Assembly (NCBI GenBank): GCA_022495005.1
Contig: JAGYXB010001852.1
Coordinates: 1-64,000, forward strand
Direction: 5' to 3'
Origin: Rhyacophila brunnea
Lineage: Eukaryota; Arthropoda; Insecta; Trichoptera; Rhyacophilidae
Length of the DNA stretch: 64,000 bases
Shown one piece after another: positions 1-64,000 of the stretch (its first letter is position 1; each line of letters opens with the position of its first letter). The notes below the pieces were generated by a model. It saw nothing but the letters and a program-made list of their open reading frames with translations, had not been told where the DNA came from and made no database searches. The translations under genes were made by a program, and so were the position numbers.

Positions 1-557
1 AATATGCAATTAATCTAATCATCTACGTTTTATGAATTAATACCTGTCAAAAAACGTCAACGCGAATGGAATCGGACACTTAATAGTTTGTCATATTATT
101 ATTAAAATACTGACATTAGTCTATGATACTGACCATAGACTTGGTAATAATAATTATATGAATGTACCTATTTGTATTATAATCCAGATTCTGGATTTAC
201 AGTAATTTTAATTCACAAAGGCGTTATTTATAAAAGTTACATAATATTATGGGATGATAATATTTAAATTTAATAAATACTACAGATCATCTTGTCTATG
301 GCCTTTATCATAATACGATACATAACCTAAAAATGTGACGTTTACGAAGTAAAAATGTAGTCACGATAATTTTAGCAAGCTTTCTTCGGTAATTATGCCG
401 CAGATGCCGTCATGAGCTTCGGGATATACTTTCATAATTGCTCATATTTTTATACGCCATTTTTTATATAAGTAGATAATGAAATGTATAGATTAATTCA
501 CCTATTACAATTTCCATGATTACAATAGCGATGGTGCTACAAAAACAGTATTTTGGC

Positions 558-653
558 AATCTCACTTATGCTATGATTGCAAATCAATGCGATGATCGAA
601 CAACTCAAATCATTGTCATTTGAATGTAGATTCGGTTGCGATGATAGCATAAG
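558..653. repeat. Short inverted-repeat segment, also present at ~1421-1523
   Basis: The segment starts with ACTTATGC(G/T)ATGATTGCAA and ends with a near inverse ending GATCGCATAAGT. In copy 1 the left motif reads CTATGATTGC and the right reads GATAGCATAAGT. The same ~100-bp module occurs a second time about 860 bp downstream in the same orientation, and again in copy B near 14008-14101 and 14872-14970. It looks like a tiny MITE or an internal regulatory repeat of the duplicated unit. No coding content. Confidence 0.5.
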
Positions 654-841
654 TAAAATGACAGCATTAGATCTTTATAAGTAATACAAATGACAAAAAA
701 ATTAGCTTCTTCAGTCACTGTCCACACTTATGGATAACTTTCTTGAGATTTCATCGCTGTGGTCATATGAATGTTAGTCGGCTCTCAGTCGCCTCGTGTG
801 CCGCGCAGCCATAAATCAAACTTTCAGAGAATCGCGATCCA

Positions 842-1156
842 ATGTTGCTTGTGGAGACCGCACACATCTACCTAGCGACAGTCGAAACGTATAAACGGAA
901 TGCCCAATTCATAGGGTTTTGTATGAAATCTGGCGCCTTCGACTCGGAGCCCGAGAAGCATGCTAAAACAGTCTTGTACATAGTCTATTATGCGATTGAT
1001 GATTTTGCACCCTTCATCAATGTTTGCCATATTCTCAACAGTGAGATGTGTTATTTACTCCCGGGAGGCAGCATGAGCATAGGTAGAATGACATTTTGTT
1101 GGCTACACACAACATCTATTAGTCTCAGTGTCCAAGGCGTCAGGGATCTGATATGA
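842..1156 (+). other. Unrecognised 104-codon open frame of the repeat unit (copy 1 of 3)
   Basis: The frame begins MLLVETAHIYLATVETYK and recurs at 11029 (92 codons) and 14288 (104 codons), with mostly single-residue changes and no indels over most of its length. No signal peptide, catalytic motif or known domain is visible. An overlapping minus-strand frame at 1103-1342 (79 codons, start MANVTREKKPARLEEL) is also kept in copy B. Persistence in three copies fits either a real short gene of a mobile repeat or simply recent copying. I infer no function. Confidence 0.3.
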
Positions 1157-2344
1157 CTGACCTAGGATAGAGAGGTGTTGTACTGCAAGTTGGTCGCCAA
1201 CCTTTGATAGAAGACAGTCTGACAAAACATCAGTCACTTCTTTAGATAAAATATTTCTAAGGCTGATGCCATAACAACTCAATGTGTATTCTTGGAGCTC
1301 TTCAAGTCTTGCAGGTTTTTTTTCTCGTGTTACATTAGCCAATGGTTATGCAGAATACAATAACATAATATCTTATTTCTTACTATAGTAGCGATGGTGC
1401 TATAAAAACAGTATTTTGGCAATCTGACTTATGTGATGATTGCAAATCAAGCAGGCGATGATCGAACAAGTCTAATCATTGTCGTTTGAACGTACATTCG
1501 GTTACGATGATCGCATAAGTAAAATGACAGCATTAGATCTTTATAAATTTTAAATACAAATGACAAAAAAAATACAAATTTATTACATTTGCAATAACGA
1601 TTCACGTACATACACATACATCATCGTTCTTCCTTGGAAACCACACAAATCCAAAACAATGTTTTTTCCCGGACACGTTAAAAAAAAGTTCCTGGTATTT
1701 AGAAAGTTTACAAATTGTCCCATTGTGTGAATAAAATTTAGTCAGCATTAATTATTGTGGATTAATTTGCTAGTTTTAGAAGACATCGATGGATTATTCA
1801 AATTTAAATTATTATTTATTTTACATATCGACGTGCCCTAGAAAAACCATTATAAGTCTGAAAATAGCGTATTAAGTTTTATTAGCTTTTTATAATATCA
1901 TATTTTTTGTGCATGTCCTGTAAAAATTTCAGGTCTCTAGCATAAAAATTGACAAAGTTAGGTTTTCGACGATTGTGCAATATATCAACATATTGCGTCG
2001 ACTAAATTTGTGTTCACAGAAATTTCCGAAAAGTATAGTCATATCTAAATAAGCAACGTGTCGTGCGCTCTTTCTTTCGAGTAAGAGGCTCATAATACTT
2101 GCTATTACGCTCTTTCACGGATATCTGAATAGACACCATGTTTTATATTGATGTATTACATAAGACTCGTAATTTGTTTTGGTATATCTTCGAAAAAGAT
2201 TGATATTTTCAGAATTTATACGCATTTATAATTAAAAACTGGTCAGTAGTATTATATCCGAATGTGAAAATATTATATTACTTAATATAAAATAAATTCC
2301 TCGTAGAAAACAAATTAATTTGCATTAAAATTTGTGAAACTATA

Positions 2345-2600
2345 TTATTTCATCACCTGTTTCTATTCACTGTGGTAAAGGCCTCCTCACGCTTTCTCCA
2401 TTCTTTTTGGTTAATTATTTTTCACGGGCACGTGATTTCATCAAACTTAAATATCTTGTCAATATAGCATATTATTATAATTCTAATTATCTTACGTTCC
2501 TCTAAAACTACTGGATTATTGCATTCATTCAGCGGTCGTTTCATCTGCGATATATTATGTCCGGCCCATCTCAATTTAAGGGTTGGACATACCTAAATAC
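2345..2600 (-). pseudogene. Possible decayed LINE 3' end
   Basis: Read on the minus strand, this stretch has a short WAGHNISQMKRPLNE-like piece and then, after breaks, NQKEWRKREEAFT. Non-LTR elements of the RTE/jockey type often end their ORF2 with a WAGHV.R motif followed by a W-rich tail, so this may be a worn fragment. It is frameshifted, short and lies inside the 6.2-kb element. It could be coincidence. Confidence 0.25.
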
Positions 2601-3818
2601 GCCGCAGACTCTTGATTGCTCATTTATTCATTAGTTCCTTTTTCTGTATTTGTGTGTGTTCGTCAACATATACGTCATTATTGTGACAGATTGTAAGAAT
2701 CTTAATTTTTCGGATTTTCTGTTAATTAACAAGACATAAAAATTTGAATGCTTACATTGGAGACTGAAAACACACGTTGACTAAACACCCTGCTATTTAA
2801 ACTCAACAAAAGGTTCAGTTCAAACGTTTTATGCACTCTGCCGATAATTTCGATACGTATTATACCACCATGTATCACATAATATACACTAATAAAATAA
2901 ATTGCTCTTGAAATTATTACAAATTCCTACAAAAATAGTCGGTAATGTTGTTTCTAAATTTGACAATTTTTATTATTTAATAGAAAACAAATACCTAGTA
3001 AAGATACTTAATTTTATTATTTGTGTAATGGAATACATGGTAATTTTGAACTGATATTTATGACACAAACAAGTTAAATAGGTAATCCTTTTTATGACAC
3101 TTCGAAATAGTGAGTTTTTACAAAAGACCGATAAAATTTTGTGGGAATATTACCTTTTTATAATAATATTATGACTTCGGCTAAGATCAAAATAAATTCA
3201 AACATTAAATTATTGAATGTGGGCCTAAGTACACCACATGTACATAATATTTTTGCAAATATGACAATGTAGCCAGTATTGTTATTATATTATCACTTTA
3301 AATATGTCTCGTAGACAAAATCATTAAATTTACTCACTTCTAAGTATCCTGGGAAAATAATTTTATTTGGCGGGATGTCCTAAAAGGATTAGGCGGGCTT
3401 TCACAGAGACGCATTTATTGGCCGCAATAAAACATTAACAAAAATATACAAAATGCAGTCAAAGAAGCATTTATTCGTTTCTACATAAATATTGAAGAAT
3501 TTCTTTTAATTTTGAATTTTTGGGCTTGGTGCCTTATATTATACCTATATATTATTATAATAGAAATTTAGGAAAAGATGAAACAAATAAAACGTCGTGT
3601 AGATGGTAAAATGTACACAGAATAATTTCTTCGTTTAACTTTCCCATTGATTAGCGACTGAGAATTTTTATCATTAATTACAAATAAGTATTAAGTACCT
3701 ACCTATGTAATCTTTGTGTTTATGACTAGTGACCTAATTGGTATTAATTTATATGATTTTATGATCAACGGTTTATAATTATCGTTATTTTCTTTAAAAT
3801 TTAATAAGTACTTATACC
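2601..3818. other. AT-rich stretch inside the 6.2-kb element, no gene seen
   Basis: No long open frame, RNA gene or terminal repeat is visible. The sequence leads up to the first exon of the element's gene, so any promoter of that gene would lie here. I see no convincing TATA box placed against a start site. Confidence 0.5.
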
Positions 3819-3906
3819 ATGTCTGATCGCGCAAAACATATATTGCATTTAGCATCGGGTGGACTTCAAAATAAATTATCAATTAATTTAAAAAAATCTA
3901 GTAGTG
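3819..3906 (+). CDS. Element-borne gene, exon 1 (unknown function)
   Basis: The ATG at 3819 opens MSDRAKHILHLASGGLQNKL and stays open to a donor. Two donors are possible, GTGAGA at 3907 or GTAATT at 3915. Both leave one base of a codon and so both keep the frame into exon 2; the first fits the consensus better. The exon is supported by the phase match with the next two exons, not by homology. I do not recognise the N-terminal sequence. Confidence 0.55.
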
Positions 3907-4373
3907 GTGAGAGTGGTAATTGCATACATTTACATACTTTTTACTTATTGATTATGATTGTTTTATTATTATGAAAGTTATTAGCTATTTAATCCTAGTA
4001 AAATTGGACAGAGTTTACATTTTGTATAATTACCTAAATAAAAAAGAATTAGATATGAATGAAAATTGATATTGTATATGATATGTTTCTTTGAAAGTTC
4101 ATAATGAAACGCTTAGATAATGATATCCACTATTTAAAGAAAATACTATTTGATAACCAATTAGCTTATGTTAATATTAAGTTGATTAATTTATAACGCA
4201 ATGATTGCTGGTTTGCGCTAACCCTCTAAAATAATTTTATTTTGTGCATTTCTTCATTGTAATTCATACTTATCTGTATTTTTATATATTTAACTACTTT
4301 ACTATTTAAATGAGATATTTTATGAATATCTACCAAATCATGGTATCTAATGTGCTTGTGTATTGATTTACAG

Positions 4374-4466
4374 AGTATACTTGTATATTGGATGAAGCAA
4401 GTGGCGTATTCTGCAATGTGAAAAACATGGTGAATGAAGAATCCCTTGACAACGATGAAGTCATAG
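4374..4466 (+). CDS. Element-borne gene, exon 2 (unknown function)
   Basis: The acceptor TTTACAG ends at 4373 and the donor GTAAGC follows the codons DNDEVI. With one base carried from exon 1 the frame reads (E)YTCILDEASGVFCNVKNMVN and onward, acidic towards its end. It ends again with one base of a split codon, matching exon 3. The intron that follows, about 1.84 kb, is mostly occupied by the mariner at 4983-6265. Confidence 0.55.
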
Positions 4467-4867
4467 GTAAGCATAATATGATATAACCACTATAACAACG
4501 TAAGACTATTAAAATATTATTCGATTCTTGGTGAAGAGACTGTGTGTGTATTAACCACTTATTAAAATATAATACAATTTATGTAATATTATTTGACATA
4601 GTTTCACAACAAACAGGACCGTTTTTTATGCTTCAATAGAAGATTTTATTTTTTTAAAGATTTTGTGTTGGTTTATAAGTTTTATAACACTATCCAATCA
4701 AAGTAGAAGAAACTAACCCTCATAGGTAGTAAATTATGGGGAATAAGTATTTGAATTATATTGCGTTTTATATTGATAAAACCTATTTTTTTGTTATATA
4801 TGTAGCAGACGATCTATGTATTTTCTGAATACCACGAAATATTGAGATGTTAGAAAAGATTTAAGTT

Positions 4868-6132
4868 TTAATTTTTCTGAAAAATAAGCAATTCTATAAG
4901 GTTAGGTACTGTAAACTCATCTTTAGGAATGTTTTTTACTGGTATCACTCTGTTATCTACTTTTTTAATCATAGGGTATATACGAGGGTGGGTCAATAAT
5001 TCCTTAGAAAAAAGCATTAAAACAGTTTTTATTTTTGTATTTTTTTTTATTTCAACATAATCTCCTTGGAGCTCAATACACTTGGTTAGACGTTTCTCAA
5101 TTTTTTTTAAACCGTCAGAAAAATAAGTTTTCGGAAGGTCCTCAAAATAAGCATTTGTCCGATCGATGACTTCTTCATTTGAAAAAAACGTTGTCCACTT
5201 AGCCATTTTTTTAAGTTTGGGAAAAGGAAAAAGTCACTGGGGGCTAAATCTGGCGAATACGGTGGGTGGTCGACCAATTCGAACTTCAATTCTTCAATTT
5301 TAGCCATTGATCGTAAACATGTGTGAACACGGGCATTGTCCTGATGAAAGAGGATTTTTTTCCTGTTTAAATGAGGCCGTTTTTCTTCAATTTTGTTTTT
5401 TAGCTGGTCCAATAAAGATGCATAATAATCCCCTGTTATTGTTTTTCCTTTTTCCAAATAGTCAACGAAAATAATTCCACGTGCATCCCAAAATACAGTA
5501 GCCATAACCTTACCAGCTGATTTTACGTTTTCGCCTTCTTTGGACATGGTTCGCCTTTCGCAATCCACTGCTTTGACTGTTCTTTCGTCTCGGGAGTATA
5601 GTGGTGTATCCATGTTTCATCTAGTCACAAAGCGACGAAAAAATTCATCCGGATTGCGTTGCATGAGCGACAACAGGGCTTTAGAGGCCACCACCCTATT
5701 GCGTTTATTGTCGACTGTGAGCAAACGCGGCACCCATCTTGCAGAAATATTTTTCATGCCCAATTTGTCATGTAAAATAGAAATGACGCTACCTTTTGAG
5801 ATCCCTGTAACCTCAATTATCTCACTCAACTTTAATCTTCGGTCACTTAACACCATATCGTGGATTTTATTGATCATTTCTGGTGTAGTCACCTCTACAG
5901 GACGTCCTGAGCGTGGTTCATCCTTTGTTGATGTACGACCACGTTTAAATTCATTTAACCAGTTATAAATAGTTGCAAGTGAAGGAGCAGATATGCCGTG
6001 AACTAAATCCAACTCATTTTTTATTTCCTTTGCTGTTAACCCTTTTATATTAAAATGTTTAATAACAGCTCTAAACTCAATTTTCCATTTTTCCATTTTC
6101 CACAATTTTTTTTTTAAATGTACGAGAAACAC
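4868..6132 (-). pseudogene. Mariner transposase, frameshifted
   Basis: Minus-strand reading. The N-terminal part (5617-6132) holds the paired helix-turn-helix region (SAPSLATIYNWLNEFKRG, then SGRPVEV, then ISKGSVISILHDKLGMK). The C-terminal part (5107-5550) carries VFWDARG, HQDNARVH and SPDLAPSDFFLFP, giving the last two Asp of a DD34D triad, with 34 residues between QD and APSD. Between them the frame is lost after RRFVTR. The motif with the first catalytic Asp (DETWIHHY) is present only in a neighbouring frame, and the original frame returns near 5545. Another shift occurs near 5150, after which the tail continues in a further frame. The enzyme catalyses cut-and-paste transposition, but this copy cannot make an intact protein. 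Confidence 0.93.
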
Positions 6133-6265
6133 ACAACAACCCGACCAATCTGATTGAAACTTCGCAGCATACTGAATCGGTAGTGCCGCTGCATGAAAAC
6201 AAACCGCTTACAGTACTAGTCGCGCCACCTGTCGGCTTTTCTAAGGACTTATTGACCCACCCTCG
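4983..6265 (-). mobile_element. Mariner transposon, full length (1.28 kb)
   Basis: The left end starts CGAGGGTGGGTCAATAATTC and the right end is its near inverse (CGAGGGTGGGTCAATAAGTC). A TA lies on each side (4981-4982 and 6266-6267), the standard mariner target duplication. The length is typical of the family. It sits in the second intron of the gene carried by the 6.2-kb element, opposite to that gene's strand. Confidence 0.95.
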
Positions 6266-6309
6266 TACATTGGAGTATTAAATTATAATTTTATATTTTG
6301 TTTTTACAG

Positions 6310-6839
6310 ATTCTAACGATACGACAGATAAGGATTACAATTCTAGCTATTCAGAATACTGTCCCAGTATAATTTCGTTTACATCAAGTGCTCCAGATAT
6401 TGACGAATATTTTAAATGCGCATCTCCTGAAGTTTTGGATTACTTAATGGATGAACTATCGAAACCGCAAACTGATTCAATACAAACATACCGCAATGAT
6501 TATCAAGATATTGCGATTCCGTCCACTTCAGTGCATTGTAATGACATAATCGCCATTCCAGAAATCATAATGGACAATGATACTTTGACAAATGAAAAAC
6601 CAAATAATCCCAATTCGACTACACATGATGAAAATGATGTACGATCAACGTATTCTCCATCTAAAGGTGCAAAGAGAAGACGACAAGAAATTAATTGGAA
6701 AAAAAATATTTTGAAAACATCAATCAATACTGGCTCCACATATATTTCGAAGGCAGGAAAAATAGTCGATTGGTGTATAAACTATACAATAAAAGTAATA
6801 AAATGTGAGATATTATATATATGTATTAGCATAAAATAA
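6310..6839 (+). CDS. Element-borne gene, exon 3 with Lys/Arg-rich C-terminal motif
   Basis: The acceptor TTTTTACAG ends at 6309. The split Asp codon is completed and the frame runs without a stop to the TAA at 6837-6839. The exon is acidic and Ser/Thr/Asn-rich, then carries KGAKRRRQEINWKKNILKTS followed by NTGSTYISKAGKIVDW. From memory, multi-copy uncharacterised insect proteins carry a similar basic block (KRxR..W.KN..K....SG..Y...GK) and continue with a Cys-rich region and a long C-terminal part. Here the protein stops right after the block, so it looks truncated. The last codons and stop lie in the first unit of a tandem array, which may have replaced the original end. The function is not known; a role in transposition is only an inference. 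Confidence 0.6.
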
Positions 6840-7312
6840 TTAATAACATTATGATTGTTCTTTCCATATTTTTAATTTAAATTGTGTTATCAATAATCCA
6901 ATAAAATTAATTAAATGTGATTTATTTGTATTAACATAAAAAAATTATTAACAATATGATTGTTATCTCCATATTTTTAATATAAATTGTGTTATCAGTA
7001 ATCCAATAAAATGTATAAAATGTGATTTATTTGTATTAATATAAAATAATTATTAACATTACGATTGTTCTTTCCATATTTTTAATGTAAATTGTGTTAT
7101 CAATAATCCAATAAAATGTGATTTATTTGTATTAGCATAAAATAATTATTGACATTATGATTGTTCTTTCCATATTTTTAATATAAATTGTGTTATCAAT
7201 AATCCAATAAAATGAATAAAATGTGATTTATTTGTATTAACACAAAATATTTATTAACATTATGATTGTTCTTTCCATATTTTTAATGTAAATTGTGTTA
7301 TTATGTATACAA
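6790..7312 (+). repeat. Tandem minisatellite, ~105-bp unit, about 5 copies plus a partial
   Basis: The phrase GATTGTTCTTTCCATATTTT recurs at 6853, 7063, 7159 and 7264, with a variant at 6958. The spacing is 105, 105, 96 and 105 bp; the short unit lacks about 9 bp. Each unit has CAATAAAATG, a poly(A)-signal-like AATAAA. The first, partial unit begins inside the last codons of exon 3 of the element's gene, so the array grew out of the gene's 3' end. Confidence 0.9.
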
Positions 7313-8010
7313 ATAAACATTTTTTCTCTCTCGTAGTTACTTGCGTTATATTTTAATTTCTTACATAACTTTTTTTATCCTTCCATAATTACTATTTTCC
7401 TGAATAATTTATATTACTTATTGTACATATTAACAATATTTATATAAATAACTAAAATAATTTACATTTTTTTTTTGATTTTTTAAAAATTATCATACTT
7501 AGATACTTTTCTGTAATAAAAATTTCATACAAAAAAACTGTATGTCAATATGTCTCCTTACTCTTTGTCATTATTTTGTATTCACGCTGTCCTATTTCGA
7601 GCTAAATAATGCGCTATAATGGTTGTTCCGTAAAAGAGCACGATAACTATGGTTGTGTTTAATAAAATCGTATAGAGTAAGAAAAACGCGACGTAAAAAA
7701 CTGTTCTATACCAGAATATAAGTCTGCTGTGCGGAGTCAGTGATCTATTTTGTCCGCGCAAAAGCATGTTGAACCGAGTCAAAACATCAAGCGCGTAATA
7801 TTATTCCAAATAAAAACGATTTTTGGTCATTATCTTAGCTGTTAATCAATTAATCACCATTAAATTTTGATAGAAATATAGACCATAAAATGGTCTATCT
7901 GATTTACTTAAATAAGATTAAAAAAAACTCACTCATTTTATATGATGAATTTAATAGCGTAAATATTTTAGTTTTTTCGCTCTCCTGAACATTTGTGATT
8001 TTAGACTTAC
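7313..8010. other. AT-rich right part of the 6.2-kb element
   Basis: A 66-codon minus-strand open frame (7582-7782) has hydrophobic residues that could form one membrane span, but nothing else supports it as a gene. No domain, RNA or splice structure is apparent. Confidence 0.4.
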
Positions 8011-8636
8011 ACCGGTTTTTCCTGGGGCCGTCGATATTATGGTGAACTTTACAGACATTCACAATATGACAATTAAAAGCAAAGAAATAGTAACAGTAAA
8101 GAGTAAATACAAAAAATATAAAGTAGATACATGGAAGTACTCCGAACGTGGTAGACCATATTATGTGAAGAAATTATAAAACAACGCCCACCTATACTAT
8201 TTATTTAATTTAATTATAACGATCGATCCAATCGTTGTCGGTTTATCGATGCTCAAAGGGGCCTGCCTTGGGTGGCGTTAATTTCGTTACAAGCTGGCTC
8301 GTGAACTACCTCGCGCAGCGATTTTCGCAAAGCAAATGCCTGAGGCAGCTTCGCGAGGCTTTTCGCTCAGTCAGTACGTGGCTATTTGAAAATGAGTTTT
8401 ATAATTATGAAATAAGGATTTTATATCACGGCGTTTGATATTCTGCTTTCACAAAGAGTTTGAAAAACCTACATCATTGTTTATTTACTTGTATATGGTG
8501 CATGCACCTATTATAATTATATGTAAAATATGGTCATACAACGCCAACTGGGCATCTACACACAAGGCATACGTAAGAATATCCCAACTCTCCATGACTC
8601 CGATTCTGTTTGATTTTTACATTTTGTATATATATT

Positions 8637-9025
8637 ATATGAGTCGTATAGTTCCTATATACGATAAATCCACTTTTGGTCAAAATTGAGATAATGATGA
8701 CATTTTTTTCTACCGCCAGCGCTCCACAATTTGGTTCTGTTGATCGGTTCCTAAAGGCTATAAATTCATATGAAAAGAGAGTTTCAAAATCACGATGAAT
8801 TCCTATTGGCGATAAATCCACAGTGCGGTTTGTTCCAAAGGCCGAAAAGTTCATGCGACCTTGTAGACAGCTAATTAGTGAATATTTGTATAAAAAAACA
8901 CACCACCAAAATATAAATTCAATCATATGTTTTCATAATAAAAAATAGTATTAAATGAAAATATTGAGTTTGCCGAAATATCATCAAAGTGGACTTATCG
9001 TATATAGGAACTATACGACTCATAT
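8637..9025. repeat. 38-bp inverted repeat enclosing 313 bp (MITE-like)
   Basis: The left arm, 8637-8674, starts ATATGAGTCGTATAGTTCC. The right arm, 8988-9025, is its inverse with one mismatch. A third partial motif CGATAAATCCAC occurs in between at 8811. The same structure is present in copy B near 15871-16257. It may be a small nonautonomous element fixed before the duplication. Confidence 0.75.
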
Positions 9026-9231
9026 ATATCAATTATTTCATGATATGCGTAAACTTTATATATAAAGAATTTTCCTCGGGTATACAAGAAGGCGATGTGA
9101 AGGGTGATAATGTGAATTATGAGATTATATGTAAGTATTTTAATTTTGTTGAGACGAATAAAATAAATAAAACACAAAATTTATGAAGATTTCACATTCA
9201 CAAAGCTGTGGATAGACAAGGACGATAATGA

Positions 9232-9528
9232 ATGTACTACAATTTCACTGAAACAATAGTCAGATGCATCAACGTCAACATGACACAGAAATGTACAAAT
9301 AGATGTGAAATCAGTACATATTTGTTGCGGTGTTTTTGCGATCGATATTACAAAAACTTAAAGAATTCATTGTTGGCAATAGATGTCGATATAACCTTCA
9401 AATCAAAAGTCAGCATGGAATATGACGTCTGCGAGTTTGATGTAACCATGGGAAATAACGTTTACGAATCTTCGTCGTTTTTTGAACATACCATTTCTAC
9501 GAATCCCGTGTTGCGAACGTATTCCTAA
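9232..9528 (+). other. Unrecognised 98-codon Cys-containing open frame (twin at 16464)
   Basis: It starts MYYNFTETIVRCINVNMTQK and has several Cys residues in its first half. The twin in copy B (16464-16760) encodes the same protein, but the two DNA copies are almost identical, so this says nothing about selection. There is no signal peptide and no known motif that I can name. It may belong to the same mobile or viral-like repeat as the neighbouring short frames, but I have no direct evidence for an origin. Confidence 0.3.
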
Positions 9529-10228
9529 TAGAGTAAATCAGGAGCGTCCATGGTTCAGCGTTCTTTGTACTGTATGGACTTCATCATGACTGTGCACATA
9601 GCAGGCAGTCGGACCGCGCCTGTCAATGAGAACGCTTGCGTTCTAGAGTTCTATTACCGGAATTACAAAGAACTCCGTACCTCTCAACGGTTGCAATGTC
9701 GGGATCAGAAAAATTAATCGATATAGAGAAGATTGATACTTGATTTAAGTGACGCAAATTATATAAATCGCTTTTAATACAGACATATTGTTTTTAAATC
9801 AACACTTGATTGATTTACGTACTTGATAATTTGGCGAGATTTATAGTTTTCATAGTTCAATAATAGAATAAATTTGACATGTGAGGTTATGGGTAAAATT
9901 GAAAGGTTAGAATCGAAATGTCAAATATTATAGATAGAGGTAGGTACACAAACAAATAAGTTTATATGTCACTTCGTTTAAAATCATCGATATTAAGTTT
10001 TTAAATATCCGGTTTGATAAAATGCATTGATTACAGCAGTAATTTTAGTACCTAGATCATATTTAGTTTACAAGTAATTACTCGATTCGGGCGTAACAAT
10101 TACATTACGCAATATTGTATATTGTACAGATCCCTAGAGTGAATAGCCACACTAACAATGATGTTAGACACTTAAATCTTACACTAGTTTTAGTTAGAAA
10201 ATTTTATTGGTTTCTTGAAAAAGTTAAC

Positions 10229-10543
10229 CTAACCAATACGGTACCTATTAAACGAAACTTCGTCTTTTACTATTTTTCGTTTAGCCGTGGACACGTTCAC
10301 ATACGTTTTTGATAAAATGTCAAATTTAATCAAATTATATAATTCATCGAAGCTTTGTATTGACATGCGAAAGTAAATAAAAAATCGTTTTTCATCTTTA
10401 ATGAATTGCGGAAAAAGAAAATTAAATTCTCCTTCTTCTCGCTTCATATTTATTGGATGCATCCAGTGCTTTTGTTTTGTTTGAGACGCCTATAAGCTCG
10501 ACAAAAGCAATTTTTCGTCTTCGGAATTTGAGCTGTCAAACAA
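10229..10543 (-). pseudogene. PIF/Harbinger transposase-like protein, N-terminal fragment
   Basis: Minus-strand reading. It starts MLFDSSNSEDEKLLLSSL, meets a TAG stop at 10490-10492, then continues in the same frame as KHWMHPINMKREEGEFNFLF and KDEKRFFIYFRMSIQSFDEL. An acidic Ser/Glu start followed by W(V/M)HPIN..R...GE(F/Y) and FF.YFRMS...FDEL is the typical N-terminus of HARBI1-like nucleases. The catalytic DDE region is absent, so only about 100 residues remain. It abuts a large palindrome on its 5' side. Confidence 0.78.
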
Positions 10544-10556
10544 CATAGGGCGAAAC

Positions 10557-10721
10557 CACATGGGCGCTGTGTCTGCGAGACCGCTGTATTCTGACTGCGA
10601 GTGGGAGTGAGTACGCAACAGCGGTGCGTTCTGCGAGTGGAAGTGAGAACGCACCGCTGTTGCGTACTCACTCCCACTCGCAGTCGGAATACAGCGGTCT
10701 CGCAGTCGCAGCGCCCGTGTC
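10557..10721. repeat. Near-perfect 165-bp palindrome
   Basis: The arms 10573-10632 and 10646-10705 (60 bp each) are inverse copies with one mismatch, around a 13-nt loop. With a few mismatches the arms extend outward to 10557 and 10721 (ACAYGGGCGCTG). It is GC-rich against an AT-rich background and would form a strong hairpin. It may be a foldback MITE, possibly tied to the adjacent Harbinger fragment. Confidence 0.92.
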
Positions 10722-10856
10722 ACTATAACGTTTGTATACAAATGGAACGCATTACTGTTGACCGCCACACATGTCTGCTGTCGGAACTCGTATTGAACGC
10801 TACCGGTCAACGGTCGGTTGAACGCAGAATGCCGACCGCTCTCTGTCTGTTCAAGC

Positions 10857-11413
10857 CCTTAGATCTTTATTTAAAAAATTAGCTTCTTCAGTCACTGTCC
10901 ACACTTATGGATAACTTTCTTGAGATTTCATCGCTGTGGTCGTATGAATGTCGCGGAATGTTAGTCGGCTCTCAGTCGCCTCGTGTGCCGCACAGCCATA
11001 AATCAAACTTTCAGAGAATCGCGATCCAATGTTGCTTGTGGAGACCGCACACATCTACCTAGCGACAGTCGAAACGTATAAACGGAATGCCCAATTCATA
11101 GGTTTTTGTATGAAATCTGGCGTCTTCGACTCGGAGCCCGAGAAGCTTACTATAACAGTCCTGTACATAGTCTATTATGCGATTGATGATTTTGCACCCT
11201 TCATCAATCTTTGCCATATTCTCCACAGTGAGATGTACGATTTACTCCCGGGAGGCAGCATAAGCATGGGTAGAATGACATTTTGTTGGCTACACAACAT
11301 CTATTAGTCTCAGTGTCCAAGGCGTCAGGGATCTGATATGACTGACCTAGGATAGCGAGGTGCACTGCAAGTTGGTCGCCAACCTTTGATAATATGACAA
11401 AACATCAGTCACA
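10857..11413 (+). repeat. Third, partial copy of the duplicated unit
   Basis: It starts AGATCTTTATTTAAAAAATT and matches copy A from about 669 to 1235, including the open frame now at 11029-11307. It has small indels, such as an extra GTCGCGGA near 10952, and is more diverged than A is from B. It ends near ACAAAACATCAGTCAC. It is too short to carry the rest of the unit. Confidence 0.8.
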
Positions 11414-11449
11414 ATAAGTACTATGTTTGAACAGCACCTCTCTTGGCTG

Positions 11450-11575
11450 TGATAAATTTTAGACCGTGATAGACAGTTTTGATAGTTCAGACGGTTAACT
11501 TGTTGTAATTGATACAATTAGTGTTAATAATTCGATACTTTCCTACCCTATTTAGCTGCCCTAGTAGACCGAAAG
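11450..11575. repeat. Single arm related to the inverted repeat at 40586-40776
   Basis: GATAGACAGTTTTGATAGTTC, then TTAATAATTCGATACTTTCCTACCCTATTTAGCTGCCCTAGTAGACCGAAAGC in outline, follows the order of the right arm and loop at 40671-40776 (GATAGACAG, CTAATACTTCGATAC, CTACCCTAGATAGCTGCC, CCGAAAGC). It is the same repeat family in a worn, one-armed form. Confidence 0.6.
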
Positions 11576-11578
11576 CAG

Positions 11579-12253
11579 ACTAGGCCTACCGCGCATGGAC
11601 GATTACATAACCGGCCGTTAGCATTCGGACAATCGTTGGTTTGCTCGCGCATGATCCAAATTATTACCGGCCAGTATGTTTGAGCGCACATGGCGTGATA
11701 TAGATCAGAGGCAATGCGCACGCACTGAAGATATGCATCCGCACCGAAAAATGGCGGACGCAATATAAGAAACGTCAAAATGGATTTTGTAGAGCTTATA
11801 TTATATAATATATAGAGGTTTTGTATAGATTATCAAACTGTTTTAAAATGTAGGTGTATATATTATTAATTTATGAAGAAAGAAACTGAAAAAATGGGAC
11901 TGGTACGCGCATGCAAAGCCAATAGGTACGCATCGATGAACTGTCAAGTCAAATGTGGATCTCATAACGGTTCGATGTATGCGTGTGCTCCATACGACCG
12001 CGTCACTTGCGCGTACATGTATGAGTGCACTCTCGGCCGGCCATGACTTGTCATGCGCGGGCTCTCATTTAAAAACATTGCCAATGGGACCCCGGCCGGT
12101 TCGAATCGGTGTAAAATTTTGTGTCTGAACACAGATTTTCAACTCGGCCGTTCGCTCGATCGTCCATGCGCGGGGTTGCATTGCAATACGATGTTTACAA
12201 CTCATCGATTGTTGACCGTACGATAGTAAATCGTTCATGCGCGGTAGGCCTTA
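11579..12253. mobile_element. Harbinger-like nonautonomous element (~670 bp)
   Basis: The ends are inverse: GGCCTACCGCGCATGGACGA on the left and, read inverted from the right end, GGCCTACCGCGCATGAACGA. The flanking triplets are CTA and TTA, close to the TWA target of PIF/Harbinger elements. GCGCATG or its inverse recurs inside (near 11646, 11908, 12050, 12165 and 12236), as expected for transposase-binding subterminal repeats. There is no coding content of note. Confidence 0.65.
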
Positions 12254-13221
12254 GGATCATTATAGTTTGGATTCGATGTTCCATAGCTCCGAACGTAAAT
12301 AAACCACATTAATAAGCTCCAATACCCTGTCGTCTGTCCATTTATTCATTGTACGTAGTGTGAATTGACAATTAGTAATACCACCATAATAATATTAATA
12401 ACGACACAGCGAAAAATTACAACAACGTATTGTCGAATCGGTTGTCACAAATGTTTTTATTATTGCTAGGGGTGAGATCAAACAGAGACGAACATATGGA
12501 GTAGAGCGAGAATGAAATAGATTTATGCTTTATTTTTTAATTGAGTTCGATATTCGATATATCGACCAACCGTGCTGCCAGAAAGCAAAGACAATAGATG
12601 GTAAGTTTCGGCAACGTAGACTACTACTTATTTTCGTATTTTGGGGAACTTTTAACAGCAACACAATTGCTGTCAAAAGTTGCTCGTTTACGAGCCCCTT
12701 TATGTAACGTTAAAACACAATTATTTAGGCAAATAAACGAATAAATATGCGATTAATCTATGCACTTTGTGATGAAATACATTTTCAATGCGATGCGATG
12801 TCAGTTTATAATATGCTCGCACAATGATATCAGAAATTATGTTTGCGATTAATCAATGATATCATGTTTTCCAATTAAACACACAAATTCATGACAAGGT
12901 CGCTTGTATCTCATGAAAAATGACGATGTTTTAAATGGAATGAAAGCACTTTCAACGAAACTTTTAAAAATTGCCACACAACAGACATAACCTCAAACCG
13001 AATGATTTGAATATAGGTACCCAACTCAATGAAAATCTACACACATAAACAGACAAATTAGCCAACTGTAATACGTTTAGTCTCACGGAATGTAGATACA
13101 AGCTAAGAGTTGTGTATTTAATTGGACAAGACACCAATCTGAGAGTAAGGTTAAATTCGATGAAGTGAAACAAAATCTACAAATTACTGATTTTCGGAGA
13201 TGTTCAAACACTAGAGTCGAC
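12254..13221. other. AT-rich spacer with one short direct repeat
   Basis: A stretch at 12703-12762 (start TGTAACGTTAAAACACAATT) is repeated at 13222-13282, where it leads into copy B of the large unit. No supported gene or RNA is visible. Confidence 0.5.
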
Positions 13222-13265
13222 TAATGTCACGTTAAAACACAATTATTTAGACAAATAAACGAATA

Positions 13266-15274
13266 AATATGCAATTAATCTAATAATCAACGTTTTATGA
13301 ATTAATACCTGTCAAAAAACGACAACGCGAATGCGAATAAAATGCGAATATTGCCAGATGGAGTAAAAAAAATACTCTATAAGAAAAACCTCTTTACTAC
13401 GAAAATCTTTTTGCCGTCTACAAAGCTAATTAACTTTCGAATATCTAGTGCCAACGCTCCATTGGCGAGCCAAAAGTCCGTATATTGCATTTTATTTCAA
13501 TCGGACACTTAATAGTTTGTCATATTATTATTAAAATACTGACATTAGTCTATGATACTGACCATAGACTTGGTAATAATAATTATATGAATGTACCTAT
13601 TTCTATTATTATCCAGATTCTGGATTTACAGTAATTTTAATTAATATTTTATTTCACAATGGCGTTATTTATAAAAATTACATAATATTATGGGATGATA
13701 ATATTTAAATTTAATAAATATGTACTACAGATCATCTTGTCTATGGCCTTTATCATAATACGATACATAACCTTAAAATGTGACGTTTACGAAGTAAACG
13801 TGTAGTCACGATAATTTTAGCAAGCTTTCTTCGGTAATTATGCCGCAGATGCCGTCATGAGCTTCGGGATATACTTTAATAATTGCTCATATTTTTATAC
13901 ACCATTTTTTATATAAGTAGATAATGAAATGTATAGCTTAATTCACCTTATTACAATTTCCATGATTACAATAGAGATGGTGCTATAAAAACAGTATTTT
14001 GGCAATCTCACTTATGCGATGATTGCAAGTCAATGCGATGATCGAACAAGTCAAATCATTGTCATTTGAATGTAGACTCGGTTGCGATGATCGCATAAGT
14101 AAAATGACGGCATTAGATCTTTGTAAGTAATACAAATGACAAAAAAATTAGCTTCTTCAGTCACTGTCCACACTTATGGATAACTTTCTTGAGATTTCAT
14201 CGCTGCGGTCATATGAATGTTAGTCGGCTCTCAGTCGCCTCGTGTGCCGCACAGCCATAAATCAAACTTTCAGAGAATCGCGATCCAATGTTGCTTGTGG
14301 AGACCGCACACATCTACCTAGCGACAGTTGAAACGTATAAACCGAATGCCCAATTCATAGGGTTTTGTATGAAATCTGGCGTCTTCGACTCGGAGCCCGA
14401 GAAGCATGCTATAACAGTCTTGTACATAGTCTATTATGCGATTGATGATTTTGCACCCTTCATCAATGTTTGCCATATTCTCAACAGTGAGATGTGTTAT
14501 TTACTCCCGGGAGGCAGCATGAGCATAGGTAGAATGACATTTTGTTGGCTACACATAACATCTATTAGTGTCAGTGTCCAAGGCGTCAGGGATCTGATAT
14601 GACTGACCAAGGATAGAGAGGTGTACTGCAAGTTGGTCGCCAACCTTTGATAGAAGACAGTCTGACAAAACATCAGTCTCTTCTTTAGATAAAATATTTC
14701 TAAGGCTGATGCCATAATAACTCAATGTGTATTCTTGGAGCTCTTCAAGTCTTGCAGGCTTTTTTTCTCGTGTTACATTAGCCAATGGTTATGCAGAATA
14801 CAATAACATAATATCTTATTTCTTACTATAGTAGCGATGGTGCTATAAAAACAGTATTTTGGCAATCTGACTTATGTGATGATTGCAAATCAAGCAGGCG
14901 ATGATCGAACAAGTCTAATCATTGTCGTTTGAACGTACATTCGGTTACGATGATCGCATAAGTAAAATGACAGCATTAGATCTTTATAAATTTTAAATAC
15001 AAATGACAAAAAAAATACAAATTTATTACATTTGCAATAACGATTCACGTACATACACATACATCATCGTTCTTCCTTGGAAACCACACAAATCCAAAAC
15101 AATGTTTTTTCCTGGACACGTTAAAAAAAAGTTCCTGGTATTTAGAAAGTTTACAAATTGTCCCATTGTGTGAATAAAATTTAGTCAGCATTAATTATTG
15201 TGGATTAATTTGCTAGTTTTAGAAGACATCGATTGATTATTCAAATTTAAATTATTATTTATTTTACATATTAT
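13266..15274. repeat. Large duplicated unit, copy B, left part with empty target site
   Basis: This is the counterpart of 1-1828. It keeps about 165 bp (13337-13500) that is absent from copy A. It carries the 104-codon + frame (14288-14602) and its minus-strand partners (14497-14785). At 15268-15278 the sequence ACATATTATGG runs straight into the right part of the unit, so the 6.2-kb element of copy A is missing here. Confidence 0.87.
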
Positions 15275-17181
15275 GGTGAACTTTACAGACATTCACAATA
15301 TGACAATTAAAAGCAAAGAAATAGTAACAGTAAAGAGTAAATACAAAAAATATAAAGTAGATATATGGAAGTACTCCGAACGTGGTAGACCATATTATGT
15401 GAAGAAATTATAAAACAACGCCCACCTATACTATTTATTTAATTTAATTATAACGATCGATCCAATCGTTGTCGGTTTATCGATGCTCAAAGGGGCCTGC
15501 CTTGGGTGGCGTTAATTTCGTTACAAGCTGGCTCGTGAACTACCTCGCGCAGCGATTTTCGCAAAGCAAATGCCTGAGGCAGCTTCGCGAGGCTTTTCGC
15601 TCAGTCAGTACGTGGCTATTTGAAAATGAGTTTTATAATTATGAAATAAGGATTTTATATCACGGCGTTTGATATTCTGCTTTCACAAAGAGTTTGAAAA
15701 ACCTACATCATTGTTTATTTACTTGTATATGGTGCATGCACCTATTATAATTATATGTAAAATATGGTCATACAACGCCAACTGGGCATCTACACACAAG
15801 GCATACGTAAGAATATCCCAACTCTCCATGACTCCGATTCTGTTTGATTTTTACATTTTGTATATATATTATATGAGTCGTATAGTTCCTATATACGATA
15901 AATCCACTTTTGGTCAAAATTGAGATAATGATGACATTTTTTTCTACCGCCAGCGCTCCACAATTTGGTTCAGTTGATCGGTTCCTAAAGGCTATAAATT
16001 CATATGAAAAGAGAGTTTCAAAATCACGATGAATTCCTATTGGCGATAAATCCACAGTGCGGTTTGTTCCAAAGGCCGAAAAGTTCATGCGACCTTGTAG
16101 ACAGCTAATTAGTGAATATTTGTATAAAAAAACACACCACCAAAATATAAATTCAATCATGTTTTCATAATAAAAAATAGTATTAAATGAAAATATTGAG
16201 TTTGCCGAAATATCATCAAAGTGGACTTATCGTATATAGGAACTATACGACTCATATATATCAATTATTTCATGATATGCGTAAACTTTATATATAAAGA
16301 ATTTTCCTCGGGTATACAAGAAGGCGATGTGAAGGGTGATAATGTGAATTATGATATTATATGTAAGTATTTTAATTTTGTTGAGACGAATAAAATAAAT
16401 AAAACACAAAATTTATGAAGATTTCACATTCACAAAGCTGTGGATAGACAAGGACGATAATGAATGTACTACAATTTCACTGAAACAATAGTCAGATGCA
16501 TCAACGTCAACATGACACAGAAATGTACAAATAGATGTGAAATCAGTACATATTTGTTGCGGTGTTTTTGCGATCGATATTACAAAAACTTAAAGAATTC
16601 ATTGTTGGCAATAGATGTCGATATAACCTTCAAATCAAAAGTCAGCATGGAATATGACGTCTGCGAGTTTGATGTAACCATGGGAAATAACGTTTACGAA
16701 TCTTCGTCGTTTTTTGAACATACCATTTCTACGAATCCCGTGTTGCGAACGTATTCCTAATAGAGTAAATCAGGAGCGTCCATGGTTCAGCGTTCTTTGT
16801 ACTGTATGGACTTCATCATGACTGTGCACATAGCAGGCAGTCGGACCGCGCCTGTCAATGAGAACGCTTGCGTTCTAGAGTTCTATTACCGGAATTACAA
16901 AGAACTCCGTACCTCTCAACGGTTGCAATGTCGGGATCAGAAAAATTAATCGATAGAGAGAAGATTGATACTTGATTTAAGTGACGCAAATTATATAAAT
17001 CGTTTTTAATACAGACATATTGTTTTTAAATCAACACTTGATTGATTTACGTGCATAAATACTTGATAATTTGGCGAGATTTATAGTTTTCATAGTTCAA
17101 TAATAGAATAAATTTGACATGTGAGGTTATGGGTAAAATTGAAAGGTTAGAATCGAAATGTCAAATATTATAGATAGAGGT
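15275..17181. repeat. Large duplicated unit, copy B, right part
   Basis: This is the counterpart of 8034-9941, with the same short open frames (15469-15672, 15669-15923, 15768-16160 on -, 16464-16760) and the 38-bp inverted repeat. After TAGATAGAGGT the sequence turns into an inverse of its own last 14 bases (CTATAATATTTGAC), then diverges from copy A. Confidence 0.87.
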
Positions 17182-17394
17182 CTATAATATTTGACCTATA
17201 TTAATACTTTGGACGCGGAAGACGCACACGGCGCGTAATGACCAGGCGGCCGATCGATGTAATTAACGTGCATTTTAAAGGGGGCAATTAAAATCTCATT
17301 ATCTCTTCAGCAGCGAATGCGTTAATATTTTAAGACTAACAAAAAAAGATCGTCAACATTCAACGTATCTGCGTGACGTTTTACCTCGTAACTT

Positions 17395-18190
17395 GGTTAC
17401 AATCGAGAGCATGGCCCCCACATACTGAAGCGAGCCTCCATGCCAGAATCTTTGTTGGCCCCCCTACCTGTAACTGAGGTTTAAAAAAATACAAATAATC
17501 GCTAAATCAATCGGAAAAAAGCGGAGCACCATTTGTAAAACGCTGCTGTAGAGCGTCACACTGCCAACAATTGATCAACTTGAATTATTGATCTTCATAC
17601 GACACAATTAATAGTCAAAAAAATTTAATAACCCTGAAGTGAAAGAGTGCCACATGTTACTTTTTAAAACTGTTAATACAAATTTGTGATATCTATCTGT
17701 TTATCTTACTTATTTGGTTGATCCGCCACGCCAGCTCAGGTCCCCAGGCTAGAGCCCTATCAGCCCCACCCTTATGGGTGCCATGATCGAGAGTGATGAC
17801 AGCTTTAAATACATGAAGTTACAATCTGCACATCGCGGGAGATAGAACTTAATTAGGAGAACTCACTATCCAAATAGGAATAGAACTCGATTCGAATGTA
17901 CTCGATTATTAGATTCCTCCTATTCGACGTTCGTATTCTGACAGTGTTAGTTAATAATCAGATGGCAAGTATTGACAGACAATAAACAAAAATTGCATCC
18001 CACAATCGTATTATTTAATGTTAATACATTCGAAGTAAAATAGCGCCGCAGTCAACTTGTTTTTACTATTAGAGCAAAAAAAAATTCTGTTTATCTCACT
18101 TATCTGATTGACCTGCCAGGCCGGGCCCCTAAGCTAGAGTCCTGCCAGCTCCCCTGCCCCACGTGGGGCCATGCTTCGAGTGAATCAGAT
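17395..18190. repeat. Cluster of GC-rich dispersed repeats
   Basis: Three pieces belong to one family: CATGGCCCCCACATACTGAA with GGCCCCCCTACCTG (17410-17470); TTGATCCGCCACGCC with CCCCAGGCTAGAGCCC (17715-17790); and a longer one at 18040-18190 that starts GCGCCGCAGTCAACTTG, then has ACTATTAGAG, GCCAGGCCGGGCCCC and CCCCACGTGGGGCCATG. The same words recur at 22925, 23100-23290, 44480-44945 and 45165-45470. They look like a MITE or SINE family with GCGCC(G)C..GGCGAC ends. No coding content. Confidence 0.65.
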
Positions 18191-19483
18191 CCTGGTGTAC
18201 TGAATAGTCGCTGAATATCATTCACAGTGTTTATACGATGGAGCTAGAGATGCTGGTTTGACCTTGGAAAATGCAAGAAGACTGATGAGAAACAGGGATT
18301 CTTGGTGGCGTCGTGTAGTGTCCATATACTCTTATGTGGCGAATATGGTCATTGAATAAGAATAAACTTATATAATAGAAAACATTTTGTATGCTTGAAA
18401 GAACTAAAACTGATTCCTGGCCAAGAAATAATCTTAATGACATTTTTGAATATCTACTTGACTATCGACTGACCTTTGTTGTATGGAACAATATCTTGCG
18501 GCACACAGATTTGAAACCTTTGATATATCTACAGCGTACTCCATAGAAGGGGAGGGGTCGCTAGAATGTCATTTGCCTGGGGGTGCCAAATTGTATATCT
18601 GTTACACCGAATGTGCAAAATTGCCTATTACATGAAATCGGCAAAATTTTGCATAATTCATGAAAAATTCAAGCCCGTTAGCTTATTCATGAATTAGGCA
18701 AATTATCTGCCGAGTGCGTGAATTCGGCAGGGTATGGAATTCTTAAACTGCCAACATGTTCAAAACAACATCAATCAACGCATATTATTAAAATGTATGA
18801 TCGTATACGATTTCACGAAAATTGTGTTCCGTTCACATAATGTAGCTATATTTTATGGAACACAATGATGCAATGTGTTTGTATACTTGAAATTGAAATA
18901 AATGTCCAAATATGTAATTGATCTCCACGGAGTAATGTTGTATTAACAGAGATTTTTTTACGAAGAATAAGTAGTAAACCAATTGCCCAACCCAGTTAAG
19001 ATCCCAGCACTGGATCAAACACGTTGAAAATACATCACGCGATTTTGTTTAGCCACGGAATCGATCCACGGTTTCAGAAACGGCTGCTCTACCAACTGGG
19101 CCTACTATAAATTGGCAGTCATATAGTTCAAAATTTTTATGGCTGGATCACATCATGAGTGTGTATGAAAAATAAAAGACCCACAGTAAACAAGCTTGCT
19201 CGTAGACATCTGGGTCTGCTCATATAAATTTAATTATTTCGTAAACAGAAAAATGCGGATTATTTATATTTTATGGTAGAAGAAGAGAAAATTTTTATGC
19301 GGGTGATGGGGGGGGGGGGATTTCAAGTTACACTATTGTTTTACAACATTGTTGGTTTATTTTGCTAATGCATCAAGATGTAGGTACCGTGAATTATATC
19401 TAATGGCCAATTACTCCAAACGCGTCACGGTGTTAGCACTAAAATGAGTTAAAAATGTGGAAGTAAAACAAACAAAAAAATCG
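18191..19483. other. Noncoding stretch with a tRNA-like fragment
   Basis: Minus-strand bases near 19045-19107 read GGCCCAGTTGGTAGAGCAGC and, downstream, GGATCGATTCC, which resemble the A and B boxes of a tRNA, but the anticodon stem does not close. A run of AATTC/GCAAAATT words near 18590-18730 is locally repetitive. A G-run lies at 19308-19319. No gene seen. Confidence 0.4.
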
Positions 19484-20020
19484 GTGTGTGTACTTATGTA
19501 CGCGCGTTAGAAGTTATACTTCTTTGGCGTAACAAAACTTGTGATAAGCTAGATTCTTTGACTAGCTCTTAATTATTATCTTGTTAAATTACACACTCAA
19601 GAAAAAGGACCGCTTATTGGAACGCCGTTAGTTTATTTCTATACACTTTAACTTATATTACTTAATTATATAATGGTTTCTCGTTGTTTTTATTTTTGAA
19701 GTACCAACTGTCACTCTAACGTTTACGTTTACGAATAGTTTGTTTACGCTAGGAATTGCATATGGCCGACAATAATAAATTCGCTGCCTAGGCAACGGAA
19801 AAATTCTAAACTATAGTATTATACTGTATAATCGTCACGATTGCAGTATCATTCTTTGGTGTAAAGGTAGTGCGTTCGGCTGATAACCGAACAATCGGTG
19901 GTTTGAATCCAATCGAGTGCGTTTTTTTTCGTGTGAAAAAATAAATCATGTGTTACATGCCACACGCCAAAAATACACACTGATCTGATTTCCTAAACGC
20001 GCCAAAAGAAGTATTACTTC
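19484..20020. repeat. Dispersed repeat with TACTTCTTTGGCG ends
   Basis: The left end GTGTGTACTTATGTACGCGC followed by GTTAGAAGTTATACTTCTTTGGCGTAAC in outline is shared with 39208-39263 and, inverted, with 24086-24118. Near 19997-20020 an inverse form (GCCAAAAGAAGTATTACTTC) closes the stretch. The tRNA-like sequence at 19848-19922 lies inside. Confidence 0.5.
19848..19922 (+). pseudogene. tRNA-like sequence, Ile(GAU)-like anticodon
   Basis: TGGTGTAAAGGTAGTGC resembles an A box. TTCGG-CTGATAA-CCGAA forms a clean 5-bp anticodon stem with a 7-nt loop and anticodon GAT. GGTTTGAATCC resembles a B box. The T stem pairs only partly and I cannot build an acceptor stem, so this is more likely a tRNA-derived repeat than a working tRNA. 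Confidence 0.45.
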
Positions 20021-20061
20021 AAAAAAACTTTAATAAACTAATTAGCATTCATACCTTAGAC

Positions 20062-20520
20062 CAGGGGTAGTCAACCTGGTCCCTAACGCCCACTAGTTCC
20101 AGGCGTTCCAGCTATCATGGGGGGCGGTAGGGGTTTAAAAAATTCTTTATGTTTTCTTAAAATTCTCCGTGACAATTTAAAAAGTTATAAATTATTAGAT
20201 ATTATGAAGAAAGTAAACATAAATTCGATAGTGGTGGATATGAAAACCTATGGCAAAATAAAAAAATGCCTGTTTTATATCCAAATATAGGGAAAATGAT
20301 ATTCAGTTTAATGATACCTTTCCTTACCTCATATCTTGTGGAATCAGGCTTTAGTGCTGTTAATCATATTATGACCAAAGAAAGAAACCGCCTGAATAGT
20401 TTCGCTCAGAACCGAACTTTAGAACATTTTTTTAAGACTTTTTTTAAATATTTATCCGTAAATCCCCATTTTCCAGTATTGTGTTTTCAGATCCTTTCAT
20501 ATTTTTTGTCTACTTTGTGA
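20062..20520 (+). pseudogene. hAT transposase C-terminal fragment (ZBED5/SCAND3-like)
   Basis: A hAT-like end, CAGGGGTAGTCAACCTGG, starts at about 20063. Downstream the frame reads ENLWQNKKMPVLYPNIGKM and then IPFLTSYLVESGFSAVNHIM and ERNRLN. The P..TSY..E.GFS......K.RNRL signature is the dimerisation end of hAT transposases of the ZBED5/FAM200 type. The DNA-binding and catalytic parts are gone, and I find no matching right end nearby. It does not code for a working enzyme. Confidence 0.75.
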
Positions 20521-21232
20521 CGTCAAATTTTCTCTGACCCCTCCTCCTCTCTTCATCACAAATTATCATATTATATCAGACCCCTTCCCGCCTCCTTAGA
20601 ACGTGACGTCATATAGTAAGATAAATCTAAACAAAAAAAGATACATAATGATGGTGAACAAACATCATTAGACTGTAAATAAAAGTGATTATAGCAGATT
20701 TTTAAAAAAGATTTTGTGAGAAAACAAGCGTCTTGGTATAAATAAATAATTCAATGTGTGCTTTACAAATTGTTACATTCATTAGAAGTCATTTTTAAAA
20801 CGAAGGCTTCAAAGATAACAGATGAGTGACTTATAACCTAGCTACTGCAATGACGATTTCATGCCAAGATATATTTATATAAATACAAGCATTTTGTGAA
20901 AATAGACTTTGTGCCAAATTGTTACTTTACACACAACTTGAAAGGATCACATACTGTGAAATATTGCAGCGAGTGCATCAAAACATGCTACAAGATTGCG
21001 CGATTATATGAAACAAAATAATTTAATCACCTTAGGTGCCTAATAGTAACGATCCTTTACCGTTGGATTACTGTTGACAATTCCTGACAGTGACGTGGAC
21101 CTCCGACGTACTGAATGATTTTGAGGTCACCCATGATGAAAAATAAAGGTATAAGTCTGTTTACTGGAAGCCAGGCGGGAACAGCGGCAATTTTCATGAC
21201 CAATTTCAGCGTTTATGAATTCAAGAATTTTG
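20521..21232. other. AT-rich intergenic stretch
   Basis: Near 20521-20625, GTGACGTCAAATT and AACGTGACGTCATATAG flank a CT-rich patch that resembles the ends of the MITE at 54907-55223. No supported gene. Confidence 0.4.
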
Positions 21233-21269
21233 ACCTAACCTAACATGACATAACCTAACCTAACCTAAC
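21233..21269 (+). repeat. Interstitial telomere-like (CCTAA)n stretch
   Basis: Five to six CCTAA units (the complement of TTAGG, the usual insect telomere repeat) occur in two short runs split by CATGACAT. The stretch is too short to be a chromosome end. Such motifs also occur within insect transposons. Confidence 0.7.
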
Positions 21270-21883
21270 AAATAATCCAGTATATCGGCTATTTTCAAAA
21301 TTTGTTTGCCACTGGCTTCCACTAATAGACGAGAATCAAAATAAAATATAAATGTAGGTACCTCTTTCATAGAATCACACCCTTTAACTAGAAATAATTA
21401 ATAATGAAGAATGCCAGTGATGACACATAATCTGACATATTAAAATGGTTGGTGTATTTTGTTTGTACAACATAATTGTGTGCAAGTACGTATTTGTTTG
21501 AGTGCTTATATCATGGGACCCTTTGATGTTTGCTGTAGGGATTTTATTTTGCTTTGGGTAAATTGTTTATTCTAACTTTCTTAATTATATGGCTGGTTTG
21601 AGCTGTTTCGGGCCCCCCTTTTGAATCTTCTGAGTAATAGATTGCGTCATCATCGTCACTATTTCTTGGGCTTATCACATTACCAATGTGGAGGTTTTAG
21701 GTCAATTAGGACAAGTCAATAGAATAGGCTAAGACAACTTATAGCTACTATAAAGCGCTTAAAAATAATTGCATGCTTATATTATAGACATATGATTTAC
21801 TCCAGCTCATAATTCAGGGAAAGGTTGAAGACAGTAGAGTGCGTACGTAAATTTTCTTGCCAACGATACGTCCGTAATTGGAA

Positions 21884-21977
21884 CGATGTCTAAGGCGTTG
21901 GTGATCTTATACGACTGACCCAGGATAGGTAGACGTATTCGCACTTAAATTGGTCACCAACCTTCAAAATGAAGACG
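21884..21977. repeat. Decayed fourth fragment of the duplicated unit
   Basis: Sequence such as CTAAGGCGT, ACGACTGACCCAGGATAG, TTGGTCACCAACCTT and GAAGAC follows the order of 1129-1218 (CCAAGGCGT, ATGACTGACCTAGGATAG, TTGGTCGCCAACCTT, GAAGAC). Nothing else of the unit is nearby. The unit is therefore a dispersed family and not only a local duplication. Confidence 0.6.
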
Positions 21978-24900
21978 GCGCCGAAAAAAATAAATATCAG
22001 GGTAGCATAATTTGCCAAGTTATCACATCTTGGGGAAGTATAAATAAATTCGAAGCGAGAAAAATGAAGTTTCCTGCCAGATTAGTGAATTGAATTGAAT
22101 TTAACGTAAACCCTCATTTTAATTGTGTTAATCTAAAAATCTGTAAATCCTAAATAAGAAAAAGACGACCCATAGTCTTTTAAAATTACAAATAAATTTA
22201 TCTATAATAAATTAATTGCCTTTATTTGTATCCTTACAGTGAATACTCTGCCTACTAGAGGCACATATTGGCAGAATATAAAGCTTGCTATTTAATAAAT
22301 TTTATTTATAATTTACAATTTAAACAACTCAAAACATTAGAAACAAAAATTAACATTTTTTAAGGTAAACTTACACTATTTATTATTTGTTTTTTTATTT
22401 ATTATTTATGTCGAATCTAGTTTCGGCACAGTCACTATTTGAAACTGCGTTGCATACAACTTATAACTTACCGTTTTTCTTGCCAAATCGTGTGTATCGT
22501 GTTACATCTAGCGTTTCTCAATACCGCTAAAACCATACGCCGGAAGCAAGCAAAATAGATAGATACATATAGGTAAGAATTATTTTGTCTGCAAGACACA
22601 TTTTTCTATTGGAATTATATATTTGTACCACAGATTAAATATAACTGTGTAAATGTACAGTAAAATGTTGCGCGCGTATTTCTAGCATTCAAGCGCCAAT
22701 AAAGTAGTCGAAAAAAATGTATTAAGTACATAATATTATAATATGTGTGGTTTTAAATCAAATATTTTATAACCATAGTCATTAGTGAAGTTTTTAAAGC
22801 AGCGCAAATAAAATGACTTGTTTGTGACCGTTTGAATAAAAATCAAGTGAATGTCGAACAACCAATCCACATATGATACACCAACATATTGTGTAGATGA
22901 GGATAATTTACAAAATTTCCGTCGATGGTATGCCTCATGGCCCCCACATATTCTAGAGGGCTATCGCTAAAGTCATGGGCAGTGCTATTGTCTACAGTAG
23001 TGTTTCCCAAATTCTACACGAAAATTATCATTTAAGTAGGTATATCAATCGTCATATCACGTCAAATTACATCGCGTAACTACATTTTTAAAGCCTTGAA
23101 GTAAACTAGCTCCGTAGGCGACTTTTTTACTATTAGAGTGAATTTGTAATGTCTGTTAATTTAACTTAGCTGGTTGATCCGCCATGCTGAGCCCCTCCTA
23201 TGCCCGGGCCCCCAGGCTAGAGCCCAGTCAGAGGAGTCTAGAGCCCCTTGTCTACTCTCTACCTGTTGACCTATGTACCTGCGAACTGTTGCCATCTGAA
23301 GTGGTTACACAATAAATTTAATTTCACAACATCGCAGTAAGTCGCAGTAATTGAATAAAAATTGAATTGAAATTATGTTGGCATGGGTTTTTATTATATT
23401 CCGTACCTATCTGTCATTTTCTAGACATATTGCGTTACATATGCACATTATAATATTTTTAGGATTAAGAAGAAAAAATCAAATTAATACTTTGTTACAA
23501 ATACAAACAAATACAAAAATACAAAACATGTTAATGACAAACCATGTCACTCAGATTTTATTGTCAAACAAACATTCGAAAAATATTTAAATGAGTTAAA
23601 TATCGTTAAACATCAAAGAGATTTGATTCTGGCACCGAGCAATGTCTTTGTTAAACATAGTGTATTTTCAATCAATATCATAAGCATTTATCATCAATAA
23701 ATATTATTTGAGGCGAAGACTCAACATTTTCCTAAAATTATATAGGTACTGTTTACGTCAGTTTGAGGTTATATTTATGAAAAATCATTTCGTAACTATC
23801 ACTAATTGCACCTTAAATAAAACACGTTGTTTAAATGAAATATGTTGAAAGTTAAGTAGGTACTATAATTTATTGAAGTTATCCAGGAATATGGAAATAG
23901 TGGAAATGGCGTGATTGAGGTATACCAACATACCAATATAACAGTCATTGTCGGCCAATTGCAATACTTTACGTCAACAAAGGATCGTCACAGTGATAGT
24001 TGTTACCTTTTTTATAATTTATTTAGTGATAAAGTTAACGTGTAAAAATGAACCAGCGGCGCTCCAATAATTTGTTTTGTTGTTTTTGTTTTGTTACGCC
24101 AAAGAAGTATAACTTCAATAAAATTAACAATAAAAATGACGAATCATGAACCTTATTTTAAAACTACTTACTAAAGTTTTTTTTTAATACCTACATACAA
24201 TAGGTACCGATTATTTTTACCCGGAGCGGAGCAGACCCTGGAGCGCAGCTGGAGCAAGTATTAGGAGCTGGACCGGAGCAACTCAAAAAAGGGTCTGCTC
24301 CAACCCTCTGGTTTAAATTGTAAATTATCAAAAAAATGTTTCAAATTGCAAGCTTTGTATTTTCATCTATATGCCTCTGGTAGGTAGAGGATTCGCCTTA
24401 AGCGAATATTAAACTGGATTTTTGTTGTCAATTCCAACATACCTACATTTTCAAAGAAATATTGCACGTCACGTGTGAACATACAATGAAAAATATGCAA
24501 CGATAGAGATAGAGATACTTCATAATTGAGTAAAAATCAACATTGATACTAAGTAACAATTTCGTCGCTATGGACGATGCAATCGCTTACATTGTAAAGT
24601 TTTAATTGATCCATAAAAAAATTCTCCACTATCGATTGACCTAAAAATTATCTGTGTCAAAAAAACGCAAATAAAATAACATTTGTTTTGTTGATATAAA
24701 TTGACAAGAATAATAACAATAACATACTGTAATGAGGTGACATTGTTTTCGAATAAATAATATTTATATATTAATATCTTGAATTAGCTAGCTCGAAATG
24801 ATATAGGTACCTACCTACCTGTCTATGCACCGCGCGGGAAATGTGATCGCAGGGGCGGATTTGCTGACACGGGAAATACCCGCCGGACAATGAGAATGCA

Positions 24901-25599
24901 ATGTATTAATTTTTTAAATATAAATTCAATGAAATAACAAATCATAAAATTGTGAAAGCTTACAAATAATTAGGCACAATTTGCCTCAGTTATTTTTTCT
25001 ATAAAACGTATTAAACTTTACACATGACCTATTGATAAAACAATTAAAAATATGAATGCATATCTTTTAATGGATTTACTATAATATAATATAGGTAGGT
25101 ACTACATAATGTATATAATGTTTGTAAACAATATGCCATATGTATAGTGAAAGTAAATTGTAATAATTGATGGGAGTTTTACACTATTTCAAAGACGTCG
25201 GTTCGATCAATCCGGTTTCGTCATTTGATATTCTATAGTATAATATTCATCTTCGTGATATTTATATTATACATATTATGCAAATTGTAAAGATAAAATG
25301 TTCATGTTTTATATAACGTTGTGAACGGTTGTGATCGAGATTTTATGAGAATTATTTATTTTTGTTTACCGATTTTTCTTATGATTCTCAAGTAGTATTC
25401 ATGATACTTTCACTTACCTGAAAGATTAAAAAAAACTTTATCTAGAAATTACAAGTTCTGGGTAGGGGTTCCCCAATATATGTATTTCATTTTTTCAGCA
25501 GTTCCTTCAAACATAAAGGAAAATATTCTTTGCTCCAACGCTAGAATTAAATTGTGTTCGTATCTACCAAAATGGACTTGGGGACCCATAGTCATAACA
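21978..25599. other. AT-rich intergenic DNA with repeat scraps
   Basis: A GC-rich repeat piece lies at 22925-22965 and a fuller one at 23100-23290 (TCCGTAGGCGACTTTTTTAC, then GCCCGGGCCCCCAGGCTAGAG). An inverted TACTTCTTTGGCG-type end lies at 24086-24118, next to CAGCGGCGCTCCAATAA. GGAGC words repeat at 24222-24302. Elsewhere I see no gene, RNA or terminal repeat. Confidence 0.45.
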
Positions 25600-26455
25600 T
25601 CAAAATCAAATTTATTTATTTTACATATAATGAACATAACAAATTATAAATTCAAAGCGTTCATGACATGACATAAAATAAGTTTTTTTTTTAAATAAAA
25701 ATATAGGGTAGTGTGAGTTAGTAATACAATAAATAATAAAATAAGAAATAAAATAAGAAAATAAATAACAAAATAAAAGTAGATGGAAGCACACAGAGTG
25801 AACTTTGATATACCCTATCTTAAAAACTTATAAAACAACGTCCACCTAAATTTACCCTCACGTAAGTGGAATATATCAATATCCGAAGCGATTTCACTAA
25901 ACATGGTTACTGCCCTCCCAATTGGCATTACTAATGGCAGGTTAGTTCTGCACCGTGGGAGAACAAACAACGGATGCCCTCGATTCCTAAGGTAATTATC
26001 AGAGATACACAAGCCAACACCACCAAGAATGGCAGAGTTCACATTTACGCCGCGTATAAGTCTGAAAAAATATGTAGCTAAATAAAGATCCCTTCTAAAT
26101 TTTAAGCTACAGTATGCAAGCATCCTTAAGAGAAAATTAGTCGGGTAGAGTCACGGATAATATCCATACAGCCGAAAGTAAAGGAGTCTTAAAAATTTCT
26201 TTTGGACTCTCTCCACCATAAGGCCGTACTTCAACTGATGCGGGGCCCAAACGATAGACCCACTCTCAAGTCTGCTTCTAACTAAGGAGTTATAGAGAAT
26301 TTTTAGTACCGTAACACCCGAAAAGACCCGGGAAGTACGCAAGACAAAGTCCAACATCTTTAGCGCCTTTTTGCAAATGGTATCTATATGACCACTAAAC
26401 GTCAGTTTACCGTCAAACGTAATTCCAAGATCTCTTACAGATGACAGATGATGAA
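25600..26455 (-). pseudogene. Jockey-like LINE, 5'-truncated copy 1
   Basis: Minus strand. Two frames joined by a shift near 26130 give the end of the reverse transcriptase ORF: SLVRSRLESGSIVWAPHQLK, then VERVQKKFLRLLYFRLYGYYP, then CSLKFRRDLYLATYFFRLIR and FHLREGKFRWTLFYKFLR. The 3' UTR runs to 25600 and shares its words (AACAAATTATAAATTCAAAG, CATGACATGACAT) with the copy at 46540. It is identical over at least 100 bp to the copy at 50345-51600, so the family was active recently. Catalytic motifs are absent from this copy. Confidence 0.88.
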
Positions 26456-27229
26456 TATGTACCTATATGATACATGGGCTTAGTTATAATAATTATGAAA
26501 TCTATATTATCATGGAATGTTACTTGGACGTGTTCCCATTCAAACAATGCCTAACGCACAGAGTAACTTATTTACTGGTATATACACAGTGCTCCTAGCC
26601 TAACATATAGGTTAGTTAGTTACAATAATTCTTAAATAAACAATTTATTATGTTATTAATATTCAATCACATATTATTCAAATAACATTGTTAACAAAAT
26701 AAGTAATTTTCAAGGTTTGTATGAATAAAAATAAGTAATAAATTACTTTATATAAATTGTGTTTTTAATTGTCACTACCTACAATGGCATTCAAAAGCAA
26801 ACCAAATAGTACTTAATTTTTTTTCTTTTCATGACGATTTCGGATAGTACAGAGGCCATTATCAAGAGATATGTATTAAAGTGTAGTATGTATGAATCGT
26901 TGCTTTATTTTTTTCGAAAATTTTAGGTTTAACTGGCAGTGAACTTGCTTAGGATAAAAAGGGGGTGATAGTTGTGACCAGAGATTCCAGATCAGATATT
27001 GAAATTTTCACTAAGCAAGCCATGTTGTTTTGAACGTATCTTTTCGTCCCTATGTAGGTATACACATAAGTTAATAACGAAGTTAACGGCTTAATAATTC
27101 TTTCGACATCATGGTAAAGTTCGAAAAACTGATTTTTAAATTTCTAGACTCATAAAAGTCATTTTAATTTTTTAAATTTTTAAAATACATAATTAGTTTG
27201 TGAATATTAATTAAATTGGGTGTGCCTAC

Positions 27230-27790
27230 TCCGTCCTACGACCCCGCCGCAATTTCCAATAATGTCGTTCAATGCACCCAGACCCAGCTAGCCTGCACAT
27301 AATCATAGATGCATTTGCTTCTATGTATAATTCATACAGAATAATAGTGTACCTATAAATTGTCCCGGGCGGTTGCTACGTAACTAAAACCAATACGCCC
27401 CTGGTAGCTGCGCGGGACAGCTAGTGATCCGGTGCGCCGCGCACGCGCCCGCCGATTGACTGACTCAATTTTCGTTTTTCACCAAGAACACACCGCTCCG
27501 AGCATATTGCTTTCAAATCTCAAAAATAATAATAAATTCACGCGCAAAGATATTCGTTTTGTTGCTGTTATTAAGTAGTCGGTTGACACCTAGAAAGATG
27601 TTATCGGGGTGTATTGTTACATCGCCGAAAATCCGCCTCGAACGAAAGGGATACATCGCCGTCCTGTAAGGGCGCAATCGATCAGCGCCGCGCGATGAAA
27701 AGAAACAAGTCCGGCGCCGCGACCGCGGAAATTATTATTATTCTTGAAATAATGACGTAATCTTAATTTTAATAGATTATTAATGACAAG
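27230..27790 (+). promoter_or_regulatory. GC- and CpG-rich region upstream of the tamalin-like gene
   Basis: CpG-rich patches (for example GCGCCGCGCACGCGCCCGCC near 27432, and 27610-27730) stand out from the AT-rich surroundings just before the first coding exon. This probably includes the promoter and 5' UTR. I cannot place the start site and see no clear TATA box. Confidence 0.45.
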
Positions 27791-27907
27791 ATGGATTCGC
27801 CGAAGCTGAATGAGAAAGTGCACAGGATGTGTCCGTCGGTTGGAGGGGGCGCCACGAAGAGGCATGGCCACTCTGAACATGGAGACGACGACCTGGAAGC
27901 ATCCTCC
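27791..27907 (+). CDS. Tamalin/GRASP-like scaffold, coding exon 1 (predicted)
   Basis: The ATG at 27791 opens MDSPKLNEKVHRMCPSVGGG and stays open for 39 codons to ...DDDLEASS, where a good donor GTAAGA follows. The exon ends on a codon boundary, the phase needed by the PDZ exon at 48537, which has no start codon of its own. It lies in the only CpG-rich patch upstream, on the same strand. The link across 20.6 kb rests on phase, strand and position only; no homology is claimed for these 39 residues. A minus-strand frame over the same bases is a shadow. Confidence 0.6.
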
Positions 27908-30900
27908 GTAAGAATCTATTCATTTTCATTTTATTCCATCTAACGATAAATCGACCGCGCAAATTTGTCGTAAACAAACGACACTTATATATTGTAGACA
28001 GACATGCGGTGTCCTTCATATTCCAAAGAGCGCTCGTGTTTTTCTGTCATTGTTTTCAACCGTCGATGAAAAGTAATTAACACGACAGTTCGTTCGCAAC
28101 TGCACATATAATAACAACATTGCAAAGATACGGAATATTTTTAATTAAGTAGTGATTAAACTTGCTGAATACACTATTTATTGACAACGGAATTATAATA
28201 ATGCTCAGTACCACCGTGAGTTTTCGTTATACATATTATTTATTCACTTTATGTTGTGGTGTCTATGTATCTATGATTTAAGTGCTTTATTGACAATATT
28301 ATAATATAATTTACATTCATTATAGTAATTAATTTATAGTAAATGTGGTCTAACAATTACAATGTATTACTTACCACACAATAACATTTTAATGTGTAGA
28401 TGTAGATAAATATTTTACCCTCCATACGCACTGAGATTTTTAATAATATAACTTATAACAAATACCAATTAATAATATTATGATTCTCTTACCATTTTTT
28501 TCATTTGATGTACATATTATATATAAACATGATGTATATATTTTTTTAAATGCACCGCATTCATTATTTTGATGTTGTGAAACGCAAAATAATATTTAAG
28601 TATAATGTTTTTCCATTGCAGTACTTCTTACGAGTCTCAATTTTCTCAGGGCTGTTGTGTATATTGTTTTTGCAGCCGCTATCTGCCAACAGTCACGAAT
28701 GCCATTCGATTCATTCGTAATTATTATTTACCTAACCATATAATATTTAACTTGATACTCATTATATATAACTTGTACTAAAATTGTTTGGTGGAAAAAT
28801 TGCCCGACGTAATATTGATTCGGCCCTCTACCGAAGCTATTAACAACGACATTGTTAAGGTAAAATGGCGTAATGTTAATTTTCAAATTAACAGGTGAAA
28901 ATTTTGGAAAATAATAAATCGAATTCCCATCGTTCACTCACTTGCCCGACAAATTGAATGTAACTTGGTCACAAAATAATTTTAAGGGAAGTTAAAAATT
29001 ACGTTCTAAATAACACTTTTTAATCAATGGATCATGACTCAAAAAGGTTGAGAAACCCTGTTCCAAATAATCTAATCCATATATTAAAACATTGGAGAGC
29101 AGCGTTGCAAACTTAGCGCTTTTCTTGCCAGATGTATCATTTTTTTAAATATAAGTAGATACATCTAGCTTGCAAAATACGCGTCTGGCATATGGTGTTA
29201 AATCTAGCGTTTTTCGACAACGCAAACAGCTTATATTTTCTCATAAAAAAGCTAGAATATTAATTACATCAATTTGTATGAAAATCAACATGCTGGCTTT
29301 GTGTACCTTATAATAACTTACCAATAAATTAAATGTAAAATTATTGGAAAATATAGAGTTTTTCTACCAACTAGCTTATTTTTAACCCTATCTGGAAAAA
29401 AATTGTCAGTGGCAGTGGCAGTATAATTACTGTGACTTTTTGTCCTTTTTTACACTTTAGAGTAAAATCCTTTATTCGATTCGATTTATTTTATTTTGCA
29501 AAACCAATTAAAACTGTGCCTACCTACTATATTTTTACTGACCCGGAGAAACAACCCTTCATCTTCGATCGTCACCAAGTTATTGGAAAGAACAGTAAAA
29601 AAATCCTCGAGTACGTTTCTGAAGAAATGGGCAAGAGAAGATTGAAATTATTATGGTCTCGTAATATGTGAATTGCCATAGATTTTTTTTTCAAAAATTG
29701 ACGCGCAGAAAAGAAATCAATTCTTTCCTCTATTTACAATTTACATAAACAACATATTATTATGGCCGTTACTTTGTAAGCCACTGAATTGTTATATTGC
29801 ACAGGGATATTGAACCTTTTTATACAAATTATATGCAAAAGCTTTTTTTTTGTCGCGTTTTAGGAAAATATTTTTTTTTAAAAAATGGCGGTTTTTACAC
29901 AACTATAAATTTACTTTTATAATATTTTTTTCTAAATTTACTCAGAAAAAAATCTTTTTAGTGAGATATTTATTGTTTGTCTGATATCAATTTATGTATT
30001 CTCAGTTTTTAGTTAAGATTTTTTCAAGAAGCGATTTATAAGAGAAACCTACACATATTACAGTCGAATCATGTGTGTACTTTCACTTTGAAATAATTCA
30101 TCGACAAAAAAAGCGGTTTGAGTATATTTATATTGAATTAAAATTCAACGATTCTTTTAAAACTACATTTTACAATAGTATTATATTTATTACATACATA
30201 TTGTATATCAATAAAAATATTTTTCCAATTGTCACGTAGGTATGCATTTTGTTCGTAAGTCGATAGATAAATCAAGTCAGTATCTCCAAATGATGGGAAT
30301 TTAAGAAAAAATCAGTAGATTGATTTAATTAAATGAACTAAAAACCTGCGAATCCCATTCAAAATTGAAAGTAGACTTCGACTTTTATATCGAGACGTAC
30401 ACGTCACTGCGGCCGTTTCTGGAACTAAGGCCGTTGCAATACCGTCTGGATGTAAAATGCGCGTGACGTAATACTGTCATCGCATACAACGCCATAACGT
30501 TACACTCCCCCCCCCCATATGCAAAAAGTATTTGCGAAAGTCACATTTTGAGATAATGACATTGACTTAAGAATTTTTTCAATAATGCGGATGAATCTTT
30601 TGATTTATGGTATAAGCAAAAAACAGAATATTTTCAATTGATACTATGTTTTGCTTATGAATCCCGTTATAATGTCTCCTTGTTTAGAATAACTACCGTT
30701 TTCGTGAAAAAAAACGAAAAACAATATGTCGATTTTTATACCTACTGAAATAAATTTTATAGGTACTGCTTTTGACTTTATGTCAAATGGTTCAGAATTT
30801 CACGCAGAGCATTATCTGTACACTAACACTGTCGTCTGACACTGCCCTTTCCCTTAAGGGGGCAGCGTAGATGTCAATATAATTAGAACCTGGACAGTAC

Positions 30901-31647
30901 CCGCGTGTCGTACAAAAATTTTCAGCGTGGCACTCGGTGTCACGCGTTTTATAGGTTCTCCGTCCCTGATCCCAGCGTTATCAGTCACTATCATAATAAC
31001 GTGACCAAAGGACTATCTTGTAATTTTACAGTTGTAATAAATGAATAAATTAGGAACATTGGTTACCTACCTACCTTGAAATTGAATAATTACATGGTAG
31101 ATATTAAATTAATTTATAACATGCGATAATAAATTTATTTTTCCAGTGCAAGAAAGACGAGATTTAACATATTGCTTTTATTTATTATACACAATGTTTA
31201 AATAATTTATTAGATACTTTTTCTTATTTCAAAATGCTGTTCGCGGAAAAATTAGCGCTTATTTCTGACGGATGACGATTTAAAAAAATAATAATTTCAG
31301 AATTTAAAAGAACTTTACTCTTTGAATAAATAAAAGAAAAATCCACAGTAGTTGTCGCTCATATTGCCATTGTGATTGTAAAGTTTCAATATCACAATGA
31401 GTAGCTAATAGTTTCTGTCCACGCGTGCAATTTTATTGCCTTCACTGATCAATTCGACACGCAAAACGCAATCTGAAAACTTTCAGTCAAATATTATTTT
31501 TGGCTCTACAACCTTTGACGTAATATATTTGACCCTTTTAGCAATTTTATCCATTCTGGATAATCCAGCGTCGTCGCTTTATAATCATGTTGGTCGAGCT
31601 TATTGAAATATCCTGTAGCGCAATTAAGCAGGGTCACCTCGTCCATT
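27908..31647. other. Start of the 20.6-kb first intron, mostly plain AT-rich DNA
   Basis: Near 29040-29070 AAAGGTTGAGAAACCCTG resembles a hAT right end. Near 29105-29225, words such as TTGCCAGATGTATC and GATACATCTAGCTTGCAA form a small hairpin-type repeat also hinted at near 22485. An open frame at 29432-29671 ends with DPEKQPFIFDRHQVIGKNSK and looks protein-like, but I cannot name it. A C-run lies near 30508. Confidence 0.4.
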
Positions 31648-33584
31648 CGTCGCTATAGGATTTGTTTCCCGAATAGACCAAATGTCAATTTTACAGGAGA
31701 CGAAAAACAAATTTCATTGTCGTATATTTAAATATCAGTAGATGTATCAATCATTCTTTCTACATTGTATGATTGCAACATTATCTAAGAATAGATTCCA
31801 AGAATAATATACTGGTATAAATCATTAAATGCACAGAAAATGCGTTTTATTTACAAGTACTCACTGTGGATATTCGGGAAATTTTTAGCGCTCTCTCAGG
31901 ATAACGGATATTCGGGACAAAACAAGGACATTCAGGATTTAAGACCGTAGCGTATTGCTGCACGGCCCACGGATTACTGAGTGGTCAAAAAGTACGCGCG
32001 TCAAATGTTATATTTATTTACACGATAATTGTTAGTAATTACTTCTACTATTTAAATACTTAATGATCATAATTACCCAAGTTCGTATGTAATAATAACA
32101 TGCGGCAATCGCTTTTTCGGTTTTTTTTTCGGATTAAGTAATAAAATAGTTTTTAAGTAATTAACTATTTTTTATTGAACGAATAATTCACAAGATTTAA
32201 GAATGTACCATTCTAATAATTGAATATACATCATTTTTAAAATCACTTCGGAGAAAATATATTATAACCAATAGAAAATATATTTTTGAAAAAAGTAAGA
32301 CACCCGGCAGGAATCGACCCTGCATCTCCTGGGTTTACGCCCCAGTCCACGAATTATCCAATATGCTATGAGGTGACATACTTATGACGACAAACTTTAA
32401 CTATTAGCCTTTTAATACCTGCTCATCAGCACTCTTCAAAATCAAGCAACTATCGGCGATCGGTTTTTGTTTATTAAATAAAAGTAGGTATCTACTACTT
32501 CAATTACTAACCGACGTCACAGATTTCTCCAATATTTTATGATGGTACTAACTCGTACTGGCTAACAAGTTTATATTAATACTTTTTCCAAAAAAAAAAT
32601 CTATGTATATATATCTGTATATTATTATATCTATATATTTCTATTATTAACAATTAAACTTATTACAAACCACCAAATAATATTATATATTTACTATTGT
32701 AAGGAATAACAACACAAAATAATAGCACGTATAAATTAATTACCATTGGCTGCTAATATTAGATAGGTACCAATATCCTAAGTATATAATATTCACCAAA
32801 TAAATAGTTACTAACATACATATTAAATTAAATTAACTATCAGCGCATTCAAAAATAAATAATAGCATCGCCTTTATTTTCATAGAAATACTTAGATTAA
32901 AAGTAAAATAAAGACAAACAATGTTTGATTAATAATAATTTGAAATAATTATTATTTTTTACGTCATAGTAGTTTCCGGGTCACACTGTAGAATTCATAT
33001 AACCGTTGGGATTTTGTGTCATTTATCAAAACAAAATGCAGTTATTTAGGTTAAATTACTCACTTCCATAACTCTACTGTAAGTTCAGGACGAACTGGTG
33101 ATGTATCAGCTATGAATGATCTCTTCAAATTTGATGAATTCACTATTAAAACAATAGTAACTTTAAAAACAATATCATTAAGACGAAATTTGAAAGAGGA
33201 CTACGGACGGCCAAAAAATATGAAAGTGGGCGTGATTGTTTTAGAGCTAGACAGAGTGAATGTGGGAGCGAGATGCACGGCGTCAGGGCGGTTTGATTGG
33301 CTAAAAGTCATATTCGGGAAATAAAAACTCAGCCAGAGATATTTTTCGACCGAAATTAACTTGGATATTCAGGTACGCATAGTTGGACATTCGGGAGAAC
33401 ACCACGGAGTAATTTTAACTTAACATGGCGTATTCGGGTTTTTTAAAAAAATATCTCTGTTCCTAGATAAAAATATATTGTTTTTATAAATGATTTCGGT
33501 AGAGTTCGATAAAAGAAATCGAGCTGCATTAAAATGTCGATTTCGACAAAAATGGATATTCGGGAAACAAATCCTATAGCGACG
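31648..33584. mobile_element. 1.94-kb inverted-repeat element with clustered TATTCGGG boxes
   Basis: The first 28 bp (start CGTCGCTATAGGATTTGTTT, ending CCCGAATA) are repeated exactly, inverted, at 33557-33584. CATT flanks both sides (31644-31647 and 33585-33588), fitting a 4-bp target duplication. TATTCGGG or close variants recur near both ends (about 31873, 31907, 31931 and 33310, 33364, 33387, 33431). There is no transposase, so it is nonautonomous. A tRNA-like sequence lies in its middle. Confidence 0.8.
32299..32377 (-). pseudogene. tRNA-like sequence, Tyr(GUA)-like anticodon
   Basis: Minus strand. CTGGG-GCGTAAA-CCCAG forms a perfect anticodon stem-loop and GCAGG-GTCGATT-CCTGC a perfect T arm (B box GGTCGATTCC). 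The loop has C where U33 is expected, the D arm (TAGCATATTGGATAATTC) pairs poorly, and only 4-5 of 7 acceptor pairs form. It is probably a degenerate tRNA or tRNA-derived repeat. Confidence 0.55.
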
Positions 33585-33931
33585 CATTGTCATCAAAATG
33601 AAAATTGCGCAAGGGCGCGACCGCATTGGGCATAGCCCTTCCGTGCTATTTACTACAGTCATCACCACTGATATAATATTATTCTTGTTTCCAATATGGC
33701 CTACAATCTATGTATAAATTGTTCCACCGATAAAAAGGTTATGCATCACTTAATATTATATTATGGATATTAAGGCTATACCTCAGTTGCGGCATGGTCT
33801 ATAAAGATCGTCGCTAGGCGATGCGCGGATTTCGGGTCGCGGGTGTAAATGACGCATGCCGACCGAAATATAATTTGTCATATAAATCCAACATGCGTCC
33901 ATTTAATGTTCTGTTTATTGTTCCATTAGTA

Positions 33932-35094
33932 ATTAAATAAGCGATCACCCGCAGTGCGCTTCGGCGACTCTGCTATAAGGTTTTATCGAGAGGTGACCTA
34001 CTTGGGGGTCGTTCTGGACGAGAAGCAGACCTTATTGAAGCATGCTAAAGTAATTGTGGCTAAGGCCAACTCAACCTATCAGAAGGTTGCTCGCCTGGCG
34101 GGCAACAATTGGGGCCTAAAGCCTCGGGCCCTGAGAATCGCCTACGAGGCTATATTCATGGGCATCGCTGGCTATGCCTCCAGCGTGTGGCACACCAAAG
34201 CCTCGCTGACAATTGTGAAGAAGGCTCTGCTTAGCGGACAGAGGGCTGCTCTGATTGGCCTTACTAAGGCCTATAGGACCACATCTTCGGATGCCCTGGC
34301 GGTCCTTGCGGGGGTCTTTCCCCTCGACTTGCACGTTCAAATTAGAGGATCGATCACTCTCCTTATGAAGAGGATCAATACAACGCTCGCCGGTGTCCCT
34401 CTGACACCGTCATCGAGAGTGGAGGGCGTGAGCTACAGAAAGACTGTATCTGAGCTGGTCTATAAGACCGCATATGCGGCATGGCAGGCGAGATGGGTGG
34501 CCTCCTCTAAGGGCCGCCAGACATTTCTATACTTTCCAGATGTCTCGGTGAGACACATGACGAGGAGACTGGTGCCGACCCACTGGATTAGTCAATTCAT
34601 GACTGGCCATGGAAACTTTGCGGCCAAACTGCAGGGGTTTGGTTTGACAGGACATGGGTCGGGTTGCTCATGTGGATACGACCAGCAGGACGCAGAGCAC
34701 GTCTTGTGGGACTGTCCACTTATGGGCCCCGAACGAGCGGAATTGTTTGCCCGGGTCCGACCCCATTCGGGCCCAATAGGACACGCGGACATGGTGGCAA
34801 CCGAGGCCAATTTTGCGGCCTTTACTAAATTCGCCAGGCGTACGGAGGGCGGGACACTCTCGACTCCCCTTGCGACTCTTCAAATTAAAGTCACTCTGAT
34901 AGTTGCCATATAAATTAACATCATGCATTCGCACTTCGGTGCAAGGTTGCATCACCAGTCCCGTGCGGCTCTGCTCGGGACAAAATGAGGGCTTAAATTC
35001 TTTGATCTGGCACACGTAAGGGTTATGTTAGCCGGCCGCGTATGACGTGGCTGCATATACATAACGGGAGCGGAGGTGGGAGTTTTACACACCA
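33932..35094 (+). mobile_element. R1-clade-like LINE, 5'-truncated insertion
   Basis: The insertion is bounded by TGTTCCATTAGTA (33919-33931) and TGTTCTATTAGTA (35095-35107), a 13-bp target duplication with one mismatch. Inside are one long open frame and a ~180-bp 3' UTR. There is no obvious poly(A) tail. It sits sense to the host gene in its first intron. Confidence 0.75.
33954..34913 (+). CDS. R1-like LINE ORF2, C-terminal part (uninterrupted)
   Basis: The frame has 319 codons without a stop. It opens with the tail of the reverse transcriptase domain (REVTYLGVVLDEKQTLLKHA, then RALRIAYEAIFMGIAGYASSVW) and ends with a Cys-His cluster (CSCGYDQQDAEHVLWDC, a C-x-C..H....C zinc knuckle) typical of the C-terminus of R1/SART/TRAS-type ORF2. 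Endonuclease and catalytic RT motifs lie in the missing 5' part. The first ATG in this frame is internal to the protein, so it is not a real start. GC content is well above the surrounding intron, which suggests a recent arrival. Confidence 0.88.
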   Translation: MRFGDSAIRFYREVTYLGVVLDEKQTLLKHAKVIVAKANSTYQKVARLAGNNWGLKPRALRIAYEAIFMGIAGYASSVWHTKASLTIVKKALLSGQRAALIGLTKAYRTTSSDALAVLAGVFPLDLHVQIRGSITLLMKRINTTLAGVPLTPSSRVEGVSYRKTVSELVYKTAYAAWQARWVASSKGRQTFLYFPDVSVRHMTRRLVPTHWISQFMTGHGNFAAKLQGFGLTGHGSGCSCGYDQQDAEHVLWDCPLMGPERAELFARVRPHSGPIGHADMVATEANFAAFTKFARRTEGGTLSTPLATLQIKVTLIVAI

Positions 35095-35620
35095 TGTTCT
35101 ATTAGTAGCAATAATAATATATTCATTGATATGTTTTCTTTTTAAAGTAAATGGGAAACGTTTTTAGTCATCTTTACACGATTTAAGAATTAATACCCCC
35201 GTCGCCATCACGAAACAAATTGACGTATTCACACCCTCGACGTTCGATCTCCGACTGAAAGCGAGTCCAAAATTTCGTCGCGCCTATAGGTAGTTGAAAA
35301 TTATTTGCCGTTTCACTGAAGTATCGCCTTAACAACGGACGAGTTTTAATGTTTCCCATTAGTCATCGGAATAATGCGTCTACAAAATTGACATTTAAAT
35401 ATGTACAGTATGGTTTTAATAGGTTTGGCTAACACCCAATTCTCCAAAAAAAATATCTGCTAAGAATATACATGCTTCTTTCACGTACGCCTGACTTTTG
35501 ACATGCAGGCCAGAGGCTACCCGTGAGATAATAGTTGTACACCGGCTTTGATGCCCACGGATCATGACTGATTCGTGGAGCATATATTAGTTTTAGTAAA
35601 AATATTTACATACATTTAAA

Positions 35621-35864
35621 CAGGGCTTTTTTTTGAAAAATAAAAGTGCCGGAAGTCACTTCTTGCCAAACTTCTTACCTACTAAAGAAAATTATGTTCA
35701 AATATCATTTAAAGTAACTTTTCTTATGCCACGAAGCGCACGAAAAACTTAAAAACAAACATTAATAGAAATAAACAACTAAAGTTGTTAAAACATCATA
35801 TATTTGAATGTGAAAAAAGGTGCCGGAACGCCGTTCCACCGCGTTACATTACAAAAAAGCCCTG
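35621..35864. mobile_element. hAT-type MITE, 244 bp
   Basis: The ends are inverse (CAGGGCTTTTTT...; read from the right CAGGGCTTTTTTGTAATG). GTGCCGGAA occurs near the left end and GGTGCCGGAACG near the right. The flanks CATTTAAA and CATTTAGA give an 8-bp target duplication with one mismatch. Confidence 0.82.
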
Positions 35865-35984
35865 CATTTAGATGTGACGCATACATAGGCACTTAAAGAA
35901 AAAGGGGCGCCATTTTTGGAGCTCACGCGTATGCTAGGTGCTTGTGACACTTAGAGGCGCATTTCCCTAACGCAACATGAACCG

Positions 35985-36150
35985 ATTCGTGAGAAAATAT
36001 AAAAGGGGCCTCCGAAGAGTTAAAACCAGACACACATCTTTGACGGTAGATTCCGTAGTTTTATAGAGTCGTCGAGATTTATACATAAATATTCAGAGGT
36101 TTTTGAATAAATATGCCTTCGTTATTGTAATTCACATACTTCCGTTCTAT
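35985..36150 (+). promoter_or_regulatory. Possible LTR-like promoter fragment
   Basis: TATAAAAGGGGCC near 35999 is a good TATA box, followed at 36110 by AATAAA. Short spacing between TATA and poly(A) signal is typical of a retrotransposon LTR. I cannot define TG..CA ends or a target duplication, so a solo LTR is only a guess. Confidence 0.25.
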
Positions 36151-36399
36151 TCGATTGTAAATATAAATTCATGAAAAGTATTTGCCAAATACTAAATTGG
36201 TAGGTATTATGCTGTACGGATGTACTTATGTAGTATGATGTGTAAGAAACTATTATTATATATATTATATAATTTAAACAAAATTTTAATTTGTTTCAAT
36301 GCATGGATTTATTTGAACATTTATAAGTATTAGATTCTTCATTTTTAATCGTGTGAGGCCTCATAATTAGTCAAGGCGTCGGGCCTTTACGTCACTAAA

Positions 36400-37994
36400 G
36401 GGTCTAGGACGATTTGGCACCGCGAACTGGCCTCCGCCGATTGGCCTCCGGTAATTGGCCGCCGGTACAATCGGACGCCGGCCCAATTGGACGCCGACCC
36501 AATTCGACGCCATTAACTGGCCTCCGGGAGATTGGACGCCGCACAGTTGAATTAAATGCGCAAAGGAATAGACGTACGTTACGATTTGTTGGAGTAAATA
36601 AGCAAGTCAGTTTATTATGCTTCTATCTTCTCAGTAGGTGTACCTTATACATTTCGCGCTTGACACATTTTTAATATAGATTGAGAAAAATTATTATGCC
36701 TGATGATGTTTATTAAAAGAAAATAATTCTTCCCTCGCTAAAACTTAAAGATGTGCATAATCAATTAATTTATTGTCTATACATGGGTACTTATTTATAT
36801 TTACAACAAATATTAAAAATAATGTTAGATGTTAGAATGAAAATTACATAATATTTCAGCGTTTTATCGACTTAATATTATAATAAAGCTTAAATATGTA
36901 TATTATTATGCATAAATGCGTATTTTAAGATAGTATGAAATTACAAACAAAATATTAAGTAAGTTATCTGCTAACTATAAATGTTTTAGTAGTTTGATTG
37001 ATAAACTACTTAGGTACTGGGTGCCGGACGAAATCTCGAAGGCAGGCCGAAATCCCGAAAGCCTAAATCCCGAAAAATAAAAAAAATACAAACATCAATA
37101 ATTGCGCAATTTTTGCAAGAGACACAAAAACCCACTTTTTGTGGAAATATAAAAAAAATGTAAAATACAAACATCAATAATTGCGCAATCGTGAATTGCG
37201 CAATTTTTGTAAGATGCACAAAATCCATTCGTTCTACAAAATGGTCTCTCCTGAAAAAAAATGCGCAATCAGAAAAACCCATTTTCCGAAAAAATGGGAT
37301 TTGTCTCTCTTACAAAAATTGCGCTCACGATTGCGCAATTATTGATGTTTGTATTTTACATTTTTTATATTTCCACAAAAAATGGGTTTTTGTCTCCCTT
37401 GCAAAATTTCCGCAATTATTGATGTTTGTATTTTTTCATTTTTCGGGATTTCGGCCATTCGGGATTTCAGCATTCGGGATTTCGGCCTTCGGGATTTCGT
37501 CCGGCACCCAGTACCTAAGTAGTCAATAAAACGCTGAAATATAATGTAATTTTCATTCTTACATCTAACATTATTTTTAATTTTTGTTGTAAATATAAAT
37601 AAGTACCCATGTATAGACAATAAATTAATTGATTATGCACATCTTTAAGTTTTAGCGAGGGAAGAATTATTTTCTTTTAATAAACATCATCAGGCATAAT
37701 AATTTTTCTCAATCTATATAAAAAATGTGTCAAGCGCGAAATGTATAAGGTACACCTACTGAGAAGATAGAAGCATATTAAACTGACTTGCTTATTTACT
37801 CCAACAAATCGTAACGTACGTCTATTCCTTTGCGCATTTAATTCAACTGTGCGGCGTCCAATCTCCCGGAGGCCAGTTGGGTCGGTGTCGAATTGGGTCG
37901 GCGTCCAATTGGGCCGGCGTCCGATTGTACCGGCGGCCAATTACCGGAGGCCAATCGGCGGAGGCCAGTTCGCGGTGCCAAATCGTCCCATTCC
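36400..37994. mobile_element. 1.6-kb foldback element with long inverted arms
   Basis: The left arm (from ~36410: GGACGATTTGGCACCGCG, then repeated GGCCTCCG/GGACGCCG...ATTGG words, then ATTAAATGCGCAAAGGAATA) is mirrored from 37990 backwards for about 450 bp. CGTCACTAAA flanks both sides (36390-36399 and 37995-38004), a 10-bp target duplication as seen in Mutator-like foldback elements. The centre is filled by a second, separate inverted-repeat element. Open frames here are products of the repeats. Confidence 0.88.
37012..37515. mobile_element. Nested inverted-repeat element inside the foldback element
   Basis: The ends AGGTACTGGGTGCCGGACGA and its inverse enclose arms with repeated CGAAATCCCGAA (left) and TTCGGGATTTCGGCC (right), followed inward by mirrored AACATCAATAATTGCGCAA. 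About 150 bp of extra sequence lies beside its left end and has no partner in the right arm of the outer element. Confidence 0.75.
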
Positions 37995-38004
37995 CGTCAC
38001 TAAA

Positions 38005-39207
38005 CGCGCCACTGGTGACAATTCTAAAGAACGCTCCGAAGGCAGAAGCGATCATTCTTCGTGAACGAGATCGAAGAAAAGAAAATTTCGAAGAAGAACA
38101 TTTAATGTTCCCTGTGACTCGAGTGACCTAATCAATCAGAACGAGACATGACATGTAATTGACGCGAAGACTTTCGTGAACATTTAAATGCATTATTTCC
38201 AGGAAACTCTGAAATAATGGGAACTGAAATACCTAACTGGTAAGGAGAAGCTGGCAACCAACCTCGACTGAGGAAGAATACAAGATAAATTTTAACACGT
38301 GTCAAGAATACGTCATACGTCGAATACTAACAATTGCTCTCAGTTTATGCATCGACGCTTATTTAATATTGGTGTATTACACACACTATAATACGTGGTT
38401 CTTTTCGTAGGACACTCACACATTCAAAAACCTGCGTCAAAATGTACTGTATTGGTATATAGCCTGTCGGAATTCTATTTATTAGGTATATGTTCTGTGA
38501 TTATTTCCCATTCGGATTATAGAGACAAGAAAAAGATATTAACTGCATTAGTACTTAATACGAAAAATGCCGTTTTGTATTCCTTTCAATAGTATAAGTT
38601 TACGTTTTTTTAATTAAATTAGATAGCTACATCTTACCATTGATAGGTATCTAATATCAGCTATTTTAAAGTACAGTGTTTATTCGGAAGATTTATTCCG
38701 TCGTTGATAATTTAATGAACGGTATTGATAAAGATATTTTTTTACAAATGCCATATTATTTGCATAGTGTTTATATCGTTTGTATTTTTGGATCGGTCGA
38801 CCTCATTGATGGCCGAAAATTAGTTGCTATGTCGAGGCCGTCTCGAGATAAACTCAATACATAACATTATGCCGTAGGACAATAATTATTTCACGCGCGG
38901 ACACATGCACAAATATATCGAGGGTGCTAAGCCAAAGGGCACTGGGATTCTATGGCGAAAACGACATAACTATTAGATTATTTAGAATAATAATACCATC
39001 TTCAGTATCCCAAAAGTGTCACCGATAAATATTACGTGTCAAATTGAACTCACACTATAAGTAACATATTTGATCTGATCGACCAGATCTGGAAACCTTT
39101 AAAACAAACTCTCACTTGCAATAATTATTAGACATATTTCTGAAAACACACTTACTTATAACATTGTGAGAAGATTCAATATTTGAGAGACAATTGATTT
39201 AAAAATC
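38005..39207. other. Intron stretch, no supported gene
   Basis: Short open frames (38395-38592 and 38676-38864) show no domains. A somewhat purine-rich patch at 38040-38110 may be a retroelement scrap. Nothing else stands out. Confidence 0.4.
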
Positions 39208-39263
39208 TGTGTGTGTACTTATGTACGCGCGTTAGAAGTTATACTTCTTTGGCGTAACAAAAC
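39208..39263 (+). repeat. Copy of the TACTTCTTTGGCG-ended repeat
   Basis: It is identical over about 50 bp to 19484-19538 (GTGTGTACTTATGTACGCGC, then TTATACTTCTTTGGCGTAAC). Only the end is shared; the following sequence differs. Confidence 0.8.
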
Positions 39264-39659
39264 AAAAATAACAAAACAATAAAACGTTAGTAGAAAATAC
39301 GATAAAAGATATTTATTACAATCAATAAAGTTTTGATTAAAAAGCGTAGTTAATCAAATTAGAATGATAATAATATGTATTTATACACAGTTATTGTTGT
39401 TGTATTGTTAAATAAAATTATTACTTATAAATAATTTGAAAATGGTAATATTTATTATGTAATATTATTTCTAATCTATTTCCCATGATGGCATCTTTGA
39501 AAATTGTAAACATCATCTGATGTTTACGACGTTTAGTAAGAAAATTTGAATGGCGGACTAGACTCCAGTGTTACCATATCGGGAAAAATCACGGGCTCTA
39601 AAAATCGCTTATTCGCTAATCGCAGAGACATTCAATTGTATTAATTATGTTTTTATCTC

Positions 39660-40260
39660 TCTTCTTGTGCCATACCCTAGCGGAGGTCGGCCACCATCAA
39701 GGCGATCTTAGCTTTGTCGTCTGCTAACCGAAACAATTCAGTGGAGCTGCACTCGTACCAATCACGGATGTTCTTAAGCCACGAAATGCGTCGCCGTCCT
39801 CTGCTACGCTTGCCGTTGATCTTTCCTTGAATGACAAGTTGGGGAATGCTGTACATTTTGTCCTCACATAATGTGGCCGAGGTACTGTAGTTTCCTGGTT
39901 TTGATACTACGTAGAACTTCTCGGTCCTTCCCCATTCGATTGAGAACTTCAATTTTGTCACCCGGTCAGTCCGAGGAATTTTAAAGATGCGTCTATACAG
40001 CCACATCTCGAAAGCTTCAAATCTCCGTGACATCTCTTGGTTTAACGTCCATACTTCCATACCATAGAAAATAAATTGAGAGAACATAACAACGTACCAT
40101 ACGCAGTCTCAGACCTAGGTTAAGGTGTCGATTGCTAAGGAGGCGTCTCATTTTGAGAAAGGCGCTCCTTGCGATCTCAATTCTAGTTTTTATTTCCTGA
40201 GACTGGTCCCATATACAATATTTCACGGTGAAGTGAGATACGGCGATCTGCATACGTAGA
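39660..40260 (-). pseudogene. RTE-like LINE remnant, end of reverse transcriptase ORF
   Basis: Minus strand, two frames. The first (40017-40253) reads SQEIKTRIEIARSAFLKMRR and LRMVRCYVLSIYFLWYG. The second (39677-40087) reads EVWTLNQEMSRRFEAFEMWL, YRRIFKIPRTDRV, GRRRISWLKNIRDWY and KIALMVADLR. This is the conserved EIK.RI..A...F..M ... C.V.S.LLYG.E.W ... K..EAFEMW.YRR ... GRRR.SWL.N.R.W order of RTE/craniofacial-development-like RT tails. The catalytic region is absent and there is a frameshift at about 40060. Confidence 0.88.
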
Positions 40261-40585
40261 AGTTTCCGGACACGGGATTTTATATATAATAATATAAACC
40301 CCGCGGTTGATGATGATTTTCTGATATCTTGTAGATATCAATAATTATTGCATATGTACTTAAAGTACATGAGCCAAGCTACCTTATTTTTTTAAGGGTA
40401 GATATTTAGAAGGATCTTCGGAGTTGTATGTATATTACAAGAAAGATAGATACAATCTCGAACTTAAGATACCAATGCGTTGTATAGACTCACACGCGAT
40501 TGTGGGCCATGTCACCGTTGAGGAGGCCATGCCACAGGAATGAAGGAAGACACCTATCCACCGAAGAGGCTTCTCTCTACAAGAC

Positions 40586-40776
40586 AGCTTTCGGCCGCTA
40601 CGGCAGCTATCTAGGGTAGGTTTGTATCGAAGTATTAGCACTATGTAAATTAGTTATAATTATTACAATGAGATAGACAGTTATGACTGTTATAATCGTT
40701 ACAATATATTGTTATAATAAGTGCTAATACTTCGATACAAACCTACCCTAGATAGCTGCCGTAGCGGCCGAAAGCT
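40586..40776. repeat. Perfect 56-bp inverted repeat around a 79-bp loop
   Basis: The arm 40586-40641 starts AGCTTTCGGCCGCTACGGCA. The arm 40721-40776 is its exact inverse. The loop is AT-rich. Perfect arms point to a recent origin or to gene conversion. A worn single-arm relative lies at 11450-11575. Confidence 0.93.
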
Positions 40777-41225
40777 TTCTTGTGTATAGAATAGATGCGC
40801 TGAAGGGGAAAAGATTATTGGTAGACCTGAATCGTAGTACAGATGACGATGAATTCACTTATCACGAGTTAATTGTTTGTAGTATCATGATTCATGAATC
40901 ATGACTTAAGTAGGTACAGCGCTCGAAATGGATAATTTTGCGGATTGGAGCGTTTGATATTTTTCTGAAAATATTAATATATTTATCGAATTTTAAGTGT
41001 ATTAGTAATATTATGTCCTACCAGCTAAGACGATTAAATTATTTTCCCACGAGGTGGGGCGATAATCTCGTGGATTTCATGAACCGCAGCTGCTTTCCGG
41101 TCCGCTTCACACTCTCTTTGGGTAGATACTTATCAACGGTAGAACTAGAGTGTGGTGGTTGGACTTCGTAGAAAAAGAAACAGCATCCCTGCGGATAAAG
41201 ATATTGGAAAGAGCTTGCTCTAGAT

Positions 41226-41866
41226 CAGAGGGGGGCAAACTGCGGCCCGCGGGCCGCATGTGGCCCGCCGGGTATTTTTTTGCGGCCCGCCATCATTAAG
41301 TGTTACTTCTGATTACGAATAACTTTTTTATAATTTAAAAAAAAAATATTGACAATAGATTAAAATTTGTTTAGCAATAGTACGCGATCCATTTTCAATA
41401 GATATTATTAGTGTCCGACAGAGCTACAACTTGAGATTATTGATCTGCAGTGTGATACTGATTTAAGAGAATTGCATCGCCGTGAAGAAATCTCCAAATT
41501 TTACAATGCCCTTAATTCAGATAAATTCGACCAACTTAAAGATTATGCAAGAAAAATGTTCGTTATTTTTGGATCAACCTATATATAAGAACAAACATTT
41601 TCGATCATGAACCTCAATAAAAATTCTTTACGATCAAATATCTCCGATGCCCATTTACAAGCAGTTTTGAGAATATAAACTACAAAATTAACACCTGAAT
41701 TTTAAAAAATGTACATCAGTTTCATTCTTCTCATTAATTTTTTTGTAATGTTTATTTTTCGTGATAATAAATAGTGTATATCTAAAAATGATATTTTACT
41801 TGCGGCCCGCCGCTCATTTTGAATTCTTGAATTTGGCCCTCCATCCAAAAAGTTTGCCTCCCCCTG
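41226..41866 (+). mobile_element. hAT element, 641 bp, internally deleted
   Basis: The left end is CAGAGGGGGGCAAACTGCGG and the right end, inverted, is CAGGGGGAGGCAAACTTTTT. A perfect 8-bp target duplication CTCTAGAT flanks it (41218-41225 and 41867-41874). GC-rich GCGGCCCGC words cluster at both ends, probably transposase-binding sites. Confidence 0.95.
41413..41679 (+). pseudogene. hAT transposase C-terminus (GTF2IRD2/SCAN-like), stop-containing
   Basis: The frame reads TELQLEIIDLQCDTDLRELH, FYNALNSDKFDQLKDYARKM, FVIFGSTYI, then a TAA, then EQTFSIMNLNKNSLRSNIS and DAHLQAVLRI. This is the FGSTY.CEQ.FS.M...K...R..L.D.HL...LR dimerisation end of GTF2IRD2-type hAT transposases. The stop stands where the family usually has Cys. 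The rest of the enzyme is deleted. Confidence 0.88.
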
Positions 41867-42096
41867 CTCTAGATAGTAAGGGGTGGAGATATTTTCGTGG
41901 AGGCAAGACTCACATTGAATCTTGGGGCTGATGATGAAATCATCTGTTGAATTACCTACACGTCTAGTTGATGATAGGTACATAGGACGTTCATTATATT
42001 ATTAGTGTCTACCTTAGTATGAAGGAAAATAATGAGAAATATGTATGTATTTAATTAATAGATTCCACAAAAATTCATGTTTTGTTTTACCCTGGC

Positions 42097-42156
42097 CGTT
42101 CTGTTTTGTCATGTTCTGTTTTGTCACGTTCTGTTTTGTCACGTTCTGTTTTGTCC
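42097..42156 (+). repeat. Minisatellite, four 15-bp units
   Basis: CGTTCTGTTTTGTCA is repeated four times with single-base changes and is followed by an A-run (42165-42178). No coding role is seen. Confidence 0.9.
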
Positions 42157-42189
42157 GGTTACAAAAAAAAAAAAAAACAGAAAAAGATT

Positions 42190-42568
42190 AATAGCGCCTG
42201 TACACGTGCATGGAATTACTGTCTGAAATCGTGCTTATTTTAACTGCCATGACAATAACTGTTTACACGTAATTTGCTGTCCAATCTCATTCTTCAAGAG
42301 TAAGCGAGGCGCGATGTTGTCATTTTATAGTAATATCTGACAGGTCGTATTGAAAATCTGAGTAGTTCATTTTTTTACCGGCACGTTCGCCACTATCGCT
42401 CTACTGCACAGACGCAGATCGAAAATAATCTTACGTTCGCGTTGAATTCGGAACCTTCCAAACTTGTTTGATTCATGCACGCAATCTTGCCAACTGCAGG
42501 ATAATACATATTTCCAAATACATTTTCTTATTGTCTACAGTAAATCTATGCATGTGTAAACGGGGTAT
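42190..42568. mobile_element. MITE, copy 1 (CACGTGCATGG ends)
   Basis: It starts TAGCGCCTGTACACGTGCAT and ends with ATCTATGCATGTGTAAACGG, a near inverse. Internal words (TAACTGTTTACACGTAA, CATTCTTCAAGAGTAAGCGA, GATGTTGTCATTTTAT) appear inverted in the copy at 54211-54610. Confidence 0.85.
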
Positions 42569-44154
42569 TGGGCTTATTCCGTCAGACGAGCACACCGTAA
42601 AATGGTCTGGGCCTGCTTTGAAAAAAATCTTTTTCTATTTTGGCCATTATAAACGCCCGCCATGAATTATCACTAGACAAACTCAGTTTTAAAGTCACAT
42701 TGAATGTCACGTGTTAACAAACAAATGCTTCTGTAGAAATTATAAATTTTAATACAGCTATTATTTATTGTTCGGTCTGTTATGCACGATTTCTGATTTG
42801 GAAATGAATTTATTCTTATTTGGTGTCGCGGAAACGGCGACACCAAACGCGGATCCCGAATGTGAACATAATATACTCAACTTCTTGAATAATAATTCAG
42901 TTTTAATTTAAACGACCTGTAATGTTGCCTAACCTATAGTGGTTAATCCAGGGGCGCCTTAGGCAATTCTAAAAATATATTAGTTATTCTATATTATTTT
43001 AATTCACTTCGTTGATGCACTGATAGATTCAAATAATGCTTTGGTGACCGTTTTCTTTAACCAATAACAAGTGTAAAATGATTTCCCCTTGTCGTCTGGT
43101 AACCATTTGTCCTTTATTTGGAAATCTGTATTTTCGTGTAAATGTTGACAACCCATAAATTGCGCAGAGAAAAACGTCATACGCCTAATTAAATTTAAAA
43201 AAAACAACGTACCTATATGAAACCACGATATTTTTGAAATGTTTCAATTCAGATTGAGGATTCTCAATTTCTAATTTAGGGTTCTAGTTCACATTCCGAA
43301 ATAATTAAGTATGTCTTAAGGGCTCGAATGAGTCGATGCTGAGTGAAAAATTTCAATTGGTAGCTCAAAAACCTTTTTAAAATGTGTCGTAAGTAAGTAG
43401 AGTAGGATGCTTCATAACTTTGCACTCCGGTTCTAGGATGAAAATGATATACTTAATAGATATATTCTGAAATATATTATTTAGATTATCTATTTATTTA
43501 ATTATTACTACAAGTGAATATCATTATTGATCTAATTTTATGCGACGTAATCAAGCAAAGAGGCGTATCAGTTAGTAAAGTAAGTAACCAAATAAAATCG
43601 TCAAAATACGCCATTTATTTTATATGCAAAACTACCAACGCATATAATATAATTTTGTTTTTTTAACTATCATTTCAACGACACTAAAACATTCGGGAAT
43701 CGCCATCAAATATTTTAATCAAAAGAACAAAAAACGCTTTTTTAAGTCTCTTCTCGATTTCGCTCATTTTGTCAGCCGCACGCAAAATCCGGATTGTGAG
43801 AAATTATAAGAAAACCTATGATGGTTTACGGCAGTGGTGCACAACGTATTTAAAAGAATGGCCAATTTATCCATTTTCTATTTTTTCAGGGGCCGCAGTG
43901 GATAAAATTGTTGAAAAATATTGATAATACTAGACGAGGCATTATTTTTAATTTAATAGTTACATATTAACTACTCCAATCACTCTCCACTCTTCATAAC
44001 GTACATTTGAACTATAATAGAACTAAGTACTTATAAAGGAAATTAGAATTTTGTCGTATTCAATGAAAAATTTGGTGATCAAGTACTTGTTATTTTAGGC
44101 CGTCCATTTTGGGCTGTGGTTTGTGCATTGGTGATTTACGGTGTTCCTCTAAAA
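42569..44154. other. Intron stretch with a dispersed repeat
   Basis: CAGTGGTGCACAACGTATTT near 43832 looks like a hAT end. The part 43950-44080 (ACTCCAATCACTCTCCACTC, then GAACTAAGTA, then GGAAATTAGAATTTTGTCGT) is shared with 63715-63830. No gene seen. Confidence 0.5.
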
Positions 44155-45569
44155 CAGTGATCGCCAAGCGGTCGTTCGCGAGCTACCTGTAGCTCATGGC
44201 GACATTGGCGACAGCTCGCGTAGGATATTTTATCATATTTATAATTTGGCCTATCAAATTTTATTGCTCCCAAGAATTGAAAAAAAATGTGAAGGAAAGT
44301 GAACGCCATTCTTTTCACTAATTATTTTAACTTTACTCACACTGATTTCAAGATATTTTAAAATTATTATTTTGTTTATAAATAAATATTTAAAGTACGC
44401 ATTTTATGTTTTATTGGCATTTTAACGCATTTTAAGTCAGATGTCCTAATATATTTTAAGTAATATAATAATACTATGTATGGTATGATCATGGCCATGG
44501 CCCTAACAAGGGGGGGGCTGACAGGGCTCTAGCGTGGGGACCCGAGCTGAGGGGGGGCCCCGGTTGGCGGATCGACCAAATAAATTAAATAAATACAAAT
44601 CATAAATTTGTAAAAAAAGGTCGCCTGCGGCGCTATTTAACCTCAAAGATATTAACGTTTTAAAATAGTAGTTTTGCAATGAAATTTTTGATTGTTGTAT
44701 GCCGACACACTGAATACCCTTAATTTTAGCTCGAAAATCATTTGCAAAACGCTACTATACAGCATCACACTGCATTTAACCTTAGTGATAGGTAGGGGGT
44801 TGCCAAATATCCTGGCCGGGGGGCCCCTTTCAGGATGTGGGGGCTGGCAGGGCTCTAGTTTAGGGGCCCGGCGTGGCGAGTCGATGAGATAAGTGATATA
44901 AACACACATCACAAATTCTCTCTAATAGTAAAAAAAGTCGGCGCTATTATTCTTCAATATTGTTATTATTTAAAACTATGTGGTTGTACGATTTAATTTT
45001 TAATTGTGTATCGATACTCGACAACTCCATAATTCAAATCGATATGTTAAAATATACAAAAAAAAACACTAAACATATATATATATATACTTATATATAT
45101 GTTTAGTGTTTATATTAATTTTATCTACACATTAATTTTATCGCGTAAACCATTTGGTACACCTACTGTAGAGCGCATGGCCCCCACATCCTGAAGCGGG
45201 CCTCCAGGCTAGGATCCTTGACGGCCCCCTACCTATCGCTAACCTAATCGCGACTTTTTTTTACTATTCGAGAGAATTTGTAATGTGTGTTTAAATCACT
45301 TATATGGTCGATTCGCCACGCCGGGCCCTTCCTGAGCCCGGGCCCCCAGTCAGCTCCCCCTTTGTGGGGGTCATGGTAGAGCGTCACACTGCCTTTATCT
45401 TTAGCGATAGGTAGGGAGGCCTGCCAAAGATCCTAGCCTGGGGGCCCACTTCAGAATGTGGGGGCCATAGGTATGATAAAAATTGTAAAGAATGATTATG
45501 TATAAGTAGCTCATCAGACAATTCAATTTCTGAAAGTAGCTCACATCCTTATGAGTTTGGAGACCACTG
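44155..45569. mobile_element. hAT element, 1.4 kb, nonautonomous, with nested repeats
   Basis: The left end is CAGTGATCGCCAAGCGGTCG and the right end, inverted, is CAGTGGTCTCCAAACTCATA. CTCTAAAA and CTCTAAAG flank it (8-bp target duplication, one mismatch). GTAGCTC words occur near both ends. The interior is occupied by several copies of the GC-rich repeat family. No transposase remains. Confidence 0.78.
44480..45470. repeat. Cluster of GC-rich dispersed repeats in both orientations
   Basis: Copies near 44500-44640 (ending GGTCGCCTGCGGCGCTATTT), 44780-44950 (ending AGTCGGCGCTATTATT), 45165-45260 and 45255-45470 share GGGCCCCC, GGCTAGAGCCC, CCGCCACGCC and CTATTAGAG words. An AT-rich palindrome (AAACACTAAACATATATATA, mirrored) lies at 45064-45111. 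Confidence 0.7.
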
Positions 45570-45577
45570 CTCTAAAG

Positions 45578-46539
45578 TCTCAGTGGACGAAACCAATCTT
45601 GATTGTTTTATTAAATGATTAGATTAAAAAACTGCTAAGTACCTACCTTTACAATTTCATTCATTTATAATTTTGAAAATTAATGATCCTAAATAATTAC
45701 CATAAAATGATTCATATAATATTATGAAGTTTGTGATAATATTACTTCTGTTACTATTTTTTTTTTTAAATCAGTCTAATTCTCTCATTCACTTTAGTGA
45801 AAAAGTCCGTTTATCGTAATTTTTTAACATCATTAATTTTCAAAATTAAAATAACGTATGTATTTCATAAATATTTTATTTGATCCACTTTGTAAAAATA
45901 ATTGTAGTCCGCACTTAGAACTGAAATTATAAAATTAAATAATACATAAGCATGAAATTGCACATGGAAACATTTTGCTTGATCACACCATGGTACCTAT
46001 TAGTAATCAAATCAGTCAAACTAAAAATAATAACAAAATAAAAACAAAAATAACGTGAAAGATGAGCATGGTGGTGTGCTACCTTAAACTCTATATTATT
46101 TCTTAGTTAGGTACTCTTCAACGCTCCCATATTACTCCTGGGGTTAGGGATTTCCCCTCAGGTTGCTCCAACACCCACAGAGTATGGTAGCACCGGTAGC
46201 ACCCATTTTTAATGACATATAAAATATGAACTGCCGTCGAAAATCTGTGTAGACAACATGGCCGCGAAATTTACCTCCAAACACCTCAACAAAACAACAC
46301 AAGAGCACTACACAAAATATTTAATTCTGACCATAAAGAAAATTAAAGACATAAATGGAGGAATATAATTAACTTCAGTTCACCTAAAAACGGTAATTGA
46401 GCATATTTTTCAATACTTACCACCTTAAATGCGAATATGTAAATGACTCAATGTAATTAACTCTCTCAACCACCTTGTACGAAAAAGCAAAGGCATGGTT
46501 ATTAAAAAAAAAAGTTGAACAAAATTTGTCAAAAATTTC
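45578..46539. other. AT-rich intron stretch, nothing supported
   Basis: No gene, RNA or terminal repeat was recognised. A brief GC-richer patch at 46120-46200 has no visible structure. Confidence 0.4.
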
Positions 46540-48220
46540 AATTCAATTTATTTATTTTTAACATATTGCGGACGTTACAAATTATAAATTTAAGACGTTC
46601 ACAACATGACATATAGAAACAAAGAAATATACTTAAAACAGTAAGTGTTACATAAAAAAGAGATAGATAGTATGTTATTAAACAGTAGAAATATGTACAT
46701 ACAAAAATATTAATTAGATAGGTACAGGGAAGTACACCGGATGAGTTAAGCAGACCCTATTTTAAGAATTTATAAAACAACGTCCACCTATACTCATCCT
46801 CACGTAGGTGGAATATATCAACACCCGAAGCAATTTCGTTGAACATAGTTATCGCCCTCCCAATTGGCATTACCAGTGGCAGGTTGGTTCTGCACCTTGG
46901 GAGAATAAACAACTGATGGTCTCTATTTCTAAGATAGTTATCAGGGACACACAGGTTAACACTGCCCAGAATGGCAGAGTTCTCATTTATACCTCGTATA
47001 AGTCGAAAAAAATACGTAGCTAAATAAATATTTCTTCTAAATTGCAAACTGCAGTATGTAAGCATGCCTAAGAGAAAGTCAGTTGGATAAAGCCACGGAT
47101 AGTATCCGTACAACCTCAAATAAAGGAGTCTCAAGAATTTCTTCTGAACCCTCTCCACCATAAGGCTATACTTCAACTGATGCGGTGCCCAAACAATAGA
47201 CCCACTCTCAAGTCTGCTTCGAACTAAAGAATTAAATAAAAGTTTTAATACCGTAACATCCGAAAAGACCCGGGAAGTACGCATGACGAAGCCCAACATT
47301 TTAAGCGCTTTGTTACAAATGGTAACTATATGGCTAATAAATGTCAGTTTACTCTCAAACGTAATGCCAAGATCCCTTACAGATGATATTCGTGACAGAA
47401 CTCTGCCATGCATCGAGTATGGAAAAACAACACTTTTGAGGCTCTGGTAAACGATAAAAGATTGCATTTATCAATATTGAATTCTAGTTTGTTACGCCTG
47501 CCCCAATCTAATATATTATCTACATCAAGTTGGAGCTGACGACAATCGTCCAAGGTGACAACTTCCAAAAAGAGTTTCAAGTCATCAGCGAACAACAAAA
47601 ACATAGCATTTTTATTACCAATGCTATGTCATTTATAAAAATCGTGAACAGCAACGGCCCTAAGTTTGAGCCCTGAGGGACACCAGAAAATGTGTAAAAG
47701 GTCTGTAACTGATAAAGGCCGTACGACACGTATTGTTGACGGTTCCTAAAATAGCTCCCGAATAGCTTCAAAAATCGATCAGACAATCCAATAAGTTGTA
47801 GTTTTTCCATCAGGACATCGGCATATCCGCCATCCCTTCTTAATGATTTGATATAATCCCAAAACGATTTGGGATTTTCACGAATGCAATCTTCTACCGA
47901 TTCCATATAAATGTTCGATAGGCCATTCGAACAGCTTGCCTCACTCTCAAGCGATAAAAGCTAAACATTTCATAGTCGCGTTGACCATGCTCAGCCTTCC
48001 AAGCTTTGTGATAGCAATGCTTGATCTGAATGTCCCCAATAATCTCTCGAGAAAACCACCTCGGGTATCGCCTTCCACCACGACATGGCGACCTCCTTGA
48101 AAAACATTCATCAAACACATTAGAAAAAAGAATTGTACCGCCTCATTTACATCACAAATCCCGAGCAACTCACTCCAATTCACTTCACTCATTAATGAGT
48201 AAAGTAACTTGAAGTTTCAA
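46540..48220 (-). pseudogene. Jockey-like LINE, copy 2, internally deleted
   Basis: Minus strand. From the 5' side: a pre-RT linker (PRWFSREIIGDIQIKHCYHK, then YRTFIWNR, then ENPKSFWDYIKSLRRDGG), then a jump straight to DVLMEKLQLIGLSDRFLKLF. The fingers and the first catalytic Asp region of the reverse transcriptase are therefore deleted, as shown against the copy at 50345. It continues with SGVPQGSNLGPLLFTIFIND, the catalytic box FADD, and the long RT tail to FHLREDEYRWTLFYKFLK (46757). The 3' UTR reaches about 46540. Several frameshifts are present. It lies about 320 bp before the PDZ exon, antisense to the host gene. Confidence 0.92.
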
Positions 48221-48536
48221 GTCATCGACTATTAGAGGTAAAAATATTCTAGGTGTTATTAATTGAGTTACCAAGGTTACTAATAACTCATTTTAGTTTG
48301 TGGAAATCCACTTTGGTATAGTAAGTATAAAATATTATTACTGTAAGTCAAAAAATTAAGATTAGTACAATGTGTCATGGAAAGGTGAAAAAAGGTTTTA
48401 CGTGGTTATCAAAAATTATTGTGCCAAAGCTTAATATGCTTTAATACAAAAGTGCACAATTTGTTTGATTTTCCGAGCTATACCCGCCACGAGAAGTAAA
48501 GAAAAGTTTTTAAAAAATTTCTCTCTTTCTATCCAG

Positions 48537-48680
48537 TCCCAGATCTTGGAGCGGGTGAAATCGGACAGGATCGCTGTGACCAAACCAGAGGAGGACTGGA
48601 GAAGACGGACAATAATCGTTGAAAAGAAAAATGGGACATTCGGTTTCACACTACAGAGCTATGGCATCCACTACAAAAAG
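48537..48680 (+). CDS. Tamalin/GRASP-like scaffold, exon 2 (start of PDZ domain)
   Basis: A pyrimidine-rich tract and CCAG precede 48537. A second acceptor six bases later (48543) would also keep phase. The 48 codons read [20 protein letters not shown], then [20 protein letters not shown] and YGIHYKK, and the donor GTACAA follows. TIIVEKK is the first PDZ strand and GTFGF is the carboxylate-binding loop (GLGF-type). Vertebrate tamalin and CYTIP have the same order (strand, then NxTFGFEIQTYG-type loop). Residues about 40-87 of the protein. Confidence 0.87.
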
Positions 48681-50089
48681 GTACAAAAACGCCCCTCTAC
48701 TACAATAATTTTGATAAAATTTTCCAATACGTCTTGCAATTTTTATGCGACCCTTTTTTATTATTATTGCTGCTCATTTCTAATATTTTTTTGTGTCGTT
48801 TACTTATTATTTTAGTTTTGCTATAAAACACAAATTAATTATGTGTGCGTAAATGTTATTTGTTACTTTCAAATTAGTGTTGGCGGTTGCGTTTTATCTG
48901 CGTTGCCATCATGCTAGTCATTTATACCTAGAGTAGAATTTTTCAATCTTGCAATTGTTTCAGTGGCCGTGCGGAGTTTGGAAATTACTAATATTATCTT
49001 TTTCTTGTTTCTTTAAGTATTTTTTTACGCTTCGCTTACCTACTGAGGCAGCCTCGCATGTTTCAGGACTAAAAATACTACTCTACCTCTATAGTTTTTT
49101 AATTATTTGATAATATTATTGAATTTTGCGCATTGCTGTTATGCATTGAAATGTTAACAGGTATTTGTACATATTCAAGTATTTAATTAAGAATGTTGCA
49201 TTCTTAAATGAGGCGACATACATTAATGGTCAAATCTAATTAAAAATACTTATACATTCTATTTGCAATTTCACACAATATGTAATAATCTATTACGTCT
49301 GAAACCTGGAAAATCATATGGACTAAATACTTAAAAACGGTAACTTATGGAAAGCGATTATTGAAAATAATTTTATAAATAAATGCTGTCCAATGTGTCC
49401 AATTTTATTTTGCCTACTTAGATTTATTGCAAAAAAATGTTTATCAGCTGTTGTTCGCATTTCGAAAACAATGGAAAAAAGAAAGTATCCTTAAAATCAA
49501 ACAATTACATTTGTTTACCAGTTTAAATTATGAAATTGATATTTTAAAAATCGATATCTCAAAAGGAAAATCAATTATCATGTACATAGGTAACTAATTT
49601 GTAACAGTTGCAGTGTTCAAATCCTGTCTTCTTGCATCTTTATTATAAAAATATAAGGGAGAAAAGATAAATCAACAATATATTATGGTGACAGCTTGTC
49701 TAAAGAAAAAGAACATTAGCCTATTGTGACAGTTTCATTTTGTTTATAAATTATCACTTGATGTGCACTGTCAAAATTTAACCTTTCAGACAGTGCTATG
49801 ACACATTATCATCAGCCCTAGGGGCCAGCGTCCCTAGGCCAGGTGCCTGTTTACGTATACAGGACATCACTGACTAAAGGGTACAACTTACATATGGAGT
49901 GTTTTTTGGCCTTTATATTTTTATAATGATTCTGAAGTAATTTAATATTATTCTTCTGCATTTCTTTGTCATTTACTGTTCCTATTATATTCCATTGGCT
50001 AAAATTTTACATTAAACTGTGTAGAAATGAAAACCAATAATCTTTAAAAAGAATTCGACCATTGTTGTTGCAATAATGTACTGTTTCAG

Positions 50090-50296
50090 GAACAAGAAAT
50101 TGAAATGATCACGTACGTGGACTATGTGGAGTTTGATGGGCCGGCGTACCGAGCTGGCATGCGTGAGGGCGACGTGATCCTCTCCATCAATGGGACGGAC
50201 ATGGAGAAGTCAGACCACAAAACACTTGTCAATTTCATCAAACAATGTGACACCAGAATGAGAATGGTTGTTTTGTTCGAAGACTGTGTGCGGAAA
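50090..50296 (+). CDS. Tamalin/GRASP-like scaffold, exon 3 (rest of PDZ domain)
   Basis: The acceptor GTTTCAG ends at 50089 and the donor GTAAGT begins at 50297. The 69 codons are in phase 0 on both sides. The reading [20 protein letters not shown], then [20 protein letters not shown] and [11 protein letters not shown] supplies the remaining PDZ strands and helices: GPAYRAG..EGD.ILSING is the classic PDZ core. It ends FEDCVRK, leading into a helix in the next exon as in tamalin/CYTIP. Residues about 88-156. Confidence 0.93.
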
Positions 50297-50344
50297 GTAA
50301 GTATTTTTATCACCCTAACGTAAACTATCTTAACCACGGTTTAA

Positions 50345-51600
50345 CATACCTAACTAATACAACGGAGACAGGGATCTTTCCGGAAATATGGAAGATGTCG
50401 AAGGTGACTCCAATTCATAAGAGTGGTACAGAGTCGTCAGTAGAAAACTACAGGCCGGTAGCTGTTCTCTCTGCACCAGCAAAAGTTCTGGAGATGATCA
50501 TGCACAGCATGATTTCTCCAAACATTGAGTTATTTATAATGAATGAACAGCATGGATTTAGAGCAGGCCGATCAACGGAAACTAAACTGATGGTATTCAC
50601 TGATTATGTGTCGTCAGTACTAGATAGATGCAGCCAGGTTGACTGTTCTTACAATGATTTCTCGAAGGCATTTGACAGAGTCGATCACGATATTCTAATG
50701 GAAAAACTCCAACTTATTGGATTGTCGGATCGATTTTTGAAGCTATTCGGGAGTTATTTTAGGAACCGTCAACAATACATTTCGTACGGCCTTTATCAGT
50801 CACAGACCTTTTACACATTTTCTGGTGTCCCCCAGGGCTCAAACTTGGGCCATTGCCATTTTTTATAAATGACATTGCATTGGTAATTAAAATTGCTATG
50901 TTTTTGTTGTTTGCTGACGACTTGAAACTCTTCATGGAAGTTGTCACCTTCGACGTTTGTCGTCAACTCCAACTTGATATAGATAATATATTAGATTGGG
51001 GCAGGCGTAACAAACTGGACTTCAATATTGATAAATGCAATGTTTTATCGTTTACTAAAGCCTCGCGAGTATTGTTTTTCCAGTACTCGATGCATGGCAG
51101 AGTTCTCTAGCGAATATCATTTGTAAGAGATCTTGGAATTACGTTTGACGGTAAACTGACGTTTAGTGGTCATATATATACAATTTGCTAAAAGGCGCTA
51201 AAGTTGTTGGAATTTGTCTTGCGTACTTCCGGGTCTTTTCGGATGTTACGGTACTAAAAATTCTCTATAACTCATTAGTTAGAAGCAGACTTGAGAGTGG
51301 GTCTATCGTTTGGGCCCCGCATCAGTTGAAGTACGGCCTTATGGTGGAGAGAGTCCAAAAGAAATTTTTAAGACTCCTTTACTTTCGGCTGTATGGATAT
51401 TATCCATGGCTCTATCCGACTGATTTTCTCTTAGGGATGCTTACATACTGTAGCTTAAAATTTAGAAGGGATCTTTATTTAGCTACATATTTTTTCAGAC
51501 TTATACGCGGCGTAAATGTGAACTCTGCCATTCTTGGTGGTGTTGGCTTGTGTGTCTCTGATAATTACCTTAGGAATCGAGGGCATCCGTTGTTTCTTCC
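50345..51600 (+). pseudogene. Jockey-like LINE, copy 3, 5'- and 3'-truncated
   Basis: Plus strand, about 48 bp after the exon 3 donor. It opens with IWKMSKVTPIHKSGTESSVE and NYRPVAVLSAPAK, then motif A (NDFSKAFDRVDHD), motif B (SGVPQGSNLG) and, after a frameshift near 50860, motif C (FADD), followed by the RT tail SRLESGSIVWAPHQLK up to NYLRNRGHPLF. The 3' end and UTR are missing. It is near-identical to copy 1 at 25600 and keeps the RT part that copy 2 has lost. Not functional. Confidence 0.92.
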
Positions 51601-52288
51601 TAACCTTCTACCTATATCACATATAGTTAATTATTATTATCGTTCTTATAGCTTCTAAAAAAATGCAAAATATATTAGTACTATGTAATTCAATATAACT
51701 CAACCATAGATAACTTAAAACCAAGCAGAAAATGTATGTTCAGCAACAAATAATACAGGTATCTAATAAAACCATAAAGCGCGATACGGAACCGTTGACG
51801 TTATGCAGCCGTTCTATTAAGAAAAACACATTACGTCAAGTTCTTTCTCTCTTCCTTTTAAAATTAGACGCCTACCTTAAGGACTTATGCGTTTAAAAAT
51901 TAATAAATCTAAAAAATCATAACACCACTGCACATGGATGTACTGAAATATGACTATATTCTAAAACATTAGATCGAGATGTTTAAAAGAATACTATTTT
52001 ATGTAATAAAAATACTTTATGCAGTCATCAAATGTTTAAAATAAATATAAAGGATAATAAGGCTTCAAAATTACGTTTCAGGAATGTCCAGGCGTATGCT
52101 CTGAAAATACCATAAAGTCTCCATTTTGACCTACATTGGGCACGTACGTCAAAATTAAAGTTAAAGTCTTGATCAATGAATTTACTTACATTTTTTTACA
52201 TTGTATTTTGACAAAATTCAATCTCCCGCGCAATTTGTTTTATTTTAATATGTGTTTGTTGTAAATTACGATAAATTAAATATTTCAG
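51601..52288. other. Third intron, right part
   Basis: AT-rich, with no gene or terminal repeat recognised between the truncated LINE and the exon 4 acceptor. Confidence 0.45.
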
Positions 52289-53830
52289 GTGGAACTCCAT
52301 ATACGATACATCGAGCTACAGCGAATCATTCAAGACAAGATGACTGAACTGGAAAGATTATGCCTTAGAGAGAGAGAGATGCTAGATGGAAAGTGGAAGA
52401 CACACAGTTTGCCTTCGCAACGGAAGAAAGCAAACGGTACAGAACCCTGTGAAACCACTCCATCTGAAGAAGATATTGTGACTTATTCTTACTGCAGGCC
52501 GACAGTGTCTACCGAAGACGTTGCGACCAAACACAAGCAATCTCAGATATTATTAACTTATCAGTATTTAGATCCTAACTACAGGACATATATCTTACAG
52601 CCTACTACCTCAAGAAGCGGTGATTATGTGGTAAGCCTCGGCCCTCCGAGAAGTAAAAGTGACCATCACCATTTTATTGTTAAGACACCCTGCACGGGAC
52701 AAAGCATTAATATTACTTCTAGACATATTCCAAGCGGGAAAGTAGTACATCAAACAAACGGCATGCAAACGTCTACGAGTAACAAGCCCAATAAAAAAGG
52801 CTCGCATCATCATTCACATAGATGTAATCCGTGTTATCCTCCGCAGAATAATCAAGATAGTGCCAGTCTAGAAGCATATGATCTTGCCAGCCCGTGCTGC
52901 GATCCGCATTGCGTACCAAGTGCTAAAAGACGATCCAGACATCACAAACACCACGATAAAGAACACAGTCACCGAAAGAAAGAGAAACCTAGGTTGCCAG
53001 AAAGAGAAAGTAATAAACGCGAATCCTCATCTCAGACTAGATCTAAATCTCAATGTCAACCGAGTATTCAACACTCAACGGGCAAATATCGGTATTTGAA
53101 TTTTGGAGCCGGTCTGGTAAGTCAGTGTAGTTTGCAATCTTGTACGTCTAGTGAGATGAGTGTAACAGTCCCCACGTGTGAGAGTTCAGTCACTAGCTAT
53201 ACAACATCTTTGAGTAGCGATACACTTTACTGGGATAATCCAAACGATACGCGGCATTCTAGGACGCCGCCTAAAGTTCAAAACTTAAATAATCACCATC
53301 ATCAAGCATACCCACCTCAATGTAAGCCCAAATCTTGGGACAATTTAACGACTAAAGCATTCGGCGGATACGGGTTTGGTTATGGATATTCGGATGCTTC
53401 TAACAAACAGAGTGGTAACCCTAAAGGACATAGTAGAGCACACAGCACGAAAAGCGCCCAAGAACACCGGGCGTACAGACACTCAGCCAATGAAAAGCAG
53501 ATCCAGCACGGTATGTATTTGCAGCACCACGGACACCATAGGTATACCCCTCCAACCAAATCAACAGAAAGTTTGTTGGTAGTATCAAAATATCATGATC
53601 CGACTATGTCTGACTCGAGTATCTCTTGCGAATGCTTAGATGTTGTATCACCAGATGGTACCTTAAAGGCTACAGCCAGATTCTTCCAGCAAAATCAGGG
53701 AGGCGTTATAATTAGTCCAACCGATCAGAGAAACACCGGTTACTATTCACAACACATACCCAGACCACAACTGCAAAATTTGAGAAATCATACACTTCCC
53801 TCTACGACGTCAGAAATCACGCGTTTATAA
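52289..53830 (+). CDS. Tamalin/GRASP/CYTIP-like PDZ scaffold protein, last coding exon
   Basis: This is a scaffold of the tamalin (GRASP)/CYTIP family. In vertebrates these bind cytohesins and receptor tails through a PDZ domain and a leucine-rich helix and act in receptor trafficking. The acceptor ATTTCAG ends at 52288, and this 513-codon exon follows exon 3 in phase 0. It opens with VELHIRYIELQRIIQDKMTE, then LERLCLREREMLDGKW, a predicted amphipathic helix or coiled coil (residues about 157-195) like the cytohesin-binding region. The remaining ~470 residues are low-complexity, rich in Ser, His, Thr, Gln and basic residues (HHKHHDKEHSHRKKEK), longer than in vertebrate homologues (recalled as about 360-400 residues in total). 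The protein ends SEITRL, a class I PDZ-ligand form (T-x-L). Whole protein: about 669 residues. A possible poly(A) signal AATAAA lies at 54021. Confidence 0.88.
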   Translation: MELHIRYIELQRIIQDKMTELERLCLREREMLDGKWKTHSLPSQRKKANGTEPCETTPSEEDIVTYSYCRPTVSTEDVATKHKQSQILLTYQYLDPNYRTYILQPTTSRSGDYVVSLGPPRSKSDHHHFIVKTPCTGQSINITSRHIPSGKVVHQTNGMQTSTSNKPNKKGSHHHSHRCNPCYPPQNNQDSASLEAYDLASPCCDPHCVPSAKRRSRHHKHHDKEHSHRKKEKPRLPERESNKRESSSQTRSKSQCQPSIQHSTGKYRYLNFGAGLVSQCSLQSCTSSEMSVTVPTCESSVTSYTTSLSSDTLYWDNPNDTRHSRTPPKVQNLNNHHHQAYPPQCKPKSWDNLTTKAFGGYGFGYGYSDASNKQSGNPKGHSRAHSTKSAQEHRAYRHSANEKQIQHGMYLQHHGHHRYTPPTKSTESLLVVSKYHDPTMSDSSISCECLDVVSPDGTLKATARFFQQNQGGVIISPTDQRNTGYYSQHIPRPQLQNLRNHTLPSTTSEITRL

Positions 53831-54020
53831 AAGATTCTGACACCGATGAATTCAATACAATAACGTCTTCATAATTATTGCTTTTATTACAATACTGAAT
53901 ATTTCTTATTCTTATGTTTAATATAAAGATAACACTCTTATAAGACCTTCACTTCAAGGATTAACATAACTAAATAGAGGGCAGAATATTTTTGTAATCG
54001 GTTAAATTAATTATTAATTC

Positions 54021-54026
54021 AATAAA
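54021..54026 (+). terminator. Candidate poly(A) signal of the tamalin-like gene
   Basis: This AATAAA lies about 190 bp after the stop codon at 53828-53830. It is a plausible 3' end signal, though AT-rich DNA gives many chance matches. Confidence 0.4.
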
Positions 54027-54210
54027 TAGTAATAATTCATAAAATATAATCATGAAAGTACTTACCAATATTTGACGATTTTTCAGTAGAATTTATTTTA
54101 GTCAAGCTTGAAGTTATACATAGAAATTATTCTTTCATAGAAAGCTTGTATTTATGGTGATTACATACATTTATTATTTATAATTAGCTTGTCGTTTTAC
54201 ATACGTTATA

Positions 54211-54610
54211 CACCGTTTACACGTGCATGGATTTACCGCTGACAGTACGTATTATCGCGGCCATATAAATACGAAAATGCACTGTAAACACGTATTGTCA
54301 TGCAAATTGCAAGATTGCATGCATGAATCAAAAAACTTCAGAAGCTTCTGAATTTTCATGCGACGGTTGAGATTTTTTCGATCTGCGGCAAGAAAATAAA
54401 CTATACCGCACAGAGACTCATTTTGAGGTTACCCGATTTTTACGACCTGTCAAATAGTACCATAAAATGACAACATCGCGTCTCGCTTACTCTTCAAGAA
54501 TGAGACTGGAGAGACAGTCATCACTGTTACGTGTAAACAGTTATTGTCACGATAGTTTAAAATACACACTATAAGTGCAAGTAAATCCATGCATGTGTAC
54601 AGGCGCTATT
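54211..54610. mobile_element. MITE, copy 2 (CACGTGCATGG ends)
   Basis: The ends are CACCGTTTACACGTGCATGG and, at the right, ATCCATGCATGTGTACAGGC, near inverse to each other. The body matches 42190-42568 in the opposite orientation (ATGACAACATCGCGTCTCGC, TTACTCTTCAAGAATGAGAC). Confidence 0.87.
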
Positions 54611-54906
54611 ATTTTATTAGGATAAGCTGTACATTATTCACAAAATGGCCACTGAAAAGATCATTAATAATAGGAACTGTACAGATACATGTTAGGGAAA
54701 AATGTAGACTTGATTAATCCATTGGTATAATTAATATAAGACAAACGAGTTGTAAATTGTTTATGAAAAAGGAAAATAACAATGAATATTTTAAGAAGCC
54801 TTGTTAAATTATATTATGATCATTATGAAGTTAATATACTACTATAACAACATCGCAAACTATGAATTGAATATGAAGGATTGAAATTACTATCAATATA
54901 GAACAG

Positions 54907-55223
54907 AGGTCGTCCATATACAATGTCACAAGCTAGAGGGGAGGGAGTCTGATATAACGAGATCATTTCTATGAATGATGAAGAAAATGTGACTTCACAA
55001 AACCAACAAATTTAAAATAATGTAACTTCAATCGAATTAATAACCATAAAATCATTTATTTCTGTTATAATTTAATATTGAAAACGGTCATTTTTGAAGA
55101 ATTGTTTTTTTAATAAATAATGGGGGGTTTAAAAATATGACAATCTGGATATTAGGGTAAAAGATTTTGTGTTTACGGGTTCAAAAAATACCGAAATCGT
55201 GTGATGTCAAATATGGACGACCT
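54907..55223. mobile_element. MITE with GGTCGTCCATAT ends
   Basis: The left end is AGGTCGTCCATATACAATGT and the right end, inverted, is AGGTCGTCCATATTTGACAT. About 317 bp, AT-rich, with no coding content. Similar words lie near 20521-20625. Confidence 0.7.
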
Positions 55224-58200
55224 ATATTACTCAGTGCTTTTTTCAAAAAAAATATATATATATATATTATGTGTCGAAAAACATTTGTTTTTAGTTTCAA
55301 AATCATTCAATATTTTAAAAATCAAATCAAAATCTTTTTTTTCTCAATATTTTGTATTCTGTTACATGTGATGCTTATTTTGTATGTAATACATTTTCAA
55401 TAATAAAAAATGATTATTTAAAAAAAACAGGGATATTCTGTATTACCGCATATCCCCATTAAAAAAAGCACTGAAATTAATACTATTCATTGCAGTTCTT
55501 AAAAAATAGTCATTATTCATCAAATAAATTTAATAGATTGTATAAAAGCTTGTACTGTCTACCCGAAATAAACTATAGAGATAAGAAAATCAATCCAATT
55601 GTAAATTAATGTCATTATGTTCTTATGCAAAATTTATTATATTTTTCTAATTATACTAATAACTACAAAAGTAGACGAATATTATTATCCAAATCATTTG
55701 CAATATCTATCTGTATTTATGTCATGATGGCTCAGCTCTACTCTACTGGCAGGATATGGAGTAGCAAAATTAAAACGAGAAACTGGTCTCCGTATACTAT
55801 TGGTAAAGTAGTGACATGGCTGCTTGAAACAATATTTATAAAAGGGGGTAGCAAATTGCAACAGAATATGACTTGCACAACAATTTATATTTTTTTTGAG
55901 AACCATAACATTCATTTCACATTCTTAACTCTTTACAAACTTCTAAGAGGGTTCTAAGCCGTTTATAAATCAACTTTTTTTATCTCCTCTCTCACCTTTA
56001 CACTCTTTCTTTCTCTCTCATTGTTACCTGCTTGCACTATAGGAAAATTATATCTGGAATTTGATTATTTATATTTTTTCTGCTGTTTTTCAACTGCTTT
56101 TTTCTTCATGTCGTCAACAGTATTCACGTGGTGGTGAATGAGGCGTGTTATTTTCACATTTAATATTTTTGTAGAGTTGCAAGTGTGTACCATAAAGCCA
56201 CACGTGGTTCACTATCCATAGTTTACTATCCCCTTCACTATGCCTACCCATAGACATTTTTTTAGAATTACTAACATATTATCTTATTGTTGGCATATTA
56301 TTGCATTTTACTTCATATTCCAATTCCTTCAGTGATTTCCAATCAGGATTCTGTAAAAGTACACAAATGTTCACGAAAAACCGGTTTAAAGATCTTAATA
56401 TGCATCTTTAATATACAAATTGTGTCATAGATTCTGCCAACCAAAAAGGTTGGGAATCGCTGAATGAATGAATAACAAGTGGTATCAATCGATTATGTAC
56501 ATAAAACTTTATTATAGATACCTATTATGTTGTTTCATTTTTAAGTATATTATGTCATTGATGTCACTATCTATAAAGCTTATTTAAGTACATAATTGTA
56601 ATATTATTCCTACATTATAAGTAGGTAATATATTATATCAAATGACACTATATTATAAATAAAACTGAAAATTATACTGTATAACATGTATAACATGTAT
56701 TTCATTAGCATTTATTTTGTAATTATATAATTTATATTAAGTACCTACCTATATATTTAATTATGGCATTCAAAACGTTTATTAAATTTTTTTACTGAAG
56801 AAAAGATAGTTCCTTTTCATTCATAGTTCTTATGTAAATACAATATAATCAAATTTTAATGTTTTATTATCATACAATTTTAATATCAAAAGTTATCATT
56901 TGTTATGAAAAACATTCTGCAATATTCGGTACTTTTTTCATTTTGTTGTAAGTATTTTTTTTTATCCACTGCAAGATCGTTTCAGTCATGTCAGTCCTTA
57001 ATTGACTGCAGGGCTCCAGAAGTTAGTAAAGGCAGCACCATTTTCCACAGCTTGTAGGGTATCATTGATATTGAATTTTTATACCCTCAGTAGCTAGATT
57101 CACTTCCCATGTGGAGTCAGTCCTCTTTGGGTAAGATGGTCAGAGATATGGTTGTTTGCCACAAAGCCTGGTAAGTCTTGTTTTGCACATTTATTGTGCA
57201 TGCATGACGTGTCGCGGATCCCTCTCTTGTGCAGTCTTTTTAGAATAAGATAGTATAAGATGTACACTCCAATCAAAGTCTATGAAAATGGCATATACAG
57301 TAGAATGTATAGTTAGTTAAATGTCGTGTGAGTATAACCTATTCCCTACTATGCACATCATACACACAATTTTTAAGCAAAAAATACATAGATCATTGTT
57401 GCGCATTAAAAACTGGTTAGATTGTTCTGAAAATATTTTTTTTCTTGTGAAGCTCTTCTTGCGATGCTTCCAAAGGACGCTTCTCGTTCGTTATGCCATG
57501 GTATATGCTCGAAAGGGTGTGGAAACATGGCGGGTGGTGGAGGGAAAGCATACATTGTGTCAGTATGCTTTTAGTTCTGGCAAGATTAATTTTTAATCTA
57601 GACAAAATTGGATTTTTCATGATTCATGATTTTTTTTCATTGGTTAATCATTACATTAGAGTTAGACAAATCAAGAAATGTATTATCACAATAACGTAAA
57701 ATTATTTTAATAATAATAATAACAATTATGTAAAATCACAATAACAACTGATACTTTACAGCCATGAGAATTAAATAAAAAAATATTTTTACATTTAGGT
57801 TTCTTGATCATTTAAATTTATGATAAAAATAAATCCACTTACAGCTAATGGCATGAAAAAAAATCTGTACAGCTGTAATATATATTATTTTTTTTAAATA
57901 GTCAAGTTTTTAAATAATATCTACATCACTAACCAATTTTGAAAACACAATAATGATATATATATATTATTGTTAATTATTATTTTATTTTTTGTTCTAT
58001 GTAATAATTTTATTTTATTTGGTTACCAATATACAAAAATTTATTGCCATATCGAGTTGTTTCCAAGACCCGGTGTTATTTGAGAATTTTTGTCACAAAA
58101 CAGCTTTGACACCGTCAGTTACGTCCCTAGGGAAAGTGCTTCCCTTAAGCATAATTAAATTGCTGTCCCTTTGACTTTTGATCCCAAGTTATTTATAAAT

Positions 58201-59171
58201 GTATTACCTTCTTTGCTGAAAAAAAAATCCTTTCCACAAAATCTACTCACTACGTCCCATATAATATTACCATTTTAATGATATTATTTTTGTTATATTT
58301 TGTTCTATATGGACATTCTCCCACATTGCACAAGCAAATTTAATGATAAAATAGCTCCTTGATAACAAATCATACCATCTGGACTTAAGTAAATAAACAT
58401 AAGCAATTTTAGACTCTTTTAAATAAAATAATAATTATAATCCCTGCGTGATTAACTGTGTTACCTATTTGGTGACTCACATAATTCACCACTCTTCTGC
58501 TTACCGTCCACAAATGCAACTGCTTAATAAAATATAAATGTAAAAGTCAGTCCCCATAGACTTTGAAGCCACCTTTGGTTTATTTAGTGCTGGATGACGA
58601 TCATGCCACAAAACGCAAGTATCACATAGGTCACTTAAATATTTTCAAATATTACCAATATTGAATGCGCGTCTCGTTTACGTAACAAACTGATAAGCCT
58701 GATGAAGAATATTATGAGACATACGTAACTATTGAAAATAAAATATTCTTTAACACGTGTTTAACTTTATCCCATATTTCTCCAAACTTTAGAATCAAAC
58801 CTCGTTACAGCATCACCCAGAAGGCAACCCACTGCCCATTATTTTTGTATTCCCTGTTACCGCCCCTAATATTTCTCTATAAAATCATGTACCCCGATAA
58901 TGTCAACAGGGACGGTGATAAATAAATCAATATCCAAACTATATTGAACAACATTTTTTGCACATCTGATGAGGTCCTTAATTCAAATTAATCTTCATTA
59001 TGAACCCATTTTCACAGCTTCTTTTTTCGAAGAACCTGGTGGAAAATACAACATTGTGTACTTTACGAAGTAAAATTTTCAAGTTCGCATCAACTAATGT
59101 TCTGTCTGGAGAAATTCAAAAATATGTCAATCTTACGAGCTGAGGCATACGGGCATAGTGCTAATCATTAT
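55224..59171. other. AT-rich intergenic DNA, no supported gene
   Basis: A (TA)n run lies near 55250-55268. TTGGTTGGCAG-type words with AAAAAGGTTGGGAATCGCTG near 56430-56461 resemble a hAT right end. Slightly GC-richer patches at 57000-57230 and 57470-57590 contain short open frames without domains. Confidence 0.4.
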
Positions 59172-59278
59172 TACTCATTACACGCACTAATATCGCCACG
59201 TGTAAAAAGGCCGAATTAGTAATACGCATTAGTATTCGGCTTATTTACACATGTCAGTATTAGTGTGTGTAGCGAGTA
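59172..59278. repeat. Palindromic MITE-like repeat, 45-bp arms
   Basis: The arms 59172-59216 (TACTCATTACACGCACTAAT onward) and 59234-59278 are inverse copies at roughly 80 percent, with a 17-bp loop. Similarity continues outward for a few bases. Confidence 0.8.
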
Positions 59279-61670
59279 CTAGTGATAAGAACTAAGCTCG
59301 TGTAAACAAGTCCTAATGCGTGGAATTGAGCGCTGTATTTCAATACAATACATCCTTACACCACTAAAATTATTATGTATTAACAAATTATTTCTACCTA
59401 CCTATCTTATTATTATTAATTCTCATTAAATTCAAATTTATTTGTATCCCATTGCACTTATCCATAATATAAAAAAATAAGATGTATATTCACACAGGGC
59501 GAAGTTGAATGAAGAACTAGTAGATTTGTACAGTTAGTTACGTGTTATAATATAAATAAATGTTACATTTAGATTGTATATGCAACAATAACCTCATCGA
59601 TGAAGTCTAATATTATAATATAAGTGGATCATAAGATAAAAATATTATAATTGGGTTCGACATAATAAACAGTAGTAATATTAGTATTCATTTCAATATT
59701 TAACATACATAATTTTAATTATTTATGCATTTAATTTGATTCATTTGTTCTACTCTTGAGGCATTACCGACCAGGGTGGATCTCGGGCGCCTGAAGCATA
59801 CTCCTTCAGATAAATTGATTATTGCAAGCATTTTTTAATTTGAATAAAACTACACAGCCTTATAATCTCAGTGATCTCAAAATTCAAACTTCACTATAAA
59901 CCCCTACGCTATGTAAGCTATGAAACCAGCGTTCAGGATTATTTTTTTTATAGAAAAATAGAGCTGTTTAAACCTTATCTATTTGCTAACCACAGTCACT
60001 GTTTATTAATCCGTAGTAAATGGAGAGCATAACTATTTTAACATAATGCCTCAGTCTTTAAATTAAAATATTTGGTCTTTGTAAAAGTTTAATGTGTTTC
60101 GTATTAGACGTAAAACTTATTAAGTTCACTTGTAACATTGCACATAACGAGTTTTTCATTTGAAACAATAATATGACTTTTAGAATTTAAATATTTGAGC
60201 ATTTACTAAGAGACAATACTTATTTGACATCCTAAAATAAGCATATATTATCTGCTGATGGGGCCCCAACATCAATTTGCTACTTTACCTTATAAATTTA
60301 ATATCAATCCACCATCGAAAAGCCGTCATTTTTCTAAATGCTTTATATTAATTCTTAGGTTCCATCACGTGTTTATTTGCATTTATAGTTATTTAATTTT
60401 TTATTACCATTTAGTGATAATTATAAAAAATATATTAATAATCTATATTGTAAGCATAATAAATAATATATTTTGTGCTGGGGTCTGTACCTACTTAGTA
60501 GTTTACTTATTTATATGAGAGAGAGTAGAATTTAATTTTGTAAGTACTTTCTTTAATATTTTAATTATTTTTTAATTATTTACCATTTATAAATTTGAAT
60601 TAAATATCGATTACATATTTTTACGAATTAGCATTAATAATTAATGTGCCTAGAAAAAATGCAGATTGGTATAAAGATATTTTTTTTTGTAGGTTGATGT
60701 TAGGATTTTAATTTATAAAAGTATAGTGTCTTAAAATCAGCTATTAAGTAGGTATGTGGGTATTGTGTTTTACAGATAATTTTATTAAGAAAACAATTAA
60801 ATTTATTTTATGAACAATTTAAAATATTGTTTTTAATAGTATCTACAATAATTCAATAAGCATTGTGCTTTGTACTTGTAAGTATATTGAGATTCAATAT
60901 GCTTGAGGTTATTATGTTTAGTACAGTCCAGATTTTTTTACGGATTAACATTTTTTTAGTAAAACTGTTGTACACGTGGTGCAGCAAAATCGTCGGTAGA
61001 GCGAATCCAACTGATGCATAACAAAAACGCATCACAGCTTAGTCAAAAAGCGAAATGCCTGCAACTAGACTCGAACCAATTACTTATCGATCTCTAGAGA
61101 AATGCACCTCCACCAAGCTTTATCCACGGTATACTTAATAATGTATTATTTAACATTAATTTCAAAAATATTGTTCCCAGTTGCTTAGACTTTAGGTTAC
61201 GTGTGTTTGCCGCATAATACTGCCTGCTTATTGTAAGTCTGAAAAAAAATAGTTAGGTATATGAAAGTATCAAAATTTTGCATATTTTTTTTTTTATATT
61301 ACAAATTAAAATCAAAATATAGTAACGGAACCATATTAAGAGAAAGTGAGATATCAATAATGTTTTTTAATTTAATATTACAGTGGAATCTCAACTTTAT
61401 GAGCCGGAATTCACGTATCCCCGCTATTTGCATCTAGATTCCGCGAACCCATTATTTAGTACATTTTTAATTCCCGGTTTTACATTTTTATTTCCCATAT
61501 TTTACATATGAAGTACATATTCAAAATTCAATTCAAATTAATAATTAAATTTGTTTTAACAGATTTAATTACACATGTATGTACATAAATGCATGGCAAT
61601 TATTAAAATTTTATATTGCAGAAACATTTTCATCTCTCACACATTTCTCTTTATACTTACGCCTGCCGTG
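59279..61670. other. AT-rich intergenic DNA with a tRNA-like sequence
   Basis: No gene supported. The open frame at 60258-60518 is AT-driven and hydrophobic. The tRNA-like sequence at 61050-61125 is listed separately. Confidence 0.4.
61050..61125 (-). pseudogene. tRNA-like sequence (SINE-like)
   Basis: Minus strand: AAGCTTGGTGGAGGTGCAT resembles an A box and GGTTCGAGTCT a good B box about 35 bases later. Stems do not close well. Most likely part of a tRNA-derived repeat. Confidence 0.45.
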
Positions 61671-61830
61671 TAAGGGCGCAGACACACGACATTGCAGTCA
61701 ACGTGCGTAGAAGTGCATCGACGCAAGTCTTATTTGATTCTAATCGGATGCAATTGGAATCAAACAAGACCCTGCGTCGACGCACATCTACACACGTCCA
61801 CTACAATGCCGTGTGTCTGCAGCCTAAGTG
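61671..61830. repeat. Palindromic MITE, ~70-bp arms
   Basis: The left arm starts TAAGGGCGCAGACACACGAC and includes GTGCATCGACGCAAG. The right arm mirrors it (CTGCGTCGACGCACATCTAC, CCGTGTGTCTGCAGCCTA). The loop is about 15 bp. Open frames over it are incidental. Confidence 0.85.
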
Positions 61831-64000
61831 CTTATGCATTTGCTTTTTTCTTTTTTACAGACATAACTGGTGGTGTACAAGCCCAAGTTTATATAAAACA
61901 GTATATGGGCGTCCTATCACAAAAAAAATCAATATCCTCTTTACACTTTCCCACTATTACGTCGTTTTCTGTCAGTCTTTTCAAAAACGTAAAATTGTGG
62001 TTTCATTGTAATTTAAACGTTAGTTACAATATCAACATACATTATATTGTAATAACATGAGTGATGTCTCAGTGATAACGTATAGAAACTGCATATGATA
62101 TTTACAATAGGTACATATTATTATATTATGTCACCATTTTTGTTGCGAATATTAATTTAGTTAATTTTATTACATCTGTTTTTATGAAACATTTACTTTT
62201 ACGTGGTTTTAGTCTAATAATAAGGTTGTACAGAATGTATATAATATATGTAAGAATGTGCATTATTAAAATGATCACTACTCCGATAAATAAATATAGT
62301 TGTTATCAGGTCACAGCATTTCCCATGTAAATTTTAAAAGTTGTGACCTATAACTTTAGGTGTTTTAATAATAGGTAGAAATGTAGAATATATAACATGA
62401 TAAACTTATGTAATGTATTATAGAAACATTTTTGTAAATAATAATATAATAATTACCAATATGATATATCCCTATAATTATCAAATACCTTGCTTAAAAT
62501 ATTTCTATGTATATTCGATTATGTTGAGTTTGGGTGTTCATCATTTTTTTAATGTAGAATTATTTCTAAAAGATTTTATAACAATGTTGTAAATTTAGTG
62601 ATACATTATTATTATGAATCCGATTAATCAACATACTGTACAGCATTACATAATTTAAAACAATATAATATACAAAATGATAACAATTTTATGAAAACCC
62701 TAACATCTATATGTATGGAAAAATGTTGCAATTAATAATTTTTTTTGATTACGTAAATTTCTATATCTTAATCTTACATTCATTTAGTCAGTATTTTTTG
62801 AAAAAATTAGTAAAATTAAAGATACTTGGTGTGTTCGAATCTATGTGAATTTCTCCAAACGTTGCAGCGGAAATCTCGAACGCCCTGCATTTCTCCACAC
62901 TCACATGAGACATTCTCACCGTTTACGTAAGACGCGTCCTACCTTTTCAGGCTTCCCTTACATTTTCAGGCACCAAGTTTTAGCCTATTCAGTGCCTTCC
63001 AGACTTTGAAAGGTGGTTCGTCTTGCGGTTCAGGTATCAGTGAGTTTCTGTTTCCATTTTTGATTTCGAATTTCTTCTGGGAGACAATTCACTTCTTATT
63101 CCTTGTTTTAAGCCTTGAGGTTCCTACATACAATGGGTATCTAGGATTATCTACTTCTTTCTTCATTTATAACAGTTACTTCACTTCGTACATCATTTGC
63201 AATCAAGCGTTACTTGAAAACGTCAGCATTACTGCTAGCCAATCCTTTCACTACCGGAACATAAACACCAATATAATTAAAAATTATTTATATGGACAAA
63301 TTTTCTAGGGTTCTACCCATTTTTTTTAATATTAGCTTACTGGTGTAAACAAATTTCCACAATAGTAGTTTTATGAAATAATAATAAATATAAACGTATG
63401 TAACATAACGTAGGTATATAGAGGAAAAAAACTGAAAATTCAATAATTGTCGCCGTCAAAATTTTTGGCTCGCAAGCCTTGGCAGGTCTTGGTCTACTCC
63501 AGAAATTTTCTCCATCACGAACGATTCAGTGCTATCACTTTCTGATTCCTTTCATTCTTAAATGCTATCTTAAAATCTCAGTATCGGTGTCCAGGTCATC
63601 TCTCAATTTCAATTTCGATTATTGTAAGGAACGAAATTATACAAACACCATATAATTACAAAATTTTCATAATATCTGTTATTTTGCTCGCCAAGCTGTT
63701 GAAGTTCTTTTAATTTAATAGTTCCGTATTAGCAACTCCGATCACTCTCCCCTATGTATTACGTACATATGTATTAGAACTTAGTATATAGGAAATTAGA
63801 AGTTTGTTATATTCAATGGAAAATCTGTAGCGAAAATGGACAATTTACTCTTCTTTATGGGTAATTGATAGGAATTTTTTGATGATGTACATACATGTAA
63901 GTATATAATACAGTATCATATAAAAAATAATAATCTTAATATAGTTTTCATAATAGAATTTCAAATAGATTTCATAATAAACCTATATTACTGTAAATAT
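61831..64000. other. Intergenic DNA to the right edge
   Basis: A GC-richer block (62820-63310) holds a 100-codon + frame with no recognised domain and a minus-strand piece reading NVSCECGEMQGVRDFRCNVW. It may be a worn repeat. The repeat at 63715-63830 matches 43950-44080. The rest is AT-rich with nothing to annotate. Confidence 0.4.

What the first reader, a model, noticed from the sequence alone, without database searches (positions are those of the whole stretch)
1829..8033. Recently inserted 6.2-kb gene-carrying transposon, with its empty site 7 kb away
Two nearly identical copies of a larger repeat differ by exactly this segment. The segment has ~34-bp imperfect inverted ends (CGACG..CCC..GAAAAACC) and an ATAT or TA target duplication, and copy B shows the intact target. 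Insertion after the duplication is the simplest reading. The cargo is unusual: a spliced three-exon gene of unknown function, a dead mariner and a minisatellite, but no recognisable transposase. This implies mobilisation in trans by an unknown relative. A 4-bp palindromic target hints at Sola, but that is inference.
Basis: partly seen in the sequence, partly recalled or inferred. Interest (0 to 1): 0.87.

Follow-up and report, generated by a model that had tools for sequence, protein, structure and literature searches.

The report
Gutted transposon with decaying transposase stub
This 6.2-kb insert, in what is likely an insect genome, is one copy of a DNA transposon family whose supposed mystery gene is the leftover front end of the family's own predicted transposase, so it was likely moved by an enzyme made elsewhere in the genome.

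Summary
1829-8033 is a DNA transposon with ~37-bp imperfect inverted ends and a 4-bp duplication (ATAT); the empty target lies at 15268-15271. Its left end matches 177 places in the 1.09-Gb genome. 18 of 19 other fetched copies with both ends carry a perfect 4-bp duplication, including CTAT, ATGT, ATTT, ACAT and GTAT, which settles 4 bp over TA.

The interpretation needs correcting. The "three-exon gene of unknown function" is the N-terminal part of the family's own predicted transposase. Longer relatives (C610, C2064) have the same exons and run on into a DUF7869 protein with a predicted RNase-H (DDE-type) core; here that part is deleted (junction 6764/6765). The stub ORF is intact in 5 of 19 copies, shows no purifying selection, and carries the same stop in 7 copies at different sites, so the family spread without it. 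The 5 same-family transposase copies found are all broken. A sister family (~52% identical) has an open 741-aa frame, CGAC ends and ATAT duplications.

The mariner is a later nested insertion, absent at the same site on a near-identical contig. Empty is the ancestral state (three uninterrupted sites).

New member of a known kind; Sola membership untested.

The parts
1829..8033 (+). Non-autonomous DNA transposon (4.9 kb in the other copies, 6.2 kb here because of a nested mariner)
   Evidence: Exact ends shared with fetched copies; 177 left ends genome-wide
1825..1828 (.). Left target-site duplication ATAT
   Evidence: single ATAT in the empty copy at 15268-15271
8034..8037 (.). Right target-site duplication ATAT
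1829..1865 (+). Left terminal inverted repeat (37 bp, imperfect)
   Evidence: 31 matches in 38 columns with the right end
7998..8033 (-). Right terminal inverted repeat (36 bp, imperfect)
3819..3915 (+). Exon 1 of the transposase stub (ATG..; donor GT at 3916)
   Evidence: GT/AG kept in 19 of 19 aligned copies; ATG in 11 of 19
4374..4466 (+). Exon 2 of the transposase stub
   Evidence: GT/AG kept in 19 of 19; relatives
6310..6839 (+). Truncated exon 3 of the transposase stub, with stop; from 6765 on it reads into former 3' sequence
6764..6765 (.). Internal-deletion junction: relatives C610 and C2064 continue here into the DUF7869 part
   Evidence: 1-bp overlap between the two C610 edges
4983..6265 (-). 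Nested mariner in intron 2 (TA at 4981-4982 and 6266-6267); its frame carries one in-frame stop
   Evidence: absent at this point in 20 of 20 fetched loci, including the same genomic site on C280
6818..7301 (+). Minisatellite, period 105; part of the family's 3' region, also in C610 and C2064 with fewer units
70..9941 (+). Larger repeat, copy A (70-1828 and 8034-9941), filled
13499..17181 (+). Larger repeat, copy B, empty site at 15268-15271

Best explanation
The segment is a cut-down copy of a DNA transposon that carries only the front end of its own predicted transposase gene and was likely moved by a transposase supplied from elsewhere in the genome. Shown: exact ends and 4-bp duplications across the family; empty sites; full-length-type relatives (C610, C2064) with the same ends and the same exons 1-3 that run on into a DUF7869 protein; an internal deletion in the window copy and its sisters that removes this part and leaves a 216-residue stub plus a meaningless tail; no purifying selection on the stub; spread of copies that share one stop codon; a later mariner insertion. 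Inferred: the DUF7869 protein is the transposase (from its place in the elements, the predicted RNase-H core and its conserved acids); it cuts at the CGAC ends and inserts at ATAT-like targets; the cut-down copies were moved in trans by a family copy that is now lost, unsampled or decayed, or by an open relative.
Against: No intact same-family transposase was found: 5 of 5 copies at 72% identity or more (C610, C1717, C222, C2064, C797) are broken by stops or a frame change, so the actual helper is not identified. The genome search scores only the best candidates (101 of 4663), so an intact copy could be missed. Foldseek itself gave only one PDB match at E<=0.001 (TnsB, TM 0.13-0.15), and the model is of a homologue, not of this genome's protein. 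Transposase activity is untested. L013 lacks a clean duplication. A second cut-down subfamily with the same ends (L037-L040) has no detectable transposase remnant, so the ends alone need not come from this one lineage.
Confidence: 0.92

Rival explanations
1. The three-exon gene is genuine captured cargo with a function of its own, carried by an enzyme-less transposon.
For: Open frame with clean GT-AG splice sites in the window copy; splice sites kept in 19 of 19 aligned copies. No Pfam hit and no database protein at E<=0.001 with the whole stub as query.
Against: The same exons form the 5' end of the DUF7869 gene in C610 and C2064; similarity to N-termini of DUF7869 proteins; intact in only 5 of 19 copies, missense-to-silent ratio near 1, shared stop in 7 copies.
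Confidence: 0.03
2. The stub protein is kept as a repressor or partner of the full transposase, as truncated P-element products are (recalled comparison).
For: The stub keeps the basic KRRR..WKKN..Y..GK block that is conserved ahead of the catalytic core; some copies, including the window's, keep it open.
Against: No sign of purifying selection (P 0.61 for 46 against 9, P 1.0 for singletons) and copies with a dead stub spread. With so few silent changes a short-lived role cannot be excluded.
Confidence: 0.04
3. Copy B is not a pre-insertion site but a site from which the element was precisely excised, or the A/B difference is an assembly artefact.
For: Copies A and B are close to identical; right flanks of A and B differ at 5 of 1906 sites while A and its C280 counterpart differ at 11 of 1895, so conversion between copies has occurred.
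Against: Uninterrupted site also on C280 (99%) and on the more distant C1743 (91%); the same A-filled/B-empty order on two contigs; the family inserts at many unrelated sites with fresh duplications.
Confidence: 0.04
4. Tc1/mariner-type element with a TA duplication and TCGACG ends.
For: At an ATAT target, TA plus a longer inverted repeat cannot be told from 4 bp in this one copy.
Against: CTAT, ATGT, ATTT, ACAT and GTAT duplications in other copies; the enzyme part of relatives hits DUF7869, not a mariner family.
Confidence: 0.01

Closest known systems
Sola superfamily (Sola1/2/3) of cut-and-paste DNA transposons
   Same: 4-bp target duplication and DDD/E-type enzyme, as passages of PMC10741241 describe Sola; element size in its 2-9 kb range for the sister family.
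DUF7869 (PF25273) proteins of insects
   Same: The enzyme part of C610 is a member by curated cut-off; about 40-52% identical proteins of 650-715 aa in insects.
   Different: The Pfam entry is of unknown function; here it sits in elements with defined ends and 4-bp duplications.
Internal-deletion derivatives such as maize Ds or Drosophila KP (recalled, no call)
   Same: Ends kept, catalytic part of the gene deleted, moved in trans.
   Different: Different superfamily; no repressor role shown.

Membership tests
Non-autonomous deletion derivative of a DNA transposon | Same ends as the full element, with the enzyme part missing by internal deletion | tested here: met
   C610 and C2064 against the 19-copy family; junction at 6764/6765
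Non-autonomous deletion derivative of a DNA transposon | Spread although its own gene product is dead | tested here: met
   Same TAA at codon 148 in 7 of 19 copies with different flanks
DUF7869 (PF25273) family, for the enzyme part of the longer relatives | Score above the curated cut-off | tested here: met
   C610 ORF 49.3 bits, cut-off 26, E 5.9e-13; the window's own stub has no Pfam hit
DDE/D cut-and-paste transposase | RNase-H fold with conserved acids on strand 1, after strand 4 and in the helix after strand 5 | tested here: met
   Predicted model and alignment only, for a homologue; Foldseek alone was weak
Sola | 4-bp target duplication | tested here: met
   18 of 19; C610 and C951 too
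Sola | Homology of the enzyme to Sola1, Sola2 or Sola3 transposases | not testable with these tools
   No Repbase or Sola sequence held; the founding paper is not in the library
Tc1/mariner | TA target duplication | tested here: not met
   Five non-ATAT 4-bp duplications
piggyBac | TTAA target duplication | tested here: not met
   the piggyBac-like ORF in L011 is a nested insertion in that copy (named from its sequence by recall)

The most novel reading that the evidence does not exclude
DUF7869 is the transposase of a cut-and-paste superfamily that has no published name of its own: ends beginning CGAC, 4-bp ATAT-like targets, a shared GCTCTCCTGAA motif about 45-55 bp inside the right end of two families only ~52% identical in protein, and a spliced gene; it has been filling insect genomes while its protein is annotated as unknown.
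Probability: 0.2. Interest if true: 0.55.

Novelty: new member of a known kind. Interest (0 to 1): 0.3.

Why it matters
It turns an apparent mystery gene into a decayed transposase stub, gives the stub's parent (a Pfam domain of unknown function) a place inside elements with exact ends and 4-bp duplications, and supplies a genome with near-identical cut-down copies beside an open sister enzyme. That makes the function of DUF7869 directly testable by an ordinary excision assay. As biology of a transposon it is ordinary: deletion derivatives moved in trans are well known.

Tried and rejected
Cargo gene of unknown function: rejected. TA duplication: rejected. L011 as an autonomous copy because of its extra 3.2 kb: rejected, the extra part is a nested element with a 583-aa piggyBac-like ORF inside exon 3. 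L024 likewise has a large foreign insertion and only its left end was used. Searching the whole stub against 5.8 billion proteins found nothing at E<=0.001, and Pfam nothing; only the genome's own longer relatives revealed its identity. The transposase had no PDB sequence match and no NCBIfam match. Foldseek's other PDB rows (Argonaute, NurA, others) are RNase-H-like or chance and were not used; families absent from the list are not excluded by it. Literature: 'DUF7869' is in 0 papers of the held library; Sola searches gave listings, of which passages only were seen in PMC4455052, PMC5199201, PMC10741241, PMC10294476 and PMC11071193; Bao et al. 2009 is not held. No claim that the family is unpublished in Repbase is made. 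Age was not computed because a host substitution rate would be recalled. The host was placed only by one exon.

Full report
What is there. The window is C958:1-64000 of an unnamed 1.087-Gb assembly. Two copies of a larger repeat lie in it, and copy A contains 1829-8033 where copy B has a single ATAT. The inverted ends agree in 31 of 38 columns. A search with the first 472 bases gave 40 scored matches out of 407 candidates, the best 100% identical. I fetched 20 of these places. Nineteen show both ends, at the predicted bases; the twentieth (L024) is interrupted by foreign DNA. A 30-mer from the left end is found 177 times in the genome, with 0 in the control. These 177 include a second subfamily: four of its members (L037-L040) have ends ~80% identical to the window family and lengths of about 3.5-5.2 kb; in three of them both ends were read and flanked by ATAT.

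Target site. Of 19 copies with both ends, 18 have identical 4-mers on both sides; the sites include CTAT, ATGT, ATTT, ACAT and GTAT, so the duplication is 4 bp. The exception is L013. Two of the 18 are weak evidence: L012 shares the window's site and L025 lies in an AT repeat.

The gene. Exons 3819-3915, 4374-4466 and 6310-6839 join in frame at GT-AG sites. Neither Pfam nor the large protein database knew the 239-residue product. A search of the genome itself found, besides near-identical copies, relatives (C610, C2064, C1717) whose similarity stops at residue 216-217 and whose frames go on. In C610 and C2064 the following frames encode the rest of a protein with a DUF7869 domain. C610 is 11.8 kb long with nested insertions; it has the same kind of ends and ATAT on both sides. 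The cut-down copies lack what lies between its AAAATA and GTCGAT edges, with one base of overlap. So the last 20-odd residues of the window's gene are former untranslated sequence, and the minisatellite belongs to the family's 3' region, since it is in C610 and C2064 too. As an independent check, the stub resembles the N-termini of DUF7869 proteins: best E 9e-9 at 26% identity over residues 20-216 against C257, and weaker matches to several database proteins, in a small comparison of 40 proteins with composition correction off.

Is the stub used? In 19 aligned copies the stub reads from ATG to the end of the transposase part in 5; 8 have no ATG; 7 share a TAA at codon 148 although their flanks differ. 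Unique variants are 44 missense, 2 stop and 9 silent on 568.7 and 142.3 sites; the ratio is 1.28, or 1.00 for singletons, and neither departs from neutrality (P 0.61 and 1.0). Numbers are small, but the spread of copies with the shared stop shows that the product is not needed in cis.

Who moved it. Five same-family enzyme copies at 72% identity or more were found and all five are broken (C610 by a frame change, C1717, C222, C2064 and C797 by stops). The search scores only the best 101 of 4663 candidates. So the helper was probably a family copy now decayed, lost or missed; an open relative is the alternative.

History of the site. Contig C280 is collinear with window 829 to about 15.9 kb, with further matches up to 17 kb, at 97-99%: it carries filled A without the mariner and empty B. 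It is either the other haplotype or a duplicate. A third, inverted C280 copy is joined from window position 1161 to 2961, so it is a later copy of filled A with a deletion. The 401 bases around the empty site are uninterrupted in three places: C958, C280 and, at 91%, C1743. Empty is therefore the likely ancestral state. Flank comparisons are mosaic: on the left A is nearer to its C280 counterpart (4 differences in 1000, against 12 in 997 to B), on the right nearer to B (5 in 1906, against 11 in 1895), which suggests conversion between copies. The mariner at 4983-6265 came last; it is absent at that point in 20 of 20 fetched loci, including the same site on C280.

Verdict. It is a new member of a known kind; whether that kind is Sola could not be tested.

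Noticed in passing
window 52280-53830 (+): A 516-aa open exon matches insect short spindle 6 (ssp6) PDZ proteins; best named relative Carabus blaptoides at 51%, three unnamed at 72-74%. The host is likely an insect, perhaps a beetle.
   Followed up: partly
C257/C951 (L032, L041) and protein P0001: The JGI protein P0001 (contig of 2807 bp) is nearly identical over the aligned N-terminus to the C257 transposase of this genome: same species in a metagenome, or horizontal transfer.
   Followed up: no
L037-L040: A second cut-down subfamily with the same ends and no detectable transposase remnant.
   Followed up: partly
L011 4160-7403: A nested element with a 583-aa open frame that looks like a piggyBac transposase sits in exon 3 of this copy.
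   Followed up: no
C280:393884-400600: An inverted third copy of the filled repeat, 99.4-99.5% like the window on the fetched left part, with window 1162-2960 deleted.
   Followed up: partly
window 36407-36872 and 37521-37988: A 468-bp inverted repeat pair, 97.7% identical.
   Followed up: no
window 10556-10715: A long imperfect palindrome of GC-rich CTGCGAG-type units near the edge of the larger repeat (read).
   Followed up: no
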